64,000 bases of DNA. It comes from an uncultured Roseovarius sp. (GTDB taxonomy: Bacteria > Pseudomonadota > Alphaproteobacteria > Rhodobacterales > Rhodobacteraceae). Positions 1-64,000 of this stretch are shown one piece after another. Every line of letters begins with the position of its first letter. Position 1 is the first letter of the stretch. The DNA lies in the NCBI GenBank assembly GCA_947499555.1, contig CANMOU010000003.1:446979-510978 (forward strand). The letters are read 5' to 3'. The notes below the pieces were generated by a model. The model saw only the letters and a list, made by a program, of their open reading frames with translations. It was not told where the DNA came from and made no database searches. The translations under genes were made by a program, and so were the position numbers.

Positions 1-104
1 CCGGGCTTGGCATTGGCCCCGGCCTTGAACGCGCCACTGTCTTCCCAGGCCTTCGACAGGCGCGGTTCGGCCTCAGCGGCGTTGAATGTCTTCTCCATGC
101 CCAT
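1..104 (-). CDS. valS: Valyl-tRNA synthetase, N-terminal fragment (runs off the window)
   Basis: Only the first 34 codons lie in the window; the gene continues to the left of base 1. The visible peptide starts [20 protein letters not shown] and goes on to a Gly-Ala-Phe-Lys-Ala-Gly stretch. This matches how alphaproteobacterial ValS begins, where a short helix of this kind precedes the catalytic Rossmann core. ValS charges tRNA-Val with valine in the cytoplasm. I took the first ATG (position 104) because a GAGG-like sequence lies just upstream; the second ATG, two codons later, is an alternative. The catalytic HIGH and KMSKS motifs are outside the window, so the call rests on N-terminal resemblance only. 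Confidence 0.75.
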
Positions 105-181
105 GGCGGGTGCCTCATTCTGGTCTTTTGTGGTGACGCTCGAATACCCAAATGGCCGGGCAAGGGGAAGAGGCAGGACAT

Positions 182-206
182 GGGTATTTGGAACAAGAAA
201 GAAGCC
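182..206 (-). repeat. Intergenic element GGCTTCTTTCTTGT...AAATACCC, copy 1
   Basis: Read on the minus strand this is GGCTTCTTTCTTGT followed by TCCAAATACCC. It matches the copies at 335-359 and 18096-18120 at all but 3 or 4 positions. It lies between the start of valS and the end of the HD-domain gene and points away from the copy at 335-359, so the two copies bracket the hairpin at 289-325. Confidence 0.7.
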
Positions 207-288
207 ACAAAGACTTTCTTTACCATGATCGGGCTATCCAGAGGCCGCGGTACAGGCTGGGGAGCCGATGACCGCACAAGGAAGAAGC

Positions 289-325
289 CGCCCCGCCTTT
301 GCCTGATACGGCAGAGGTTGGGGCG
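289..325. terminator. Strong hairpin between the HD-domain gene and valS
   Basis: CGCCCC-G-CCTTTGCC pairs with GGCAGAGG-TT-GGGGCG around the loop TGATAC, with one G-U pair. Pyrimidine-rich runs (CTTCTTTCTTGT on the right; the complement of GGAAGAAGCC on the left) lie on both sides, so it could end transcription from the HD gene or act as a bidirectional structure. It is part of the composite repeat region 182-359. Confidence 0.5.
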
Positions 326-334
326 CTTCGATCT

Positions 335-359
335 GGCTTCTTTCTTGTCTTAAATACCC
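335..359 (+). repeat. Intergenic element GGCTTCTTTCTTGT...AAATACCC, copy 2
   Basis: GGCTTCTTTCTTGTCTTAAA followed by TACCC. It is in the opposite orientation to the copy at 182-206 and matches it at 22 of 25 positions. A shorter degenerate minus-strand copy (GGCTTCTTCCTTGTGC) is visible at about 273-288. Confidence 0.7.
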
Positions 360-366
360 AATTGCC

Positions 367-987
367 TCAGTGGCGCTCTGCGGCACGTTCGGCATTTACC
401 AGAGGCTCACGTGCCCCTGGCCGGATCACCTCTGCGCTGTAGGGCGTGCGGGCGAACACCTCTTCGACCATAGGTGCAAAGAATTCCAGCGGCAGGTCAT
501 CATAGTCGGGGTCAAAGCTGGCCTGATCCCAGCGTTCGCAGAACGCGGCGCAATCGTCGAAATAGGCATGGCCTGCGTGGCGGTCGCGTTTGTTTTGATC
601 GAAACCATCAAGGTGATGGCCGTAATAGAGCATCTGAAAATCGCCATGAGTGGCCACGCACCAAGTCACCTGCTCACGCACGAAGGGCTTGAGAATCGCG
701 GCGGCGTATTCATCGTGATTGTAAGGCGCGTAGATGTCGCCGATATCATGCAGAAGTGCTGCCACAACCCAGTCGATATCCGCCCCGTCCCGCCAGGCGC
801 GGGTGGCCGATTGCACCGAATGGCCCAGACGCGTCACCTGGTAGCCTGAGAGGCTTTCGTCGAGTTCCACCATGGCCTTCATCAGGCGGCGCGCGGTGTG
901 TTTGGTGTGATCAATTTCATGGGCCGTGAGGAACTCATAGTCCTCTTTTGAGCCGTCTTTCATCTGCGTGAAGCTGACCTTGTCCAT
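367..987 (-). CDS. HD-domain mixed-valence di-iron oxygenase, PhnZ/TmpB-like
   Basis: 206 aa. The HD-type ligands are in the usual order: His56 (RLGHS), His80-Asp81 (LLHDIGD), His91 (NHDEY), His114 (ATHGD) and Asp161 (DPDYDD). Small HD proteins of this size paired with a phytanoyl-CoA-dioxygenase-like partner include PhnZ and TmpB, di-iron oxygenases that cleave the C-P bond of a 1-hydroxyphosphonate and release phosphate. The partner gene ends 13 bp upstream, so the two should be co-transcribed. I start at 987 because AAAGGA sits a few bases upstream; a longer frame opens at 1038 but would overlap the partner gene. A plain HD phosphohydrolase remains possible, and the substrate (aminoethylphosphonate or its N-methylated forms) is inferred. 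Confidence 0.7.
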   Translation of the reverse strand: MDKVSFTQMKDGSKEDYEFLTAHEIDHTKHTARRLMKAMVELDESLSGYQVTRLGHSVQSATRAWRDGADIDWVVAALLHDIGDIYAPYNHDEYAAAILKPFVREQVTWCVATHGDFQMLYYGHHLDGFDQNKRDRHAGHAYFDDCAAFCERWDQASFDPDYDDLPLEFFAPMVEEVFARTPYSAEVIRPGAREPLVNAERAAERH

Positions 988-1000
988 TGCCTTTGGTCCT

Positions 1001-1882
1001 TTATCCGTAGAAGCCCTTGCTGTCTGATTTTGCCCCATCCATCAGAGCAGCGGCCTGGGCGGTGCGGATTTCATCGTAAAGCGCGAGGCTTTCGGGTGTA
1101 AAGGGTGCGCGGGGCGGCGTGAAATTGATGAAATTCCCGGTCCGGTCCGCGCCACGTGCAAGGATGGCGTAATCCTTGGTTGCGACCTGCTGGGCAATCT
1201 GCGGCGTACAGTAACGGATGGCCACGGCAATACGCCGGTCATCGGAAATATTCGGCCCAGAGCCATGGATCATCAGCCCGTGATGCAGCGACATCTGCCC
1301 GGGCTGAAGCTCTGCCGCGACCTTGTCTTCCGGGGCCACATCGACGCGGATTTCCTGACCACGAGACAGAAGGTTGTTTTCATCATGGGTATCTTCATGC
1401 GGCAGGATCGGGTTCTTGTGGCTGCCGGTGACGAAATCCATGCAACCCGATGCGCGCGTGGCTGGGCTGAGTGCGATCCAGGCTGTGCAAAGCTGATCCA
1501 CCGCGCCGAACCCCCAATAGGTCAGGTCCTGATGCATGGACACAATTGCCTTGGTCCCGGGTTCCTTGATGAAGAACTCCACGCTCCAGATCAGGATATC
1601 AGGGCCAAGCAGGCCTTCAATCACGTCAAGAACCCGGTCATCTGCGGCGATGCGATGCGCCATGGGGATCACGCAATGGGAATTGATGCGTTTGTATGTG
1701 TTGAGCGGCAGGGGCAGGCCGTTGTCCAGCCACTCGGCCTCCAGTGCTTCCAGCTCTGCACGCAGATGGGTGGCCTCGGCAGCGTCCAGAACCGGGATCG
1801 GGCAGAGATAACCGTCGCGCCAATACTGGTCGATCTGCGCCTGATCCAGGCGGCCATTTTGCAACAGTGTCATGTCAAGCAT
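1001..1882 (-). CDS. PhyH-family 2-oxoglutarate/Fe(II) oxygenase, PhnY/TmpA-like
   Basis: 293 aa. Cytoplasmic non-heme iron oxygenase of the phytanoyl-CoA dioxygenase family. The facial triad is visible as His117-Gln-Asp119 (SMHQDLTYWG) and His206 (MIHGSGPN), with Arg216/217 placed to bind 2-oxoglutarate. With an adjacent PhnZ/TmpB-type HD oxygenase the expected job is hydroxylation of an aminoethylphosphonate at C1 before oxidative C-P cleavage. AGGAGG lies 8-9 bp before the ATG, which supports this start. A LysR regulator is divergent, with a dyad between them. The specific phosphonate cannot be read from sequence; other PhyH substrates such as ectoine cannot be excluded, but the gene pair favours phosphonate. 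Confidence 0.72.
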   Translation of the reverse strand: MLDMTLLQNGRLDQAQIDQYWRDGYLCPIPVLDAAEATHLRAELEALEAEWLDNGLPLPLNTYKRINSHCVIPMAHRIAADDRVLDVIEGLLGPDILIWSVEFFIKEPGTKAIVSMHQDLTYWGFGAVDQLCTAWIALSPATRASGCMDFVTGSHKNPILPHEDTHDENNLLSRGQEIRVDVAPEDKVAAELQPGQMSLHHGLMIHGSGPNISDDRRIAVAIRYCTPQIAQQVATKDYAILARGADRTGNFINFTPPRAPFTPESLALYDEIRTAQAAALMDGAKSDSKGFYG

Positions 1883-1960
1883 GGCGGGGCTCCTCCTCGC
1901 GTCGCAGAAAGCGTAGCTTCAATTGGCGTGATTTCAGAACGGTGATGCTGGACGCTGAGG

Positions 1961-1975
1961 CTAAGTTCAGCTTAG
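1961..1975. promoter_or_regulatory. Putative LysR operator between the oxygenase pair and its regulator
   Basis: CTAAG-TTCAG-CTTAG is a perfect 5-bp dyad containing a T-N11-A core, the classical LysR-type recognition pattern. It ends 9 bp before the LysR start codon and about 80 bp from the divergent oxygenase gene, a position that suits autoregulation plus divergent activation. Confidence 0.5.
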
Positions 1976-1984
1976 TCTGGTGTC

Positions 1985-2869
1985 ATGGCTGTGTCTGTTC
2001 CATCGCTCAACTGGCTGCGCGTGTTCGAGGCGGCTGCCCGCGCCGAAAGCTTTGCACGGGCTGCTGGTGAGTTGAACATGTCAGCCGCAGCGGTAAGCCA
2101 GCAGGTGCGTGCGCTGGAGGAGCGGCTGGGCACGCCGCTTTTTGAGCGCCATGCACACGCGGTGCGGCTCACAGATGCTGGCCGCGCCTATCTGCCGGGG
2201 GTGCAGCAGGCGCTTTTGACGTTGCAAAGCACCACGGAGGGGCTTTTTGGCGCGCAGCGGGCCGAACAGATTTATGTGCGCGCCGTACTGCTTTTTGCCC
2301 ATGGTATCCTTGCCGATGGCTTCAGGGATTTCACCGCCAGGCACCCGCAGATCACGTTGCAGATCGACACCGGCAACACGATCTACGATTTCTCGCAAAG
2401 CTTCAGCGATTTGCAGGTCGTTTTCGGCAACCCCTCGGCCTATGGCGCGGAAGGCGATGCGCTTTTGTCTGAGCGGCTATACCCGGTGGCGCGTCCTGAG
2501 ATCGCGGCGCAGATCACCAAGCCCGAGGACTTGCTGGTGCACAGCCTGATCGAAGTGAGCACGCATCGCGCGGGCTGGCCGCATGTGTTCGAGACTGCCG
2601 GTATCTGGCCCGGCGCAGTCAAATACCTCTTTGCGGATAGCACAATCATGGGGTTTGCACTGGCCCGGGCAGGAGCGGGGGTCGCGCTGGCGCGCGCGCC
2701 TGCCAGTGATCGGGCGATGGCCGAGGCGGGGCTTGTGCCCTGTCTCGATGAGTTCGAGGTTGCCGGGCAGGAGAGATATCATCTGGTTTACCCTGACCGC
2801 ACCGGGTTGCGCCCGGCGGCAAAGGCCTTTCGTGACTGGCTGATCGCCCATTGCGCGGCGCGGCAGTAA
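1985..2869 (+). CDS. LysR-family transcriptional regulator (GcvA-like subgroup)
   Basis: 294 aa. The N-terminal winged helix-turn-helix spans about residues 5-65 (SLNWLRVFEAAARAESFARA, then AAAVSQQVRALEERLG and PLFERH), followed by a periplasmic-binding-protein-like effector domain. The opening Pro-Ser-Leu-Asn-Trp-Leu-Arg-Val-Phe is typical of the GcvA/AmpR branch. It is divergent from the PhnY/PhnZ-like pair and shares an upstream dyad with it, so it probably controls phosphonate use, like the TmpR-type regulators of related loci. The effector is unknown. Confidence 0.85.
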   Translation: MAVSVPSLNWLRVFEAAARAESFARAAGELNMSAAAVSQQVRALEERLGTPLFERHAHAVRLTDAGRAYLPGVQQALLTLQSTTEGLFGAQRAEQIYVRAVLLFAHGILADGFRDFTARHPQITLQIDTGNTIYDFSQSFSDLQVVFGNPSAYGAEGDALLSERLYPVARPEIAAQITKPEDLLVHSLIEVSTHRAGWPHVFETAGIWPGAVKYLFADSTIMGFALARAGAGVALARAPASDRAMAEAGLVPCLDEFEVAGQERYHLVYPDRTGLRPAAKAFRDWLIAHCAARQ

Positions 2870-2932
2870 GCCCCTTGCGAGCCGCGACGGCGGCGCGTAT
2901 ACGCGCGGCCTGAACCCCAAGGAGCCCGCATT

Positions 2933-3721
2933 ATGCCCGGCAGTGCCAATCTCAACATCATGCTCAAAGCCGCGCGCAAGGCGGGGCGGTCATTGACCAA
3001 GGATTTCCGGGAGGTTGAGAACCTGCAGGTCAGCTCCAAAGGCGCGGGTGATTTCGTAAGTCGCGCCGACATTGCCGCCGAGGCGATCCTGAAAGAAGAG
3101 CTGATGGGCGCGCGCCCGACCTATGGCTGGCTGGCCGAAGAGGAGGGCGCGGAAGACGGGCAGGACCCGACGCGCCGCTGGATTGTTGATCCGCTCGATG
3201 GCACGACGAATTTTCTGCATGGGCTACCGCATTGGGCGATTTCCATCGCGCTGGAGCACAAGGGGCAAGTGGTTTCCGGCGTGATTTATGATGCCGCCAA
3301 AGACGAGATGTTTTTCGCCGAGAAAGGCGAGGGGGCGTGGCTCAATGACAGCCGGTTGCGTGTCTCGGACCGAAAGCGGATGATCGAGTCGATTTTTGCC
3401 ACGGGCGTGCCCTTTGGCGGGCGCGAGGAACTGCCCCTGACGCTTCAGGATTTGGCCCGGCTGATGCCGAGTTGTGCAGGGGTACGGCGCTGGGGATCTG
3501 CTGCACTTGATATGGCCTATGTCGCGGCTGGCCGGTACGAGGGATTTTGGGAGCGGAGCCTGAACGCGTGGGATCTGGCAGCGGGTATGATCATTGTGCG
3601 CGAAGCCGGTGGCCTGGTAGAGCCGCTTCACCCGGGCGACAACATTTTGGAAGATGGCGATGTCATTTGCGCCAATGAGGTTATTTTCTCGACCTTCGCC
3701 AAGGTCATCCGAGATACCTGA
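2933..3721 (+). CDS. suhB: Inositol-1-monophosphatase / SuhB-family phosphatase
   Basis: 262 aa, full length for the family. The Li+-sensitive Mg2+-dependent phosphatase motifs are present: Glu-Glu in LAEEEG, the metal-binding WIVDPLDGTTNFLHG around residues 83-97, and NAWDLAAGMIIVREAGG near the C terminus. The enzyme hydrolyses inositol monophosphates in vitro; bacterial homologues (SuhB) also act in rRNA antitermination. AAGGAG lies 8 bp before the ATG. It follows the LysR gene by 63 bp and ends at a bidirectional hairpin facing the GFA-family gene. Assignment to the family is firm; the physiological substrate is not. Confidence 0.9.
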   Translation: MPGSANLNIMLKAARKAGRSLTKDFREVENLQVSSKGAGDFVSRADIAAEAILKEELMGARPTYGWLAEEEGAEDGQDPTRRWIVDPLDGTTNFLHGLPHWAISIALEHKGQVVSGVIYDAAKDEMFFAEKGEGAWLNDSRLRVSDRKRMIESIFATGVPFGGREELPLTLQDLARLMPSCAGVRRWGSAALDMAYVAAGRYEGFWERSLNAWDLAAGMIIVREAGGLVEPLHPGDNILEDGDVICANEVIFSTFAKVIRDT

Positions 3722-3723
3722 GC

Positions 3724-3748
3724 GCAAAAGCCTTTTGAAGGCTTTTGC
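3724..3748. terminator. Bidirectional intrinsic terminator between suhB and the GFA gene
   Basis: GCAAAAGCC and GGCTTTTGC form a perfect 9-bp stem around a 7-base loop (TTTTGAA), 3 bp after the suhB stop and between convergent genes. A related sequence (GCAAAAGCTTTTTGAAGGCTT) follows the tRNA-Leu gene at about 11704. Confidence 0.75.
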
Positions 3749-3777
3749 CAACATCCTTGTGAAAGATGTTCGGCCGG

Positions 3778-4143
3778 TTACCGGTCTGAGGGGTGATTGA
3801 CGCCGTCATCCCAGGGAATGGGTTCATGATCGGCCGGGTTCTGGCCTTCGATGGCGCCGAAATTCACACCGTATTCATTGGGGTTCGAGCGGCGCTGGTG
3901 ATGGGTGTAGATGCCGCAGGTCTTGCAAAAGAAATGCTGCGCCGTGCCGGTATTCCAGGTGTAAAGCGACAGGGTGTCCTCCCCCTTGGTGACGCTCAGA
4001 TTGGCCAGAGGGACGCTCACCGTCGGTGCGGCACGGCGGCGACAGAAAGAGCAGTCGCAGCGATGCGGTGCGGGAAGACCATCTGGAAGGTTGAGCGACA
4101 ATTCAACAGCGCCGCAATGGCAGGAGGCTTTGAAGACGCTCAT
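3778..4143 (-). CDS. GFA-family (CENP-V/GFA) zinc-binding protein
   Basis: 121 aa. The cysteine pattern CHCGAVE (residues 8-14), CDCSFCRRR (29-37) and CKTCGIYTHH (73-82) is that of the GFA/CENP-V fold, which holds two zinc ions. The founding member was proposed to speed glutathione-formaldehyde adduct formation; most homologues have unknown roles. The ATG overlaps the stop of the rhomboid gene by 4 bp (ATGA), so the two are translationally coupled. A longer reading frame extends upstream but runs inside the rhomboid gene. The fold call is firm and the function is open. Confidence 0.82.
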   Translation of the reverse strand: MSVFKASCHCGAVELSLNLPDGLPAPHRCDCSFCRRRAAPTVSVPLANLSVTKGEDTLSLYTWNTGTAQHFFCKTCGIYTHHQRRSNPNEYGVNFGAIEGQNPADHEPIPWDDGVNHPSDR

Positions 4144-4883
4144 TTCCGGGTGACTTTCGGGATGGCACTGCGGACATAGCGATATTCGGCCTCGGGATGC
4201 GGGGGATGACCATCGGTCTGCTCCCAATATCGTTGGCCACCCCGGCGCAGAAAGATCGGCAAGGTGAGCAGAATGCCCGCGACGAAGCCGCCCGCATGGG
4301 CCCAATAAGCCACGCCGCCGGTTTCCGGATCGGCCCCGAGCCCGCCGAAAATCTGCAGCGCAAACCAAAGCACCAGCATGATCCAGGCCGGGATACTGAT
4401 GATGCGGAAGATGATGATCAGGATGATGAATATGTCGACCTTCGCGCGAGGGAAAAGAAGAAGATAGCCGCCCATAACGCCTGCGATCGCGCCAGAGGCG
4501 CCAACGGTGGGAACCTGGCTCAATGGGGCTGAAATCAGATGTGTGAGCGCGGCGGCAAGGCCGCAGGCGAGGTAGAAGACGAGATAGCCCACATGGCCCA
4601 TCTCTTCTTCCATGTTGTCGCCAAAAATCCACAAAAACAGCATGTTACCAGCCAGATGCATCCAGCCGCCATGTAGGAACATGGAGGTCAGAAGCGTCTC
4701 GTAGGTGCCTTGCTGAGACACCAGCGCAGGCACCATGGCCCAGTCGTAGAAAAACACGTTGAGCGCGCGTGGATCGTCGAAAAGCGGCCAGTAGCTGAGG
4801 AATATCCCGATATTCAGCGCCATCAGCACATAGGTGACATAAGGCACCTGTCCAGACGGGTTGTGATCGCGAATGGGTATCAT
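4140..4883 (-). CDS. Rhomboid-family intramembrane serine protease
   Basis: 247 aa with about six membrane segments. The catalytic dyad is visible: Ser130 in GASGAIAG and His196 in HAGGF; the HGGWMHLAGNMLFLWIFG segment (residues 71-88) is the family's conserved L1/TM2 region. Rhomboids cleave membrane proteins within the bilayer; the substrate here is unknown. I start at ATG 4883 (MIPIRDHNPSG), where family members usually begin; a longer frame would run into the end of putA. The gene is codirectional with putA upstream and overlaps the GFA gene downstream by 4 bp. Confidence 0.9.
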   Translation of the reverse strand: MIPIRDHNPSGQVPYVTYVLMALNIGIFLSYWPLFDDPRALNVFFYDWAMVPALVSQQGTYETLLTSMFLHGGWMHLAGNMLFLWIFGDNMEEEMGHVGYLVFYLACGLAAALTHLISAPLSQVPTVGASGAIAGVMGGYLLLFPRAKVDIFIILIIIFRIISIPAWIMLVLWFALQIFGGLGADPETGGVAYWAHAGGFVAGILLTLPIFLRRGGQRYWEQTDGHPPHPEAEYRYVRSAIPKVTRK

Positions 4884-4945
4884 GGGCCTGACTTTGGCGA
4901 GTGGCTGTCGGGCGGTCAAGCGGTGAGTGTCAAAGGTGGCCGGTC

Positions 4946-7900
4946 TCAGTCCATTCCGCCCAATAATGCCGCGTTGCCGCCTGCCGCCGTGGTGTCGACG
5001 CAGACATGGCGTTCGCCCATGACGTGACCCAGATCGGGATGTCCGGTGATGAGCGGCAGGATCGGACCGCTGCGTGCGCTCAGAGCGAGGCAATAGGCGC
5101 GTGCGGTGTCGTCATTGCCCCACCAGAGCGCGCCTGAGACCGCTTCGAGCGCGGTCAGCGTTTCGGGCGCCACGCGGCCCGTGGCAAGAACAGCGCGGCC
5201 GCCCAGGGCTTTGACCGCTTTGGCCTGCGCTTCGGCGGCGTCGGGGCCGGGGCCAAGGCACAAAAGTGGCGGGCGCTGATGAATGGTCAGGCGGTTTGAC
5301 TCGCCTGTCGGGCCGGGCAGGACGAGATCGGGCGAGGCGTTGGACGGCGTCTCGTTTGCCATCGATACGGTTTTCCTGAGCATATCCTCGGGCATATCCG
5401 TGTCCCATGTGGCCGCAGTACGATCCGCCGGTCTTGCCGTGAAGCGGGCAAGATAATGCGGCCCACCTGCCTTGGGGCCGGTGCCAGACAGGCCCTCTCC
5501 GCCAAATGGCTGGCTGCCGACGATGGCACCGATCTGGTTGCGGTTGACGTAGATATTGCCCGCCTGCACGGCCTCGGTCACATGCTGAACGCGGTCGTCA
5601 ATCCGGGTCATGAGCCCAAAGGTCAGCCCATAGCCCGTTGCGTTGATGGCGGCGATCACCTCGTCAAGCTCATGCGACCGGAATGTCGCCAGATGCAGGA
5701 CAGGGCCAAAGATCTCACGCTCCAGGGCGGCGATGCCGTTCACCCGGATGAGCGTAGGCGCGATGAAATGGCCGGAATTCGGGGTCGCGATTTCATGCAT
5801 CAACCGCCCTTCGGCACGGGCTTGTTCGATATGTGCGGCGATGCCCGCCTGCGCTTCGGCATCAATCACCGGGCCGACATCGGTTTTCAGATGCCAAGGC
5901 GCGCCCATCACAAGCGCGTCCATCGCGCCGGTCAGCATTTCGGTCAGGGTCTCTGCAATGTCCTCCTGCACGTAAAGGCAGCGCAGGGCCGAGCAGCGCT
6001 GCCCGGCAGATTGAAAGGCGGATTCAATGATCGCCTGTACGGCCTGCTCGGGCAGCGCGGTGCTGTCGACAATCATCGCGTTAAGGCCGCCGGTTTCGGC
6101 AATGAGCGGCGCGCCGGGCGCAAGGTTTTTGGCCATGGTGGCGCGAATCGTGAGGGCCGTTTCGGTAGAGCCCGTGAAAGCCACGCCGCCCACCCGCGCA
6201 TCAGAGGTTAATGCGGCGCCGATATCGCCTGCGCCGGGCAGCAGTTGCAGGGCCGTGGTAGGCACACCGGCCTTGTGCATAAGCGAAATGGCCAGATGCG
6301 CGATCAGCGGTGTCTGTTCAGCGGGCTTGGCGAGCACTGCGTTGCCTGCGGCCAGGGCGGCGCTGATCTGGCCGGTGAAAATGGCCAGCGGAAAATTCCA
6401 GGGGCTGATGCAGGTGAAGGCCCCAACAGGTGCGGTATCAGGAGCATTGGCGCCGTAATAGCGCAGGAAATCAACCGCTTCGCGGAGTTCTGCCACAGCG
6501 TCTTTCAGCGATTTGCCAGCCTCGCGCGCCAGAAGCGCAAAGATTTCGCCAAAATTCTCTTCGTAAAGATCAGCTGCGCGTGACAACACTTTGCCGCGCG
6601 CGGCGGCAGAGGCCGTCCACGGCTTGGCGTTCTTCAGCGCGGTGTCGACATCGACCGTGCTGGCAAATTGCACATCCCCCAGGTGATCCGCCGGATCAGC
6701 GGGGTTCAACACGGGCCGTGGCGTCTGCGGATTGGCCTTGCCGGCCAAAAGCGGCGCAGCCTGCCAGCATGCGGTGGCAAACGGCGCGCGTGCGGCCTCG
6801 ATGGTATCGAGCGTGGGCTGATGCGTCAGGTCGAAGCCTTTCGAGTTGATCCGCTCCGGTGCAAAAAGCATCGGCCCTTTCGGCAAATCGTTTTGCTTTT
6901 CGGCGTACGTTTCAAACGGATCGCGCGCGACCTCTTCGGGGCTGACATCTTCATCCACGATCTGGTTCACAAAGCTTGAGTTTGCACCGTTTTCCAGTAG
7001 ACGGCGGACAAGATAGGCCAGAAGATCGCGATGCGCGCCCACAGGTGCATAGATGCGGCAGCGGTTGCCCTCGGCTTGCATGACCAGCGTGTGCAATGCT
7101 TCGCCCATGCCGTGCAGGCGCTGGAACTCAAAGTTTTCCTTGTCGTCAGACATGTCGAGGATGGCGGCGACGGTATGGGCGTTATGGGTGGCAAACTGAG
7201 GATAGATCCGGTCGGTCATGCCCAAAAGCTTGCGCGCGTTGGCGATGTAGGAAATGTCGGTGGCCGCCTTGGAGGTGAAGACCGGGAAGCCGTCGATCCC
7301 TTCGACCTGGGCGCGTTTCACCTCGGTGTCCCAGTAAGCGCCTTTGACGAGGCGGACCATGATACGGCGATCGAGCCGGTCGGCCAGGGCGTAGAGGTGA
7401 TCGAGAACCTGACTGGCGCGCTGCCCATAGGCTTGCACGACAACGCCGAACCCGTCCCAACCGGCGAGCGCTGGTTCGGCCAGCGTGGCCTCGATCACAT
7501 CGAGTGACAGCGACAGCCGGTCGGCCTCTTCGGCGTCGATATTAAGCCCCATGCGGGCCGATTTCGCCAAAAGGGCAAGGCTGCGCAGGCGCGGCATGAG
7601 TATGGCCATGACAGCCTCTTTCTGCGCCACCTCGTAGCGGGGGAAAAGCGCGGAAAGCTTGACGGAGATGCCGGGATTCTTGCGGATATCGTCATGCACG
7701 CAGGCCGAGGAAATGGCGGTGATCGCCCGGCTGTAGGCCAGGTGATAGCGCGTGGCATCGGTATCGGTGCGCGCGGCCTCTCCCAGCATGTCATAGGAAT
7801 AGGTGAAGCCCTTGGCCTCCATTCCCGCGGCGCGCTCCATGGCCGTGGTGATTGTCTCACCGAGAACGAACTGACGGCCCATTTCCTTCATCGCGCGACC

Positions 7901-8377
7901 CACGGCGGTGCGGATGACCGGCTCACCCAACCGTTTGATGGCGGCGCGCAGATGGCCCACCGGGCCGGGGGCGTCGTCATTCAGAACCTTGCCGGTCAGC
8001 ATCAGCGCCCAGGTTGAGGCGTTGACCAGCGGCGAGGTGGAATGGCCCATGTGCTTGCCCCAGTCCGACGGCGCGATCTTATCCTCGATCAGCGCGTCAA
8101 TCGTGTCGGCATCCGGCACGCGCAGCAGGGCTTCGGCGAGACACATGAGCGCGATGCCTTCATCGGTGGAGAGGCCATATTCGGCCAGGAACACCTCCAT
8201 CAGGCCCGGGTCTGACTGATTGCGGATGTCGCGCACCAGCCCTGCGGCGCGGGCCGAGATGCGCGCGCGATCCTCGGCGGTCAGTTCAGCTTGCTCCATG
8301 AGACGCCCAATGGTCGTGGCTTCATCGGCATATGTGGCGTGATCGATCTCGCGGCGCAATTCAGTGTCATAGGGCAT
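4946..8377 (-). CDS. putA: Bifunctional proline dehydrogenase / P5C dehydrogenase PutA
   Basis: 1143 aa. The FAD-dependent proline dehydrogenase barrel occupies roughly residues 80-470 (MVRLVKGAYWDTEVKRAQVE and QFATHNAHT are recognisable). The NAD-dependent delta1-pyrroline-5-carboxylate dehydrogenase follows, with the nucleophile in GQRCSALRCLYVQED and a general-base stretch GGLNAM. Together they convert proline to glutamate. There is no N-terminal ribbon-helix-helix domain, so this PutA does not regulate itself; the divergent Lrp-type gene should do so. About 150 residues after the dehydrogenase core form the C-terminal extension common in longer PutAs. Full length, no frameshift seen. Confidence 0.95.
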   Translation of the reverse strand: MPYDTELRREIDHATYADEATTIGRLMEQAELTAEDRARISARAAGLVRDIRNQSDPGLMEVFLAEYGLSTDEGIALMCLAEALLRVPDADTIDALIEDKIAPSDWGKHMGHSTSPLVNASTWALMLTGKVLNDDAPGPVGHLRAAIKRLGEPVIRTAVGRAMKEMGRQFVLGETITTAMERAAGMEAKGFTYSYDMLGEAARTDTDATRYHLAYSRAITAISSACVHDDIRKNPGISVKLSALFPRYEVAQKEAVMAILMPRLRSLALLAKSARMGLNIDAEEADRLSLSLDVIEATLAEPALAGWDGFGVVVQAYGQRASQVLDHLYALADRLDRRIMVRLVKGAYWDTEVKRAQVEGIDGFPVFTSKAATDISYIANARKLLGMTDRIYPQFATHNAHTVAAILDMSDDKENFEFQRLHGMGEALHTLVMQAEGNRCRIYAPVGAHRDLLAYLVRRLLENGANSSFVNQIVDEDVSPEEVARDPFETYAEKQNDLPKGPMLFAPERINSKGFDLTHQPTLDTIEAARAPFATACWQAAPLLAGKANPQTPRPVLNPADPADHLGDVQFASTVDVDTALKNAKPWTASAAARGKVLSRAADLYEENFGEIFALLAREAGKSLKDAVAELREAVDFLRYYGANAPDTAPVGAFTCISPWNFPLAIFTGQISAALAAGNAVLAKPAEQTPLIAHLAISLMHKAGVPTTALQLLPGAGDIGAALTSDARVGGVAFTGSTETALTIRATMAKNLAPGAPLIAETGGLNAMIVDSTALPEQAVQAIIESAFQSAGQRCSALRCLYVQEDIAETLTEMLTGAMDALVMGAPWHLKTDVGPVIDAEAQAGIAAHIEQARAEGRLMHEIATPNSGHFIAPTLIRVNGIAALEREIFGPVLHLATFRSHELDEVIAAINATGYGLTFGLMTRIDDRVQHVTEAVQAGNIYVNRNQIGAIVGSQPFGGEGLSGTGPKAGGPHYLARFTARPADRTAATWDTDMPEDMLRKTVSMANETPSNASPDLVLPGPTGESNRLTIHQRPPLLCLGPGPDAAEAQAKAVKALGGRAVLATGRVAPETLTALEAVSGALWWGNDDTARAYCLALSARSGPILPLITGHPDLGHVMGERHVCVDTTAAGGNAALLGGMD

Positions 8378-8497
8378 GGCAGGTCTCAGGAAGAGGAAGG
8401 GATTTGACCCACCATATCACGCCATAGCAGTGCATTCTTCCTGATGATTGAAAATCCTCGGGAAAAATGATCAAATAAAGTCAAAAGGAGTGGTCAT

Positions 8498-8968
8498 TTG
8501 GACAATTTGGAACTTGACCGTTTTGACAAGGCGATTCTGCGGGTTCTGGCAGGCCATGGTCGGATTAGCATCACGGATCTGGCGCGCGAGATTGGCTTGT
8601 CGAAATCACCCACCCAGGCGCGGCTTCGGCGGCTGGAGCGGGAAGGCGTGATCTCGGGCTATCGCGCGCTGATTGACCCGATCCGGCTTGGGCTCGATCA
8701 CGTAAGCTTTGTCGAACTCAGCATGACCGATACGCGCGAGGCATCATTGGCGGCCTTCAAGGCGGCTGTCCTGAAGATTCCTGAGATAGAACAAGTGCAC
8801 CTGATTGCGGGCAATTTCGATTACCTGTTGAAGGTAAGGACGCAAAGCATGAGCGATTATCGCCGCGTTCTGGCGGAGCAGATTTCCACCCTGCCGCATG
8901 TGTCGAAAACTTCGACCTACGTGGCGATGGAAGCGGTGAAAGAAAACACTGTCCCAGATGTGATTTGA
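8498..8968 (+). CDS. Lrp/AsnC-family regulator, probable PutR
   Basis: 156 aa: an N-terminal helix-turn-helix (residues 5-60, LDRFDKAILRVLAGHGRI) and a C-terminal RAM/AsnC effector domain. The start is TTG at 8498, preceded at 7 bp by AAAAGGAG, a near-ideal ribosome-binding site that decides the start. The gene is divergent from putA across a 120-bp AT-rich gap, the arrangement of PutR, which activates putA in response to proline. The name is inferred from this context. Confidence 0.85.
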   Translation: MDNLELDRFDKAILRVLAGHGRISITDLAREIGLSKSPTQARLRRLEREGVISGYRALIDPIRLGLDHVSFVELSMTDTREASLAAFKAAVLKIPEIEQVHLIAGNFDYLLKVRTQSMSDYRRVLAEQISTLPHVSKTSTYVAMEAVKENTVPDVI

Positions 8969-8999
8969 TTTTTTGCAGGCTTGCCGCATCCTTGGGGCC

Positions 9000-9545
9000 A
9001 TGAGACTGATGATCCTTGCCTGTGTTGTCGCTGGCCCGGTCTGGGCCAACGCCTGCCCCGAACCGCCAGACCATTCCACCGCCATGTCCGAGTTGATCAA
9101 GGCCGCTCGCGAAGCGCCAGATGAGGCCACGGGCCGGGCGCTTTCGGGGGAAATGTGGGCGCTTTGGGCCGATGCGCCGGACGCCAAGGCGCAAGAGCTT
9201 TTGGACGAGGCGATGGAGCGGCGGCGTGTGGCCGACTACGACGGGGCCGCCAAGGCCGTGGATGCGTTGATTGCCTACTGCCCGGATTATTCGGAAGGTT
9301 ACAACCAACGCGCCTTCATTAATTTCCTGCGCGAGGATTTTGCCGCTGCCCTGCCTGATCTGGATCGCACGTTAGAGCTCACACCGCGCCACACGGGCGC
9401 GTTGACAGGTCGGGCCCTGACACTGGCGGCGTTGGGGCGAAATGCGGAAGCCACGCTGTCCTTGCGCGCAGCGCTCGATCTGAATCCCTGGCTGGGTGAG
9501 CGGCACTTGCTGCAGCAACTTGAGCAACAGGAACAGGATCTCTGA
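9000..9545 (+). CDS. Periplasmic tetratricopeptide-repeat protein
   Basis: 181 aa. A short signal peptide (MRLMILACVVAGPVWANA) is followed by helices with TPR character, clearest at about residues 70-170 (ADYDGAAKAVDALIAYCPDY, DFAAALPDLDRTLELTPRH, GRNAEATLSLRAALDLNP). TPR proteins serve as scaffolds; no partner is indicated beyond the next genes, which encode two SGNH-like exported proteins. I start at ATG 9000 because it gives a clean signal peptide; an upstream in-frame start at 8973 would add nine residues. Confidence 0.75.
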   Translation: MRLMILACVVAGPVWANACPEPPDHSTAMSELIKAAREAPDEATGRALSGEMWALWADAPDAKAQELLDEAMERRRVADYDGAAKAVDALIAYCPDYSEGYNQRAFINFLREDFAAALPDLDRTLELTPRHTGALTGRALTLAALGRNAEATLSLRAALDLNPWLGERHLLQQLEQQEQDL

Positions 9546-9565
9546 CAACGCGGGCGAGACCGGCC

Positions 9566-10531
9566 ATGTGGCGCAGCATGGCGAATTTGATCGCTTTGTC
9601 TGCGCTTTTGGGTTGCAGCACGGCTTTGCCAGACCGTCCCGTGCCACCCGAGCCGGGACCTCAATCGGTCAGTATCCCTGCACCGATCCCCGCCGCATTG
9701 CCGCCCGAAGAGCCGCCCTTGCGCACGTTCCCGGACCCTCCCTTCGGACCCGATATCCTTGTGGTCGGCGACAGCCAGATTTCCTTTGGCGCAGGTGCAG
9801 GGTATCTGACGGTCTTTGGCAATCTGGCCCGAGCGTGCGGCGCAAATGCGCAGGAGCGGCGCTTTCTTGACAATCTTGATGCTGGGTCCGTTGCGGCCAT
9901 TGGTGTACGGTCCTCCTCTCTCAATCACTGGAGCGCGCGGGACGTGGGCACAAAAGGCGTGATCTGTGACAAGGACGCGCGGTTCGGGGTGAATGCAGGC
10001 ACATATGGCGTGACCGGCCCGGCGCGCAGCTATGTGCAGATTGGCGAGGGCCAACCCTATGAGTTTTGCCGCCCCAACCAATCTCCGTTTGAGGCGATGT
10101 TTCGCGAGGGGTATTACCGTCCCAAACTGGTTGTGCTGGCGTTTCTGGGCAATTCCGTTGACCGCTGGTCCGATCCTGCGACGGCAACAGCCGATCTGCG
10201 CGCAAGCATTGCGCAGATGCCTGATGAGAGCGCGTGCGTTGTCATGAGCACTGCGGCGGCGTTCGATGCTGAGGTGAACGCAAAACGACAACTGGCCCAG
10301 CGAAACCTGGCGCGCGCCGTCGCGGCGACGGGCGGTCGCTGCAGTTTTGCTGAAGCACTGACGCCCGATCTGGTCGCGTCGGTCACGGGCAATCCGGATT
10401 ACTTCCGCACCAATGAGGCCGGAGAGGTTCTGGACAGATTTCATCCTAATTCCAAAGGCTTTGAGCGTTTTTTCCAAAGCGCGACCCCGGCCATCTGCGC
10501 CGCTGTATTTGACCAGATTGGCCCGCTCTGA
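9566..10531 (+). CDS. SGNH-hydrolase-like lipoprotein (first of a tandem pair)
   Basis: 321 aa. The N terminus ends in a lipobox (SALLGC, Cys17), so it is probably a lipoprotein, followed by a Pro-rich linker (residues 20-60). The SGNH block I motif is GDSQ (68-71), FLGNS fits block III, and a DRFHP motif near residue 290 supplies the Asp-His pair. Cysteines are spaced as expected for an exported protein. The family includes esterases and carbohydrate O-acetyl-modifying enzymes; the substrate cannot be read. It lies 20 bp after the TPR gene and is paralogous to the next gene. Confidence 0.7.
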   Translation: MWRSMANLIALSALLGCSTALPDRPVPPEPGPQSVSIPAPIPAALPPEEPPLRTFPDPPFGPDILVVGDSQISFGAGAGYLTVFGNLARACGANAQERRFLDNLDAGSVAAIGVRSSSLNHWSARDVGTKGVICDKDARFGVNAGTYGVTGPARSYVQIGEGQPYEFCRPNQSPFEAMFREGYYRPKLVVLAFLGNSVDRWSDPATATADLRASIAQMPDESACVVMSTAAAFDAEVNAKRQLAQRNLARAVAATGGRCSFAEALTPDLVASVTGNPDYFRTNEAGEVLDRFHPNSKGFERFFQSATPAICAAVFDQIGPL

Positions 10532-10639
10532 GCCCATTTTGCTTCAGGAATGCACGAAAAGTTCAAACACTGTGCATAACCGCTGCGGCTTTATTGCCGT
10601 ATAGACCTTGCAAGTGAATTGGGGAAAAGGCGGGTCGGA

Positions 10640-11560
10640 ATGGCGAAGGGTCTCAAAAACGCGTGCCGAGGTGCATTGGTGATGTTTTTGTCTGCCGTGA
10701 TCGCGGCACCGCCACTTGCCGCTGAAGAGTTCAAATCACCCGATATCGTGGTTCTGGGGGACTCGCAGCTGAGCTTTGGTGCAGGGCCGGTGTTCCTTGA
10801 GTTTTTCCAGAACATTGATCAGCATTGCGGCGCGGGTCCGCAAGGGGATACCGATTACACGCAGCTGGGCGAAAAAAGCGTGGCGATCTTTGGCGTGCGC
10901 TCCACCTCTCTTGGCTCTTGGGTGGCGCGCAGTCGCCGGGGCAAGGCTGCGGTGTGCGAGGTCGACAAAAAGTGGAAGGCGAACGCCGCCACATTTGGAA
11001 CCGTCAACACAGGCAAGAACAAATACGTCCAGATCGGCAAGGGGCGGAACTTCCAGTTCTGCAAGAAGGGTCAGTCCCCGTTTGAGGCGATGTTTGCCGA
11101 AGGGTATTACGAGCCGAAGCTGATCGTGATGAATTTCCTTGGCAATTCCGCGCGCCGCTGGGCGGAGGATAAGCATCAGGCCTTGGCCGATGTCACAAAG
11201 GCGATGGAGCAATTGCCCGAAGACGTGCCCTGCCTCTTCCTGACCACCGCGCCGACCTACAAGAAAAAGACCGTGGATCTGCGCCTCAAAGCGCAGGAGA
11301 ACCTGAAATACGCCTTTATGAAAGCCGGGTCTCAGTGCAGCTTTGTTGAAGGTTTCACACCTGAAACCATTGCCGCCAACCAGGGCAACCGACTCTATTT
11401 CCGGCGCAACAAGTCAGGCCGGGTGAAGGATCCGTTCCATCCCAATCAGAAGGCACAGGAAAACTTCTTCATGGTCCGCACACAGGACATCTGCCATGCC
11501 GTGCATGAGCAGCTTGCGCCGAAAAACACGGAAACCGCCGTCCTTTTGTCCGCGCCCTGA
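10640..11560 (+). CDS. SGNH-hydrolase-like exported protein (second of a tandem pair)
   Basis: 306 aa. A signal peptide (MAKGLKNACRGALVMFLSAV, cleaved near APPLAA) replaces the lipobox of its neighbour. It shares with that neighbour the GDSQLSFGAGP block, the SPFEAMFAEGYYEPKL segment, FLGNS and the closing DPFHPNQK, so the two arose by duplication. A TTG at 10619 would extend the frame by seven residues; ATG 10640 gives the better signal peptide. A secreted esterase or acyl-modifying enzyme is plausible, but catalysis is not proven. Confidence 0.7.
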   Translation: MAKGLKNACRGALVMFLSAVIAAPPLAAEEFKSPDIVVLGDSQLSFGAGPVFLEFFQNIDQHCGAGPQGDTDYTQLGEKSVAIFGVRSTSLGSWVARSRRGKAAVCEVDKKWKANAATFGTVNTGKNKYVQIGKGRNFQFCKKGQSPFEAMFAEGYYEPKLIVMNFLGNSARRWAEDKHQALADVTKAMEQLPEDVPCLFLTTAPTYKKKTVDLRLKAQENLKYAFMKAGSQCSFVEGFTPETIAANQGNRLYFRRNKSGRVKDPFHPNQKAQENFFMVRTQDICHAVHEQLAPKNTETAVLLSAP

Positions 11561-11612
11561 AGGCAGAACTTTACACCCGCGCCCAAGCCGATATGGTCCG
11601 CCCATGCCCCTT

Positions 11613-11699
11613 GCCCGCGTGGTGGAATGGTAGACACAGGAGACTTAAAATCTCCAGGCCGGATAGGCCGTGCCGGTTCGAGTCCGGCCGCGGGTACCA
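11613..11699 (+). tRNA. tRNA-Leu (anticodon UAA), CCA encoded
   Basis: Acceptor GCCCGCG pairs with CGCGGGT. The anticodon stem GGAGA/TCTCC holds the loop CTTAAAA with anticodon TAA. A variable arm (GGCCGGATAGGCC) of class II size and a T arm with GGTTCGAGTCC follow, and the 3' ACCA is encoded. The foreign-looking HNH gene begins downstream, but no duplicated tRNA 3' end was seen. Confidence 0.95.
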
Positions 11700-11700
11700 G

Positions 11701-11755
11701 GGGGCAAAAGCTTTTTGAAGGCTTCTAGGGAAGTCTTTTTTGACGAGACTTCGGG
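11701..11755 (+). terminator. Hairpins after tRNA-Leu
   Basis: Two stem-loops follow the tRNA: an imperfect one in GCAAAAGCTTTTTGAAGGCTT, related to the terminator after suhB, and AAGTCT-TTTTTGACG-AGACTT. Both are plausible ends for the tRNA transcript. Confidence 0.5.
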
Positions 11756-11796
11756 TGCGAGGGCATCGTTCAATGCACTGAGGCGCGGTTTGGGTT

Positions 11797-11830
11797 GAAC
11801 GGCCGGTTTGAGCCCAAAACAGCAAATGCC
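11797..11830 (+). repeat. Degenerate copy of the GAGCCCAAAGCGGACAT repeat
   Basis: CGGTTTGAGCCCAAAACAGCAA resembles the right half (CCGCTTTGAGCCCAAAGCGG) of the repeat that separates genes at 49.7-52.3 kb. It also forms TTTGGG...CCCAAA with sequence just upstream. The match is partial, so this call is tentative. Confidence 0.35.
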
Positions 11831-11878
11831 GCCAGTTTGATGCACTACCGAAGTGGGTCGCAAGTCATCGGATACTGC

Positions 11879-12553
11879 TCAAGCTTTTGTCGCTTGCCGC
11901 GTTAGTTCAGTCGGCGGCTCAAATAGCAAGTGCCATGTGTCCAAGTTCGTTTTGTACCACGCTCCCCCTTGATCCCCAGCGTATTTCGCGGGCTTTGTTT
12001 CGCCAGTGTAGCGAGTTTTTGGGATCGGTCCTCTCGACCCTAGCGCTTCTGAAGCATCGAATTTGCTTGGTTGAGTTTTGGTGGGCGTTGGTGCTGGAAC
12101 GGGTTCGGGCTGCAGGTCAACGATTTTTTCCGTTTCAGGAGTGCGTTCTTTTTCCTTAACAGTATCCAGATCGACTATTTGAGAAAGTAGTGCGGCGCGT
12201 CTGTTACCTGCATTGTCGCGTGGGGTAACAATCCTTAAATTGCTCGGAGTGTTATCGGTTGGGTCGTGATTTATGTGATCGACCGCACACTCTCTGGGCA
12301 TCCATCGACCAAGTGCAACAGAAACAATAAAACGGTGTGTATATATCGATTTGTCGCCGATCTTGAAATGCAGATACTGTTTACCATCGCGGTTCTCACT
12401 GCCGAAAGGCTCTTCGCCTTCTACCACTCCGTCCTTAAAGCTAAACTCCTGCTCTTGAATAACTGCGTCCAGCGAAGGGTACGGGATTTCATGATCTCGT
12501 TCGGCTGCATACTCAGATTTCAATAGGTCTTTTACGTACTCTACGTCCTTCAC
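11879..12553 (-). CDS. HNH-type endonuclease-like protein, probably horizontally acquired
   Basis: 224 aa. The central segment (about residues 60-120) contains AVDHINHDPTDNTPSNLRIV, the signature of HNH_3-type homing/phage endonucleases: DH, then NH, then a downstream Asn in SNLR. A Pro/Thr-rich linker (about 140-165) leads to a C-terminal part ending YAGDQGGAWYKTNLDTWHLL, with aromatic spacing like DNA-binding modules of phage HNH proteins. The start is GTG at 12553, behind GGGGCG. Base composition is visibly AT-richer than the neighbours, and the gene lies alone between tRNA-Leu and metG. A defence or mobile-element nuclease is plausible; activity is unproven. Confidence 0.65.
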   Translation of the reverse strand: MKDVEYVKDLLKSEYAAERDHEIPYPSLDAVIQEQEFSFKDGVVEGEEPFGSENRDGKQYLHFKIGDKSIYTHRFIVSVALGRWMPRECAVDHINHDPTDNTPSNLRIVTPRDNAGNRRAALLSQIVDLDTVKEKERTPETEKIVDLQPEPVPAPTPTKTQPSKFDASEALGSRGPIPKTRYTGETKPAKYAGDQGGAWYKTNLDTWHLLFEPPTELTRQATKA

Positions 12554-12767
12554 TTGCGCCCCACTTCAACTGAAATACTCTGCTGCGCAGCATTAGGCAC
12601 CGAAATGTAGGAGCCTGCAAGGTTGGATCCGGCGCGCGCGACCCGGCCAGAGCCAGTCGCTGTTCTGCGCGATCAAATCTACATGCACATTCTTTCTTTC
12701 GGCTATCTGCGTCGCAGGAATATCAAATCGAGCGAAGACTTCTTTGGCTGCGAGTAAACGTCGACTT

Positions 12768-12784
12768 TGTCCGCACAGCGGACA
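12768..12784. repeat. TGTCCGC-ACA-GCGGACA hairpin, relic of the intergenic repeat family
   Basis: Perfect 7-bp stem with a 3-base loop. The left part (TTTGTCCGCACAGC) matches the left half and the right part (AGCGGACATC) the right half of the repeats at 49.7-52.3 kb, as if the middle had been deleted. It lies between the HNH gene and metG. The rest of the gap 12554-12789 shows no convincing gene. Confidence 0.6.
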
Positions 12785-12789
12785 TCCAA

Positions 12790-14502
12790 TCACCGCCGCA
12801 CCCCCGCAAATCGTGCTTCCCAGGCCTCGCGGTCTTCGTCGCTGATCTTGGCGAAAAGGACGTCGGGAACCGAGAAGTCGTGCCCAGCAGCAAGCGCGCT
12901 GAGTGCCTCGGCCACATCGTCTGGCCAGCTTGTGTCGAGCGTGTTCATCGCCGACAGCATCCGGGCGGCTGCGTCCGGGATAAAGGGCGCTGACAGCACT
13001 GCATAAAACCGGATGAGGTTCAAAGCCAGCCGTACCTGCATCGTGGCCCTTTCCGGGTCTTCCTTGAAGGTGGCCCAGGGCGCGGCGGATTGCAGGTATT
13101 CGTTGCCCGCCACCCAGATGGCGCGCAGCTCTGTGGCCGATTTGCGGACTTCGATGGCTTCCATATGGCCTTCATAGGCGCGCAGGCGCGTGGTCAGATC
13201 CGCAATCAGCGCCTCTTCCTGCGCGCCATAGGTTCCGCCTTCGGGCACCACCTCGCCAAATTTCGAGCGGCAAAACTTGGTGACGCGGCTCACGAAGTTG
13301 CCCAGCACGTCGGCGAGGTCCTTGTTCACCGAGGTCTGGAAGTTCTCCCAAGTGAACTCGGAATCGCTGCTTTCCGGCGCGTGGCTTAGCAACCACCAGC
13401 GCCAGTAATCACTGGGCAGAATCTCGAGCGCCTGATCCATGAAGATACCGCGGCCCTGAGACGTGCTGAACTGGCCGCCATCGTAATTTAGGTAATTGAA
13501 CGATTTGATGTAATCGACAAGCTTCCACGGCTCACCCGATCCAAGGATCGTGGCCGGGAAACTCAGCGTGTGGAAGGGCACATTGTCCTTGCCCATGAAT
13601 TGGGTGTAGCGGACGTCCTCTGCGCCCTTGTCGGTGCGCCACCAGCGTTCCCAGTCCCGGCCCGAGGCGGCCTCGGCCCATTCACCGGCGCAGGCGATGT
13701 ATTCAATCGGCGCGTCGAACCAGACATAGAAGACCTTGCCCTCCATCCCGGGCCAGTCTTCGTCGCCGCGTTTGACCGGAATGCCCCAGTCCAGATCGCG
13801 CGTGATCCCGCGATCCTGCAGACCGTCGCCATCATTGAGCCACTTCTTCGCAATCGATGTGGTCAGGATTGGCCAGTCTTTTTTGCCGTCGATCCAGGCA
13901 TTCAGCTCATCGCGCATCTGGCTTTGCTTGAGATAAAGATGCTTGGTCGCCCGCACCTCGAGATCGGTGGACCCGGAGATGGCCGAACGCGGATCGATGA
14001 GGTCCGTGGGATCAAGTTGCTTGGTGCAGTTCTCGCACTGGTCTCCGCGGGCTTTGTCATACCCGCAATTGGGGCAGGTGCCCTCGATATAGCGGTCGGG
14101 CAGAAAGCGGCCATCGGCGTTGGAATAGACCTGGGATTCCGAGACTTCCTCGATCAGCCCGGCCTCGGCCAGACGCCCTGCAAAATGCTGGGTCAGCGCA
14201 TGGTTCTGCGGGCTGGAAGACCGGCCAAAATGATCAAAGCTCAGCCGGAAGCCTTTACCAAGCTTGTCCTGCACCTCCCACATCTCTGCGCAATACTCGG
14301 CAACCGGCTTACCAGCCTTGGCCGCCGCGAGCTCTGCCGGCGTGCCATGTTCGTCGGTGGCACATAAAAACAGCACCTCATGTCCACGCCCCCGCAGGTA
14401 GCGCGCATAAAGATCGGCAGGCAGCTGGCTGCCCACGAGGTTGCCGAGATGTTTGATCCCGTTGATGTAAGGGATCGCAGAGGTGATCAGGTGACGCGCC
14501 AT
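12790..14502 (-). CDS. metG: Methionyl-tRNA synthetase
   Basis: 570 aa, class I synthetase charging tRNA-Met. The ATP-binding signature appears as [11 protein letters not shown] (residues 14-24), the HIGH equivalent. The zinc-binding knuckle follows ([17 protein letters not shown], about 143-159). The KMSKS loop is in the variant form FSTSQGRG, as in many MetG1 enzymes. The C-terminal anticodon-binding helical domain ends the protein; there is no C-terminal tRNA-binding EMAP domain. Monocistronic, with the HNH island downstream. Confidence 0.93.
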
Positions 14503-14574
14503 GACGGGTTCCTTGGGGTGTTTGACGCGTGATGTAGCCTATGGGGCGCGCGCATGCCAGAGGGGCTGGGTGGC

Positions 14575-15807
14575 TTAATCCGCCATGTCCTTTTCCCGAT
14601 CCGCCTTGTTCAGGCGTCCGATGGTAAAGGAGGTGCGGGGGGACCAGACATAGCGGGTGCGCAGGTGCAGCGTTGGGCGGGCCAGCATGCGCAACAGGCT
14701 GAAAAGCACCAATAACCCATGCGCCGAGGCAATCATGTAGAACATCGCCTGCGGACCAAACCGTTCGATCAGGGCCGAGGCGGTGAATGGCGCGGCAATC
14801 GCGCCGAGCGCGAAATAGAACATCAACGCGGCCGAAAGCTCGACCCGCTGCTCCTCGGTGGCGAAGTCATTGGCATGTGCGGCGGCAACCGAATAAATCG
14901 GGAAGGCGGTGAAGCCTAAAAAGAAGGCGGTCAGCATCACGCCTGTGGGATGCATCGTGTCGACAAGGGCGGTGATCACGCAGCAGGCGATCGCGGCCAC
15001 AGACAGCCAGATCATCACCTGACGGCGATCAAACTTGTCGGCCAGCCAGCCTGCGGGGTATTGCGCCAATGCCCCGCCCAGAATGAAGGCTGACAAGAAC
15101 CACGCGATCTGATCCAGCCGCAGGCCGACCTGTTCGCCGTAAAGCGGACCCACCATCCGGAACGTCGCGCTCGAGAGGGCGGCAACAACCACCGCCGCCG
15201 TGGCCAGGGGCGATATGTCAAAGGCCAGTCTGGGGCGCAGTCTTGGGGCGGATGGTGTATCGGGTTGGCGCACAGTCGTGAGCGTGAGCGGAAGAAGCGA
15301 GGCGCAGCAGATGATTGCCAGGATGTTGTAGGAGACATAAGAGGCCGGTTCCAAAACGGAAATCAGGCTTTGCGCCACCAGTTGCGCGCCCATGTCCACG
15401 ACCCGGTAGGTGCCCATCGCCCGGCCACGGGTCTTGTTGGTGACCTTGGCCTGTAGCCAGGCCTCGATCACCGTGTAGCAGCCTGCGACGCACACGCCCG
15501 AGGCAACCCGCATTGCAGCCCAGGCGTAGGGATCGACCACAAGCATATGTGAGAGCAGCCCAATCGCGCCTGCCGCTGTGAAGGCCGCAAAGGCCCGCGA
15601 ATGGCCGACCGATCCCATCAACCGGGGTGCCCACCAGCAGCCGATGAAGAACCCCAGGAAATGCGCTGAGCCAAGAAAGCCGATTTCCTTTGTCGTGAAG
15701 TCCAGCGTGATGCCCGAGAGCGCGTCAAGGGGCGCGACGCCGCCCGTTGAAAGCTGCATCAAGATGACAGACAAAAACAGGGCGGCAAAAGAAATGAGCA
15801 TGCGCAT
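14575..15807 (-). CDS. MFS transporter (YcaD-like)
   Basis: 410 aa with about 12 hydrophobic segments. MFS loop motifs are visible: GYRVVDMG-type spacing after TM4 and GWLADKFDRRQVMIW between TM8 and TM9. The family exports or takes up small molecules by proton coupling; the substrate is unknown. The start codon (ATG 15807, or 15801) lies inside the 3' arm of a strong hairpin at 15796-15834, and no Shine-Dalgarno sequence is obvious, so translation may be controlled by structure. Confidence 0.82.
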   Translation of the reverse strand: MRMLISFAALFLSVILMQLSTGGVAPLDALSGITLDFTTKEIGFLGSAHFLGFFIGCWWAPRLMGSVGHSRAFAAFTAAGAIGLLSHMLVVDPYAWAAMRVASGVCVAGCYTVIEAWLQAKVTNKTRGRAMGTYRVVDMGAQLVAQSLISVLEPASYVSYNILAIICCASLLPLTLTTVRQPDTPSAPRLRPRLAFDISPLATAAVVVAALSSATFRMVGPLYGEQVGLRLDQIAWFLSAFILGGALAQYPAGWLADKFDRRQVMIWLSVAAIACCVITALVDTMHPTGVMLTAFFLGFTAFPIYSVAAAHANDFATEEQRVELSAALMFYFALGAIAAPFTASALIERFGPQAMFYMIASAHGLLVLFSLLRMLARPTLHLRTRYVWSPRTSFTIGRLNKADREKDMAD

Positions 15808-15834
15808 GCCGGCAACTTGGCATGCGCATGGCTC
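15796..15834. promoter_or_regulatory. Hairpin enclosing the MFS start codon
   Basis: On the mRNA strand GAGCCATGCGCATGCC pairs with GGCATGCGCATGCTC with one bulged base around an 8-base loop. The two possible start ATGs (15807 and 15801) are both in the 3' arm. The ATGs in the 5' arm are out of frame with the gene. Confidence 0.6.
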
Positions 15835-15885
15835 TCAGACCATAGAGATTGCGTCAGTCAGAAGTCTTTTTCTTATGGCACGATG

Positions 15886-16440
15886 TTACTTCTCGATCCG
15901 GGCAATAATGTTGAGGTCAATCCGGTCATCGACAAATCCGGGAAAGCCGCCGGCGCCAAAAGCGGCACGGCTGATAGAGCCGGTCAGTTGCACGATGAGA
16001 CGCGAACGGTCCCCCACTTCTGTGCCGCCTTGCCGATAGAGCCCGGCATCAAGGGTTACAGGCCGCGTCACCCCACGGACCGTGAGGTTGCCCTGCACCT
16101 TGGCACCCCGCAGATCGCCAACCACCTTGGTGGACTGAAAGCGGATTTCGGGGTGCTGCGCGGTGTGCAGAACCTCGGGTCCTTTCATGGTTTGCGTGGC
16201 AAAGATGAAGCCCGCCTTGGCGCGCCGCGCGTCAAGGGTCACATCCACCTGGCTGGCCGGAACGTTGTCGAGGTCCAGCACCATTCGCGCGGCTTTCACC
16301 GGCATGCGCCCTCGGTTGGGATTGCCCTGAAACTGGTAGGTGAACCCGACCACGGATTCGGCGGCATTGAGCCGATAGGTTTCAGGGGCCGCAAAAGCAG
16401 GGGCGGCAAGAAGCAAAGAAAGAAGAACCAAGATGCGCAT
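15886..16440 (-). CDS. YceI-family periplasmic lipid-binding protein
   Basis: 184 aa. The signal peptide MRILVLLSLLLAAPAFA is followed by a lipocalin-like YceI barrel: GFTYQFQ early, FIFATQTMKGPEVLHTAQHP in the middle and GNLTVRGVTRPVTLD late are the family's conserved strands. YceI proteins bind polyisoprenoids or similar lipids in the periplasm; their role is often stress- or pH-related but not settled. It lies 68 bp downstream of a small membrane protein gene on the same strand, so the two may be co-transcribed. Confidence 0.88.
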   Translation of the reverse strand: MRILVLLSLLLAAPAFAAPETYRLNAAESVVGFTYQFQGNPNRGRMPVKAARMVLDLDNVPASQVDVTLDARRAKAGFIFATQTMKGPEVLHTAQHPEIRFQSTKVVGDLRGAKVQGNLTVRGVTRPVTLDAGLYRQGGTEVGDRSRLIVQLTGSISRAAFGAGGFPGFVDDRIDLNIIARIEK

Positions 16441-16508
16441 AACGGATACCTTTTCGCGTTGTTTGGCAGATATACGCGCGGTCGCCGGGAATTATTCCTG
16501 ACAAGTTT

Positions 16509-16910
16509 TCACTTGGTTGTGTGGAAATTTGGGCGACAGGTAGGGTTTTCCGGGGCGTGTCGGGCCGAGACGCGGCCAGTGAAGCGGTCTTTCTGCACGC
16601 GCAGACAGACGGTTTGGCCTTCCAAAAGGGGCCCGGGCGCATCAAGGCTGCGGGCCACAAGCGGGTAGGCTGTGCCATCAAGGCCGGTGGCGGTATAGAC
16701 TTGGCGGGTGCCTTCGTCGCTTTGAAACTGGGCAACTGTGTTGATCCGGGCCTGGGTAAACGTGACGCTTTCAGGGATTCGAACCAGAAAGATCGTCAAA
16801 AGGAAAAGGCAAAGCACCAGAACAGCGCTGGCGCCCCATAACTTCCTGTCTTGTAACCGCGCACGCCAAAGCGCACGTGTGATTTCTGAATTTCTATCTT
16901 TATCAGTCAC
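16509..16910 (-). CDS. Small single-pass membrane protein, unknown function
   Basis: 133 aa. A charged N terminus (about 24 residues) precedes one membrane span (LWGASAVLVLCLFLLTIFLV, about 24-43), then about 90 residues that would lie outside the membrane and contain two cysteines (TVCLRV and NPTCRP). I do not recognise a family. It is codirectional with and upstream of the YceI gene and divergent from the aldo/keto reductase. Confidence 0.6.
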   Translation of the reverse strand: MTDKDRNSEITRALWRARLQDRKLWGASAVLVLCLFLLTIFLVRIPESVTFTQARINTVAQFQSDEGTRQVYTATGLDGTAYPLVARSLDAPGPLLEGQTVCLRVQKDRFTGRVSARHAPENPTCRPNFHTTK

Positions 16911-17045
16911 TTAAATTATATGGGCGCTGCTTTTCGCCCAAACAAGTGCAACCATGGGTTTGGCTTTTCAGGGTTGCATATAGGGCGTGACGCCGGGCCA
17001 GAATTCGCTAGATATGAGAAAACCAATCCGGCGAAAGGGCAAAAC

Positions 17046-18089
17046 ATGCGGCGCAGACCATTGGGGCGAACGGGCATCGAGGTAAGCGCGCTTTGTCTAG
17101 GCTCGATGACCTGGGGCAGTTCGAACACCGAGGCCGAGGGACACGCGCAGATCGATATGGCGCTGGATCATGGCGTCGATTTCATTGACACCGCCGAGAT
17201 GTACCCGACCTATCCGGTGACCAAGGAAACCGTGGGCCGGACGGAAGAGATTATCGGCACGTGGCTGGCCAAGACCGGGCGGCGCGATGAGATTGTCCTG
17301 GCCACCAAACATGCAGGCGAGGGGATGCGCCACATCCGGGATGGCGCCCCGATCACGGGTGAGAGCATTCCCAAGGCGATCGAGGCCTCGCTTAAGCGCC
17401 TGCAAACGGATCAGATCGACCTTTACCAATTCCACTGGCCCAATCGCGGCAGCTACATGTTTCGCCAGAACTGGGCCTATGACCCGTCCAAGCAGAACGC
17501 GGTTGAGACCCGGGCGCATATGGAAGATGCGCTGGCGGCTTTGGCAAAAGAGGTCGAGCGCGGCACGATCCGTGCCTTTGGGCTCAGCAATGAAAGCGCC
17601 TGGGGCACCGCGCAATGGCTGAAGGTGGCCGAAGAGATGGGCGGGCCGCGTGTGGCCTCGATCCAGAACGAGTATTCGCTGCTTTGCCGGCTCTATGACA
17701 CGGACCTTGCCGAGTTGAGCGTGAACGAGGATGTCGGTCTTCTTGCTTTTTCACCGCTCGCGGCTGGAATGCTTACGGGGAAGTACCAGGATGGCCAGGT
17801 GCCGAAAGGCTCACGGCTAGACATCAGTGGGGACCTGGGTGGTCGCAAAACTGAGCGCGTCTTCAGCGCCACCGAGGCGTATCTGCAAATCGCCCGCAAA
17901 CACGGGCTTGATCCGGTGCAAATGGCGCTGGCCTGGTGCCTGACACGGCCCTTCATGTGCTCGGCCATCTTCGGCGCGACCAGCATGGCGCATCTGGAAT
18001 TGGCTCTCGGGGCGGCGGAGCTGCAGCTCTCTGGTGAGGTTCTGGCCGATATTGCAACGGCGCATAAAGCGCACCCGATGCCGTACTAG
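17046..18089 (+). CDS. Aldo/keto reductase (Tas-like)
   Basis: 347 aa, NADPH-dependent TIM-barrel oxidoreductase. The catalytic residues are in family positions: Asp and Tyr in DFIDTAEMYP, Lys in ATKHAG and His in QFHWPN. The cofactor loop is near the C terminus (AIFGATSMAHLE). The long insertion after EMYP (TYPVTKETVGRTEEIIGTWL) is characteristic of the E. coli Tas group, whose physiological substrate is unclear. I start at ATG 17046 behind GAAAGGGC; a frame open from 16920 would add an unlikely leader. A repeat element with a GC hairpin follows the stop. Confidence 0.88.
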   Translation: MRRRPLGRTGIEVSALCLGSMTWGSSNTEAEGHAQIDMALDHGVDFIDTAEMYPTYPVTKETVGRTEEIIGTWLAKTGRRDEIVLATKHAGEGMRHIRDGAPITGESIPKAIEASLKRLQTDQIDLYQFHWPNRGSYMFRQNWAYDPSKQNAVETRAHMEDALAALAKEVERGTIRAFGLSNESAWGTAQWLKVAEEMGGPRVASIQNEYSLLCRLYDTDLAELSVNEDVGLLAFSPLAAGMLTGKYQDGQVPKGSRLDISGDLGGRKTERVFSATEAYLQIARKHGLDPVQMALAWCLTRPFMCSAIFGATSMAHLELALGAAELQLSGEVLADIATAHKAHPMPY

Positions 18090-18095
18090 GTCTGC

Positions 18096-18143
18096 TGCTT
18101 CTTTCTTGTCGAAAATACCCCGGGGTCTGGGGCAGCGCCCCAG
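18096..18143 (+). repeat. Intergenic element GCTTCTTTCTTGT...AAATACCC copy 3, with adjoining GC hairpin
   Basis: The conserved 25-base segment is 18096-18120. It is followed by CTGGGGC-AGC-GCCCCAG (18127-18143), a perfect 7-bp hairpin likely to end transcription of the aldo/keto reductase and the convergent XRE gene. Copies 1 and 2 near base 182-359 also adjoin a GC-rich hairpin, so element plus hairpin seems to be the unit. Confidence 0.7.
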
Positions 18144-18149
18144 CGGCGC

Positions 18150-19001
18150 CTATGTGCGCAATTTCTCCAGATACTCCGGCACCTCGCGGGCCGAGACATA
18201 GGCCTCTCGTACCAGGCTGTCGAAATGTGCCGTGAGAACCTGCACGCGCTCGGTATCGCGAAACGCCATGTAGTTGCGCCCCACGTAGAGCACGGCAAGA
18301 AGCGGGCCGAAGACCGTGATCGGCGCCGAGTAAAGTCGCCTGGCGTCATAGAAGTAAAGCCGCAGGCGCGGATAAAGCTGCTGCGTGATCTGGAGCAGAT
18401 AGGCCATCTGCGCGGCGCGTGTCTCGGCGGGGACATCGGCGTAATACCCTTCGCCCTTTGCAAAACTGTCAATCTCGAAAAGCGGCAGCGCGATCTCATA
18501 GTCCGACTGCGTGCTGCGCATCCACCTCAACCGGTCCTCAGAAGCGCCAATCGCCTGTTCTGTGGAGCGACCCAAATGCGGTGCATATTCCCACTCCAGC
18601 ATCGCACGCGTCTTGAGCATATCTGGCAGGCCGGCTGGCACATGGCGGATCTTGTACCCCGCCGCTTCCTTGTGCCAGTCAAAGATCTGCTCATCCACCA
18701 ATGCGCGTGGTGCTTCGGTCAGCGCCAGCGTGTTGGCCAGCACGTCCGCCGCGGTCTCGGGCCGGTCGCTGAGCCCCAGAAGCCAGTCAGCCGAGACGCC
18801 AAGTGTTACGGCACATTCGCCGACAACCTGCGCATTGGGCAATCGCGCGCCACGCCCTGTCAGCAGCTGCGATATGGTTGAGCGATCCACGCCAACCTCG
18901 CGGGCAAGCGCGCTTTGGGACATGGCCCTATCCTGCATGGCGTCACGCAGACGCCCGCGAAACAGGTCTGCGCGATCTCTTTTGTCGGTATTCTGGCTCA
19001 T
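18150..19001 (-). CDS. XRE-family transcriptional regulator
   Basis: 283 aa. The Cro/CI helix-turn-helix is at about residues 12-75 (MSQSALAREVGVDRSTISQL, then LGVSADWLLGLSDRPE). A roughly 200-residue C-terminal domain follows that I do not recognise as a named family; it is rich in aromatic residues and presumably binds an effector or mediates oligomerisation. It is divergent from a fatty acid desaturase across 108 bp that contain a dyad, so control of desaturase expression and of itself is the simplest reading. Confidence 0.8.
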   Translation of the reverse strand: MSQNTDKRDRADLFRGRLRDAMQDRAMSQSALAREVGVDRSTISQLLTGRGARLPNAQVVGECAVTLGVSADWLLGLSDRPETAADVLANTLALTEAPRALVDEQIFDWHKEAAGYKIRHVPAGLPDMLKTRAMLEWEYAPHLGRSTEQAIGASEDRLRWMRSTQSDYEIALPLFEIDSFAKGEGYYADVPAETRAAQMAYLLQITQQLYPRLRLYFYDARRLYSAPITVFGPLLAVLYVGRNYMAFRDTERVQVLTAHFDSLVREAYVSAREVPEYLEKLRT

Positions 19002-19015
19002 TTGGTGATATTTAT

Positions 19016-19032
19016 CAACATTGACGATGTTT
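19016..19032. promoter_or_regulatory. Putative XRE operator
   Basis: CAACAT-TGACG-ATGTTTG forms a near-perfect dyad with a 5-bp centre. It lies 15 bp upstream of the XRE start codon, within the AT-rich divergent promoter region shared with the desaturase. Confidence 0.4.
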
Positions 19033-19109
19033 GTTAACTATATTTAGAATATCTTGCTGACACTTTCTGTCGTAACAATTCTGTGAATGGGGACGGCAGC
19101 GGGATCGGT

Positions 19110-20027
19110 ATGACGGGAAGACCAGTCAGCTTTCGCGTGGAGTGGCCAACACTCACGCTGCTCTTGGGCTGCTACACAGTTTGGTTTCTGGCGCTCTACT
19201 GGTTCAGCGCGCTTTGGCTGCCATTGGGTATGGTTATCACCATAATTACCATCGCACTACATTCTTCCCTGACCCATGAACTTATTCATGGCCATCCTTT
19301 TCGGTCAGCTTGGTTGAATGCCGCATTGGGATTTCCCAGCCTTGGGCTTTTCGTACCGTACCTGCGGTTTCAGGACCTCCATCTGGCGCATCACCACGAC
19401 AGCAACCTGACCGATCCCTATGATGACCCGGAATCGAACTACCTCGACCCCGAGACATGGGCGCGGCTGCCCGGGCTGGCGCAATGTCTCCTGCGGGCCA
19501 ATAACACATTGCTGGGCCGGATACTGCTTGGCCCGGTACTGGGACAATTGGCGTTCATGAAGGCCGATTGGACCGCGATCAGGACTAGCAATCGGCCTGT
19601 CGCCATAGCCTGGGCGTTGCATGTTCCGGCGATAGCGGTTGTGCTTTGTCTGGTGGTCGTGTCGCCCATGCCGCTTTGGGCCTATCTTGCCTGTGCCTAT
19701 GCAGGGTTTGGCATCATCAAGATCCGCACCTTCCTGGAGCATCGCGCGCATGACCGGGCCAGTGGGCGCACTGTTGTGGTCGAAGGTGGCGGGCTTTTGT
19801 CCTTCCTTTTCCTGAACAACAACTTGCATGTTGTGCATCATATGCACCCGCAGGTGGCCTGGTATGACCTGCCGGCGCTCTGGCGCGGCAAGAAAGAGCA
19901 TTATCTGCGCCGCAACGAAGGCTATTACTACGGCTCTTATTCGGAGATCTTCCGCTCGCATCTGCTGCGTGCCAAAGATCCGGTGCCGCATCCGCTGCGC
20001 CCGCAATCGGACTGGCCTGCCGAGTAA
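19110..20027 (+). CDS. Fatty acid desaturase family protein
   Basis: 305 aa membrane di-iron enzyme. All three histidine boxes are present: HELIHGH (56-62), HLAHHHD (91-97) and HVVHHMHP near residue 250. Several hydrophobic segments lie between them. The family inserts double bonds into acyl chains or hydroxylates lipids or carotenoids; the exact product is not readable. I start at ATG 19110; an in-frame GTG at 19083 is possible but leads with a Gly-rich, unlikely segment. The DMT exporter follows 20 bp downstream, and an XRE regulator is divergent. Confidence 0.85.
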   Translation: MTGRPVSFRVEWPTLTLLLGCYTVWFLALYWFSALWLPLGMVITIITIALHSSLTHELIHGHPFRSAWLNAALGFPSLGLFVPYLRFQDLHLAHHHDSNLTDPYDDPESNYLDPETWARLPGLAQCLLRANNTLLGRILLGPVLGQLAFMKADWTAIRTSNRPVAIAWALHVPAIAVVLCLVVVSPMPLWAYLACAYAGFGIIKIRTFLEHRAHDRASGRTVVVEGGGLLSFLFLNNNLHVVHHMHPQVAWYDLPALWRGKKEHYLRRNEGYYYGSYSEIFRSHLLRAKDPVPHPLRPQSDWPAE

Positions 20028-20047
20028 TTCTCGGGCAAGAGGGGCTC

Positions 20048-20953
20048 ATGCTAGAGCCCTGGATTTTCCTCTCCATCATGGCGGCACTGTTTCAGACGCT
20101 GCGCTTCATGCTGCAAAAGTCGCTGAGCATGGGCACGCTGAGCGCTTTGGGTGCAACCTTTGCACGCTTTGCCTATGCCGCGCCGCTCGCGGCCTGCACA
20201 GTACTGGCCTACACGCTTTGGGTTGGGGACGGCCTGCCGGATGTGGGGCCGCGGTTCTGGGGGTACGTATTTGTTGGCGGACTCGCCCAGATCCTGGCCA
20301 CGTGGTGCGTGGTGCTTTTGTTTGCCGAGCGCAATTTCGCGGTTGGCATCACGTTCAAGAAAACCGAAGTGATCCAGACAGCGCTTGTGGGCTTCATCCT
20401 TCTCGGAGATCACATCAGCGCGGCGGCCTTTCTGGCGATTTTTCTGGGGCTGATCGGGGTTCTTGTCCTGTCAGACCCGCCAGATGGCGCGACGGGCTGG
20501 ACCCGGCGGTTTTTCAACCGGGCAGCCGGCCTTGGGCTTGTCTCTGGCGCTTTCTTTGCGATCTCGGCAGTGACCTATCGCGGTGCGACGCTTGAGGTGG
20601 CGTCAGACGACGCCTTCTTGCGCGCCATGGTATCCGTCGCGGCGGTCACGGCTTCTCAAAGCATCGGTATGTCGCTTTACCTGCGCTGGCGCGAGCCAGG
20701 AGAGCTGTCACGTGTCTGGGCGGCGCGCTCAAAAGCGATCTGGATGGGGTTCATGAGCATGCTGGGCAGCATTGGCTGGTTTACGGCCTTCACGTTGCAA
20801 AACGCAGCCTATGTGTTCGCCGTGGGGCAGGTTGAGGTGATTTTCTCAATCATGGCCTCGGTCCTCTTTTTCAAAGAAAAAATCACCGCGCGAGAGGTCT
20901 TTGGCATGGCGCTTCTGAGCGCCAGCATCATCGCCTTGGTGATCCTGGGTTAA
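20048..20953 (+). CDS. EamA/DMT-family transporter
   Basis: 301 aa with ten hydrophobic segments arranged as two EamA halves (about 1-140 and 155-300; the second contains IFSIMASVLFFKEKITAREV, a typical TM8-TM9 signature). Drug/metabolite transporters move amino acids, nucleosides or drugs; the substrate is unknown. It follows the desaturase closely and is probably co-transcribed. Its stop codon overlaps that of the convergent Nudix gene at a shared TTAA. Confidence 0.85.
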   Translation: MLEPWIFLSIMAALFQTLRFMLQKSLSMGTLSALGATFARFAYAAPLAACTVLAYTLWVGDGLPDVGPRFWGYVFVGGLAQILATWCVVLLFAERNFAVGITFKKTEVIQTALVGFILLGDHISAAAFLAIFLGLIGVLVLSDPPDGATGWTRRFFNRAAGLGLVSGAFFAISAVTYRGATLEVASDDAFLRAMVSVAAVTASQSIGMSLYLRWREPGELSRVWAARSKAIWMGFMSMLGSIGWFTAFTLQNAAYVFAVGQVEVIFSIMASVLFFKEKITAREVFGMALLSASIIALVILG

Positions 20954-21663
20954 TCGGCATTCGTCGGCTGAATGCCCCGCAAACGCAGAAACAGACTTGC
21001 CTCATCGTCATTGCGGAAAAAAGGCACCGTTTCGGGCGGGGCGGTGTCATGCACCCGAGCTTCGATTTCCGCGAGCACGACCTCGGTGATGAACGGAAGA
21101 TCGAAACTGCGCGCTTCCGAAAGAGGGATCCATTGCAGATGGCTAAGCTCTTCTGAAGCGGCGGAAAAATCATCCAGATCGCTGGCAATGGCGTTGGCAT
21201 CAATCAAGAAGAAACGCGCATCGAAACGGCGCGGACGTCCGGGTGGCGTGATGGCGCGGAAGACAAATTGCAGCGCCTCTGCCGTGGGCACATGCCCGGT
21301 TTCGGCAAAACTGGCCCAATCGGGCGCGGGAAGCGACGGCCACGCGCCGGGCGTGCCAAGGATAAGTCCGGTTTCTTCCCACAACTCTCGGATCGTGGCC
21401 GCAGCAAGCGCGTGGCTTAGATCCCGTGCGCTGTCTTCGCGCAACCGACCCGCACAAAGTGCGGGCAGCGGGCTTGCCAGTGGAATGTCCGCATCGCCGG
21501 CATCAACCGCCCCGCCGGGAAAAACAAACTTGTTTGGCATGAAGGCGGCTTTTGCGCCGCGCTGCCCCATCAGGACCTTTGGACGCGTGGCCCGGTCGCG
21601 CAGAACGATCACGGTCGCCGCGTCTCGGATGGCCGTCTTGTCGATGGTCTCAGCGTTGCTCAT
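20950..21663 (-). CDS. Nudix hydrolase (NUDT7/19-like)
   Basis: 237 aa. The Nudix box is split by an insertion, as in the CoA/NUDT19-type group: GGAVDAGD, then about 30 residues, then ATIRELWEETGLI with the metal-binding REXXEE pattern. The N-terminal strand carries VIVLRDR and VLMGQRG. Such enzymes hydrolyse nucleoside-diphosphate-linked substrates such as CoA derivatives. Convergent with the DMT gene; their stop codons share bases at 20950-20953. Confidence 0.85.
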   Translation of the reverse strand: MSNAETIDKTAIRDAATVIVLRDRATRPKVLMGQRGAKAAFMPNKFVFPGGAVDAGDADIPLASPLPALCAGRLREDSARDLSHALAAATIRELWEETGLILGTPGAWPSLPAPDWASFAETGHVPTAEALQFVFRAITPPGRPRRFDARFFLIDANAIASDLDDFSAASEELSHLQWIPLSEARSFDLPFITEVVLAEIEARVHDTAPPETVPFFRNDDEASLFLRLRGIQPTNAD

Positions 21664-21687
21664 GCAAACCCTTCCAATTGGAAAGGG

Positions 21688-22077
21688 TCAGCCGGTTGTT
21701 CCGAAGCCATGCATCATGCGCGCCCACTGGAAGCCCACGATTGCCCCTTTCAGTCGCGGCAATAGGTAAAGCGATAGGGTGACGCATCCAATAGCGAATA
21801 TCGTAAAAAGCAAAATCGGATCAGGCCGCCAGGTGGTGAAAACCACATGCAGGAGCGGCGCCATGAGATGCCCGACGATCAGGATGGTCAGATAGGCAGG
21901 CCCGTCATCGGCGCGATGATGCGACAGCTCTTCACGGCAAACCGTGCAGGTGTCACGCACCTTCAGATAACTCTTCATCAAAGGTCCGCTGCCGCATTTA
22001 GGGCATTTCCGCCGAAAGCCTTTTCGCACCGCTGGCCAGAGTTCGCGCTCGGCCTGCTGTGCCTGTACATCACTCAT
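21688..22077 (-). CDS. DUF983 family membrane protein
   Basis: 129 aa. A zinc-ribbon-like N-terminal region (KCPKCGSG and DTCTVCREEL, residues 25-45) precedes two membrane spans (about 55-75 and 85-105). This is the layout of DUF983 proteins, common in alphaproteobacteria and often found beside Nudix genes or cytochrome oxidase clusters. The function is unknown. It lies 24 bp upstream of the Nudix gene and is probably co-transcribed with it. Confidence 0.85.
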   Translation of the reverse strand: MSDVQAQQAERELWPAVRKGFRRKCPKCGSGPLMKSYLKVRDTCTVCREELSHHRADDGPAYLTILIVGHLMAPLLHVVFTTWRPDPILLFTIFAIGCVTLSLYLLPRLKGAIVGFQWARMMHGFGTTG

Positions 22078-22315
22078 GTCGCACCTCGTCGATCAATGAA
22101 GTGTGTTTGGCGTAAGTTCCAGAGAAGTTGAACCAGACAAACCGCCACCGCGTCGCGATGTCGCAAAGGGTTTGGCGCTTCTTCTGGGGACCCGTTCAAA
22201 AAAACGGCAGACCCTGCGACGGAAAGACGGCGCCCGGACGTAGAAGGCCATGTGAAGCGTCCGAAGAGGCGAACACGCAATCGAGTGACGGATATTCAGA
22301 ATGGAGAACACTACA

Positions 22316-22771
22316 ATGAATAACGTTTTTCTAATTGGTGCCCTGGCGGTTTCGATTGTCTTGGGCGGCGCTGTGCAGGGATTTGCGGCGTCGGAGCCTC
22401 ATGGCCCCAAACACAGTTTCGAGGCACTGGATGCCAATGGCGACGGCGAGGTGAGCCGCGCCGAGTTTGACAGCCACCGGGCGGGTCGCTTTGCCAAGGC
22501 CGATACCAACGGCGACGGGCTCTTGTCGCGCGATGAGGTCGTGGTGCGCGGCCAGGATCGCGCTGAGCGTTTCGCTGACAGGATGTTCCAGCGCCTTGAC
22601 GAAAATCGTGATGGCGCCATCAGCCTTGCGGAAATCTCCGAAGGGCGTGGTAACCGCTTCTTCGATCGGGCGGACAGCGACGGGAACGGTGCCGTCTCAA
22701 AACCTGAATTCGAGCAGATGAAGAAACGGTTTGCCGAGCATCGCAAATCCCGCGAAAGGACGGCAGACTGA
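22316..22771 (+). CDS. Exported EF-hand calcium-binding protein
   Basis: 151 aa. A signal peptide (NNVFLIGALAVSIVLGGAVQ, cleaved near GFAAS) is followed by four EF-hand loops: DANGDGEVSRAEF, DTNGDGLLSRDEV, DENRDGAISLAEI and DSDGNGAVSKPEF. It should bind calcium in the periplasm. GGAG lies 9 bp before ATG 22316; an ATG at 22301 is a weaker choice. An ECF sigma factor gene begins about 80 bp downstream, and similar EF-hand/sigma/CnrX-like groupings suggest the protein belongs to the same stress regulon. Confidence 0.88.
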   Translation: MNNVFLIGALAVSIVLGGAVQGFAASEPHGPKHSFEALDANGDGEVSRAEFDSHRAGRFAKADTNGDGLLSRDEVVVRGQDRAERFADRMFQRLDENRDGAISLAEISEGRGNRFFDRADSDGNGAVSKPEFEQMKKRFAEHRKSRERTAD

Positions 22772-22854
22772 CAAAGACGGCGCAGCGCCCGGATCAGGGC
22801 GCTGCGCATGCATGATTGACGGTGTTGGATAAGGCGCAGGATACTCAGGGCAGT

Positions 22855-23439
22855 ATGACAGCACAGCCGGACCCCTTGCAGGACGCATCCGATGAGGCGC
22901 TTCTGGTGCTCTTTGCCAACGGGGATGGCAAGGCGGCTGCATTGCTGACCAGTCGGTTGACCCCTCGGGTCATGGCCCATGCGTTTCGTCTTTTGGGAAA
23001 CCGCACCGAGGCCGAAGATGTCACGCAAGAAGCGATGCTGCGTTTGTGGCGTCAGGCCCCGGAGTGGCAACAGGACAGAGCAAAGGTGACGACATGGCTT
23101 TACCGGGTGGTTGCCAACCTGTGCATTGACCGGCTTCGACGGGCCAAGCGCCTTGCGCCGCTCGAAGCCGCAGGCGATCCGGCGGATGGGAGCAGCGGCG
23201 CGCCCGAGCAGCTGCAAGAGACGGCACGGGCAGAGGCGCTGCAGCACGCACTTGATGCGCTGCCAGAGCGTCAGCGCCAGGCCGTTGTGCTGCGCCACAT
23301 AGAAGAGCTTGGCAATCCCGAGATTGCCGAGGTCATGGAGCTAAGCATTGAGGCGGTTGAAAGCCTGATTGCGCGGGGCAAAAGGGCGTTGAGCGCCCAG
23401 TTAAGAGGACAAAGCGAAGAGTTGGGGTATTCGGAATGA
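22855..23439 (+). CDS. ECF-type RNA polymerase sigma factor
   Basis: 194 aa: region 2 (EAEDVTQEAMLRLWRQAPEW, then TTWLYRVVANLCIDRLRR) and region 4 (LPERQRQAVVLRHIEELGNP, then IAEVMELSIEAVESLIARGK). It directs RNA polymerase to stress promoters once released by an anti-sigma factor. ATG 22855 is chosen; TTG 22816 and GTG 22822 are upstream alternatives. The next gene starts at an ATGA overlap, so sigma and putative anti-sigma are translationally coupled. Confidence 0.9.
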   Translation: MTAQPDPLQDASDEALLVLFANGDGKAAALLTSRLTPRVMAHAFRLLGNRTEAEDVTQEAMLRLWRQAPEWQQDRAKVTTWLYRVVANLCIDRLRRAKRLAPLEAAGDPADGSSGAPEQLQETARAEALQHALDALPERQRQAVVLRHIEELGNPEIAEVMELSIEAVESLIARGKRALSAQLRGQSEELGYSE

Positions 23440-23828
23440 CATCTGGGAAAAAGACATCAAAGACGCCCGATGAGGCGTTTCTTGACGCGCATTTTGACGC
23501 CGCGCGCCGCCATGCTGCCAAGCCCGACGACGCGCTTTTGGCGCGGGTCGCAGCCGATGCTGCCGATGTTCAGGCGTCTATTATGCAAAAGATGGAACGT
23601 CAGCGACCAGGACTATCCCAGCAGGGGATTCGATCTGTTCTGAGTATGCTTGGAGGCTGGCCTGCGGCGGCGAGCCTCACAAGTGCGGCTGCTATGGGCT
23701 TGTGGCTTGGGATCGCGCCGCCGAACGCGCTCACGCTTATGGCGCAGGATCTGTTGATAGATCAGGGTGACACAGACGGCGCGACTTCGGTTGAAAGCGG
23801 CTTTGGTCTTTTTGAGGAGATGTTGTGA
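23436..23828 (+). CDS. Putative membrane-bound anti-sigma factor
   Basis: 130 aa. A cytoplasmic N-terminal part (about 65 residues, with DEAFLDAHFDAARRHAAKPD) precedes one membrane span (GGWPAAASLTSAAAMGLWLG, about 73-92) and a short periplasmic tail. It overlaps the ECF sigma gene by 4 bp and the CnrX-like sensor gene by 1 bp. Size, topology and position match CnrY-type anti-sigma factors, though I see no diagnostic motif such as a zinc-binding HXXXCXXC. The role is inferred from context. Confidence 0.6.
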   Translation: MTSGKKTSKTPDEAFLDAHFDAARRHAAKPDDALLARVAADAADVQASIMQKMERQRPGLSQQGIRSVLSMLGGWPAAASLTSAAAMGLWLGIAPPNALTLMAQDLLIDQGDTDGATSVESGFGLFEEML

Positions 23829-24322
23829 TGGTAGAGGAAAATTCGACGCAGCCCGTGCCGCAATCGCCGCCGCCGGGTGCGCCGCGTTGGATGCGGGTAA
23901 CGCTGGTCATCTCACTGGCGTTTAACCTGCTTATCATCGGGGCCTTTCTGGGGGCCATCCTGACTGGCGGGGGGAAATGGCGCGGGGGTGGTCACGCAGA
24001 CCGGTTCGGCGGGCCGCTCACCCGCGCCTTTAGTGAAGAAGATCAACGGATCCTCAAACGCCGGATGGCGATGGCCTTTATTGCCGATGGTGATGCGCGC
24101 GGCGCGCAACGCCGTCTGATGGCAGAGCTGGCTGAAGTCTTGCGCGCGACGCCCTATGACGAGGCGGCGGTGACGGCAAAGCTGGTCAATATGCGTGATC
24201 TTCTCGGGCAGCGGTTCGATACGGTTCAGTCCGTGGTGTCGGATCATCTCTCAACCATGAGTGATACCGAACGCGCTACTTTGGCGGACCGCATCGAGGA
24301 ACAGATACAGCGTCGCCGCTAG
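23828..24322 (+). CDS. CnrX-like periplasmic sensor (heavy-metal-sensor family)
   Basis: 164 aa. A Pro-rich cytoplasmic leader and one membrane span (VTLVISLAFNLLIIGAFLGA, about 25-44) are followed by an all-helical periplasmic domain with the pattern of CnrX/CpxP-like proteins (FSEEDQRILKRRMAMAFIAD, then RRLMAELAEVLRATPYDEAA). In the Cnr and related systems this domain senses metals or envelope stress and controls anti-sigma release. The ATG shares one base with the preceding stop (TGATG), and GAGGAGA lies upstream. Metal specificity is unknown: no obvious His-rich site is seen. Confidence 0.7.
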   Translation: MVEENSTQPVPQSPPPGAPRWMRVTLVISLAFNLLIIGAFLGAILTGGGKWRGGGHADRFGGPLTRAFSEEDQRILKRRMAMAFIADGDARGAQRRLMAELAEVLRATPYDEAAVTAKLVNMRDLLGQRFDTVQSVVSDHLSTMSDTERATLADRIEEQIQRRR

Positions 24323-24342
24323 ATGCTGTGGGTGAAGGGCCT

Positions 24343-25749
24343 TCAGCGGAAGGTCACCGTGTTACGCCCGTTTGATTTCGATCCGTAAAGCGCCTGATCT
24401 GCGAGTTGGAACATTGTTTCTGGCATCGGCGGGCATTGATGATCCGAGCAATCGGCAATAGCCCCGCCAAGGCTCACGGTGACGTCAATGGCGGGTATGC
24501 CACCGCCAACGGTCAGGGATGCCTTGCTGACGGCGCGTCGGATGCGCTGGGCCACTTGTCTTGCCCGGACATCACTGACGCCCGGCAGCAGGATCAGGAA
24601 CTCTTCACCCCCAATTCGCGCCACAATGCCCTCATTTCGCAATTCCGAAGTGATAAGCCGGGAGACTTCTTTCAGAACCGCATCGCCGACAGCGTGGCCA
24701 AAACGATCATTGATCCATTTAAAATGGTCTAGATCGGCAAGGATCACCGCCATTGAGCCGGCACTTTGCGCGGTTTCGACCATAAGCCTGTCCAATTGGC
24801 TCATGCCAAAGCGCCGGTTGTAAAGGCCGGTGAGCGGATCGGTCACCGCAGCGCGCAGACCTGTACGAAGGCCAGCGAGAATGCGGTCGTCGTCCAGTTT
24901 GCGTCTGATTTGCCGGTTCAGCCTCAGGTCGACTTCGGTGATGTGTGTGTCAAAATCAATGACGTCATGCGCCCCCATATCCAGCGCCGCCGCCGCGATA
25001 GGTGCCTTGGCGTAATCCGTCAGCGCGATGATTTTGGCGTTGCGTGTTTTCGGTGCAGTGCGAAGTGCGGACAGAAGGCCCAGGTTTGGCGCCGAAGGGT
25101 CGTTTCCGAGGTCAAGAAGGACGGCGTCAGGTTCCGCCTTGAGCTGTCGGAGTGCGCCACCTGCCGGCATGTCATACCGCTCAATCTGATGTGCGGTTTT
25201 TGAAGCAAGCGCACTATAGAAGCCGATCTTTTGTTGGGTGACGTGACGCGTGCCGGATTGTCTTGCCATTCGCGGCAAAAGTGCCGCAATTCGCCCACGG
25301 CGCGCAAAGGCAGCACTCTTTTCAGAAAACCCCAGAACCTCTGCCGTGTCAGGTTGCAATCCCAGATCAGCCTGACCATGCGTATCGCGCAGTATGGTGC
25401 GCAGCCGCGCCAATAGGACCGCATCGTCACCCGGTTCCGAAATGACATCTGTTGCCCCCAATCGAAACAACCGCAGCCGGGTCTCTGCATTATCATCGTT
25501 GATAAGCGCAATGACCGGTGTGTTTTTGTGCTCAGGGCAGGCTTTGATACGATCTACGAAATCCCCAAACGCCATATCGGCCAGTTCCGAGGAAACGAGG
25601 ATGAGATCGGGCTTTTCGCGGGCGCAGGCGCTCAGAGCCTCTTGCGCAGTCGAGGCCTGAAAGATCGAATAGAAGGCCGATGATAGTTTGACTTTGAGAA
25701 CGATGCGATTGCTGGAGATGCTGTCAACAATCAAGATGTCACCGGTCAT
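24343..25749 (-). CDS. PleD-like response regulator with diguanylate cyclase domain
   Basis: 468 aa in PleD layout: receiver 1 (1-120), receiver-like domain 2 (about 150-280) and GGDEF domain (300-468) with active-site GGEEF at 380-384. It would make c-di-GMP and control the switch between motile and attached life. Two departures are visible: the phospho-acceptor Asp expected at 53 is Ser (DLILVSSEL), and the inhibitory RxxD I-site reads Arg-Asn-Glu-Gly (371-374). Domain 2 retains an Asp at 213. ATG 25749 is preceded by GAAGGG; a longer frame reaches 25800. It is divergent from a DUF3572 gene, as often seen near pleD. Confidence 0.85.
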   Translation of the reverse strand: MTGDILIVDSISSNRIVLKVKLSSAFYSIFQASTAQEALSACAREKPDLILVSSELADMAFGDFVDRIKACPEHKNTPVIALINDDNAETRLRLFRLGATDVISEPGDDAVLLARLRTILRDTHGQADLGLQPDTAEVLGFSEKSAAFARRGRIAALLPRMARQSGTRHVTQQKIGFYSALASKTAHQIERYDMPAGGALRQLKAEPDAVLLDLGNDPSAPNLGLLSALRTAPKTRNAKIIALTDYAKAPIAAAALDMGAHDVIDFDTHITEVDLRLNRQIRRKLDDDRILAGLRTGLRAAVTDPLTGLYNRRFGMSQLDRLMVETAQSAGSMAVILADLDHFKWINDRFGHAVGDAVLKEVSRLITSELRNEGIVARIGGEEFLILLPGVSDVRARQVAQRIRRAVSKASLTVGGGIPAIDVTVSLGGAIADCSDHQCPPMPETMFQLADQALYGSKSNGRNTVTFR

Positions 25750-25838
25750 CTGGAAACTGCCCTTCGTACTTGCCATTGATTTATGGCTTGGACTATCCAT
25801 GGCATTGGTTAAGAAAACCTTTCATGGAGTTAAGCCCA

Positions 25839-26123
25839 ATGAGCGCCGCGCAAGAGGCTGCTGAAACCCTCGCGCTTGAGGTGCTGGCATGGCTGGCGGC
25901 AAGCGACGATTTGCTCGACAACTTTATGTCGGCGACTGGCACAGGCCGGGATGATTTGCGGGATCGGGCTCAAGACTCTGATTTTCTTGCCTCAATTCTT
26001 GATTTCCTGATGATGGATGACAGCTGGGTGATCGCGTTTTGCGCCGCCTACGGGCATCCCAACGAAGCCCCGATGCGCGCGCGCATGGCCCTGCCGGGCG
26101 GGGCAGAGGTCAACTGGACATAA
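25839..26123 (+). CDS. DUF3572 family protein
   Basis: 94 aa, all helical. The opening AAETLALEVLAWLAASDDLL and the central DFLMMDDSWVIAFCAAYGH match what I know of DUF3572, small alphaproteobacterial proteins often found beside pleD/divK-type genes. The function is unknown. ATG 25839 has GGAG about 10 bp upstream; ATG 25824 is an alternative. It is followed after 7 bp by the HAD phosphatase. Confidence 0.75.
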   Translation: MSAAQEAAETLALEVLAWLAASDDLLDNFMSATGTGRDDLRDRAQDSDFLASILDFLMMDDSWVIAFCAAYGHPNEAPMRARMALPGGAEVNWT

Positions 26124-26130
26124 GGCGGAA

Positions 26131-26838
26131 ATGGTAAGCGACATGGCAAGAAAGGTTGACGGGCTGCTCTTTGACAAGGACGGCACCCTGTTTGATTTCC
26201 ACACCACATGGAGCAGTTGGGCCGGCCAAATCATCGACGGCCTGAGCACGGGCGACAAAGAGCTGCGCGTCCGGCTGGCCAACGCAATGCATTACGATCT
26301 GGTAAAAGGTCAGTTTGCAGCTTCAAGCCCAATTATTGCAGGCACCAATCGCGAGGCGGCCGAATGTGTGGCGCAGGCGATCACGGACCGGTCCGTGGAA
26401 GAGCTTGAGGACTACCTCATGCACACATCGTCAACCGCGCCACAGGCAGAGACTGTGCCGCTTGCGCCGTTTCTTACAGGTCTCGCGTCGCAGGGAATCT
26501 CTCTTGGCGTGATGACAAATGATACCGAATACGGCGCGCGCGCCCATCTGGGGGCCGCAGGTGTGACCGAGTTTTTCGATTTCATTGCCGGATTTGATTC
26601 CGGGCATGGCGCCAAACCATCACCAGAGCCTTGTCTGGCCTTTGCCCGGGAAATGGGTTTGCCACCAGCCCGCGTCGCGATGGTCGGCGACAGCACGCAT
26701 GATCTGCTGGCGGCGCGCGCGGCGGGTATGCATGCGATCGGTGTTCTGACCGGAACCGCGCAAACGGCTGATCTTGCCCCTTTCGCCGATGTTATCTTTC
26801 CTGATATCGGCCATATCCCGGCTTGGCTTGCTGAATGA
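26131..26838 (+). CDS. HAD-superfamily phosphatase (Gph-like)
   Basis: 235 aa. HAD motif I is FDKDGTLFDFH (about 11-21), motif II is MTNDTEYGAR, and motifs III/IV appear as KPSPEPC and MVGDSTHDLLAARAAGM. The helical cap between motifs I and II marks a phosphoglycolate-phosphatase-like subfamily. It hydrolyses a small phosphorylated metabolite, not defined here. Codirectional with DUF3572 and overlapping the next gene by 4 bp (ATGA). Confidence 0.85.
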   Translation: MVSDMARKVDGLLFDKDGTLFDFHTTWSSWAGQIIDGLSTGDKELRVRLANAMHYDLVKGQFAASSPIIAGTNREAAECVAQAITDRSVEELEDYLMHTSSTAPQAETVPLAPFLTGLASQGISLGVMTNDTEYGARAHLGAAGVTEFFDFIAGFDSGHGAKPSPEPCLAFAREMGLPPARVAMVGDSTHDLLAARAAGMHAIGVLTGTAQTADLAPFADVIFPDIGHIPAWLAE

Positions 26839-27722
26839 CAAAATCGCCGCTTTTTGGGATCCTTCTGGCACTGATTGGCACGCTCATCCTGACGCCGGAT
26901 GCACTTTTGATGCGGCTTTCAGGCATGGAGGGCTTTCAGATGGCGGGCTGGCGCGGGCTTTTCATGGGCTCGATGATGGTGCTGGCCTGGCTGGTTCTGA
27001 GCCAGAACCGCCTGGCAGATATGGCCCGCTTGCGCACCGGTTCCGGGGTTCTGATCATCCTTGCGCAAGTCTTTAACTCAACGCTCTTTTGTCTGGGGAT
27101 TGCGAACGCGCCTGCTGCGGTTGTGCTCATGGGTGTCGCGGCGGTACCGATCTTTTCCGCGCTGCTCAGCCGCTTTGTCACAAAAGAGGTCACTTCCGCG
27201 GCAACCTGGGCTACCATTTTCGCCGTTATGATTGGAATTGGCGTGGCGGTCATGGGCGGTGGTCACGGGGCGTCTACCTTGGATTGGCGGCTTCTTGCCG
27301 GAGCGGGTTTTGGCCTTGGGGTCGCCTTCGTTCTGGCGCTCAATTTCGTCACTTTGCGCGCGCAGCCCGATCTGCCCATCTTGCTTGCAATCGGGATCGG
27401 AGCCTGGATTGCCGGGGCGCTGGGCTGGATCATCACAGGCCCGGGACAGATGATGCAGGGTGCGGTCTGGGCCATGGCGGTGACAGGTCTCCTGGTTTTG
27501 CCGCTGTCCTTCTTTCTGCTCTCGCTTTCGGCGCGACATACTTTGGCCGCCAATGTCAGCCTCATCATGCTTCTGGAAACCGTGCTTGGGCCTTTCTGGG
27601 TCTGGCTTGGGGTCGGCGAGATGCCGACGCTTGCGATGCTTGTCGGTGGCGCGATTGTGGTGATCAGCCTTGGTCTTTACCTGATACACCTGCGACGCCA
27701 GTCCACTCGGCCGCTGGCATAA
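26835..27722 (+). CDS. EamA/DMT-family transporter
   Basis: 295 aa, ten membrane segments in two EamA repeats; the second ends with VSLIMLLETVLGPFWVWLGV and the LVGGAIVVISLGLYL segment. The substrate is unknown. Its ATG overlaps the HAD phosphatase stop, indicating coupled translation. It is followed by a hairpin and then the MttB-family gene. Confidence 0.85.
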   Translation: MTKSPLFGILLALIGTLILTPDALLMRLSGMEGFQMAGWRGLFMGSMMVLAWLVLSQNRLADMARLRTGSGVLIILAQVFNSTLFCLGIANAPAAVVLMGVAAVPIFSALLSRFVTKEVTSAATWATIFAVMIGIGVAVMGGGHGASTLDWRLLAGAGFGLGVAFVLALNFVTLRAQPDLPILLAIGIGAWIAGALGWIITGPGQMMQGAVWAMAVTGLLVLPLSFFLLSLSARHTLAANVSLIMLLETVLGPFWVWLGVGEMPTLAMLVGGAIVVISLGLYLIHLRRQSTRPLA

Positions 27723-27732
27723 GTCTCTAACG

Positions 27733-27762
27733 ACAGGATTTGTCGCAAAAGGACAAACCTGT
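27733..27762. promoter_or_regulatory. Hairpin/dyad upstream of the MttB-family gene
   Basis: ACAGGATTTGTC and GACAAACCTGT pair with one bulged base around the loop GCAAAAG, starting 10 bp after the EamA stop. There is no U-run, so an operator or leader structure for the methyltransferase gene is as likely as a terminator. Confidence 0.45.
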
Positions 27763-27813
27763 GTGCGAGCCCGGTGCTTGCATAAGATCAGACCAGCATG
27801 GAGGGCCGGGATC

Positions 27814-29376
27814 ATGGCAGAGGCACCGACACGGGGGCGACGCGGTGGTGGGCGCGCGGGCAATGCCGCTAGGCGTGGCGTGGAGATCATTGACCAGATG
27901 CCCTGGAATCCGCCGATCAATATCGATCAGCCCATCGAGCCGCTGGACGAAGACAGCATCCAGGCCATTCACAACGGCGCCATGCGCATACTTGAAGAAA
28001 TTGGCATTCAGTTTCTGAACGCCGAAGCGATCGAGGTTCTGCGCGGATCCGGGGGATGCACGATTGACGGTGAAAACGTGCGCATGGGCCGCGATTTCGT
28101 GATGGAGATGGTTGGCAAAGCGCCGTCCGAATTCTCCATCACGCCCCGCAATCCCGAGCGGACCATCACCATCGGGGGCAAGCATCTCAACTTCGGCAAC
28201 GTCTCATCACCGCCCAGCTATTGGGATATGCAGATTGGCAAGAAGGTTACCGGCACGCGCGAGATGTGCGCCAACCTTCTGAAACTAAGCCAGTATTTCA
28301 ATTGTATCCACTTTGTCGGCGGCTATCCGGTGGAGCCGCAGGACATTCATGCCAGCATCCGCCATCTTGATGTGCTCTATGACAAGCTGACGCTGACCGA
28401 CAAGGTGGCGCATGCCTACTGCCTTGGCAAAGAGCGGGTCGAGGACGTGATGGAGATGGTGCGGATCGCGGGGGGCCATACCGATGAAGAGTTTGAGGCC
28501 AGCCCGAAGATGTATTCCAACATCAACTCCACCTCGCCGCTGAAGCATGATTACCCGATGCTTGATGGCTGGATGCGTCTGGCGAGACGAAATCAGGGAT
28601 TGGTGGTAACACCGTTTACGCTGGCCGGGGCGATGGCGCCTGTGACGATGGCCGGTGCCGTGGCGCAGTCACTGGCCGAGGGGCTTTGTGCCATTGTTCT
28701 GGCGCAGATCATTCGCCCCGGCGCATCCTGCGCCATCGGCACCTTCACATCGAACGTGGATATGAAATCCGGTGCGCCAGCCTTTGGCACACCCGAATAC
28801 ATGCGGGCGACTCAAATGACCGGCCAGATGGCGCGGTTTTATGGCCTACCGATGCGCGCCTCTGGTGTCTGTGCGGCCAACGTGCCCGATGGACAGGCGA
28901 TGTGGGAAACCTCGAACAGCCTTTGGTCGGCGGTGCAATCGGGCGCGCATATGGTTTATCACGCTGCCGGCTGGCTTGAGGGCGGACTTATTGCCAGCCC
29001 GGAGAAGTTCATCATGGATTGTGAGATTCTGCAGCATATTCAGCGCTATCTCGATCCGGTCATCACGCAGACCGGTCCAGACGATATCGCCTTCGACGCC
29101 ATTCAGGAGGTCGGTGATCAGGGCCACTTCTTCGGCATCCAACACACCCAAGACCGTTACACCACCGCGTTTTACCAACCATTCCTGAGCGATTGGCGCA
29201 ATTTTGAGGCTTGGGACGCCGCAGGTGGCATTTGGTCCGCGCAACGTGCGCATCAGACGTTTCGAGATATCATCGGCGGGTTTGAAGCGCCGAAAATCGA
29301 TGAGGCCATCCGAGAAGAGCTGGCGAGTTTCGTCGCGCGGCGCAAGGAAGAAGGTGGTGCGCCAACGGACTTCTGA
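27814..29376 (+). CDS. MttB-family (non-pyrrolysine) methylamine/betaine methyltransferase
   Basis: 520 aa, TIM-barrel methyltransferase of the trimethylamine methyltransferase (COG5598) family. There is no in-frame amber codon, so it lacks pyrrolysine and belongs to the group that includes glycine betaine:corrinoid methyltransferases. Recognisable stretches are NAEAIEVLRGSGGCTIDGEN (about 74-93), VVTPFTLAGAMAPVTMAGAV and HMVYHAAGWLEGG. Corrinoid-protein and reactivase partner genes are not next to it. The start at 27814 is set by GGAGGG 8 bp upstream. In roseobacters such proteins are common and mostly of unproven substrate. Confidence 0.85.
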   Translation: MAEAPTRGRRGGGRAGNAARRGVEIIDQMPWNPPINIDQPIEPLDEDSIQAIHNGAMRILEEIGIQFLNAEAIEVLRGSGGCTIDGENVRMGRDFVMEMVGKAPSEFSITPRNPERTITIGGKHLNFGNVSSPPSYWDMQIGKKVTGTREMCANLLKLSQYFNCIHFVGGYPVEPQDIHASIRHLDVLYDKLTLTDKVAHAYCLGKERVEDVMEMVRIAGGHTDEEFEASPKMYSNINSTSPLKHDYPMLDGWMRLARRNQGLVVTPFTLAGAMAPVTMAGAVAQSLAEGLCAIVLAQIIRPGASCAIGTFTSNVDMKSGAPAFGTPEYMRATQMTGQMARFYGLPMRASGVCAANVPDGQAMWETSNSLWSAVQSGAHMVYHAAGWLEGGLIASPEKFIMDCEILQHIQRYLDPVITQTGPDDIAFDAIQEVGDQGHFFGIQHTQDRYTTAFYQPFLSDWRNFEAWDAAGGIWSAQRAHQTFRDIIGGFEAPKIDEAIREELASFVARRKEEGGAPTDF

Positions 29377-29471
29377 TGCCGGTAAGGCTTTGTAGATAAT
29401 TGTAAATCAGACATTTACAGCTTGTTAATATCGGCCTGCGACAGTGGCAGTGGACATTGCCGGAGACGATC

Positions 29472-30068
29472 ATGCACGGGCTGATCAATCGAGCCATCGA
29501 AATGTTTGTACGCCACACCTACGGCAGCAAAGACTGGGTGGCGCTAACCAAAAAGCTGGATCTTGGCTTTACCGAATTTGAGGCCATGCTGACCTATGAG
29601 GACTGGGTGACAGACCAAGTCCTTGCCGAGCTGGTGGAGCGTCTTGGCAAAAGCCGCACGGACATTCTGGAAGATATCGGCACCTTTCTGGTGTCCCATC
29701 CGAGCGCCGAAGCACTGCGCCGCTTGCTGCGGTTCTCGGGAAGTGATTTCGTTGAATTTCTTCAATCTCTCAATGATTTGCCGGCGCGCGCGCGTCTGGC
29801 GCTTGACGATCTCAAATTGCCCGAGATTGATCTAAGAGAGCATAACCTTGGTCAATTTTCTGTGGTCGTTCGCGACGCCACGGGGGGTCCTGTTGAATTC
29901 GGGCATGTTCTGATTGGTCTTTTGCGGGCTTTGGCGGACGATTATGGCGCGCTTGTTCTGCTCGACCACAAGGGCGGGCGCGGCGGCACCGAAATCATCT
30001 CGGTGCAGATCCTGCAAAAGGCCTTCTCGGAAGGACGGGCCTTCGAACTTGGGGCAATCGCGTCATGA
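29472..30068 (+). CDS. H-NOX-like (HNOB) protein lacking the proximal heme histidine
   Basis: 198 aa, the size of a stand-alone H-NOX domain. The opening MHGLINRAIEMFVRHTYG and the region FLQSLNDLPARARLALDDLK (96-115) align by eye with bacterial H-NOX proteins. Where those carry the heme-ligating His (about residue 102-105) this protein reads Leu-Asn-Asp-Leu-Pro-Ala-Arg; there is no His between 76 and 124, and the YxSxR heme-propionate motif is also absent (QFSVVVRD). It may therefore not bind heme in the usual way. It overlaps the HNOBA-GGDEF gene by 4 bp (ATGA). GGAGA lies before ATG 29472. Confidence 0.78.
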   Translation: MHGLINRAIEMFVRHTYGSKDWVALTKKLDLGFTEFEAMLTYEDWVTDQVLAELVERLGKSRTDILEDIGTFLVSHPSAEALRRLLRFSGSDFVEFLQSLNDLPARARLALDDLKLPEIDLREHNLGQFSVVVRDATGGPVEFGHVLIGLLRALADDYGALVLLDHKGGRGGTEIISVQILQKAFSEGRAFELGAIAS

Positions 30069-31204
30069 CAGCAACACAAGCAACCACCGGCGAGGCGCTG
30101 CTCGACATTCTCTGTCCGCTGCATGTCGTCATCAGCAAGACCGGGCACATCACCCATGCCGGGCCGACCATGAAAAAGGTCGTCGGGGCCGACAGGATCG
30201 AGGGCAGGCGGTTTCTCGAAGTGTTCGAGTTGAAGCGCCCCAAGCTGTCTCCCAACACCGCGGATCTGCTGAAAGCGCAGGGTCAAAGACTGCACTTGAC
30301 CCTTCGGACGGCATCTCAGGTAGACATGAAGGGCGTTCTTGTTGCGTTGCCCGATGACGGCGCCATCAAAGAGGCGGGTGGTGCAATCGTGAATCTGTCT
30401 TTCGGCATTTCCGTGATCGATGCGGTTCGGGATTTTGAATTGAGCAGCGCGGATTTCGCCATCACCGACCTAACGGTTGAGCTTCTTTACCTGGTGGAAG
30501 CAAAATCGGCTGCGATGGAGGCCTCCCGCAAGCTTAATGCACGTTTGCAAGGCGCCAAGATCGCGGCCGAGGAAAGGGCCTTCACAGACACGTTGACCGG
30601 GCTTTGCAATCGCCGCGTCCTTGAACCGGTCGTGGAACGCCTCATCGATATTGAAGAAGATTTTGCGCTTATGCAGCTCGATCTTGATTACTTCAAATCC
30701 GTGAACGACACGCTGGGCCATGCTGCAGGCGATCATGTTTTGCAGGAAGTCGCCGCGATCCTGCGGGAAGAGACCCGGTCCACAGATACCATCATTCGCG
30801 CCGGCGGGGATGAGTTTGTGCTGATTTTCGCACCGATTGCCCGCACGGACGATATCGCACAGATCGGCGCGCGCCTGATCGAACGTCTGGAAGATCCGAT
30901 CCTGTTCAACGGGCAGGTCTGCCGCATCTCCGGCAGCATCGGTACAACGCTGAGCCGTGATTACGACAGCCCGGCTTTGGATCGCCTGATGGAGGATGCC
31001 GATCTTGCGCTTTATGAAGCAAAATCAGCCGGTCGCGGATGCCAGATGGCTTTTACCCCGGACATGCGTCAACGGGCGGAAAGTGAAACAGATCGCGCGA
31101 TTGTCCCGATGGTACGCCCCGCAACGCGCCAGGACGACAGCACTGCGTTGATGTCAGAGGCGAAGGAGCGCCTTGTGCCATCTGGTTCGGATCGGTATCG
31201 CTAG
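30065..31204 (+). CDS. HNOBA-GGDEF diguanylate cyclase, partner of the H-NOX-like protein
   Basis: 379 aa. Residues about 12-125 resemble the heme-NO-binding-associated (HNOBA) PAS-like domain (LCPLHVVISKTGHITHAGPT, then GRRFLEVFELKRP, then NLSFGISVIDAV). A helical linker (125-170) joins it to an intact GGDEF domain: GGDEF at 247-251 with inhibitory I-site RSTD at 238-241. It should make c-di-GMP under control of the upstream H-NOX-like protein, as in known H-NOX/HaCE pairs where NO inhibits the cyclase. Start and upstream stop overlap. The cyclase looks active; the signal is uncertain because the sensor has lost its heme ligand. Confidence 0.85.
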   Translation: MTATQATTGEALLDILCPLHVVISKTGHITHAGPTMKKVVGADRIEGRRFLEVFELKRPKLSPNTADLLKAQGQRLHLTLRTASQVDMKGVLVALPDDGAIKEAGGAIVNLSFGISVIDAVRDFELSSADFAITDLTVELLYLVEAKSAAMEASRKLNARLQGAKIAAEERAFTDTLTGLCNRRVLEPVVERLIDIEEDFALMQLDLDYFKSVNDTLGHAAGDHVLQEVAAILREETRSTDTIIRAGGDEFVLIFAPIARTDDIAQIGARLIERLEDPILFNGQVCRISGSIGTTLSRDYDSPALDRLMEDADLALYEAKSAGRGCQMAFTPDMRQRAESETDRAIVPMVRPATRQDDSTALMSEAKERLVPSGSDRYR

Positions 31205-31234
31205 GCCGGGCATAACCGGCAAGGACCGATCCGC

Positions 31235-32248
31235 ATGACCAGAGTCTTCATCACCGGCACTGCCGGGTTTATCGGCTATCATCTGGCGCAGCTGCTGCTT
31301 GACGAAGGCATGCAGGTGCATGGCCTGGATGGAATGACGGATTATTACGATGTGACCCTGAAACATCGTCGCCACCAGATGTTGTCGCAAAATCAAGGCT
31401 TCGCTGCCACCGAGGCCATGCTAGAAGACCAGCAGGCTGTTGATGCCGCCATCGATGCCTGTGCGCCCGACATCATCGTGCATCTCGCCGCCCAGGCGGG
31501 TGTGCGCTACAGCCTTGAGAACCCCCGCGCCTATATTGATGCCAATGTCGTGGGGACATTCAACGTCATGGACGCCGCGCGTCGCCATGAGGTGCGGCAT
31601 TTGCTGATGGCCTCCACCTCCTCTGCTTATGGCGCAGAAACCGACATGCCCTATCGCGAAACCCAGAAAGCCGACACGCAGATGACGATCTATGCGGCCA
31701 CCAAAAAGGCGTGCGAATCCATGGGTCACGCCTATGCGCATCTGTGGAACCTGCCCACGACCATGTTCCGGTTCTTCACGGTTTACGGACCTTGGGGGCG
31801 CCCCGATATGGCCTACTTCAAATTCGTAGACGCCATTCTCAATGGGCGGCCCATCGACATCTACAACCACGGCGACATGCACCGTGATTTCACCTATGTG
31901 ACCGATCTCGTGCGCGGTATCCGGCTCTTGATGGATGCCGTCCCCGAACGTCCCGCAGAGCCCGGGGATATCGCCGAGGGCGACAGCCTGTCGCCCGTTG
32001 CGCCTTACCGCATCGTCAATATCGGCAACTCGCAAACCGTGCGCCTTCTGGATTTTGTGGATGCCATCGAAGAGGCCGTTGGCGTGCCTGCCCAGCGGAA
32101 CATGATGGAGATGCAAAAAGGCGACGTGCCCGCCACTTGGGCGGACGCGACCCTTCTTCAATCCCTGACCGGCTACCGTCCGCAGACCGATGTGCGCGAC
32201 GGCATCGGCAAGTTTGTTGCCTGGTATCGCGACTATTACAGCAAATAG
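31235..32248 (+). CDS. NAD-dependent epimerase, UDP-glucuronate 4-epimerase-like
   Basis: 337 aa extended SDR. The Rossmann motif is GTAGFIGYHLA (residues 8-18), the catalytic pair is in YAATKKACE, and YGPWGRPDMAYFKF and HRDFTYVTDLVRGI are typical of UDP-glucuronate/UDP-glucose 4-epimerases (Cap1J/LpsL type). It would supply UDP-galacturonate for surface polysaccharide. No glycosyltransferase neighbours are present. The start is ATG 31235, 30 bp after the GGDEF gene, so co-transcription is possible but functionally unexplained. Confidence 0.87.
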   Translation: MTRVFITGTAGFIGYHLAQLLLDEGMQVHGLDGMTDYYDVTLKHRRHQMLSQNQGFAATEAMLEDQQAVDAAIDACAPDIIVHLAAQAGVRYSLENPRAYIDANVVGTFNVMDAARRHEVRHLLMASTSSAYGAETDMPYRETQKADTQMTIYAATKKACESMGHAYAHLWNLPTTMFRFFTVYGPWGRPDMAYFKFVDAILNGRPIDIYNHGDMHRDFTYVTDLVRGIRLLMDAVPERPAEPGDIAEGDSLSPVAPYRIVNIGNSQTVRLLDFVDAIEEAVGVPAQRNMMEMQKGDVPATWADATLLQSLTGYRPQTDVRDGIGKFVAWYRDYYSK

Positions 32249-32285
32249 GGGGCTTCCCCGTTGCCCTACGGGCGCCTCCCCCGGG
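32247..32285. terminator. GC-rich hairpin after the epimerase gene
   Basis: Around 32249-32283, AGGGGGCTTCCCCG can pair imperfectly with CGGGCGCCTCCCCC between convergent genes. There is no U-run on either side, so termination is only suggested. Confidence 0.35.
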
Positions 32286-32308
32286 TTATTTCCAGCGAGA
32301 AGACTGGG

Positions 32309-32914
32309 CTACTCGCCAGGACGGCTCAGCGGGAACTTGTCGCGCACCACCGTGTAATCCTTGTAGCCCATGCGCGCGAGCGGGTTGTAGCTCAGCACGT
32401 CGAAGATGCCATCCTTCAGGCAATCATCCCGCAGATGTATCCCCGTAACTTCGCCCAGCACGACGAAATTCGCCTCGCCCGGGAGTTGCACGATTTGCGT
32501 GAGCTTGCACTCAAGCGCGGCTGGCGCGTCTGAAACCCGCGAGCAGGCAATCGTCTCGCAGGCATCACGTGCAATGCCTGCATCGTCAAATTCATCAACG
32601 CCTTTGTCCCAGGCACCCGATGTCTGGTTCATCAGGTCCTTCATGGCAAATTCGACGATGTTGACGCAAAACACGCCGGTATCGCGAATATTGGCCACGC
32701 TGTCTTTGGTATCGCCCCGGTCAGGTTTGGCCGAGGTCGAGGCAAACATCACCTGTGGCGGGACATAGGCCACGGCGTTGAAGAAGGAGTAGGGCGCGAG
32801 GTTTTCCGAGCCGTCCGTGCCCCGCGTGGAAATCCAGCCGATCGGGCGCGGCGAGACCACGGCGTTGAACGGGTTATGCGGCAGACCATGGCCGTCTTCG
32901 GGACGATAGAACAT
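32309..32914 (-). CDS. Flavin reductase-like FMN-binding protein
   Basis: 201 aa. The split-barrel flavin reductase family pattern is clear: NAVVSPRPIGWISTRGTDGS near the N terminus, then NLAPYSFFNAVAYVPPQVMF and DTGVFCVNIV. Proteins of this family reduce flavin with NAD(P)H for partner monooxygenases or act on their own. ATG 32914 follows GAGGTG at about 6 bp. It is convergent with the epimerase gene and divergent from the GNAT gene. No partner monooxygenase is nearby. Confidence 0.87.
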   Translation of the reverse strand: MFYRPEDGHGLPHNPFNAVVSPRPIGWISTRGTDGSENLAPYSFFNAVAYVPPQVMFASTSAKPDRGDTKDSVANIRDTGVFCVNIVEFAMKDLMNQTSGAWDKGVDEFDDAGIARDACETIACSRVSDAPAALECKLTQIVQLPGEANFVVLGEVTGIHLRDDCLKDGIFDVLSYNPLARMGYKDYTVVRDKFPLSRPGE

Positions 32915-32976
32915 AAGACACCTCGGGATTTTTGCCGCAAGGGCAAGTGTTTGCATGTGGAAACACACCTAACCCC

Positions 32977-33501
32977 ATGCTAGGCCGCGATCTACCGGTT
33001 TTTGAAAGGGTCGCGGTGTTTGAGCTGACGCAGGAGACAAAAGACGACTGGTGGGAAGTCGAGGCGCTTTATGACCTCTGCTTTGCACCGGGCCGTGAGG
33101 CTTTGTCGTCTTACCGTCTGCGCGAAGGCGTGTCCGCCGTGCCTTCGCTTTGTCTTGTCGCGCGCGACCCTGACGCCATTCTGGCGGGCGCCATTCGCGT
33201 CTGGCCGGTTCGCGTTGCGACGGCATCGGCTATTCTGCTGGGCCCCATCGCCGTTCACCCCACGCGCCAAGGCGAAGGTTTGGGGGGCTATCTCATCCGG
33301 GATGTGCTTGAAAAAGCGCGCGATGCCGGTTGGGATCGGGCCATGCTAGTAGGTGATGAGCCCTATTACGGGCGCTTCGGTTTTGCACGGCTTGCGGGCG
33401 TCGAGATGCCGCCGCCAACAAATCCAGAGCGTGTCCTGGGCGTGGCACTCAAAGACGGGGCCTGGCAGGGAATTCACGGCCAGGTCACGCGAAACGCTTG
33501 A
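32977..33501 (+). CDS. GNAT-family N-acetyltransferase
   Basis: 174 aa. The acetyl-CoA-binding motif A is visible: LLGPIAVHPTRQGEGLGGYL with the R/QxxGxG/A signature (TRQGEGLGG), followed by YYGRFGF, typical of the YhbS-like group. The substrate is unknown. I start at ATG 32977; the frame is open further upstream (TTG 32932), but that leader would overlap the divergent promoter. Confidence 0.83.
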   Translation: MLGRDLPVFERVAVFELTQETKDDWWEVEALYDLCFAPGREALSSYRLREGVSAVPSLCLVARDPDAILAGAIRVWPVRVATASAILLGPIAVHPTRQGEGLGGYLIRDVLEKARDAGWDRAMLVGDEPYYGRFGFARLAGVEMPPPTNPERVLGVALKDGAWQGIHGQVTRNA

Positions 33502-33532
33502 TTCTTGTGTGTTCAGCCACGATCTAAAGCAC

Positions 33533-34321
33533 ATGCCAGAGGATACCTTGCCCGAAATCCTGTCTGCGGTGCCGACATCCCATGACGTTGAGACACGGCT
33601 GAAAGATCTTGCCATGCGCCACGCGCGGGCGGGCAATCTGGGCATTCAGATGCTCAATCTCATCGGCGGGCAGGCCGAGACCTTGTTGTCGCGCTTGCCG
33701 GACCCAGTGCGTAACCGGCTTGGCGAAGCCACCGAACAGGCGTTGCGCGCGGCCATGCAGGCCGCTCACCGGTCGCGCGATGTTGTTTCGGACGCTCCCG
33801 GTTGGTGGAGCCGCGCGCTCAGCACCGCGATGGGCGCGGCCGGTGGCATGGGCGGGCTGCCAACAGCACTGGCCGAATTGCCGGTGACAACAACTGTGCT
33901 TTTGCGCGCCATTCAGGATGTCGCCGTCGAACACGGGTTTGACCCCGCCGAGCCGGGTGTTCATTACGATTGCATCCAGATTTTTGCCGCCGCAGGTCCG
34001 CTCGATCACGATGATGGCTCGGATCTGGCGTTTCTGAGCACCCGCGTGGCGGTGACCGGCACAGCGGTGCAGGCGCTTATTTCACGGGTTGCGCCGCGCT
34101 TGGCCACGGTCCTGGGTCAAAAACTTGCCGCACAAACCGTGCCTGTCCTGGGGGCCGCGGCAGGGGCCGCCACGAACTATGCCTATACCAGCTATTATCA
34201 GCAGATGGCCCATGTGCATTTCGGTCTGCGCCGTCTGGCGATCGAGGCAGACAGGGATCACGATGTGCTGGTGGATGAGTTTCGGAAACTTGTCGAACAA
34301 CCACCCGTGAAACGTGCCTGA
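33533..34321 (+). CDS. EcsC family protein
   Basis: 262 aa. The layout and the segments TTTVLLRAIQDVAVEHGFDP, ALISRVAPRLATVLGQKLAA and TVPVLGAAAGAATNYAYTSY match EcsC-type proteins (named after the third gene of the Bacillus ecs locus; biochemical role unknown). Hydrophobic Gly/Ala-rich stretches suggest membrane association. The start at 33533 begins MPEDTLPEIL, 31 bp after the GNAT stop. It is convergent with ptsP. Confidence 0.8.
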   Translation: MPEDTLPEILSAVPTSHDVETRLKDLAMRHARAGNLGIQMLNLIGGQAETLLSRLPDPVRNRLGEATEQALRAAMQAAHRSRDVVSDAPGWWSRALSTAMGAAGGMGGLPTALAELPVTTTVLLRAIQDVAVEHGFDPAEPGVHYDCIQIFAAAGPLDHDDGSDLAFLSTRVAVTGTAVQALISRVAPRLATVLGQKLAAQTVPVLGAAAGAATNYAYTSYYQQMAHVHFGLRRLAIEADRDHDVLVDEFRKLVEQPPVKRA

Positions 34322-34333
34322 GCGCAAGACAGC

Positions 34334-36577
34334 TCAGAGCTTTTCCTTCAGATACCCCATCACGGCAGGCCGCACGGACATCACGCCGCTTTGGCGGGCC
34401 TCGTCGATCACGGCTTTCAGTTCGTCAAGGTTGGTGCGCCGCAGGACAGATTTAACCGGCCCGATTGAGGCCGGGCGCATGGACAGAACCCGCAGGCCAA
34501 TGGCAGCGAAACAGGCGGCCTCAACAGGGCGCCCTGCATCTTCGCCGCAGAAGGACAGCGGTGTGTGATGGGTCTGACAGCGGTTTATGATCTGTTCGAG
34601 AAAAGTCAGAAAGCTGACATTGAGCGTATCGTAGCGCCGTCGCACCAGCTCATTCTCGCGGTCAGCCGCAAAGAAGAACTGTTTGAGGTCATTGCCTCCA
34701 ATCGACAGGAAATCGACCTCTTCGTAAAAGCTGTCCGGCGCAAAGGCGAGAGACGGTGTCTCAAGCATCGCGCCCACTTCTAGCTGCGCGGGCAACGGGT
34801 GGCCAAGAATGCGTTCCCGCTCAAGCGCCTTATCCATCTCGGCGCGTGCCAGCGAAAACTCTTCGCGCTGGGCAATGAAAGGGAACATCACCGTCAGAGG
34901 CCGCCCCGCAGCCGCCCGCACAAAGGCCTGAAGCTGCATCCGCATCACACCGGGCTTGTCAAGCGCCACGCGCACCGCGCGCCAACCAAGCGCCGGGTTG
35001 GGCTCATCTACCGCGCGCATATAGGGCAGCACCTTGTCCGATCCGATATCAAGCGTCCGGAAACACACTCGCATGTCTTTGGCCGCCTCGATCACACGGG
35101 CATAAATCTCGCTCAATTCGGCCCGTTTGGGCATCTTCGACCGCACGAGAAACTGCAGCTCGGTCCGGAAAAGCCCCACGCCTTCCGCACCAGAGCTTTC
35201 GAGGCTTGGCAGATCCGCCATAAGCCCGGCATTCATCATCAGCGTAATGCGCTTGCCACAAAGGGTTTGGGCGGGTTTTTCGCGAATGGATGCGTAGCGC
35301 TCCTGCGCCTGGGCCTGCATGGCCATCTTGTCGCGAAATGCGCTGATCACACTGTCATCGGGGCGCAGGTGCACAACGCCCTGTTCTCCGTCGACAAGGA
35401 TGAAATCACCGTTCAGCGCTTCGGTCGTGATCCGCCCGGCATGGATCACCAACGGTATCGCAAGCGCTCTCGCTACGATGGCCGCGTGGCTGCCGACAGA
35501 GCCTTCCTCAAGCACGATGCCCTTCAGTGAGCGGCCATAATCCAGAAGCTCCGCAGGCCCAATATTGCGGGCAATGAGGATCGGGTCATCGGGCATCTCG
35601 GCACCGGTTTCCGCGCCCTGGCCGGTCAGGATACGCAAAAGACGGTTGCTGAGATCATCAAGGTCATTCAGCCGTTCACGCAGATAGGCATCACTGACCT
35701 GCGTCATACGAGCCCGCGCTGCGGATTGTTCTTTCTCAACAGCTGCTTCTGCGGAAAGGCCGCGGGCAATGTCCTCTTCCATGCGCCGCATCCAGCCTTT
35801 GGAATTGGCAAACATCCGGTAGGCCTCGAGAACCTGAAGCTGTTCTTTGTCGCCACTCGCCGCTGTCGATAGCATACGGTCCACGCCGACCCGCAAGGTT
35901 TCGACCGCCTCTTGCAGGCGCTGGAGTTCGGTTTCGGGATCATCGGCGATCGGGTTGGTGATCACGACCCTTGGCTCGTGCAGCCATACATGCCCCTGCG
36001 CGACGCCTTCCTGGGCCGTGCCACCGCGAAAGAGCACCGGCTGCTGGTGGCGTGCAGACATCGCAGCCCCTTCGCCCACGAAAGCCCCCAGTTCGGCCAT
36101 TTCGGCGATCACCATGGCGACAACTTCGACGGCGTAGATTTCTTCGTCGGAAAAGACCCGCGCCTCTTTGGATTGCACAACAAGGACACCAAGCGTTTCA
36201 CCCAGCCGCTGGATCGGCACACCAAGAAAAGAGGTATAGGCCTCTTCGCCGGTTTCCGGCATGTAACGGAATCCTTTGGTGGAAGGCGCGTCATCGGTGT
36301 TCACAAGCGTGCCAGAGCGCGCCACGCGCCCCACCAGGCCTTCCCCCAGCTTCATCCGCGTCTGGTGAACCGCATCCGGGTTCAGACCTTCGGTTGCACA
36401 AAGCTCAAGCGTGTCTTCATCGCGAAACAGATAGATCGAGCACACTTCGGTGTGCATTTCTTGCGCAATCAGCGACGTGATCCGGTCAAGGCGCGCTTGC
36501 CCTGCGGCGTCCTCTGACATGACACCGCGCAAGCGCCCAAGCATCTGCCTGGTATCCGTTTGAAACTCGGTCGTCAT
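34334..36577 (-). CDS. ptsP: Nitrogen-PTS phosphoenolpyruvate phosphotransferase, EI-Ntr
   Basis: 747 aa. An N-terminal GAF domain (about 15-160) senses a small nitrogen metabolite such as glutamine. The enzyme I domains follow, with the phospho-His in GSVGSHAAIVARALAIPLV (about residue 363) and the C-terminal PEP-binding barrel (GADxVGLFRTELQFL-type segment, then FRTLDIGSDK and FGEDAGRP-like CGEDAGRP). It starts the phosphorelay EI-Ntr to NPr to EIIA-Ntr. Gene order lysC then ptsP is common in alphaproteobacteria and is seen here, 60 bp apart. I start at ATG 36577; an upstream TTG/ATG pair would add four residues. Confidence 0.92.
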   Translation of the reverse strand: MTTEFQTDTRQMLGRLRGVMSEDAAGQARLDRITSLIAQEMHTEVCSIYLFRDEDTLELCATEGLNPDAVHQTRMKLGEGLVGRVARSGTLVNTDDAPSTKGFRYMPETGEEAYTSFLGVPIQRLGETLGVLVVQSKEARVFSDEEIYAVEVVAMVIAEMAELGAFVGEGAAMSARHQQPVLFRGGTAQEGVAQGHVWLHEPRVVITNPIADDPETELQRLQEAVETLRVGVDRMLSTAASGDKEQLQVLEAYRMFANSKGWMRRMEEDIARGLSAEAAVEKEQSAARARMTQVSDAYLRERLNDLDDLSNRLLRILTGQGAETGAEMPDDPILIARNIGPAELLDYGRSLKGIVLEEGSVGSHAAIVARALAIPLVIHAGRITTEALNGDFILVDGEQGVVHLRPDDSVISAFRDKMAMQAQAQERYASIREKPAQTLCGKRITLMMNAGLMADLPSLESSGAEGVGLFRTELQFLVRSKMPKRAELSEIYARVIEAAKDMRVCFRTLDIGSDKVLPYMRAVDEPNPALGWRAVRVALDKPGVMRMQLQAFVRAAAGRPLTVMFPFIAQREEFSLARAEMDKALERERILGHPLPAQLEVGAMLETPSLAFAPDSFYEEVDFLSIGGNDLKQFFFAADRENELVRRRYDTLNVSFLTFLEQIINRCQTHHTPLSFCGEDAGRPVEAACFAAIGLRVLSMRPASIGPVKSVLRRTNLDELKAVIDEARQSGVMSVRPAVMGYLKEKL

Positions 36578-36637
36578 GGCCCGTCCCAATCCGCCCCGCC
36601 GCGAGTCAGAGGGGCCTTACTTGCACCATGCAGGGGA

Positions 36638-37876
36638 TCAGGCCGCCTTGTCCAACCCAAAGGCGTCGTGCAGGGCCTGAACAGCAAGTTCCATGTACTT
36701 GCGATCAATGAGAACCGAAATTTTAATCTCTGAGGTGGCAATCACCTTGATGTTGATGCCTTCATCGCGCAACGTTTCAAACATCCGCGCCGCAACGCCC
36801 GATTGGCTGCGCATCCCGATCCCCACGGCAGAGACCTTGGCCACATCGGTGTCCGCGACCAGATCATGATAATTGATGTCGCCCGAATCCTTGGCCGCCT
36901 GCAACGCCTTTTGCGCGCGCGCGACCTGATTGGTCGGACAGGAAAAGGTCATGTCGGTGCGACCCTCTTCAGAGATGTTCTGGATGATCATATCCACATT
37001 CACACCCGCCTCCGACAGCGGACTGAAAATCGCAGCAGCGATCCCCGGACGGTCGGCCACGGAGATAAGCGTCATCTTCGCCTCGTCGCGGGAATAGGCA
37101 ATCCCGTTGACCACGTTTGATTCCATGATGTCCTCCTCGGCACAGACAAGCGTGCCCGCGTTATCGGATTGCTCTTCAAAACTCGACAGCACCCGCAGGC
37201 GCACATTGTAGCGCATCGCCAGTTCGACCGAGCGCGTTTGCAAAACCTTGGCACCCAGACTGGCTAGTTCCAGCATTTCCTCAAAGGCGATCTTGTCAAG
37301 CTTGCGCGCCTTTTCGGTGATGCGGGGGTCCGTGGTGTAGACACCATCCACATCGGTGTAGATGTCGCAGCGCTCGGCCCCGAAGGCCGCCGCAAAGGCC
37401 ACAGCTGTGGTGTCCGAGCCGCCCCGGCCCAGCGTCGTGATGCGCCCTTCCGGGCTGATGCCCTGAAAGCCCGCCACGACGGCAACTTTCATCCCTTCGG
37501 CGAATTTGGCATTGATGTTGTCGGTGGGGATTTCCTCAATCCGCGCCGCCGAATGGACCGAGGTGGTCAGAAGCGGCACCTGCCAGCCTTGCCAGCTGCG
37601 CGCAGGCACGTCCATCTCCTGCAAGGTCAGCGCCATAAGGCCCGCCGTGACGTTTTCACCCGATGAGACCACCGCGTCATATTCGCGCGCGTCATACATC
37701 GGTGAGATCTCATCGACCCAACCGACCAGCTCATTCGTGCGCCCCGCCATGGCCGACACGATGACGATCACGTCATATCCCTTGGCCACCTCGACGCCGA
37801 CACGTTTCGCCGCCCGGCGAATGCGGTCGATATTGGCGACCGAAGTGCCGCCGAATTTCATCACAAGCAAAGGCAT
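36638..37876 (-). CDS. lysC: Aspartate kinase
   Basis: 412 aa. MPLLVMKFGGTSVANIDRIR opens the amino-acid-kinase domain (KFGGTS is the ATP-binding signature). GRGGSDTTAVAFAAAFGAER and CDIYTDVDGVYTTDPRI are active-site and aspartate-binding segments. Two ACT domains at the C terminus (about 265-410) give feedback control by lysine and/or threonine. It performs the first step of lysine, threonine and methionine biosynthesis. ATG 37876 is at the family's usual start; the frame extends to 37939 without support. Confidence 0.94.
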   Translation of the reverse strand: MPLLVMKFGGTSVANIDRIRRAAKRVGVEVAKGYDVIVIVSAMAGRTNELVGWVDEISPMYDAREYDAVVSSGENVTAGLMALTLQEMDVPARSWQGWQVPLLTTSVHSAARIEEIPTDNINAKFAEGMKVAVVAGFQGISPEGRITTLGRGGSDTTAVAFAAAFGAERCDIYTDVDGVYTTDPRITEKARKLDKIAFEEMLELASLGAKVLQTRSVELAMRYNVRLRVLSSFEEQSDNAGTLVCAEEDIMESNVVNGIAYSRDEAKMTLISVADRPGIAAAIFSPLSEAGVNVDMIIQNISEEGRTDMTFSCPTNQVARAQKALQAAKDSGDINYHDLVADTDVAKVSAVGIGMRSQSGVAARMFETLRDEGINIKVIATSEIKISVLIDRKYMELAVQALHDAFGLDKAA

Positions 37877-38006
37877 GGCCTGGATCCTTGGATCATGTCG
37901 GGGGCGGTTTACGGCGCAAGCCCGCGAAGGGCAAGGCAAAGCTCATTGCCGGGCGCAAATCCTTGAGGACAGAGTTTCAACCTCCGCAGCCGACCCTTCG
38001 CGGCGC

Positions 38007-38651
38007 CTAAAACGGGTGGTCGCGCCCATCCCAGGTCTGAAAGCACCCCGTTGACGTCAGATCAAGCGCATCAAACCGCGCGAGCAGGCCAGTCGCGGAC
38101 TCCGCAACCGAAATGTCCGCCGCATCGCCGCCCATGTCGGTGCGCACCCAGCCGGGGTGGTAAATGCCAACCGCAATGCCCAAAGGTTTGAGATCCACCG
38201 CGAGATTGCGGCCCAGATTGAGCGCGGCGGCCTTGGAGGCGCGGTAGATATAACTGCCGCCCGGTGCGCGGGTGTCGCTCGCCATCGTGCTCGAGAGAAT
38301 GGCGATCTTGGCTGATTTTGCGGCCTGTAGATTGGGCAACAGCGTCTGGATGCTGAGAAAAACACCCGTGACATTTGCAGCAAAGCCCTTGGCCCACATG
38401 TCCACCGGAAACCCGCTCGCCAGCTGTTCGCCCTTGTCGAGATAAACCCCCGCATTGCAGACCAGAAGGTCAATTGCCACCCCGTCGAGCTTATGCGCCA
38501 GTGCCTCTTGGCTCTCGGGGCTGGTCACGTCCAGATAGGTCTGTGCGCCGTCTTGTCGCGACGTGCCGGTCACCGTGGCACCACGTGCTTCATAGGCCTC
38601 TGCCAAGGCTGCCCCGATGCCGCGATTGGCGCCTGTAATGAGAACATGCAT
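38007..38651 (-). CDS. Short-chain dehydrogenase/reductase
   Basis: 214 aa. The Rossmann motif is TGANRGIGAALAEAYEARGA (residues 5-24), NAG is in LVCNAGVY, and the catalytic Ser-Tyr-Lys set is LSSTMASD with YIYRASKAA. The C terminus carries PGWVRTDMGG. It resembles the CsgA/C-factor-like SDR group, whose substrates are mostly unknown. ATG 38651 gives the canonical MHVLITGANRG start. Monocistronic as far as seen. Confidence 0.86.
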   Translation of the reverse strand: MHVLITGANRGIGAALAEAYEARGATVTGTSRQDGAQTYLDVTSPESQEALAHKLDGVAIDLLVCNAGVYLDKGEQLASGFPVDMWAKGFAANVTGVFLSIQTLLPNLQAAKSAKIAILSSTMASDTRAPGGSYIYRASKAAALNLGRNLAVDLKPLGIAVGIYHPGWVRTDMGGDAADISVAESATGLLARFDALDLTSTGCFQTWDGRDHPF

Positions 38652-38717
38652 AGCTCGACCTCTCTGATCCGTTCCCCAAAACCTACGGCAATTCACGAGG
38701 GCGGCAAGGCCCGAGGT

Positions 38718-39167
38718 CTAGTTGGTCTTGCGATTGGGGATGAAGGGCAGGGGGGCCACGGGTACGCCATCTTCGATCAGCTTGCGGGCCTCTTCTGGCT
38801 TGGCCTCGCCATGGATGGCCCTGTTCGGGACAAGTCCGTCATGAATGTCGCGCGCCTGCGACGCGAAATTCATACCCACATACTCTGAATTCGCTTCGAC
38901 CTGCTTCTTGAGCGCAGCAAGCGCTTTTTCCATCTCATTTGATGGCGTGGACAAAGAGGCCGGATCCGGATCCGGGCTTTCGGTTGGCGCTGCCGCTTTT
39001 CGGCTGGCGCGGACAGTCGGGGCCATGATGGCCTTTTCAACGGTGTCCGAGCCACAGACCGCGCAGGTCACCATCCCTGCGCGCATGAGCTTGTCAAACG
39101 CGTCCGAGGATTGAAACCAGCTTTCAAAGCTGTGCTCCTGATCACATTTCAAAGTGAACTTGATCAC
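38718..39167 (-). CDS. DUF1178 family protein
   Basis: 149 aa. MIKFTLKCDQEHSFESWFQS (1-20) and CAVCGSDTVEKAIMAPTV form the zinc-ribbon-like N-terminal half typical of DUF1178. The C-terminal half has YVGMNFASQARDIHDG and ends GVPVAPLPFIP, also conserved in the family. The function is unknown. It is widespread in alphaproteobacteria, often near Nudix genes as here. Confidence 0.88.
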   Translation of the reverse strand: MIKFTLKCDQEHSFESWFQSSDAFDKLMRAGMVTCAVCGSDTVEKAIMAPTVRASRKAAAPTESPDPDPASLSTPSNEMEKALAALKKQVEANSEYVGMNFASQARDIHDGLVPNRAIHGEAKPEEARKLIEDGVPVAPLPFIPNRKTN

Positions 39168-39248
39168 GCGTCACGTGCTCCTGTTGGCCTGATTTCACAC
39201 CTAATGCCTTTGGCGCAAAGTGCAAACAGTTTGAAGCTTTTGTGAAGC

Positions 39249-39710
39249 TCAGGCAATCAACCGTTTTGCGTCAAATTTACGCAACAGATGTGCCAGCTCC
39301 GGCTCATCAGCAAGTTTGGAAGCGGCCTTGGGACTTAGCCATTTGCGCTTGCGTTCGCCATGTTCGGGGTAGATTTTTTCCAAGGACTTTACCTTCACCG
39401 GGTAGACCATCACCGCGCAGGGAAGTGGGTCCTCGCCGCCCATGCTCTTGACATAGGTATAAAGCGCCAGGCACCCGCCCGTCACCTTGCCTTTGACACC
39501 GGCCTCTTCCCAGGCTTCGGTCAGCGCGCAATCGGCCGGCGTTTTGCCATCCATCGGCCAGCCTTTGGGAATAATCCATCGTCCCGTGCGCCGCGACGTG
39601 ATCATTAACACCTGCGTTTTGTCATCTTTGACACGATAGCACAGCGCCGCAAATTGAGTGCGCACGTCACGTTTGTCAGTGATTTCAACGGATAAAGGTA
39701 ATTGTTTCAT
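39249..39710 (-). CDS. Nudix hydrolase (DIPP-like)
   Basis: 153 aa. The Nudix box GWPMDGKTPADCALTEAWEE followed by AGVKG is intact with the REXXEE-equivalent TEAWEEAGV; WIIPKGWPMDGK resembles the diphosphoinositol polyphosphate phosphatase/Ap4A group. It hydrolyses nucleoside or inositol diphosphate substrates. ATG 39710 (MKQLPLSVEI) is preferred; an in-frame start at 39758 is less likely. The 214-bp gap before modA holds the two divergent promoters and no other gene. Confidence 0.85.
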   Translation of the reverse strand: MKQLPLSVEITDKRDVRTQFAALCYRVKDDKTQVLMITSRRTGRWIIPKGWPMDGKTPADCALTEAWEEAGVKGKVTGGCLALYTYVKSMGGEDPLPCAVMVYPVKVKSLEKIYPEHGERKRKWLSPKAASKLADEPELAHLLRKFDAKRLIA

Positions 39711-39924
39711 CTTTGCTTGGGTCACCGGGGTCTTTCCTGCCCGTTTCGCTCCACCCACCTCTGCTGCTTACAACAAAATAGGGTTAAAATCCATCAAGCG
39801 CCATGAAAATCACTGATTTTTGAGGTTTTCGACCAACATGTTGTAGCGAAGACTCTGTCTTTACGCAGATATAGGGTGCCGCTTGGGCTTGCCAAGGTAG
39901 ATACGCTGCGAAATACTCCTGGCA

Positions 39925-40686
39925 ATGACCGTGGTTTTTCACCTTTTCTTAAGCATTTGCAGCGCCTTGGCCTGTCTTGCGCCGGCCTTGGCTCATGCAC
40001 AGGTCACCGTTTTCGCCGCCGCATCCCTGCAAGGCGCTTTGGACGAGGTCGCAGCAGCGACTGAGATTGATATCGTCATCTCTTACGGTGGGTCGGGCCT
40101 GATGGCGCGGCAAGTCACGCAAGGCGCGCCCGCAGACGTGATTATCCTCGCCAACGCGGCCTGGATGGAGTGGCTAGAGGCGCAAGGCGCGGTCGAGGCA
40201 GGTTCAACAGAGATCATCCTGAGCAACACGCTGGTCCTCGTCGGACCCACCGGTGCAGAGCCTTTGCCCGGACCTGACGCAGACGCCTTGCTTGCCCGCC
40301 TTGAAGGCGAGCGATTGGCGCTTGGCCAGACCGAAGCGGTGCCCGCCGGTATCTACGCGCGCGAGTGGATGCAGAACACCGGGATCTGGGCCGTGCTGCG
40401 CCCCTATCTTGCCGAAACGGAAAATGTCCGGGCCGCACTGGCCTTAGTCGCCCGGAAAGAGGCACCTCTTGGCGTGGTCTACCAAAGTGACGCGGATGCC
40501 GAGGCCGGTGTCGATGTGGTGCACAACATCAACCCCGAAGGGCATAGCCCCATCGTCTATCTTGCCGCGACAGTACAGGGGCGCGCCAGCGAGGACGTCA
40601 CAGGCTTCCAGACCTTCCTGCGTAGTGAGGCCGCGCAAGACATCTTCGCGGCCCATGGCTTTCTCCGTGCCGAGCACGCACAATGA
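39925..40686 (+). CDS. modA: Molybdate ABC transporter substrate-binding protein
   Basis: 253 aa. A signal peptide (about 1-25, ending LAHA) precedes the mature start QVTVFAAASLQGALDEVAAA, the classic ModA opening with the oxyanion-binding Ser in AASL. SYGGSGLMARQVTQGAPADV (about 54-73) carries the second Ser ligand. It binds molybdate (or tungstate) in the periplasm and delivers it to ModBC. The modB start overlaps its stop by 4 bp. Confidence 0.93.
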   Translation: MTVVFHLFLSICSALACLAPALAHAQVTVFAAASLQGALDEVAAATEIDIVISYGGSGLMARQVTQGAPADVIILANAAWMEWLEAQGAVEAGSTEIILSNTLVLVGPTGAEPLPGPDADALLARLEGERLALGQTEAVPAGIYAREWMQNTGIWAVLRPYLAETENVRAALALVARKEAPLGVVYQSDADAEAGVDVVHNINPEGHSPIVYLAATVQGRASEDVTGFQTFLRSEAAQDIFAAHGFLRAEHAQ

Positions 40687-41372
40687 ACCTGACAGATGCA
40701 GAATGGGCCGCGCTTGCACTTTCGCTGAAGGTGTCGGTTTGGGCAGTGATCATCAGCCTGCCGTTTGCCATTCTCGTCGCCTGGATTCTCGCCCGGCGTG
40801 AGTTTCCCGGCAAGGCGCTCTTTAGCGCGCTGGTGCACCTGCCATTGGTTCTGCCACCAGTCGTCACCGGTTACTTGCTGCTGCTGACCTTCGGCAAGAA
40901 CGGGGCGGTGGGGGCCTGGCTTGCAGAGCTGGGCATTGTGCTTGCCTTTCGCTGGACCGGCGCCGCGCTGGCAGCGGCCATCATGGGGTTCCCGCTTATG
41001 GTGCGCGCCATCCGGCTGGCCATCGAGTCTGTTGATCCTAGGTTGGAAGAGGCCGCCGAAACCCTTGGCGCGGGACGTGGCGCACGGTTTTTCCGGATCA
41101 CGCTGCCGCTGATCGCTCCCGGCATTCTGGCCGGCGTGGTTCTGGGCTTTGCCAAGGCCATCGGTGAATTCGGGGCCACGATCACCTTTGTCGCCAATAT
41201 CCCCGGCCAGACACAAACGCTGCCATCGGCGATCTATGCCTTCTTGCAGGTGCCCGGCGGCGAGGCCGGGGCTATTCGTCTGACGCTTCTGGCCATTTTT
41301 GTCGCTGTTGGGGCGGTCCTCATTTCCGAATGGCTGGCCCGGCGCGTCGCCAAAGGGATTGGCCGGACATGA
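40683..41372 (+). CDS. modB: Molybdate ABC transporter permease
   Basis: 229 aa with five to six membrane spans and the binding-protein-dependent EAA loop (EEAAETLGAGRGARFFRITL, about 120-139). The segment LGFAKAIGEFGATITFVANI is highly typical of ModB. It forms the membrane channel for molybdate uptake. Overlaps both modA and modC by 4 bp, a tightly coupled operon. Confidence 0.94.
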   Translation: MNLTDAEWAALALSLKVSVWAVIISLPFAILVAWILARREFPGKALFSALVHLPLVLPPVVTGYLLLLTFGKNGAVGAWLAELGIVLAFRWTGAALAAAIMGFPLMVRAIRLAIESVDPRLEEAAETLGAGRGARFFRITLPLIAPGILAGVVLGFAKAIGEFGATITFVANIPGQTQTLPSAIYAFLQVPGGEAGAIRLTLLAIFVAVGAVLISEWLARRVAKGIGRT

Positions 41373-42484
41373 CCCTCTCCGTCGATATCCGCCACAGCTT
41401 TGAGGGCTTTTCGCTCGAAATCTCCTGTCAGATCGGGCAGAGCGTGACAGCCATCTTCGGCCCCTCAGGCGCTGGAAAATCCACGTTTGTGAATGCCATC
41501 GCGGGGCTACTGCGCCCGGATCAGGGGCGCATTTCCCTCATCGATGAAACGCTCTTTGACAGTGCAGAAGGCGTGCATGTGCCGCCAGCACAGCGCCGCA
41601 TCGGATATGTGTTTCAGGACGGGCGGCTTTTCCCGCATCTGAGCGTACAGGACAACATCCGCTTCGGTGCCCGTTACGCGCCGGGCGGGCTTGACCGCGC
41701 GGAAGAGGCCCGCCTCGTTGCGCTTCTTGGCCTTGAGGGCCTGCTTGGCCGCCGCCCCGGAACTCTGTCGGGTGGTGAAAAACAGCGTGTCGCGCTGGCC
41801 CGTGCCTGGCTCTCGGGTCCGCGGCTTCTTTTGATGGATGAACCACTGGCCGCGCTGGACGAGCCGCGCAAGGACGAGATTTTCCCCTATCTGGAACGCC
41901 TGCGCGACCTCTCAGAGGTGCCCATCATCTATGTCAGCCACAATCTCGCCGAGGTGGCGCGGCTGGCCGATGATCTTATCGTGCTGCAAGCCGGGCGTGT
42001 CGCGCTGTCGGGCCGGGCCGAAGACGTTCTGAGCGATCCGCGCGCCTTGCCGCTTCTGGGCATCCGCGAGGCCGGTGCGATCCTGCCGGCCACTGTCGTG
42101 GCACATGATCCTGACGGTCTCAGCCGCTTGCGCCTGTCAGGCGGCGACCTCATTTTGCCCGGCGTCACGGCCCCGATCGGCGCGCGCATTCGTTTGCGCG
42201 TGCTGGCGCAAGATGTGCTGCTGTCCCGCAATCCACCCGATGGGCTGTCGTCGCACAACGTGCTGCCGGTTGTGGTGGAAACCCTGCATCGCGGCGGCGG
42301 GCCGGGCGTTGCGGTCCGCCTGCGCTCGGGCAAGGACGTGCTTCTGGCCCGCATCACGGCACGGGCAGCGGAAGAAATGGGGCTTGCCCTCGGTCAGTCC
42401 TGCCACGCCATTCTCAATGCAACAGCCGTCCCAAGAGGCAGCATTGGTGGCGAAGGGGCGCGCAGCGTTGCAGACGCGCCTTGA
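41369..42484 (+). CDS. modC: Molybdate ABC transporter ATP-binding protein with TOBE domain
   Basis: 371 aa. Walker A is GPSGAGKSTFVNAIAGL (about 31-47), the signature is LSGGEKQRVALARA, Walker B is LLLMDEPLAALD and the switch His is in YVSHNLAEVARLAD. The C-terminal about 70 residues (from NVLPVVVETL) form a TOBE/molybdate-binding domain. It energises molybdate import. Translation is coupled to modB by ATGA. The frame runs upstream into modB but the overlap start is the standard one. Confidence 0.94.
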   Translation: MTLSVDIRHSFEGFSLEISCQIGQSVTAIFGPSGAGKSTFVNAIAGLLRPDQGRISLIDETLFDSAEGVHVPPAQRRIGYVFQDGRLFPHLSVQDNIRFGARYAPGGLDRAEEARLVALLGLEGLLGRRPGTLSGGEKQRVALARAWLSGPRLLLMDEPLAALDEPRKDEIFPYLERLRDLSEVPIIYVSHNLAEVARLADDLIVLQAGRVALSGRAEDVLSDPRALPLLGIREAGAILPATVVAHDPDGLSRLRLSGGDLILPGVTAPIGARIRLRVLAQDVLLSRNPPDGLSSHNVLPVVVETLHRGGGPGVAVRLRSGKDVLLARITARAAEEMGLALGQSCHAILNATAVPRGSIGGEGARSVADAP

Positions 42485-42567
42485 CATAACCAACTTTTTT
42501 TGTCAGAAATAACATCAAGCCAACCCTTCCGGTCAGCCAACACTCGAATCGCAACGCCAGGAGCGAG

Positions 42568-42753
42568 ATGATGAATGTTCCGTCTGACAATTCTGACCGG
42601 TCACCGCTCACCCGGCTTGGCCTGAGCCATCCAACAGTGACCGATCCGGTCCCCCGTCGTGAAACGGTTCTCAATGCCGCCCTTTCAAGCGGATTGTGCC
42701 TAGATATGATGATCGAGCATATGCTCGATCGCGCGGATAGGGGGGCAACATGA
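42568..42753 (+). CDS. Small protein upstream of hemP, unknown
   Basis: 61 aa with no transmembrane segment. It contains DRSPLTRLGLSHPTVTDPVP and ends LCLDMMIEHMLDRADRGAT. I do not recognise it. AGGAG is close before ATG 42568/42571, and its stop overlaps the hemP start by 4 bp (ATGA), so it is probably a real gene in the hemP operon. A role in iron or heme metabolism is inferred from position only. Confidence 0.55.
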   Translation: MMNVPSDNSDRSPLTRLGLSHPTVTDPVPRRETVLNAALSSGLCLDMMIEHMLDRADRGAT

Positions 42754-42926
42754 TACATCCCCCCAGAAAAGAATTCGCCCAGCGATCTGTCACGGAACTT
42801 GACCAGTCTGCGCTCTACGATGCGCGCGAACTCACCCAAGGCGAAGCCACCGCTCACATCACCTTGGATGACAAAGTCTATACCCTGCGCATCACGCGTG
42901 CAGGCAAGCTTATTCTGACCAAGTAA
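42750..42926 (+). CDS. hemP: Hemin uptake protein HemP family
   Basis: 58 aa. The C-terminal part, ITLDDKVYTLRITRAGKLIL followed by TK, is the HemP signature (strand, YxLRxTRxGKLILTK). HemP proteins are small cytoplasmic factors linked to iron-responsive heme uptake; in some bacteria HemP activates the heme-receptor gene. The start is ATG 42750, overlapping the preceding stop. It is followed 26 bp later by a secreted protein gene. No hemin receptor gene is in the window. Confidence 0.8.
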   Translation: MIHPPRKEFAQRSVTELDQSALYDARELTQGEATAHITLDDKVYTLRITRAGKLILTK

Positions 42927-42952
42927 ATTCAGATCCAGGAAAGGACCGGCCA

Positions 42953-43342
42953 ATGCTGTCGATCGCCCCAAAACACAGCCTCATGTCCGCCGCCATGTTG
43001 TCTGCCGTTTTCGTAGCTGCGGCATTTGCCGATGAAACCCCAACCCATTATGCCGCCGAACCCTCCGAGACCCTGCAAGAGGCCGTGACCAATTTCATCT
43101 CCTACACCGACCGGGTCGAAGCCGTCTTGGCGCGCGATCCCCTGACGGACGATGACATGGAAGAGGTGCATGAGCTGACCTACACGCTGGAAGACGCGCT
43201 GGCGCGGATCAACAAGGATATGGCAGCTCTTCCGGAGGTGCTTGAAACCCTGCATCTGGCCTCGGAAGGCGATGATGCGAAGGCGATGAAAGATGCGGCT
43301 GACGCCTTTCTGATCACGGCCAAGGCGTTTCAGGGCAGCTAA
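42953..43342 (+). CDS. Exported helical protein in the hemP operon
   Basis: 129 aa. The signal peptide (about 1-26, SAAMLSAVFVAAAFADE) precedes an acidic, helical domain (EVHELTYTLEDALARINKDM, about 70-89; then ADAFLITAKAFQG). It looks like a small periplasmic protein of the DUF6746 type, but that assignment is from memory of the layout and is uncertain. It lies 26 bp after hemP. An iron-related role is inferred from context. Confidence 0.6.
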   Translation: MLSIAPKHSLMSAAMLSAVFVAAAFADETPTHYAAEPSETLQEAVTNFISYTDRVEAVLARDPLTDDDMEEVHELTYTLEDALARINKDMAALPEVLETLHLASEGDDAKAMKDAADAFLITAKAFQGS

Positions 43343-43439
43343 ACCAGAACTTTTTTGTCAGGTTTAGGCTGGCAAGTTGCCTCTCAATGTGGCAGCCATG
43401 GCTCTTGCAAGGGGACACACCCACCCAAGGGCATCATGA

Positions 43440-45104
43440 ATGTCGGAAAAGACGCTGCATCGTCTGGCCTGGATCGTCGCCGCGATCTGTGTCGCGCCCA
43501 TCGTGGCCGCGGCGCTCTCGGCGTTTACTGGTGAGTTCAGCACCTGGCGCGACGTTCTGGCACCGGTTCTGCCGCGTTATGCGGTGACCACCCTTGTCCT
43601 GGTGGCGATTGTTGGTTTTTCCACCGCCGTCATCGGATCGGTGACCGCCTGGCTTGTCACGGTCTATCGCTTCCCCGGTCACAGATGGCTTGAGATCGCG
43701 CTGGCCCTGCCTTTGGCCTTTCCCGCCTATGTGATGGCCTATGCCTATACCCATATGCTGGATCACCCCGGTCCGGTGCAAACCCTCTTGCGCGATGTCA
43801 CAGGTTGGGGCCCGCGCGACTACTGGTTCCCTGAAATCCGAAGCCTGGGTGGCGCGGCGGTGATGCTGACCATCGTGCTTTACCCTTATGTCTATCTGTT
43901 GGCGCGCGCGTCGTTCCGGCAGCAATCCTCGAACGCCTTTCTCGTGGCCCGCACGCTGGGCCGCTCGCCTATCCGCGCCTTCTACCGCGTGGCTTTGCCT
44001 ATGGCGCGACCCGCAATCGCCGGAGGGGCCTTGCTGGCGGTGATGGAAACGATCGCGGATTACGGCACGGTCGCGTTTTTCAACGTGCAGACCTTCGCGA
44101 CCGGGATCTACCAGGCCTGGTTCGGTCTGGGCAATCGCGGCGCGGCGGCGCAACTGGCCTTGTGCCTGCTGTTCTTTGCGCTTCTGGTCGCCGGGCTCGA
44201 GCGCGCCCAACGCGGCAAGGTGCAGACGGCGGGGCGCGGTGCACGGTTCGAGACCATGGAAAAGCCCCATCTGACAGGCGCGGCAGGCTGGGTCGCCAGC
44301 CTGATTTGCCTTCTGCCGGTGCTTCTGGGCTTTATCATTCCCGTGATCATGTTGGGCAGCATGGCCATCGGCTCGGGTCAGAACCTGTTCTCGGCGCGCT
44401 ATATAGATTTCATGACCAATTCGGTCCTGGTGGCCAGCGTTGCCGCCGTGCTGACTGTGGCAGGCGCGATCCTGATCGGCTTTCACGCCCGCACCCGGCC
44501 AACGCGTCGCTCAAAGGCGCTCGTCGTGGGGGCGGGGCTGGGCTATGCCGTCCCGGGCGGGGTCATCGCTGTTGGGCTGATGGTACCCATGGCCGGGCTC
44601 GACAACATGATCGACCGGTTCATGGAGAACAATTTCGGCATCGACACAGGCTTGCTGATCACCGGCTCGATCTGGCTTATGGTGCTGGCCTATATGGTGC
44701 GTTTCATGGCCGCCGCCCTCAACGCCTATGACAGCGGAATGGCCACCGTGCCGGGCCATTTCGACGCCATCGGCCTGTCGCTTGGCCAGTCGGCCCCGAA
44801 ACTTCTGTGGCGGGTGCATCTGCCAGTCGCGCGCAGCTCGGTTCTGACCGCGCTCCTGATCGTCTTTGTCGACGTCATGAAGGAACTGCCCGCAACCCTG
44901 ATCCTGCATCCCTTCAATTTTCAGACCCTAGCGGTTCAGGCGCATAGGCTTGCCTCGGACGAGCGCCTCTCGCAGGCCGCCGTTCCTTCACTGGTGCTTG
45001 TGGCTTTCGGGCTTCTGCCCGTGATGATCCTGTGCCGCTCCATCGGCCGGGCCGAGCCGGGGCGCCGCGCCGCCAGACTGGGTCGTGCCCTCAAGGCTGG
45101 CTAG
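43440..45104 (+). CDS. Fe(III)-type ABC transporter permease (FbpB/AfuB-like)
   Basis: 554 aa, two fused permease halves with about 12 membrane spans. EAA-type loops lie at about 160-185 (VARTLGRSPIRAFYRVALPM) and 440-460 (FDAIGLSLGQSAPKLLWRVH). PATLILHPFNFQTLAVQAHR near the C terminus is typical of ferric iron permeases. It would carry Fe(III) across the inner membrane, but no binding-protein or ATPase gene is adjacent, so partners must be elsewhere. It follows the hemP operon, supporting an iron role. Confidence 0.85.
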   Translation: MSEKTLHRLAWIVAAICVAPIVAAALSAFTGEFSTWRDVLAPVLPRYAVTTLVLVAIVGFSTAVIGSVTAWLVTVYRFPGHRWLEIALALPLAFPAYVMAYAYTHMLDHPGPVQTLLRDVTGWGPRDYWFPEIRSLGGAAVMLTIVLYPYVYLLARASFRQQSSNAFLVARTLGRSPIRAFYRVALPMARPAIAGGALLAVMETIADYGTVAFFNVQTFATGIYQAWFGLGNRGAAAQLALCLLFFALLVAGLERAQRGKVQTAGRGARFETMEKPHLTGAAGWVASLICLLPVLLGFIIPVIMLGSMAIGSGQNLFSARYIDFMTNSVLVASVAAVLTVAGAILIGFHARTRPTRRSKALVVGAGLGYAVPGGVIAVGLMVPMAGLDNMIDRFMENNFGIDTGLLITGSIWLMVLAYMVRFMAAALNAYDSGMATVPGHFDAIGLSLGQSAPKLLWRVHLPVARSSVLTALLIVFVDVMKELPATLILHPFNFQTLAVQAHRLASDERLSQAAVPSLVLVAFGLLPVMILCRSIGRAEPGRRAARLGRALKAG

Positions 45105-45188
45105 GTGCAGAACGGCCATTCTCCCTTGTCCCGCCTGCGCCGTCCCCGTATCTAGGGCGCAACCGCAGCAACCGCCGGAGATAAAAGC

Positions 45189-45533
45189 ATGTTCAAAGGA
45201 CTGGGCCAGATGGGCGATATGGCCAAGATGATGAAGGCCGCGCAGGAAATGCAGCAGAAGATGGCCAACCTGCAGGAAGAGATGCACAACCTCACAGTCA
45301 CGGGTGAATCCGGTGCCGGGCTGGTCAAGGCCACCTGCACCGCCAAGGGTGAACTCAAGGGCCTTGATATCGACCCTTCGATCTTCAATTCCGACGACAA
45401 GGAAGTGGTCGAGGATCTCATTCTGGCCGCGATCAAGGATGCTCAGACCAAAGCCGGAGAAAAGGCCCAGGAAGAAATGGCCAAGATCACCGAAGGCATG
45501 GGCCTGCCCAAGGATATGAAGTTGCCATTCTAG
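45189..45533 (+). CDS. YbaB/EbfC-family nucleoid-associated protein
   Basis: 114 aa. [20 protein letters not shown] is the usual start, and [20 protein letters not shown] and GLDIDPS are core strands. These dimeric proteins bind DNA and are commonly encoded between dnaX and recR. Here recR follows 16 bp later but dnaX is not upstream; the Fe permease is. The annotation is secure. Confidence 0.92.
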
Positions 45534-45549
45534 GGCACAGGCCGGGCCG

Positions 45550-46143
45550 ATGAACTCCACCCGTGATCTGGATGCGCTCATCGAGATGATGGCCAAGCTG
45601 CCGGGCCTTGGTCCGCGCTCGGCCCGGCGCGCGGTGCTGCACATGATCCGCAAGCGCGAATTGCTGCTGACCCCGCTCGCTGATCTGATGCAGCAGGTCG
45701 CGGCCACCGCACGCGAATGCCTCAATTGCGGCAATGTCGGCACCACTGATATCTGTGACATCTGCGCGGCTGAGAAACGCGCCAATGGCCTGCTCTGCGT
45801 GGTCGAGGATGTGGCCGATCTCTGGGCGATGGAACGCGCGGCGGTCTTCAATGGCCGCTACCATGTGCTGGGCGGCACGCTCTCGGCACTTGATCAGATC
45901 GGGCCAGAGCAATTGCGCATCCCGAAACTCATCGACCGGATAGAAAGCGAAGAGATTTCCGAGGTCATCCTTGCCCTCAATGCAACTGTCGATGGGCAAA
46001 CGACGGCGCATTACATCGCCGATCAGCTTGAAGACCGGGTCAAACTCACCTCGCTGGCCCAAGGTGTGCCCATCGGCGGCGAACTGGACTACCTTGACGA
46101 GGGCACCATCAGCGCCGCCCTGGCCGCCCGCAAGCAGGTGTGA
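45550..46143 (+). CDS. recR: Recombination protein RecR
   Basis: 197 aa. A helix-hairpin-helix at the N terminus ([20 protein letters not shown]), the zinc finger [20 protein letters not shown] (about 57-76) and a Toprim domain ([20 protein letters not shown]; later [16 protein letters not shown]) are in order. RecR loads RecA on gapped DNA with RecF/RecO. It forms an operon with ybaB. Confidence 0.95.
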
Positions 46144-46205
46144 AAAACACCGCTTAAGTGCCCGTGGTCAAATAGTGTCGGCTGGAACAGGTGCTTTTGC
46201 AGCCT

Positions 46206-46844
46206 TTAGGGCATCGGGACGTCAGTTGTGAATTTCGGAACCTGATAACCTCGCTGCACAGCCGGGCGTTCGGCGATGCGCAGGTACCAGTCTTTCACAT
46301 TTGGATAAGCGTTCAGATCGATCTCCTGCCATTCAAATCGCGACACCCAGGGCCATGTGGCCATATCGGTGATCGTGTATTCCCCCCGCCCGGCACCAAC
46401 CATGAATTCCCGGCCCTCCAGCCGCCGGTCCAGCACACCATATAGCCGTCGCGCCTCTGTCGAATAGCGCTCCTCGGCATAGCCTGACTTGCCCGGGTTA
46501 AACTTCACGAAATGATGGGTCTGTCCCAGCATCGGCCCCAGCCCGCCCATCTGCCACATCAGCCACTCGATCGCGGCCCATTTCTCATCCCCCTGAGGCA
46601 GGAACCGCCCGTGTTTTTCGGCCAGGTAAAGCATGATCGCACCGGTCTCCATCATGCTGATGCCGGTCTCATGATCAACGATGGCCGGAATGCGATTATT
46701 CGGCGCGACCTTCAGGAAATCAGGCGCAAACTGCTCGTCTTTGGTGATGTCGATGGCATGCGTCGTGTAAGCTACGCCAAGCTCTTCCAGCAGGATCGAG
46801 ACTTTGCGGCCATTCGGGGTGGTCCAGGTATAAAGGTCTATCAA
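46206..46844 (-). CDS. Glutathione S-transferase (YfcG/Nu-like)
   Basis: 212 aa. The N-terminal thioredoxin fold opens MIDLYTWTTPNGRKVSILLE with the Thr-Pro-Asn of Nu-class GSTs, and NRIPAIVDHE supplies the cis-Pro. The all-helical C-terminal domain follows (MWQMGGLGPMLGQTHHFVKF). Such enzymes reduce disulfides or conjugate glutathione. Convergent with recR. The region upstream of it (46845-47229) holds the RNA candidate. Confidence 0.88.
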   Translation of the reverse strand: MIDLYTWTTPNGRKVSILLEELGVAYTTHAIDITKDEQFAPDFLKVAPNNRIPAIVDHETGISMMETGAIMLYLAEKHGRFLPQGDEKWAAIEWLMWQMGGLGPMLGQTHHFVKFNPGKSGYAEERYSTEARRLYGVLDRRLEGREFMVGAGRGEYTITDMATWPWVSRFEWQEIDLNAYPNVKDWYLRIAERPAVQRGYQVPKFTTDVPMP

Positions 46845-46861
46845 GGCGTATCCGTTCTAAA

Positions 46862-47176
46862 GCTCAGGGTGTTTGAGCCGAGTTTAGGACATTTCGCGCC
46901 CGGCACCAGTGCCGCAAAGCAATCCGGGGAAGAACCCTGATCGAGCAGGCGTTAACCATCTGCCGCCCAGCAAGAACCACGGTTGCCCATGACCCTGGCG
47001 ACATGGCTTTGACGAGCCAGGGTGCGCTGAACATTTCGCAACAAGACGGGCAGGATAAAGCGCTTCGACCAAGGCTTGCCCGCGCCGCGCCCTGTGCCCG
47101 GCGCTGGCACGGCTTAATGGCTGGTCTGAGTCCGGGCGACGGATTCTGCGACCTCCGCGAATGCCCGGTTTTTTAT
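46862..47176 (+). ncRNA. Candidate structured small RNA with intrinsic terminator
   Basis: The interval between the GST start and the cysteine hydrolase end has no convincing protein but a row of stems on the plus strand: GCTCA/TGAGC (46862-46878), CGGCAC/GTGCCG (46901-46914), ACCCTGGC/GCCAGGGT (46992-47023), CGGGCA/TGCCCG (47047-47082), GTGCC/GGCAC (47094-47110). The last is CCGGGC-GA-CGGA...TCCG...GCCCGG followed by TTTTTT (47132-47174). The T-run makes the terminator plus-strand specific, so it cannot serve either flanking minus-strand gene. I found no SRP RNA, tmRNA, RNase P or tRNA signature. The 5' end is a guess. Confidence 0.5.
47132..47176 (+). terminator. Intrinsic terminator of the RNA candidate
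   Basis: Outer stem CCGGGC/GCCCGG, inner stem CGGA/TCCG, followed by TTTTTTATT. It is a textbook Rho-independent terminator on the plus strand, while both neighbouring genes are on the minus strand. Confidence 0.75.
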
Positions 47177-47229
47177 TCCGTATCGAGCTAAGTGATCTTC
47201 AATGGAACCAAAGTGTTAGTTTCCAAAAT

Positions 47230-47778
47230 TCACATCTTCAATATTTCCTGGGTCTTCTTCACTGACGCGATTTCGCCTTCAAGGGTTGCCACGATGACTG
47301 AATGTATCTGGTTTGCACTATGGTGCACGCCATCCGGGCCGGTAAGGCTATAGGTCCAGACCGCGTCGGCGGCATAGATGGGCTGGTATCCCAGATCCGC
47401 AGCGCTGCGGGTGGTTGAGTCAACGCAGTGGTTGGCGGTGGCGCCGCATGTGACCACCCGTTCGATGCCTGCCTCGTGCAAGATATCCTGCAATTGTGTT
47501 CCCATAAACCCGCTGCTACCGGTTTTGATGACCACGGGTTCACCCGGTTCCGGGGCCGCGACGGGCTGCACCGCTGACCCGGCAGCATCGGGATGAAACG
47601 GGTCATCCGGATCAGTCCCATGGTGATGGATATGCACGACCGTTTCGTCAGCGCTGCGAAATTTCTTCAAGAGCAAGGCTATGTTTTCCTCTGCCTCGGG
47701 GCAGGATCGCTCGGTGCCAAAGGCATCTTCATGTGCCAGTGCCATCTGAACGTCAATCACCAGCAATGCCGTTTTCAT
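47230..47778 (-). CDS. Isochorismatase-like cysteine hydrolase
   Basis: 182 aa. The Asp-Lys-Cys triad of the family is Asp9 (LLVIDVQ), Lys85 (VVIKTGSSGFMGT) and Cys118 (CGATANHCVDST). Members hydrolyse amides, carbamoyl groups or enol ethers (nicotinamidase, N-carbamoylsarcosine amidase, isochorismatase). ATG 47778 follows GGAG by 8 bp and lies 5 bp after the oxygenase gene's stop, so the two form an operon with a divergent LysR regulator. The substrate is unknown. Confidence 0.85.
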   Translation of the reverse strand: MKTALLVIDVQMALAHEDAFGTERSCPEAEENIALLLKKFRSADETVVHIHHHGTDPDDPFHPDAAGSAVQPVAAPEPGEPVVIKTGSSGFMGTQLQDILHEAGIERVVTCGATANHCVDSTTRSAADLGYQPIYAADAVWTYSLTGPDGVHHSANQIHSVIVATLEGEIASVKKTQEILKM

Positions 47779-47783
47779 CGTAA

Positions 47784-48650
47784 TCACTCCTGTGCGTGTG
47801 CACCCGAATTGCGGTTGGCCAGAATGTCTTCCACCCGTTTGCCGTAAATGCGAATGTTGATCTCGTCGTCAATGGCACGATTTGGCTGCTCATCGTATGT
47901 CATGATTGCAGAAATCCGCGGTCTTGCGCCTTCGACCTTTGTCACACCATGCAATGAGTAACCGCCCCGAAACAGAGTGAATGCACCGGCACCACGCGAA
48001 AATGTCTGCGCTTGAGACATGTCGCCAGCCAAGAGCCGGTCCACGGCCTCACGGTCTTCACTTTCATCGTCACGTGAATTCGGCAGGAACGTGAACTCGC
48101 CGCCTGTTTCGGCTGCCTGAAGCAACAATGTGACCGTGCATTCCGTCGTGTCGTAATGCCACGCATGCCAGCTTTCGGGGTGCAGCGCTACGACGTTCAG
48201 CGCCTGGAATTCATCGGCACAGCGATAGAGCTGATCCTTCTTCTGCACACGGCGCACAAACTCCGTCAGGATTTCGGATTGGTAAAGCTGTTTGAGCCCG
48301 GTTTCCCCAGGGATTTGATCATCTGCGAGCTGGACCGCGATATGGGTGAACTCTTTGCGGCGTGGGTCGTCTTCGGGCAAAGAGGGGTCTATGGCGCCTT
48401 GATAGATATTGCGTTTTACATGAAGGACTTCGGCAGTCGGCAACAGGTCATTGGCCTCGCCTTTCAACCGGACCAAAGCCTCATTGCGCAAAAAGCCAGC
48501 CAGATTGCACCAGCCGTGTTCCTCCATGTGGTTCTGGCATTCAGCCAGAAATGCGGCCCCCTTGCCACTGTCCAGATCCGCGATGGGATAGCGGTCAAGA
48601 TCAACAAGCTCCAATGCGATGTCGCGATCCGTCCTGCCTGTGCTTTTCAT
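47784..48650 (-). CDS. 2-oxoglutarate/Fe(II)-dependent oxygenase, unknown substrate
   Basis: 288 aa. The iron facial triad is His165-Tyr-Asp167 (HAWHYDTTE) and His234 (SLHGVTKVEG), with Arg245 (RPRISA) placed for 2-oxoglutarate. The core reads GGEFTFLPNSR and GAFTLFRGGYSLHG. It would hydroxylate or oxidatively cleave a small molecule. The next gene on the same strand encodes a cysteine hydrolase, and a LysR regulator is divergent, which together suggest a catabolic cassette. I do not recognise the specific subfamily. Confidence 0.78.
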   Translation of the reverse strand: MKSTGRTDRDIALELVDLDRYPIADLDSGKGAAFLAECQNHMEEHGWCNLAGFLRNEALVRLKGEANDLLPTAEVLHVKRNIYQGAIDPSLPEDDPRRKEFTHIAVQLADDQIPGETGLKQLYQSEILTEFVRRVQKKDQLYRCADEFQALNVVALHPESWHAWHYDTTECTVTLLLQAAETGGEFTFLPNSRDDESEDREAVDRLLAGDMSQAQTFSRGAGAFTLFRGGYSLHGVTKVEGARPRISAIMTYDEQPNRAIDDEINIRIYGKRVEDILANRNSGAHAQE

Positions 48651-48728
48651 GGGGAACTCCTTGCGCTGCGGGAGGCGTCAAAAGCACTATGCTCGGGAAT
48701 TTTGAACAACTAAAATGAAATAATATAC

Positions 48729-48738
48729 GTTCATGAAC
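48729..48738. promoter_or_regulatory. Palindrome GTTCATGAAC in the oxygenase/LysR divergent promoter
   Basis: A perfect 10-bp palindrome in an AT-rich gap, 22 bp before the LysR start and about 80 bp before the oxygenase start. It is a candidate binding site for the adjacent LysR protein. Confidence 0.4.
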
Positions 48739-48760
48739 ATAGAAAATTTATGGGTAACCG

Positions 48761-49630
48761 ATGCGTCACAACCTGAACCTCAACTGGCTGCGAAGTTTTG
48801 AAGCGGCGGCTCGGCTGCTGAGCTTCACCGCGGCCAGCCGTGAAATTGGTTTGACCCAAGCCGCCGTCAGCCAACATATCAAGGCACTTGAAGCGCAGCT
48901 GGACGCCAAGCTGTTTCTGCGCCGCCCCAAGAGCCTGCAACTGACCGATGCGGGCAAAGCCTATCTGTCGACCGTGCGCGAAGCGCTGGACATGTTGGAA
49001 ATGTCGGCCACGGGTCTTTTTGGGCCGCGCCGAACGCGGACCATAACAGTACGCGCCTCGATGGCGTTCATCATGTGGCTGTCTGCGCGACTTGATGATT
49101 TTCTGATCAGCCATCCTGATACAGGTGTTAAGATGGTGACGTCGATCTGGAAAAGCCCTTCAGACGAACAGCCCGTCGATGTCGACATTATTCTTGCCTC
49201 GCAAGAGAATACGAGAACGGATCTGAAATTGCTCTCTTCAGAGATGCTTGTTCCCATCAGCAGCATCCGCCTGAGCCAGACGATAAAGTCACCCGATGAC
49301 CTTCTGTGCCAATCGCCGATTCACATCATGGGGTTTGACGATCACTGGGCACGGTACTTGTCCGCCTATGGGTTAAAGTTTGACAATTCAGTAGGGCGGT
49401 TGATCACCGACACCTCCACGGCTGCCATCGAAATGGTTGCAGCGGGGCTTGGCTATGCGGTTGTGATAGAGAGATTTGCCCGGCAGGCGATCCGGTCCGG
49501 ACAAAAAATCCGCATCGTTGGTGAACCAAAAGAGCTGGGTCAGGCGCATTATCTCGTTCAAACGGAACGGCGTGATGCCGTCCACACGACTGCCACAGAA
49601 TTTGAGGCCTGGCTAAGTCGCAAAGTTTAG
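48761..49630 (+). CDS. LysR-family transcriptional regulator (GcvA-like subgroup)
   Basis: 289 aa. The DNA-binding domain opens LNLNWLRSFEAAARLLSFTA and contains GLTQAAVSQHIKALEAQLDA and LFLRRPKSLQLTDAG. The effector domain follows. It resembles the regulator at 1985-2869 in subgroup and in genomic role: divergent from a two-gene oxygenase cassette. It probably activates the 2OG-oxygenase/hydrolase operon in response to an unknown metabolite. Confidence 0.87.
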   Translation: MRHNLNLNWLRSFEAAARLLSFTAASREIGLTQAAVSQHIKALEAQLDAKLFLRRPKSLQLTDAGKAYLSTVREALDMLEMSATGLFGPRRTRTITVRASMAFIMWLSARLDDFLISHPDTGVKMVTSIWKSPSDEQPVDVDIILASQENTRTDLKLLSSEMLVPISSIRLSQTIKSPDDLLCQSPIHIMGFDDHWARYLSAYGLKFDNSVGRLITDTSTAAIEMVAAGLGYAVVIERFARQAIRSGQKIRIVGEPKELGQAHYLVQTERRDAVHTTATEFEAWLSRKV

Positions 49631-49700
49631 AAACGCTTTGTGTTACAAACCCAGACTCGAGTTTTTCGAACCGGACAATCCGTTTTCGCAATCATATGTC

Positions 49701-49783
49701 CGCTTTGTCGGCAAAGCTGCGATTAGAGGAGCGTCTAGCCAACCAAAGTTATCAGATGACCGCTTTGAGCCCGAAGCGGACGC
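49701..49783 (+). repeat. Long intergenic repeat, copy A
   Basis: 83 bp, beginning CGCTTTGTCGGCAAAGCTGC and ending CCGCTTTGAGCCCGAAGCGG plus ACGC. It is a direct repeat of 52174-52255 with about 11 differences over its length. The right part forms the stem-loop GCTTTGAGCCCGAAGC. It marks the left edge of the AT-rich gene array. Confidence 0.85.
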
Positions 49784-49815
49784 ACAAAACACCTTAGGCC
49801 AGCTTAAGTGCCTGC

Positions 49816-50217
49816 TCACATTTTGTACTGAACTTCAATTTTGGTCAGCAATGGAAATGCCGGCCAAGGTTCGAAGGTATCATCGACATGCTTTGCGTGA
49901 AAAACTGCTGCTAGTTTTAGAAAGAAGCAAAACTGATCTAGTTTTATCCACGACTTACTGGCTGATCCATCGAAGTTACTTACAGCAACCAGAAGGCTGC
50001 CATTGTATCGTCCTTCATCAATTAAGTCTTCAGCAGGCGTATGAATGAAGTGGCTTTCATAGTACTGGAAGAACCTTCCCTCGCACATTGCATCAAAAAA
50101 CGCCCTGAACTGGTCTGGCTCAAAAACAATCTGACTTAGAAAATCGGCAAAAAGTGTGTCATCTCGTTCTCGAACTTCAGGAAAGATAGATTGAATTACT
50201 GCCCATTGCTCTTTCAT
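49816..50217 (-). CDS. Hypothetical protein in the AT-rich array
   Basis: 133 aa, soluble, acidic to neutral; motifs seen are FPEVRERDDTLFADFLSQIV and FDAMCEGRFFQYYESHFIHT. I do not recognise a family. I start at ATG 50217 (MKEQWAVIQS); the frame continues to 50316 but that extension overlaps the repeat copy at about 50302-50330. Codon use is more AT-rich than the LysR gene beside it. By size and position it could be an immunity-type protein, but no motif proves that. Confidence 0.55.
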   Translation of the reverse strand: MKEQWAVIQSIFPEVRERDDTLFADFLSQIVFEPDQFRAFFDAMCEGRFFQYYESHFIHTPAEDLIDEGRYNGSLLVAVSNFDGSASKSWIKLDQFCFFLKLAAVFHAKHVDDTFEPWPAFPLLTKIEVQYKM

Positions 50218-50301
50218 GTTTCTGCTCACCCAATGCTGGCGTTTCCGTCGAAGTAAACTCCACCTCGACATCAGTGCAAGTTCATAGGAGATGCGCAAGG
50301 G

Positions 50302-50330
50302 CCGCTTCGTCCGCACAGCCGACCTTCACG
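50302..50330 (+). repeat. Partial intergenic repeat, copy B' (left half only)
   Basis: CCGCTTCGTCCGCACAGCCG followed by ACCTTC corresponds to the left half of the long repeat (GCTTTGTCCGCATAGCTGCC). It separates the hypothetical gene from the DUF600-like gene. The right half is not apparent. Confidence 0.55.
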
Positions 50331-50383
50331 CTTAAAAAGCTGCAATTTTGTCCAAGGAAAATTGTCGGATGTCAGCAAGGCAA

Positions 50384-50737
50384 CTAGCTTGAATTGGGCT
50401 GCGCACCCTCGGCGTAGTCAAACTTTGTAGTAACGGTACCATCTTGATTTATCTTAAGCTTCAAACCAGTCCATTCTCCTCCTGTGTGATCCTTCATCAT
50501 ACTATGTAACTTGGGCACCACTTCATCTAAAATTTGTCGGTCCGGATACTTTAGAAGAACGTGTTTTGTTTCACCGTTAGCGAAAAAAGATGCGTTGCTT
50601 TGTATTGCGGCTCCACCGCCATCGAAACGTCTGTACGCGATCACACACTCTGCAGTCACGAAGTCGTCGTCAACGCTGCAGAGCAGTAAGTCATAAATCT
50701 TATCTAATGCTTCACGCTGTCCGTCTATCTGGTTCAT
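50384..50737 (-). CDS. YezG/DUF600-like immunity protein
   Basis: 117 aa. The layout (N-terminal helix with IYDLLLCSVDDD, central strands, then EWTGLKLKINQDGTVTTKFD ending in YAEG) resembles the YezG/DUF600 family of immunity proteins that neutralise polymorphic toxins. No toxin gene is adjacent, so this would be an orphan immunity gene. It is AT-richer than the core genes and bounded by repeat copies on both sides. The family assignment is from pattern memory and needs a profile search. Confidence 0.6.
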   Translation of the reverse strand: MNQIDGQREALDKIYDLLLCSVDDDFVTAECVIAYRRFDGGGAAIQSNASFFANGETKHVLLKYPDRQILDEVVPKLHSMMKDHTGGEWTGLKLKINQDGTVTTKFDYAEGAQPNSS

Positions 50738-50835
50738 ATGCCTCCACCTGCCTCGGTTCCATCATCGCCGCACCTCCACTCTCAAATCAAGTGAATCAGC
50801 GGCAGACCAACCAATCAATCGACGTTTCAAAAGTA

Positions 50836-50927
50836 TCTCCGCACAGCCGCCATTAGTATCCATTTTTTTTGGCATTTTAGATCGACTGAACCGTCAGATG
50901 TCCGCTCCGAGCCCAAAGCGGACATCT
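50836..50927 (+). repeat. Intergenic repeat, copy C, with an 11-bp hairpin
   Basis: The left half CTCCGCACAGCCGCCATTAG is at 50837-50856. The right half is a perfect 11-bp stem, AGATGTCCGCT (50896-50906) with AGCGGACATCT (50917-50927), around the loop CCGAGCCCAA. The middle differs from copies A and D. The remainder of the 311-bp gap 50738-51048 shows only a short AT-rich promoter-like stretch before the HEAT-like gene. Confidence 0.75.
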
Positions 50928-51048
50928 AATTCGATTTGGCAGATTCCTTGTTGGCCGCTTAGTCGGGGGTCTTGTCTGAGGTGGTTTTGATCGCAGTATT
51001 TAGTATCAAACAAATTGACGTGTTTTAATCTTGGAGACGGTTCTGGCG

Positions 51049-52128
51049 ATGGAACATGAATACGGTGAGCCAACGTTCTTTTTTCTCCAGCCTGAAGACG
51101 ATCCTCTAGATTGCATTGCGGCCCATTTAAAAGTCTTGTTCCGAAACGCGGTGGAGGCTTCGCACCGACCTACTAGTAAACGTTTTGCAGAATATGTCAT
51201 TTCGCGCTTTCCGAAAGAAATAGAGTTCAAGTTGATGGACGAGCGAAACAGTGTTGGGATCGCACTAGGGCATGTTAGCTTGGCCAATGTCTCAACTGTT
51301 GTTCGCAAGCTTGGAGATATTGTCGACACGACTGGAGAAATGACAAAGTTTGGCTTCTCTGAACGCGACATTAAGTACGTCTGCGATAAGGACGCGATGG
51401 CAGCGTTAGCGTTCGCTACATCTCGATCCGGCTACATCCGAGAACTAGGCCTCTCACGCATCCAATTTTTGGGTCCTGAAATTGGGTTTGCAATCATTGT
51501 TCTAAGGCTCAACGACTGGGTGCCGGAGGTGCGTGCAGCCGCAGTCAAAGCTATAAAAAGACTTACTAAAAAAGACCGAGGGCCACTCAAGCAACTAGCA
51601 TTCATGATTGCCGGTTCAATTAGCCTGCTTATTGACGAACGGCGATTGAGCCGAATGTCAAATAGCGAAAAGAATGTCGTTACGTCCCTTGTTAATTACC
51701 CAAATGTAAAAGAAGCGATCCGTTGGATACTCGTCAATGGTGAATCAGATCGTGCAGCAAATCTAAACCTTAACGCTGTAATCCAAAGTGGACTCTACGA
51801 TGAGGTGCTTCCCGAAGTTGCGATGAAAGCAAGGTGCTCCCATCGTCGAATAATTGCGACTCGCGCGATCTTAGAGGGAAAACATGTCTGGAAGTATGAG
51901 CGAGTTGTCCGCGTACCAGAAATAGCGCTGAGGGATTATCGTTCTCAGATTGTCAGAAGCGCATTAGAAGACAGGTCTGCCAACGTTGCTCTCGTTGCAA
52001 TATGCTATCTTATTGAATCCAACGAGTTGGAGCACTTGGATGAGCACACAATTGGCTTGTTAAAAGAGCGGCGAGAAAAATCACTCCAAAGAAAAACTAC
52101 TCTGTTGCTGGACATGATTGGCAAGTAA
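51049..52128 (+). CDS. HEAT-like helical repeat protein, unknown
   Basis: 359 aa, cytoplasmic, almost entirely alpha-helical. WVPEVRAAAVKAIKRLTKKD (about 161-180) and a later RSANVALVAICYLIESNELE have HEAT-repeat character. No catalytic motif is seen. It is strongly AT-rich compared with the core genes. An upstream TTG at 51031 would add six residues; ATG 51049 is preferred. It sits alone between repeat copies C and D. HEAT-like proteins occur in DNA repair, defence and scaffolding, so the role is open. Confidence 0.6.
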   Translation: MEHEYGEPTFFFLQPEDDPLDCIAAHLKVLFRNAVEASHRPTSKRFAEYVISRFPKEIEFKLMDERNSVGIALGHVSLANVSTVVRKLGDIVDTTGEMTKFGFSERDIKYVCDKDAMAALAFATSRSGYIRELGLSRIQFLGPEIGFAIIVLRLNDWVPEVRAAAVKAIKRLTKKDRGPLKQLAFMIAGSISLLIDERRLSRMSNSEKNVVTSLVNYPNVKEAIRWILVNGESDRAANLNLNAVIQSGLYDEVLPEVAMKARCSHRRIIATRAILEGKHVWKYERVVRVPEIALRDYRSQIVRSALEDRSANVALVAICYLIESNELEHLDEHTIGLLKERREKSLQRKTTLLLDMIGK

Positions 52129-52173
52129 GCAAAAAAGACTAGGGCGATTATCGATGCGCAGAAGCTCAACGTC

Positions 52174-52255
52174 AGCTTTGTCCGCATAGCTGCCATTAGA
52201 GGAGCGTTTGACCAACCAAAGTTATCAGTTGACCGCTTGGAGCCCAAAGCGACGC
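52174..52255 (+). repeat. Long intergenic repeat, copy D
   Basis: 82 bp, beginning AGCTTTGTCCGCATAGCTGC and containing AACCAAAGTTATCAG, identical to copy A at that stretch. It is in the same orientation as copy A and 2,473 bp downstream of it. It marks the right edge of the AT-rich array. Confidence 0.85.
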
Positions 52256-52632
52256 CCCTCGCGCGGAATCAAGGCCGAAGGCCGCCGCGCGATCGCCAGA
52301 CCGCCCCCCGGGCTGGCGATTGGTCGACCCAAGCGCTTAGATCAACCAATTCGCAGACTTGGCTGACATAAAGTGATCTGAACAAATGACGGATCGCCAC
52401 CCCGCGGTCTGGCCATCACGCGGCTTCTCACAGCAACTCAGGAACGTCCGCTAAGTCCCGCATTGCAGACATTGCTCGTCATAACCCATCGCCTCACTGA
52501 AGCTGACGCCGCTTCGATCCTGGAATCGCCCTTGGCCCGGGTTGGGAAGATCAAGCGCATTCCTTAACAGGCTCCAAATGTGCTGCGCGCTCTGTTCACA
52601 CATGGCACCTCAAGGCGTCATGCCGACCCCGC
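52256..52632. other. GC-rich intergenic stretch with hairpins, no gene seen
   Basis: Between copy D and the tandem repeat there is no convincing reading frame. Two hairpins stand out: CGCGCGG...CCGCGCG (about 52259-52294) and ATCGCCAG...CTGGCGAT (about 52293-52320). A sequence resembling a third intergenic repeat (GTCCCGCATTGCAGACATTG) is at about 52455-52475. It could be a decayed element. Confidence 0.45.
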
Positions 52633-52676
52633 ACCGACGCAATACCGACGTAATACCGACGTGATACCGACGTCGG
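52633..52676 (+). repeat. Four-copy 11-bp tandem repeat downstream of the GntR gene
   Basis: Units ACCGACGCAAT, ACCGACGTAAT, ACCGACGTGAT and ACCGACGTCGG follow each other without gaps. The last contains the palindrome CCGACGTCGG. It lies about 30 bp past the end of the GntR gene, so it could affect 3' mRNA structure or be a slippage product. Confidence 0.8.
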
Positions 52677-52704
52677 GATTCCAGCAAAATAAGGACGTTA
52701 ACCT

Positions 52705-53433
52705 TTAGCTGTCCTGCAGGAGCAGTTTCTGCTCTTCCACCAGGTGCAGTTTGATGAACTCCACCGCTTGCGCGACGTCTCGCGAGGCGATGGCATTGTA
52801 GAGCGTGTTGTAGCGTTTCTGGTAGTCCTGCACCCGTTTCGGCGTCAGGCTGCGACGACGCAGTTCTGTGCGAAAACTCTGGCGATAGGTCTCGACCGCC
52901 AGCCGGTAGCACGACGCCAGAAGCGCATTGCCCGTGCCTTCGGCAATCTGGATATAAAGCTTTTGTTCCAACGTGATAAAGGCATCCACATCGGTGGTAA
53001 TGGCCTCGATCTGTGACAGCGTCTTGGCCATGTCCGCCACCATCCGGGGCGTCATATTGACCACCGCCAGCCTGACGATCTCGGGTTCCAGTATGCCGCG
53101 CACCACAAGATGATCGAGCGGGCTTGTCTCGTCGGCCACGCTGTCCGGTGTCATCGCGGTGCGCGGTGTGGTTCTATAGGTGACAAAACTGCCGGACCCC
53201 GCCCGCCGCAGGATCACCTTCTGCCCTTCCAGAACATCCAGCGCCTCGCGCACCGTGTTGCGCGCCACCCCAAGTTCCGCCGCCAGTGTCCGCTCGGAGG
53301 GCAGACGTGTATCCCTCGGATATTCCTCAGCTTTTATGCGGGCGAAAAGCGTATCTACGACGATCTGCACCGTCGCTCCGATCGAGCCGGGAATGACAAT
53401 TCCAGGGCCGTTTTGCTTCAAAGAGGCGCTCAT
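52705..53433 (-). CDS. GntR-family regulator (FadR/FCD subfamily)
   Basis: 242 aa. The winged helix-turn-helix is at about 25-90 (DTRLPSERTLAAELGVARNT, then VREALDVLEGQKVI and RRAGSGSFV). The FCD-type helical effector domain follows, with the metal-ligand region around HLVEEQ. It is divergent from the thioesterase-dpp operon and is expected to repress it and itself through the 10-bp dyad at 53442-53476. The inducer is unknown. Confidence 0.9.
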   Translation of the reverse strand: MSASLKQNGPGIVIPGSIGATVQIVVDTLFARIKAEEYPRDTRLPSERTLAAELGVARNTVREALDVLEGQKVILRRAGSGSFVTYRTTPRTAMTPDSVADETSPLDHLVVRGILEPEIVRLAVVNMTPRMVADMAKTLSQIEAITTDVDAFITLEQKLYIQIAEGTGNALLASCYRLAVETYRQSFRTELRRRSLTPKRVQDYQKRYNTLYNAIASRDVAQAVEFIKLHLVEEQKLLLQDS

Positions 53434-53441
53434 TTTTCACC

Positions 53442-53476
53442 AGACCAATTTCGGTATAATTGGTATAAATTGGTCT
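53442..53476. promoter_or_regulatory. GntR operator, perfect 10-bp dyad
   Basis: AGACCAATTT (53442-53451) and AAATTGGTCT (53467-53476) are exact inverted copies separated by 15 bp. The centre adds TAATTGGTATAAATTGGT, giving tandem ATTGGT half-sites. It begins 8 bp upstream of the GntR start codon and about 110 bp before the thioesterase gene. Confidence 0.7.
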
Positions 53477-53584
53477 TCTGATTGCGTAAAGTGCTGGTTT
53501 TCAGGACAGCCCATTTGCCCAAAAACCCTTGGCGCCCGGCAAGGCGCAGGCAATAAGGGAAACCATGCCCGATGAACGAGCCAG

Positions 53585-54061
53585 ATGATGACCGATCAAA
53601 GCCTTTTCATGTCAACCCTGCACGCGATTGAACCGGGGTGGATTGACTACAACAACCACATGAACATGGGGTATTACACCGTTCTGTTTGACCGCTGCGC
53701 CGACGAAGCCTATGCGACGATGGGCTTTGGCCCGGACTATGCAGAGACACGTGGCTTGACCACCTACACGGCGGAATTTCATATCCGCTATTTGCGGGAA
53801 CTCAAGCTGGGAGACCGGGTGCGCGTGGCCTTTCGGATAGTTGCGCATGATGAAAAGCGCTTTCACAGCTTTCAGGAAATGTATCACGAAGAGGGCTGGC
53901 TGGCGGCCACCGGGGAATCCATGGTCCTGCATGTCAACATGACCGGGCCAAAAGTGGCTCCGATGCCGGGCGATATCCAGGCCAAAGTCAAAGCCATGGC
54001 CGTAGCCCAGGCGCACTTGCCGCAACCGGACGGTCTTGGCGGCGCGATCAGCCTGCGGTGA
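53585..54061 (+). CDS. Hotdog-fold acyl-CoA thioesterase (betainyl-CoA thioesterase-like)
   Basis: 158 aa. The hotdog-fold active-site segment is GWIDYNNHMNMGYYTVLFDR (about 18-37), the 4HBT pattern with Asp20/Asn23/His24. It resembles the thioesterases of carnitine and betaine catabolism (CdhB-like), which release glycine betaine from betainyl-CoA. Neighbours are a GntR regulator and a peptide/nickel-type ABC transporter; no carnitine dehydrogenase gene is present, so the substrate is inferred. ATG 53585 or 53588. Confidence 0.75.
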   Translation: MMTDQSLFMSTLHAIEPGWIDYNNHMNMGYYTVLFDRCADEAYATMGFGPDYAETRGLTTYTAEFHIRYLRELKLGDRVRVAFRIVAHDEKRFHSFQEMYHEEGWLAATGESMVLHVNMTGPKVAPMPGDIQAKVKAMAVAQAHLPQPDGLGGAISLR

Positions 54062-54158
54062 ACGCGTTGAAAAAGCAAAAAACTCTGTGAAAAGTATGAC
54101 AACGTACTCGACGCGCGGGGGTGCGCCAGTCTAGGCTCGGCAAAATGGGAGAACGCCG

Positions 54159-54218
54159 ATGTGTCCGCCACTCACATTGAAAAGACACACGGCACGCGCG
54201 ACGGGACCGGATGGTTAA
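54159..54218 (+). CDS. Tiny open frame coupled to the dppB-like start
   Basis: A 19-codon frame starts at ATG 54159 behind GGGAGAACGCC, a good ribosome-binding site, and ends TAA inside the start of the dppB-like gene (ATG 54211). Its short peptide begins MCPPLTLKRHT and has no recognisable motif. It could be a leader peptide for translational coupling or the stub of a lost binding-protein gene. Real translation is not shown. Confidence 0.35.
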   Translation: MCPPLTLKRHTARATGPDG

Positions 54219-55167
54219 TCTGATTCTGAAAAGGCTGAGCTTGGGTCTGGTCACGCTGTGGCTGGTCTCGGTCATCATTTTCATTGGGATCGAAGTCCTG
54301 CCGGGTGACGCCTGCACGGCCTATCTTGAGCGTGATGCCCAAGGTCAGCTGCTTGAAAACTGCCGCGCGGCGCTGGGGCTCGATAAGCCTGCCTTGACGC
54401 GGTATGCCGAGTGGGCAGCGGGCGCTTTGCAAGGTGATTTTGGCGTGTCGGTTGACGGTGAAACGCGCATCACCTCAGAGGTGGCTCTGCGCGTGAAGAA
54501 CTCCATCCTTCTGGCGGCTGGTGCGTTGAGCGTCGGTGTGCCACTCGCGATCCTTCTGGGCATCGTTGCAGGTCTTTGGCGGGACCGATTTCCGGACCTT
54601 TTCGTCTCGACCATGGCGATTTTCGCGATGACCATCCCCGAGTTTGTCACCGCGACCATTCTTGTCCTGATCTTTTCGATCTGGCTGGGCTGGCTGCCTG
54701 CGGTGGTTCTAACCCCCGCTGATGCGCCGCCTCTGGACTTTTTCCCCGAGTTCGTCCCGGCATCGATTGTTCTCACCTTTGTCATGGTCGCGCATATCAT
54801 GCGCATGGTACGCAGTTCGGTTATCGAGGTCATGGCCAGCGATTTCGTTCAGATGGCACAGCTGAAAGGCGTACCTTACTGGCGCATAGTCTTCCGCCAT
54901 GCGTTGCCCTCCGCGCTTTTGCCGGCAATCAATGTGGTGGCGCTGACGATTGCGTGGCTGCTCGGAGGGGTTGTTGTCGTCGAAGTTGTCTTCAATTACC
55001 CCGGCCTGGGCCGGATGATGATTGACGCCATCTCGGATCGCAATTTGCCGGTTATTCAGGCCATCACACTTCTTGTCGCTGCAACCTATGTGGTGATCAA
55101 TCTGGTCGCTGATCTTCTGACCATCCTGCTCAATCCACGGCAGCGCTCACAACTGGGGCGCATGTGA
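54211..55167 (+). CDS. DppB-type peptide/nickel ABC transporter permease
   Basis: 318 aa. A first membrane span (about 10-30), a large periplasmic loop, then five spans in the 90-310 region, the DppB/OppB topology. The EAA loop is recognisable at DFVQMAQLKGVPYWRIVFRH and the C terminus at VVVVEVVFNYPGLGRMMIDA. It forms half of the channel for an oligopeptide or similar solute. The next permease gene starts at TGATG. Confidence 0.9.
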   Translation: MVNLILKRLSLGLVTLWLVSVIIFIGIEVLPGDACTAYLERDAQGQLLENCRAALGLDKPALTRYAEWAAGALQGDFGVSVDGETRITSEVALRVKNSILLAAGALSVGVPLAILLGIVAGLWRDRFPDLFVSTMAIFAMTIPEFVTATILVLIFSIWLGWLPAVVLTPADAPPLDFFPEFVPASIVLTFVMVAHIMRMVRSSVIEVMASDFVQMAQLKGVPYWRIVFRHALPSALLPAINVVALTIAWLLGGVVVVEVVFNYPGLGRMMIDAISDRNLPVIQAITLLVAATYVVINLVADLLTILLNPRQRSQLGRM

Positions 55168-56060
55168 TGGCGCAGTTAGATCAGATATCTCAAGCGCCCC
55201 CGTCGCTTCTGCGCCGATGGATAACGATCCTGCGCGAGACGGGGCGCAGGCCTTCAGGCGCGATTGGCATCTTCCTTGTCACCCTGCATGTGGTGGTGGC
55301 TCTCGTCAGCCCATGGATTGTGCCCCATGATGCCATAACGATGGGATCGGATGAAATTCTGGCGCCGCCATCGGCCAATCATCTGCTGGGAACGGATGCT
55401 CTTGGCCGCGACGTCTTCAGCCGGGTGTTGCAGGGCGGGCGGCAGGCGCTGATTGTTTGTGGCATCGCCACGCCGCTTGCGATGCTGTGGGGCGGTATGC
55501 TTGGCATCTACCTGGGTTTGCGCGGCGGCTGGGTTGATGAAGTCGCCATGCGGTTGGTGGATGCCATCCTGTCCTTGCCGGGGATTCTGCCGCTGATGGT
55601 CGTGGTGGTGATGTTTGACGGAGGAAACCTGGTGCTGATCCTGACGCTGGGTTTCCTGTTTGGCATCCCCGTGATCCGCGTTGTGCGTGCCGCGACGCAT
55701 GGCGTTGTCGCGCGGGATTTCATACTTGCCGCCCGCGCACGGGGGCACAGGTTGGGTAACATCATGTGGCGTGAACTTTTGCCCAACGTCATTGATGTGG
55801 TCATGGTGGAAGGTGCGATGCGGCTCAGCTGGATGCTCCTGAGCTTTTCCGCGCTTTCGTTTCTGGGCTATGGCGTCGCCCCGCCCACACCGGACTGGGG
55901 GCAGGAAGTCTTCGAGGCGCGCATATACATGTCGGTTGCGCCCTGGGGTGTGCTTGGCCCGATGCTGGCACTGAGCTCGCTCATCATTGGTGTGAACCTT
56001 ACGGCGGATGCTCTGGCCAAAACACTGGGTCTCGACCGGTCCCAAAGGGCTGTGGTTTAG
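55167..56060 (+). CDS. DppC-type peptide/nickel ABC transporter permease
   Basis: 297 aa, six membrane spans with the DppC-specific start (HHLLGTDALGRDVFSRVLQG-type segment: NHLLGTDALGRDVFSRVLQ at about 72-90). The EAA loop is RDFILAARARGHRLGNIMWR. It pairs with the preceding permease. ATG 55167 shares one base with the upstream stop; an overlapping GTG at 55164 is possible. Confidence 0.9.
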   Translation: MAQLDQISQAPPSLLRRWITILRETGRRPSGAIGIFLVTLHVVVALVSPWIVPHDAITMGSDEILAPPSANHLLGTDALGRDVFSRVLQGGRQALIVCGIATPLAMLWGGMLGIYLGLRGGWVDEVAMRLVDAILSLPGILPLMVVVVMFDGGNLVLILTLGFLFGIPVIRVVRAATHGVVARDFILAARARGHRLGNIMWRELLPNVIDVVMVEGAMRLSWMLLSFSALSFLGYGVAPPTPDWGQEVFEARIYMSVAPWGVLGPMLALSSLIIGVNLTADALAKTLGLDRSQRAVV

Positions 56061-57695
56061 ATGGCAGAAGATGCGATCATCGAGGTGCGCGACCTCTCTG
56101 TTGGTTTCACCAGCCGTGCCGGCGAGACGGTCAACGTGCTCAAAGGCGTCAATCTTGCGGTCTGTCGCGGAGAAACCGCCGGCATCGTAGGCGAAAGCGG
56201 ATCGGGCAAAAGCACATTGGCGCTGGCGGCTATGGGCTTTCTCAAACCGGGTCTGCGAAAAACCGGTGGTGAGGTCCATTTCAACGGCGAGGATGTCTTT
56301 GCGATGTCGCCACAGCGGCTGGAGCAGATCCGGGGTGGCAAGCTTGGCCTGATCCCTCAGAATTCGGGGCAGGCGTTGACCCCCACCATGCGCATTGGTG
56401 CACAGCTTTGTGAGTCTCTGGCCTTGCATTGCGACCTGGCAAAAGAGGCCTGCGCCCCGCGTGCCGAAGACCTTTTGAGCCAGGTCCGCCTGCGCGATGT
56501 CAAAGCGATCATGCAACGGTTCCCGCATGAGTTGTCAGGCGGGCAACAGCAGCGCGTGGCCATTGCCATGGCGCTGGCAGGAGAGCCCGAGGCGCTGGTG
56601 CTGGATGAGCCGACCACGGGACTGGACGTGACAACGCAGATTCACATTCTCGACCTTTTGCGCGACCTCGCGAAAGAGCGGAACATGGCCATGGTCATGG
56701 TCAGCCATGATCTGGGCGTGATTGGCCGGTGCTGCCAGCAGGTGACGGTGATGCTCTCGGGCGAGGTTGTCCAAAGCGCGCCATCCAGTCAGGTGCTGTG
56801 TAAGCCCGAACATCCCTATGCAAAGAAACTTCTGGACGCTACGCCGCGCCTGCAACCCGTGGCCCGGATGACCAGCGGCGTGGATAGCGCCGCAACCGAA
56901 GCATTGAGCCTGCAAGACCTTGCGCTCAGCTACCGCCAACCGGGGTTTTGGGAGCGCACTTTTGGCAAGACCGAGTTGCCGCTGACCGTCGATGGTGTCT
57001 CGGTGTCTTTGAAGCAAGGTGAGACGCTGGGATTGGTGGGCGAATCCGGCAGCGGAAAATCGACTATTCTTAAGGCCATAGCTGGTATTCTGCCGCCACA
57101 AGCGGGTGCGATCACGCTCACCAACGGGTATGCCTTGCCGCACCGCATTCATGAGCGCAGTTCTGCGGAATTGCGCCGCATCCAACTGATTTTTCAAAAC
57201 CCTGACCAGGCACTCAATCCGCGCCACACGGCGCTACAAATCCTCTCACAACCCTTGCAGCTCTATTTTGGCATGAGTGGCGATGCCCTGCGCGACAGGG
57301 CCGTGGAACTGTTAGAGCGTATGCGGCTCAGCGCAGATTATCTTGAGCGTCTGCCGGGCCAGATGTCGGGCGGTGAGAAACAGCGCCTCGCCATCGCCCG
57401 TGCCTTTGCCGCCGAGCCGGAAATTGTGCTTTGTGATGAGGTGACGTCCGCGCTCGATGTCTCGGTTCAGGCGTCCGTGATGGAGCTTTTGCAGGACCTC
57501 AAGCGTGAAAAGAAAACCACCTATGTCTTTGTCAGCCATGACCTGGCTGTCGTGCAGCAACTAGCCGACCAGATCGTTGTCCTGAAACAGGGCCGGGTGT
57601 GCGAACAGGGTGCCGCCAGAGACATCTACGGCGATCCGCAAGATGCGTATACGAAGAAGCTTTTTGAAGCCGTGCTGGAGCCGGAGCCGGTTTAG
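56061..57695 (+). CDS. Fused DppD-DppF ABC ATPase
   Basis: 544 aa carrying two complete ATPase modules. The first has Walker A GESGSGKSTLALAAMG and signature LSGGQQQRVAIAMALAG. The second, from about residue 275, has Walker A GESGSGKSTILKAIAG, signature MSGGEKQRLAIARAFA and Walker B IVLCDEVTSALD. It energises the DppBC-type channel. No substrate-binding-protein gene lies in this operon, which is unusual for the family; the binding protein must be encoded elsewhere or the operon has lost it. Confidence 0.9.
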   Translation: MAEDAIIEVRDLSVGFTSRAGETVNVLKGVNLAVCRGETAGIVGESGSGKSTLALAAMGFLKPGLRKTGGEVHFNGEDVFAMSPQRLEQIRGGKLGLIPQNSGQALTPTMRIGAQLCESLALHCDLAKEACAPRAEDLLSQVRLRDVKAIMQRFPHELSGGQQQRVAIAMALAGEPEALVLDEPTTGLDVTTQIHILDLLRDLAKERNMAMVMVSHDLGVIGRCCQQVTVMLSGEVVQSAPSSQVLCKPEHPYAKKLLDATPRLQPVARMTSGVDSAATEALSLQDLALSYRQPGFWERTFGKTELPLTVDGVSVSLKQGETLGLVGESGSGKSTILKAIAGILPPQAGAITLTNGYALPHRIHERSSAELRRIQLIFQNPDQALNPRHTALQILSQPLQLYFGMSGDALRDRAVELLERMRLSADYLERLPGQMSGGEKQRLAIARAFAAEPEIVLCDEVTSALDVSVQASVMELLQDLKREKKTTYVFVSHDLAVVQQLADQIVVLKQGRVCEQGAARDIYGDPQDAYTKKLFEAVLEPEPV

Positions 57696-57698
57696 CGG

Positions 57699-59207
57699 TC
57701 AGCCTAGTTTCTTCGCTACAATCTCATTCACCGCTTTGGGGTTGGCCTTGCCGCCAGTGGCCTTCATCACCTGACCCACGAACCAGCCCGCAAGCTTGGG
57801 GTTCTCCTTGGCTTTTTCCACCTGCGCGGGGTTGTCGGCGATGATCTGGTCCACGGCGGCCTCAATCGCGCCGGTATCCGTCACCTGCTTCATACCGCGT
57901 TCTTCCACGATCTGCGCGGGATCGCCGCCTTCGGTATAGACGATCTCAAAGAGGTCCTTGGCGATCTTCCCGGAAATAGCGTCAGAGGCGATGAGGTCCA
58001 CGATACCGCCCAGTTGTGCAGGGCTGACCGGGCTGTCGGTGATCTCGGCATCGTCCTTTTTCAGGCGGCCAAAAAGCTCATTGATGACCCAGTTGGCCAC
58101 CAGCTTACCATCACGGCCTTTTGCCGCCTCCTCGAAATAGGCCGCATCCTGTACATCAGCGGTCAGAACGCTGGCATCATATTCGCTAAGGCCGAAATCC
58201 CCCACAAAGCGCGCCTTTTTCTCATCCGGCAATTCCGGCAGGGAGGCGGCAATCTCATCAACCCAGGCCTGCTCGATCTCCAGCGGCAGAAGGTCAGGAT
58301 CGGGGAAATACCGGTAATCATGCGCCTCTTCCTTCGAGCGCATCGAGCGGGTTTCGTTCTTGTCCGGATCATACAGTCGGGTTTCCTGCTCGACCTTACC
58401 ACCGCCTTCGACGATTTTTATCTGACGCTCTGCCTCGTACAAAATCGCCGCCTGAATGAAGCGCATGGAATTCATGTTCTTGATCTCACAGCGCGTGCCC
58501 AAGTGAGAGAAATCCTGTGTTTCCATGTACTTCTCATAGGCCCCCGGCGCACATATCGAGACGTTCACATCGGCCCGCAGGTTGCCGTTTTGCATGTTCC
58601 CATCGCAGGTGCCCAGATACCGCAGGATCTGGCGCAGCTTTCCTACGTAAGCCGCCGCTTCCTCTGGCCCTCGAATGTCCGGGCGGCTGACAATCTCCAT
58701 CAGGCACACGCCCGTTCGGTTGAGGTCCACAAAGGACATCGCCGGGTCCATGTCGTGAATGGATTTGCCCGCATCCTGCTCCATATGGATGCGCTCGATC
58801 CGCACCTTGCGCGCAATGCCGGGCGCCATATCCACCAGAATTTCACCTTCGCCCACGATGGGATGGTAAAGCTGCGAAATCTGGTAGCCCTGTGGCAGGT
58901 CGGGGTAGAAGTAGTTCTTGCGGTCAAAGGCGGATTTCAGGTTGATCTCGGCCTTGAGCCCCAACCCCGTGCGCACCGCCTGTTCCACACAGAACTCGTT
59001 GATTACGGGCAGCATGCCGGGCATGGCCGCATCCACGAAAGCCACGTTGGAATTGGGTTCCGCCCCAAATGTGGTCGACGCGCCGGAAAAGAGCTTCGCG
59101 TTCGAGGCCACCTGCGCGTGCACTTCCATCCCGATGACCAGTTCCCAATCCTGCTTGGCCCCGGCAATCACCTTGGGTTTCGGGGTCTCATAGGTCAGAT
59201 CCAGCAT
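57699..59207 (-). CDS. gatB: Aspartyl/glutamyl-tRNA amidotransferase subunit B
   Basis: 502 aa. The signature [22 protein letters not shown]-type segment (about 112-132 region) is clear, as are the GatB-typical [11 protein letters not shown] and [13 protein letters not shown] stretches and the YqeY-like C-terminal tail ([20 protein letters not shown] and [14 protein letters not shown]). With GatA and GatC it converts Glu-tRNA-Gln and Asp-tRNA-Asn into Gln- and Asn-tRNA. gatA/gatC are not in the window. A long antisense frame covers it and is not a gene. Confidence 0.95.
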
Positions 59208-59293
59208 GGGTGCGCTCCGCTTGACTTACACGTCGCGGTTTTAGGCCACGGCAGCGATGCGGGCAAGACGATATGCCTTGCCCAAAAAGCAGT

Positions 59294-60031
59294 TCACGCT
59301 GGCACAGTCAGTCCGGGGTCGCGCTGACGCAATCGAGACAGGGATATGAGGTGAGCGCCGAGGAACAGCGGCACAAAATAACCCGGAAACATGGCCAGCG
59401 GATGCAGGTTGATGATGTTAGGCGTGTCATGCGCCAGAAGATGCGCAAATCCCTCAGACGTGATGATGCCAAAGAAGACCGCAAATGCAAAATCAACCAT
59501 ACCGATGATGTTGGCGCGCAAGATCAACTGACGTGCATTCGGTGCGGCCACACGGGCGGCTTTCCACGCTTGCCAGGCGGCAAGTCCCGCCCAGATATCG
59601 CCAAGGCCGGCAGGCAAGGCAAACTGCCATGGAATAACACCACCGGCCCAGCCTAGTAAAAACAAGCCGCCCATCACCCTGGGAATTTGAAAGGCAATGA
59701 GGTCGGCATTGCTCAGCGCATTGGTCAATCTGCGCCCCATATGCGTGAGTTGCGAAAGCGCCCAAAGGCTCAGCGCTCCGCCAAATAGCACAATCAGAAC
59801 ACTAGGCGGGTCACCAAGGGTGACGGGCACGTTGAAGAGGTTGTTGCGCGACATTTCCATTGAGACAACTGCCCAGAGTGCCAACGCGGTGGCGAACCCA
59901 CCGACGACCCAAATGCGGTGGCTTAAGGTCAGTCCCGCATTGACTGCTGCCGCGTTGCAAAGCTGTACCGCGAAGATCGGCAACAAGATTGTGAACGCAT
60001 GAACAAACGCCAAAAAAAACATATCCAGCAT
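59294..60031 (-). CDS. Seven-span membrane protein, unknown function
   Basis: 245 aa with about seven hydrophobic segments. A conserved-looking segment is NLHPLAMFPGYFVPLFLGAH near the C terminus. I do not recognise a named family with confidence. ATG 60031 has GGAGA about 9 bp upstream; a longer frame reaches 60103 but overlaps the promoter region. It is divergent from an HxlR regulator and shares with it the TCAAATTT dyad, so it is probably its target. Confidence 0.7.
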   Translation of the reverse strand: MLDMFFLAFVHAFTILLPIFAVQLCNAAAVNAGLTLSHRIWVVGGFATALALWAVVSMEMSRNNLFNVPVTLGDPPSVLIVLFGGALSLWALSQLTHMGRRLTNALSNADLIAFQIPRVMGGLFLLGWAGGVIPWQFALPAGLGDIWAGLAAWQAWKAARVAAPNARQLILRANIIGMVDFAFAVFFGIITSEGFAHLLAHDTPNIINLHPLAMFPGYFVPLFLGAHLISLSRLRQRDPGLTVPA

Positions 60032-60104
60032 CAATATTCTCCAGTAGATACGAAGTTCGTAGTGACTCCGTCTGATATAGGTAACTTCAAATACGATAGT
60101 CAAT

Positions 60105-60122
60105 TCAAATTTTGAAATTTGA
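60105..60122. promoter_or_regulatory. HxlR operator candidate
   Basis: TCAAATTT-TG-AAATTTGA is a perfect 8-bp inverted repeat with a 2-bp centre, 15 bp upstream of the HxlR start and 74 bp from the divergent membrane-protein gene. A further related half-site (TTCAAATAC) is at about 60086. Confidence 0.6.
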
Positions 60123-60137
60123 TGCTAGACTAAGGCA

Positions 60138-60458
60138 ATGGATACCTATGATCGCAACAATTGCCCTGTGATGCGTACCGCCGATGTCGTGGGAGACCGG
60201 TGGTCTATTCTGATTTTGCGGGAGTTTTTTCTTGAAGGCCCGCGTCGGTTTCAGGATCTGCAAGACGAATTGAACGTCTCGCCAAATACCTTGTCAGGCC
60301 GACTGAAAACCCTCGAACAGGCTGGGGTTTTGTCACGGCGTGCCTATTCCACCAACCCACCTCGGTCAGAATATGTACTGACAGATGCCGGCAAAGCGCT
60401 GGGCCCCTTGATCCAGGCGTTCCGCGATTGGGGCGAAAGATTTGGCCGCTCAGATTAG
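60138..60458 (+). CDS. HxlR-family transcriptional regulator
   Basis: 106 aa. CPVMRTADVVGDRWSILILR (about 9-28) and FQDLQDELNVSPNTLSGRLK (about 38-57) are the HxlR-type winged-helix signature with the usual N-terminal Cys. HxlR/MarR-related proteins often sense reactive electrophiles through that Cys. It is divergent from the membrane protein gene. Expected to repress it and itself. Confidence 0.9.
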   Translation: MDTYDRNNCPVMRTADVVGDRWSILILREFFLEGPRRFQDLQDELNVSPNTLSGRLKTLEQAGVLSRRAYSTNPPRSEYVLTDAGKALGPLIQAFRDWGERFGRSD

Positions 60459-60568
60459 CAAAGTTACGCGCATCGAATTTGCGGCATAAAGCGCGGTAGG
60501 TTAACACGTTGCTGTTTTATTGAGACTTATTTGAATTTGAAATATCTGTTTTTCGACAAGGTATCGTT

Positions 60569-61783
60569 ATGCCCAAGAACATTGTCCTGCTATGCGACGG
60601 CACGTCGAACGAGATTGCCCGGAACCGCACCAACATTCTGCGCCTCTATGGATGTCTCAGGAAAGACGATGATCAACTGGTCTTTTATGATCCGGGCGTT
60701 GGCACGTTTGGGGCCGAAAACAGCTGGGCCTATTTCGTTCGCAAGACCGTGGAAATCTGGGGTCTCGCCACCGGTTGGGGCATCGACACAAATGTCAAAG
60801 AGGCCTACCGCTTTCTCGTTGAAAACTACGACGACGGAACGCGCGATAATGGCGATAACGTTGACCCCGATCGCATCTATATTTTCGGCTTCAGCCGAGG
60901 TGCCTATACCGCGCGGGTTCTTGCGGGCGTCATTCACAATATCGGCCTGATGGACAGGCAAAATCTCAACCTACTGAATTACGCCTACCGTGCTTACAAG
61001 AACATCGGTAAAAGCACCGGCCGCGACGAGACAGACGCGCGCGAGCCCGAGAAGAACCCCTTCGCCGAGGTGCGGCTTTTCGAGCGCATGTTACGCCCCC
61101 GCCGACCGGTCATCACATGTCTGGGTCTTTTTGACACGGTGGGTTCGGTTATCGAGTGGACCGATACGCTTCCAAGGATGCGCAATCACGCCCACACATC
61201 GCAAAACCCCAGTGTCGCGGCGGTGCGCCATGCGGTCTGTCTAGATGAGCGGCGCACGATGTTTCTGCCCACACTCTGGCCTGCGGGGCGGGAATTCTGG
61301 GGCGGGGCCTTTCGGCCAAAGGACCAAAGCAAGATCAGTGAACAGGATGTCAAAGAGGTCTGGTTCTCTGGCGTGCATGGCGACGTCGGTGGCGGTTACC
61401 CCGAACGCCGCAGCCAACTGGCGAAGCTGCCGCTCAAATGGCTGATCGACGAAACAGGGGCGTTGGGGCTTGCCTACAAAGACCAGACGATCCGCCGGCT
61501 TGTCCTGGGCGAAGACAAGGATGGCCGCTATGTTGCGCCTGATCCGCTTGCAAAACCGAACAAATCGATGAACTGGGCCTGGGCCATTCTTGAATTCATT
61601 CCGCGGATCAAAACCCGCTACAGCCTGTCCAAAAGACCATCTTTCCTGTGGCTTTACATTCCCTTTTTCGAGCGTCGGCATGTGCCCGATGGGGCAAAGA
61701 TCCACAGCTCGGTTTTTGAGCGACGTGGGACCAGCCAGGACTACGAGCAGCCCAACATACCCGAACACCATGAAAAAGTGTGA
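60569..61783 (+). CDS. DUF2235 alpha/beta-hydrolase-like protein
   Basis: 404 aa. It opens MPKNIVLLCDGTSNEIARNR, the usual DUF2235 start, and carries the nucleophile elbow GFSRG (107-111, Ser109) followed by AYTARVLAGVIHNIGL; GVHGDVGGGYPE later supplies a catalytic Asp/His region. DUF2235 proteins include type VI secretion phospholipase effectors and housekeeping hydrolases; no secretion genes are nearby, so effector status is not supported. Convergent with the next gene. Confidence 0.85.
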   Translation: MPKNIVLLCDGTSNEIARNRTNILRLYGCLRKDDDQLVFYDPGVGTFGAENSWAYFVRKTVEIWGLATGWGIDTNVKEAYRFLVENYDDGTRDNGDNVDPDRIYIFGFSRGAYTARVLAGVIHNIGLMDRQNLNLLNYAYRAYKNIGKSTGRDETDAREPEKNPFAEVRLFERMLRPRRPVITCLGLFDTVGSVIEWTDTLPRMRNHAHTSQNPSVAAVRHAVCLDERRTMFLPTLWPAGREFWGGAFRPKDQSKISEQDVKEVWFSGVHGDVGGGYPERRSQLAKLPLKWLIDETGALGLAYKDQTIRRLVLGEDKDGRYVAPDPLAKPNKSMNWAWAILEFIPRIKTRYSLSKRPSFLWLYIPFFERRHVPDGAKIHSSVFERRGTSQDYEQPNIPEHHEKV

Positions 61784-61787
61784 CGCG

Positions 61788-63071
61788 CTACGAGGCGGGC
61801 ATCTGTTCGATCCCGCGTGGAGAAAAGGTAATTGAGCCCCCGTCTTTGAGCATGGAAGAAAGCTGTGCGGCGATGATACGCAGTGCTGTCTGACGGCCCT
61901 TGGCCACCAATGCACGACGTGACGGAAGCTTCATTCCATGGCCCGGAGACAAAAGCGTCTGTGACCAGATAAGCGGGTGAAGCTCGCGCAAATGATCTTT
62001 GAGCAACCAATCCAGACAGGCATGTATCTCGGCCCGGTTTTCACGTGCCTGTCGCGTCAGCATGTCTTCCTGCGCTTGCGGGGCCATCGTGATTGCGCAA
62101 AACGCCGTCAGCAGATTGATGACGTGCTGGTCCTGTTTTCGGCTCGCAATGTCACACAAGCCTTCGATAAAGAACTCCACATCGAGAAGTTCGAGCGATC
62201 CCCGCTTCAATGCGAGTGCATCGAAATAGACCCAGGTATAGGCCCCAGCCCCCCAACTATCCTGGGTCATGGCCGCTACCCGGCGTGCCCCGACTTCAAG
62301 CGCCTGCAGCCCTCCGGCATAGTCCGGCAAGATATGCCGTCCAAGCGCACGCATGTGGCGCGGCGTGCCGGGGTCGAGCGCGATGAGTTTTTCGTATTCC
62401 TCGCAAACCCGGCTGCCGCGCTTGTCAGATGCGGCGAAAAGCGCGCAACGAGCCGCAACAAGCGAGGGCGCGTTCAGCTCTGTGCCGTCAAACGGGGCCA
62501 GAATGTCGGCTGCACGCTCGATATGCTCCGAGGCCTGCTCGGCAGCGCGCATGGGATCACTTTGACCCGCAATGTTTCGCCACGACCAGGCGATGTCGAT
62601 ATGCGCCAGCGCGACAACCAATGCTGCAGGATAGATGCCTGGATAATCGTCAAGCACCTCTTCCAGAGCAGCCAGACCTTCGGGATCTGGCGCAAACCCG
62701 TCGTAAAGCGCGTCTTCTGCCGCTGCGACAAGGTCGCTCCTTGCCCCAAACGCCATGAGCAGGGATGCCGTTTCACCTCCGGGTGTGGGCAGACGCGTGG
62801 CATCGGCAAACTGGATTTTCTCGGCAAGCTCGTCCCAGAGATCCTTCCGGGCAAGCTTTTGCCCGCGATCCTGATGCATGGCGCGCACAAGTTCCTCATC
62901 TGTCACAATCTGGGACGGAAGGATAATGCGCCGGGCGAGAACATCGATCTCTTCCTCATGCCGCTTGTTGGCCACAGAAAGCCGGGCCTCTTCGGGCGTC
63001 GGGTGACGTGGTGCGAAAAGGCGCGACAAGCCCTTGAATGGGCGTGCTTTCTGGCGCGGGCGTTGTGGCAT
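61788..63071 (-). CDS. Large helical-repeat protein, unknown
   Basis: 427 aa, almost wholly alpha-helical with TPR/SEL1-like spacing in places (for example AEDALYDGFAPDPEGLAALE at about 115-134 and EYEKLIALDPGTPRHMRALG). The N terminus is basic and Pro/Arg-rich (PQRPRQKARPFKGLSRLF). I do not recognise the family. I start at ATG 63071; a longer frame begins at 63164 but runs into the divergent promoter. It is divergent from the lytic transglycosylase and convergent with DUF2235. Confidence 0.65.
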   Translation of the reverse strand: MPQRPRQKARPFKGLSRLFAPRHPTPEEARLSVANKRHEEEIDVLARRIILPSQIVTDEELVRAMHQDRGQKLARKDLWDELAEKIQFADATRLPTPGGETASLLMAFGARSDLVAAAEDALYDGFAPDPEGLAALEEVLDDYPGIYPAALVVALAHIDIAWSWRNIAGQSDPMRAAEQASEHIERAADILAPFDGTELNAPSLVAARCALFAASDKRGSRVCEEYEKLIALDPGTPRHMRALGRHILPDYAGGLQALEVGARRVAAMTQDSWGAGAYTWVYFDALALKRGSLELLDVEFFIEGLCDIASRKQDQHVINLLTAFCAITMAPQAQEDMLTRQARENRAEIHACLDWLLKDHLRELHPLIWSQTLLSPGHGMKLPSRRALVAKGRQTALRIIAAQLSSMLKDGGSITFSPRGIEQMPAS

Positions 63072-63210
63072 CTGGTGTCTGCTCAGTCTCTTATATGTCC
63101 CTGCGTGCCACATCAATTCGGCCAAAAATGGGCAAGCACGCGGAAAATAAGAGGAAAAGCGCATTTGTGATGCTGTTGATTTAGCTTAAAATTTACGGCA
63201 CGATGCCCTG

Positions 63211-63879
63211 ATGTTGCGCCTATTTGCCTGTTGCTTTGCCCTGCTCTTGGCAGCCCCACCCGTTCTTGCGGAAACGCCCGATATCGCGCCAAGATTTTCG
63301 CCGCCCGCGCGTGAGGGCAATATCCCGCGCACGCGCTGGGAAACGATCTCTGGAACGGCGCTTTGGACACGCTCGGCGCTGGCCGCGCTGAAAGATCACG
63401 GTGCCCCTCTTGCCTCGATGGTTCCAGGTGACATCCAAGAGTGGTGCCCGGCCTACACCACCGCCAATGAGAAAGCGCGCCGCGCCTTTTGGGTGGGCTT
63501 TGTTTCGACCTTGGTCAAACATGAAAGCACCTATCGGCCTCATGCAGTTGGCGGGGGCGGGCGCTGGTTTGGCCTGACGCAGATTTCTCCCTCTACCGCA
63601 AGGCTTTACGGCTGCAATGCGCGCTCAGGGACGGCTTTGAAAGACCCTGTTGCCAATCTTAGCTGTGCGATCCGCATCATGGCCCGCACGGTGCCGCGCG
63701 ACGGGGTGGTCTCGAAAGGGATGCGCGGCGTGGCCGCCGATTGGGGGCCCTTGCACAGCCGCAAGAAACGCACGGATATGATGGCCTGGACCAAGAGGCA
63801 GCCGTATTGCAAACCCCTCAACGCCACGCGCCCCCGTCTTCGCCCGCAAACCGTGGCTGCGGTTCGCATCACCGACTAG
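63211..63879 (+). CDS. Lytic transglycosylase (SLT-domain) exported protein
   Basis: 222 aa. The signal peptide (LRLFACCFALLLAAPPVLA) is followed by an SLT-like domain: VKHESTYRPHAVGGGGRWFG (about 102-121) with catalytic Glu105, then LTQISPSTARLYGC with the conserved aromatic after ISP. Two Cys in the mature part could form a disulfide. It should cleave peptidoglycan glycan strands in the periplasm. Confidence 0.85.
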   Translation: MLRLFACCFALLLAAPPVLAETPDIAPRFSPPAREGNIPRTRWETISGTALWTRSALAALKDHGAPLASMVPGDIQEWCPAYTTANEKARRAFWVGFVSTLVKHESTYRPHAVGGGGRWFGLTQISPSTARLYGCNARSGTALKDPVANLSCAIRIMARTVPRDGVVSKGMRGVAADWGPLHSRKKRTDMMAWTKRQPYCKPLNATRPRLRPQTVAAVRITD

Positions 63880-63888
63880 CGCCGCGCG

Positions 63889-64000
63889 TCACGTCACGCG
63901 AAAAGCGCGCCTGATATCGTCAAGGGCCTCACGCTGCTTCGGGTTCAACTCACCCGAGCCCGCCACGACAGATGCATTCACCACGCTCAGAAGCGCTTCA
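63889..64000 (-). CDS. C-terminal fragment of an unidentified protein (runs off the window)
   Basis: The last 36 codons of a minus-strand gene: the peptide ends ELNPKQREALDDIRRAFRVT, stop at 63889-63891. The acidic helical tail resembles the end of TerB-like or similar small domains, but 36 residues are too few for assignment. It converges on the lytic transglycosylase gene with a 9-bp gap. Confidence 0.5.
   Translation of the reverse strand, partial: EALLSVVNASVVAGSGELNPKQREALDDIRRAFRVT

Follow-up and report, generated by a model that had tools for sequence, protein, structure and literature searches.

The window, by which we mean the whole stretch of 64,000 nucleotides analysed here, contains an array of four copies of a repeat, R, that lie on one strand and alternate with three single genes of low G+C content (49696-52252), which bears out an initial annotation of four complete or partial copies in the same orientation separated by three genes. 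R is about 85 bp long (75-90 bp) and spans GGGCTC to GCGGAC. Scores below are those of the R1 model, which was built from nine sequences including three of the four window copies; strands of the copies are given in model orientation.

49696..49784, minus: R copy 1, outermost on the LysR side; 77.3 bits, 87-88% identical to copy 4
49819..50316, minus: candidate cassette 1, orphan protein of 133 aa (frame open to 166 aa), low G+C
50297..50375, minus: R copy 2, 5' part diverged; 32 bits, model positions 25-92 only
50387..50737, minus: candidate cassette 2, weakly YezG-like protein of 117 aa, below Pfam cut-off
50744..50837, minus: DDE transposon end, joined to R copy 3 at GCGGA
50833..50926, minus: R copy 3 (R proper starts at 50838 within the model hit), truncated at its 3' end by the transposon end; 53.5 bits
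51049..52128, plus: candidate cassette 3, HEAT-like protein of 359 aa (365 aa from the earlier start at 51031), below Pfam cut-off
52168..52252, minus: R copy 4; 79.2 bits
52253..52442, minus: non-coding repeat unit B between R sites; a 97% identical unit lies between R sites at C1:89 kb of the same genome
about 52443..52465, minus: single 3' half-site of R (CAATGCGGGAC^TTAGCGGACGTT), closing the array on the GntR side; recognised by eye, homology with L029 4935-5170

Identity between the outer copies was measured over 81-86 bp and agrees with the first estimate of about 87%. The genes had also been described as AT-rich and on different strands: two are minus and one is plus, and the G+C content of the gaps is 0.44-0.47 versus 0.587 for the whole window, only 1.9% of 512-bp windows being at or below 0.47. 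The three frames stand as annotated; two of the protein names are weak, the YezG-like assignment scoring 14.4 bits against a Pfam cut-off of 21.7 and the HEAT assignment 15.6 against 23.5. The 133-aa protein has no Pfam family above cut-off and no match among plasmid records, the cassette 2 protein has two Acinetobacter plasmid matches at 27%, and partial relatives of the cassette 3 protein (23-49%) occur in scattered bacteria. With matches too distant or lacking, homology of these three proteins was dropped as evidence of movement. An Rfam search of 49500-52700 returned nothing and PADLOC found no defence match among the three proteins and the recombinase described below. A joint of the same kind as that between the DDE transposon end and R copy 3 is present on a Roseovarius pelagicus plasmid. 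Unit B and the lone half-site, which extend the array on its GntR side, were absent from the initial annotation.

The blocks flanking the array are conserved in the related genomes G008, G087 and G032. The content between them has no blastn match in these three genomes, save unit B in G087, and at this site the array's own switch points could not be placed to the exact base. Elsewhere R copies are dispersed and numerous, as had been suspected, but not evenly scattered. In four related genomes, the window's own included, neighbouring R hits 350-2000 bp apart are on the same strand in 22 of 23 cases, those more than 20 kb apart in 24 of 51. Eight hits were left out of this count, four that overlap a stronger hit on the opposite strand (R is palindromic in part) and four weak ones of the own genome (E 0.97-4.7), while two own-genome hits with E 1.5 and 6.9 were kept. 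Restoring the four weak hits gives 23/23 at 350-2000 bp, 5/6 at 0-350 bp, 13/15 at 2-20 kb and 23/52 beyond 20 kb; removing the two weak hits that were kept gives 21/22 at 350-2000 bp. Many R half-sites are weak, with E up to 1 and a few higher. A single R copy searched by blastn against plasmid records found nothing, the R family being too diverged for a search with one sequence.

Between near neighbours the G+C content is below that of the respective locus in 25 of 26 gaps, and nearly all of the 26 hold one dominant open frame (frames were taken mechanically and are not gene calls), directed along R in 10 and against it in 16. Pfam was run on the proteins of 22 gaps. The single-frame units share this kind of boundary with multi-gene segments of 9-14 kb. 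Even scatter of R with no link to variable genes, which the initial annotation said would speak against a cassette-like island, is not what was found.

The suggestion of a cassette-like island is upheld by comparison of such sites between genomes: the same R sites hold other genes in related genomes, the same unit occurs between unrelated R sites, and homology switches at fixed points, left flanks ending ...GCGGAC^ and right flanks starting ^GGGCTC. One such site lies between genes for an SDR and a DUF502-like protein, where the own genome carries a minus-strand frame of 168 aa but G032 a plus-strand frame of 133 aa; the flanks are 87% identical over 1.0 kb and 79% over 2.3 kb, with switches at GCGGAC^ and ^GGGCTC, i.e. 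at R and outside the genes. Three sites compared between G087 and G008 have both flanks in common and different content. Conversely, units of 653 bp (93%, own genome and G032), 589 bp (97.8%, G032 and G087) and 515 bp (75%, likewise G032 and G087) were found at differing places; their ends carry parts of R, some recognised by eye and not scored by R1. Breakpoints were sought in loci chosen for R and in alignments of at least 800 bp between genomes; in these R-centred loci 23 of 65 fall at R versus 1.31 for random positions, and 14 of 65 fall at R in both genomes versus 0.01. That R might be an ordinary REP-like intergenic repeat with no link to gene turnover would suit its palindromic parts and the R site at the corresponding place in two species (L117/L120), but the breakpoints, the same unit in new places and the restriction of strand agreement to near neighbours speak against it. 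We regard it as very improbable, and for the four-genome set the SDR/DUF502 switch, the strand counts and the breakpoints contradict it.

Junctions were then read in pairs chosen for their position at R, namely 19 of the 23 R breakpoints (those left out being L107/L224, L212/L232, L236/L155 and L236/L262) and the two of the SDR/DUF502 site. Ten of the 12 left junctions could be anchored; their identity is 0.68-0.97 across the final 60 nt and 0.22-0.40 from +15 onward. Eight of the 9 right junctions could be anchored as well, with identity of 0.80-1.0 across the initial 20 nt and 0.18-0.36 ahead of -15. These ranges exclude left pairs L227/L243 and L238/L247, where the GCGGAC anchor is wrong, and right pair L225/L228, which has no anchor. 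The 18 anchored junctions switch at the edges of R, two of them unclearly: in left pairs L217/L226 and L217/L240 identity ahead of GCGGAC is only 0.68-0.70, against 92% for the flank, which may place the switch further back. R can stay with either flank and in several exchanges is kept by its own; in L107/L224 the side right of GCGGAC is common and the R to its left is not. An empty joint, with GCGGAC directly on GGGCTC, occurs nowhere in the fetched DNA. Exchange at the edges of R is well supported by comparison between genomes.

Such exchange could in principle proceed with no dedicated enzyme, R being a dispersed repeat at which genes of incoming DNA (from transformation or gene transfer agents) are swapped by ordinary homologous recombination, as the initial annotation had envisaged for a genome-wide repeat. 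The number and dispersal of R copies, their retention by the flank and the two left junctions that may switch before the edge would all agree with this. However, the other anchored junctions switch at the edges of R and not at varied points inside it, and mean column identity among the nine R copies is only 62%; at this identity 85 bp is a poor substrate for RecA.

The candidate enzyme is a tyrosine recombinase of 210 aa (PF00589 over residues 45-194, 62.4 bits), of which an open copy lies at C2:36775-37404 of the own genome. Its motifs KLRGCDL, HSMRR, LLGH and the Y of QYLG hold what we take to be the catalytic residues R, H, R, H and Y. It matches the XerA, XerC, XerD and fim-type invertase models below cut-off and no NCBIfam model above it. 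Relatives occur in 431 plasmid records, most of the annotated ones among the matches listed being called only tyrosine-type recombinase or integrase. Upstream of the gene, 11 of the 15 loci with a readable frame have GGGCTC between -105 and -101, against a background of 1.2% (17 loci, from the closest group and three plasmids, were examined, two lacking a readable frame); in the group at 66% identity it is mostly absent at that distance, this group and the one at 44% lying outside the count. The 5' end of R (GGGCTCNNNGCNGNCNTC) resembles that of the recombinase module; the right edges are similar too, though the 3' end of R is only partly like the module's.

In the four genomes, 4 of 10 recombinase genes or fragments lie within 500 bp of an R hit versus 0.11 expected, each with the R hit on the opposite strand, and the other 6 are far from any. 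The gene is present in 12 of 14 genomes with at least three R hits versus 16 of 46 others (Fisher p 0.0015, uncorrected for relatedness); at threshold, 9 of 25 genomes with an R hit have no recombinase gene and 12 of 28 with the gene have no R hit. Genomes with R and no recombinase hit would favour recombination independent of an enzyme, whereas the left edge shared by R and the recombinase module tells against it; given this sharing and the anchored switches at the edges, two of them unclear, we consider exchange with no dedicated enzyme the less likely of the two explanations, and overall unlikely. We infer that the small tyrosine recombinase would be the enzyme of exchange.

The similar 5' ends, together with CAGCAT just before GGGCTC in 5 of the 11 modules, might also mean that R is a miniature, non-autonomous form of the recombinase element, both inserting at a fixed target, and that the genes merely lie between insertions. 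This leaves unexplained why one unit with both ends at R is found in unrelated places and why different genes lie between the same two sites, and we hold it to be improbable as a full account; it may nonetheless hold alongside the cassette reading.

A tyrosine recombinase and head-to-tail, mostly single-gene units with a repeat at every joint would likewise be expected of a CALIN, an integron cassette array, that has diverged and whose attC sites have degenerated. The attC boxes have the consensus RYYYAAC ... GTTRRRY; none of the 34 R copies that are 75 nt or longer has both in its outer 25 nt on either strand, in line with the initial annotation, and IntI (TIGR02249) exceeded cut-off in 0 of 8 genomes. 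Genes run in both directions and R stays with either flank. The attC interpretation was rejected for want of boxes and integron integrase and for the gene directions, and its probability is close to nil. Nor do we claim an attC-like hairpin or single-strand site for R: dyads are present, and cells are paired at 75% versus 29-48% when partners are slid, but of five covariation measures one exceeds shuffles, being reached by 9 of 500, and the other four do not (pairing is reached by 390 of 500).

Judging from sequence, we find it probable that the array consists of successive mobile gene cassettes, exchanged at the edges of R by the small tyrosine recombinase. A cassette would lie between two recombination sites, the left one usually ending ...TGCGGAC^ (though one or more units have a further GGGCTC^ there) with the cassette starting about RAAGCNGNCATT, and the right one starting ^GGGCTCAAAGC. 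R would join one cassette to the next, so that all cassettes would point the same way, head to tail, regardless of which strand their gene is on. The genome comparison demonstrates units that differ between genomes and places, with the switch at the edges of R. Exchange itself would be site-specific recombination by an enzyme of the Xer/FimB sort, whose gene belongs to a module that shares the left edge (^GGGCTC) and resembles the right one. Incoming DNA could arrive via plasmids, transformation or gene transfer agents. At their centres the two edges read CGGA and GGCT, a difference that a classical tyrosine recombinase should tolerate badly.

In its wider form, the proposal of a second, integron-independent cassette system of Rhodobacterales has about an even chance of being right: a tyrosine recombinase of about 210 aa, itself in an edge-sharing module, would capture single genes and whole operons and shuffle them at many chromosomal places, acting on short sites of the approximate form GSGSWC^RAAGCNGNCATYCG. 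As the recombinase has relatives on the plasmids of many Proteobacteria, comparable cassette systems may be widespread but lack annotation. If true, a marine group would have a cassette system at many genome places, able to bound operons, which would explain part of orphan-gene turnover and provide a sequence handle for finding such genes; the origin of integron-like capture would become testable with a much smaller enzyme. Tools based on attC boxes would miss R sites. The literature searched, in which subscription journals are thinly covered, yielded no account of R, nor of any cassette system other than integrons in Rhodobacterales.

Integrons are the best known bacterial route to collecting single foreign genes as interchangeable cassettes. 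The R system resembles them and CALIN in its head-to-tail, mostly single-gene units, short joint site, tyrosine recombinase and low-GC orphan genes; it differs in lacking attC boxes and IntI over cut-off, in genes on either strand, in an element that can stay with either flank, in arrays at several genome places, and in a much shorter candidate recombinase whose gene module bears the same edge. Short tyrosine recombinases, i.e. relatives of XerA, XerC and XerD and FimB-like invertases, share PF00589 and the matches below cut-off with the candidate, which is unlike them in having no NCBIfam model above cut-off and relatives on plasmid records. Like MITE and REP repeats, R is short, dispersed, partly palindromic and non-coding, but it bounds exchanged genes and keeps one strand within clusters. 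The dif (pdif) modules of Acinetobacter plasmids are a plasmid variant of gene-cassette collection. They too consist of gene modules flanked by short sites, and Xer-type tyrosine recombination is reported to move them; here neighbouring sites point nearly all in one direction, the studied arrays are on large contigs and the candidate recombinase is not XerC/XerD. Minimal mobile elements are defined by different genes between the same conserved genes, as at the SDR/DUF502 site in the own genome and G032; they differ from the R system in relying on homology of the flanking genes, whereas the R system switches at a repeat common to many sites, so that one unit occurs at unrelated places.

At 49.6-52.5 kb of the window, four same-strand copies of an ~85-bp repeat (R, from GGGCTC to GCGGAC) alternate with three open frames, as the initial annotation had described for single genes; the outer two copies are 87-88% identical, in agreement with its estimate of about 87%.

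Copies of R and alternating open frames in the window (49.6-52.5 kb)
49696-49784, R, all copies on the same strand
50297-50375, R
50833-50926, R
52168-52252, R
Alternating with R: open frames of 133 aa (open to 166), 117 aa and 365 aa

Since blastn with a single copy, at E <= 1, reaches only 12 sites of the own genome, a sequence profile, R1, was made from nine copies. R1 gave 46 matches in the own genome at E <= 10 and 126 in the genus at E <= 0.01, spread over 25 of 60 genomes. At E <= 1e-4 it matched 19 of 198 family genomes (one for each genus, counting the own). R sites are recognised in part by weak scores. Covariation within R was evaluated by five measures, four of which were not above shuffles.

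Strand and spacing of R1 matches, eight left out, were compared in the own genome and the related G032, G087 and G008. The four belong to different species, with a likeness in aligned flanks of 94-97% for many G087/G008 pairs, about 90-93% between G032 and either of these, and about 75-87% in most pairs with the own genome. Neighbouring copies lie on the same strand in 4/4 cases at 0-350 bp, 22/23 at 350-2000 bp, 12/14 at 2-20 kb and 24/51 beyond 20 kb. For the 60 genomes at E <= 0.01 these counts are 3/3 at 150-350 bp, 11/12 at 350-2000 bp, 5/8 at 2-20 kb and 20/39 beyond 20 kb. Near neighbours agree in strand and distant ones do not; the search of the genome and its relatives proposed by the initial annotation therefore shows R clustered in short same-direction arrays, the window's among them.

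Other arrays of R
Related genome G027, locus L113, four repeats
Own genome, contig C1, 88 kb
Own genome, contig C1, 428 kb
Own genome, contig C9

Content was studied in 26 same-strand gaps of 300-2000 bp: 22 from the four genomes, and three from the G027 array and one from the related G014, these last four being chosen. Every gap contains an open frame, 105-365 aa long, that takes up 0.43-0.95 of its length; one 1.8-kb gap of G032 holds at least two. The frames, mechanical ones rather than gene calls, run along R in ten gaps and against it in 16. Gap G+C content is 0.42-0.57 (mean 0.48), and 25 of the 26 gaps are poorer in G+C than the locus around them, the remaining gap being a piece of an insertion sequence. 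A Pfam scan of 22 gap proteins found a family above cut-off in seven and none in 15; the families are GST, PhyH, B12-binding, HAD, DUF695/RraB, methyltransferase and Barstar. One cassette of the G027 array (L113 4359-4793) encodes a Barstar-like inhibitor; from this and the window's weak YezG-like protein, orphan immunity genes may be cargo.

Agreement between left flanks ends at ...TGCGGAC and between right flanks starts at GGGCTC. The junction set comprises 12 left and nine right pairs picked for lying at R, covering about eight left and nine right sites, some pairs sharing a locus. In the ten anchored left pairs identity is 0.68-0.97 in the last 60 nt before the edge and 0.22-0.40 at +15 to +60; in the eight anchored right pairs it is 0.18-0.36 before -15 and 0.80-1.0 in the first 20 nt. 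Pairs L217/L226 and L217/L240 reach only 0.68-0.70 before the left edge despite a 92% flank, and the switch there is ambiguous. Depending on the site, R stays with the left or with the right flank; L107 and L224 have the side right of GCGGAC in common and do not share the R on its left. Alignments of 800 bp or more, each between two different genomes, yielded 65 breakpoints. Of these, 23 fall no further than 12 bp from R in one genome or both, and 14 do so in both, where placement at random would give 1.31 and 0.01; the figures apply to loci chosen for R and do not give a share of breakpoints genome-wide.

The main alternative to dedicated exchange is homologous recombination between repeats. 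Against dedicated exchange stand the partly weak site scores, the covariation result, the incomplete co-occurrence of recombinase and R, and the observation that an empty joint, GCGGAC directly on GGGCTC, does not occur in the DNA retrieved. Our preferred reading, a probable exchange of cassettes at the edges of R, comes from comparison of genomes. In the SDR/DUF502-like interval the flanks of the own genome and G032 are homologous (87% over 1.0 kb, 79% over 2.3 kb) and enclose unrelated frames on opposite strands, of 168 aa and 133 aa respectively. A unit resembling the latter (515 bp, 75%) lies at an unrelated place in G087. In the related G031 the two genes are almost directly joined, with no R seen at the joint by eye. 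Own C1:267 kb shares a 653-bp unit (93%) with G032 951.7 kb, and G032 shares a 589-bp unit (97.8%) with G087, in both cases at loci without other alignment. The 589-bp unit has a GGGCTC-type site at each end, and therefore GCGGAC is not the sole left edge. At three sites G087 and G008 share both flanks (94-96%), enclosing about 0.45 kb in G087 versus multi-gene segments in G008, whose edges are those of single-gene cassettes.

Multi-gene segments of G008
L240, 4809-13448, 8.6 kb
L243, 4137-14983, 10.8 kb
L270, 4385-18185, 13.8 kb

Around the array, sequence from 52678 onward on the GntR side is 77-79% conserved in G008, G087 and G032, and the left conserved block ends at 45082-45108 in all three; in G087 and G008 an R site lies no more than about 80 bp from this end. 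What the own genome carries between the blocks, including the array, finds no blastn counterpart in these genomes except unit B, a non-coding repeat unit, in G087; the comparison with relatives, along the lines that the earlier reading called for, therefore places the array in a variable stretch. Genes in window 45108-52623 include ybaB and recR (named by eye); they lie between blocks that flank different content in the three relatives. The LysR side is 72% conserved in G014 as far as 49572, and R1 has no match in the corresponding locus at E <= 0.001. The terminal part of a DDE transposon (DUF772/DDE_Tnp_1_6) occupies 50744-50837 and meets R at GCGGA, and on a Roseovarius pelagicus plasmid (L027, NZ_CP106739.1, 3001-3110) such an end is joined to an R-like end (by eye), so a DDE_Tnp_1_6 insertion sequence may target R. 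Copies of unit B (52253-52425), a second dispersed repeat that is GC-rich and ~170 bp long, are often found next to R, both in the own genome and in relatives; the unit is also present on plasmids of Salipiger and Pseudosulfitobacter. Tandem ACCGACGTAATACCGACGT repeats and then a GTTAACC stretch (52624-52706) precede GntR; similar stretches occur in own C4, G014 and G087.

A candidate enzyme is a small tyrosine recombinase of 210 aa, in which PF00589 starts at residue 45, which leaves hardly any space for the N-terminal domain usually present. The structures nearest to it by sequence are XerC-like, XerA and XerD. A 224-aa tyrosine recombinase lies at the right edge of one G008 multi-gene insert, beside the site, and a broken relative in a second; in G027 a relative is separated from R by 0.84 kb, and the own genome has a fragment 42 bp away from an R match. 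In the four genomes, 4/10 recombinase genes or fragments are no more than 500 bp from an R match (0.11 expected), all four on the strand opposite to it, and six are far away. The recombinase is present in 28/60 genomes: 12/14 with at least three R matches versus 16/46 others (Fisher p 0.0015; Spearman 0.47; kinship ignored in both). The two are not always found together.

When 12 recombinase loci were aligned to L278, a further such locus, likeness started at GGGCTC, 103-104 bp ahead of the start codon, in 7/12, and ended 32-47 bp past the stop in 9/12, in ...GGCCC plus a motif resembling the cassette left end. Of 15 readable loci, 11 (ten from the genus and one on a plasmid of Phaeobacter inhibens) have GGGCTC at -101 to -105, against a background of 1.2% of windows; because these loci are homologous, the shared boundary is what counts. 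CAGCAT immediately precedes GGGCTC in 5/11, and GCAGCA or GCAGAA occurs within 40 nt before 21/95 R-like sites versus 40/882 other GGGCTC. With its GGGCTC edge and cassette-like end, the recombinase module thus seems, by sequence, to occupy the place of R. Among plasmids, 431 records from many Proteobacteria, with Escherichia, Klebsiella, Pantoea and Sinorhizobium among them, contain relatives of the recombinase at E <= 1e-20; edges were inspected in three Rhodobacterales records.

Tyrosine recombinase classes are treated in PMC8138268. Our search of the literature available to us found no account of the R repeat or of a non-integron cassette system in Rhodobacterales, and the main text of a study of Sulfitobacter mobile elements (PMC13386836) has no instance of 'integron'.
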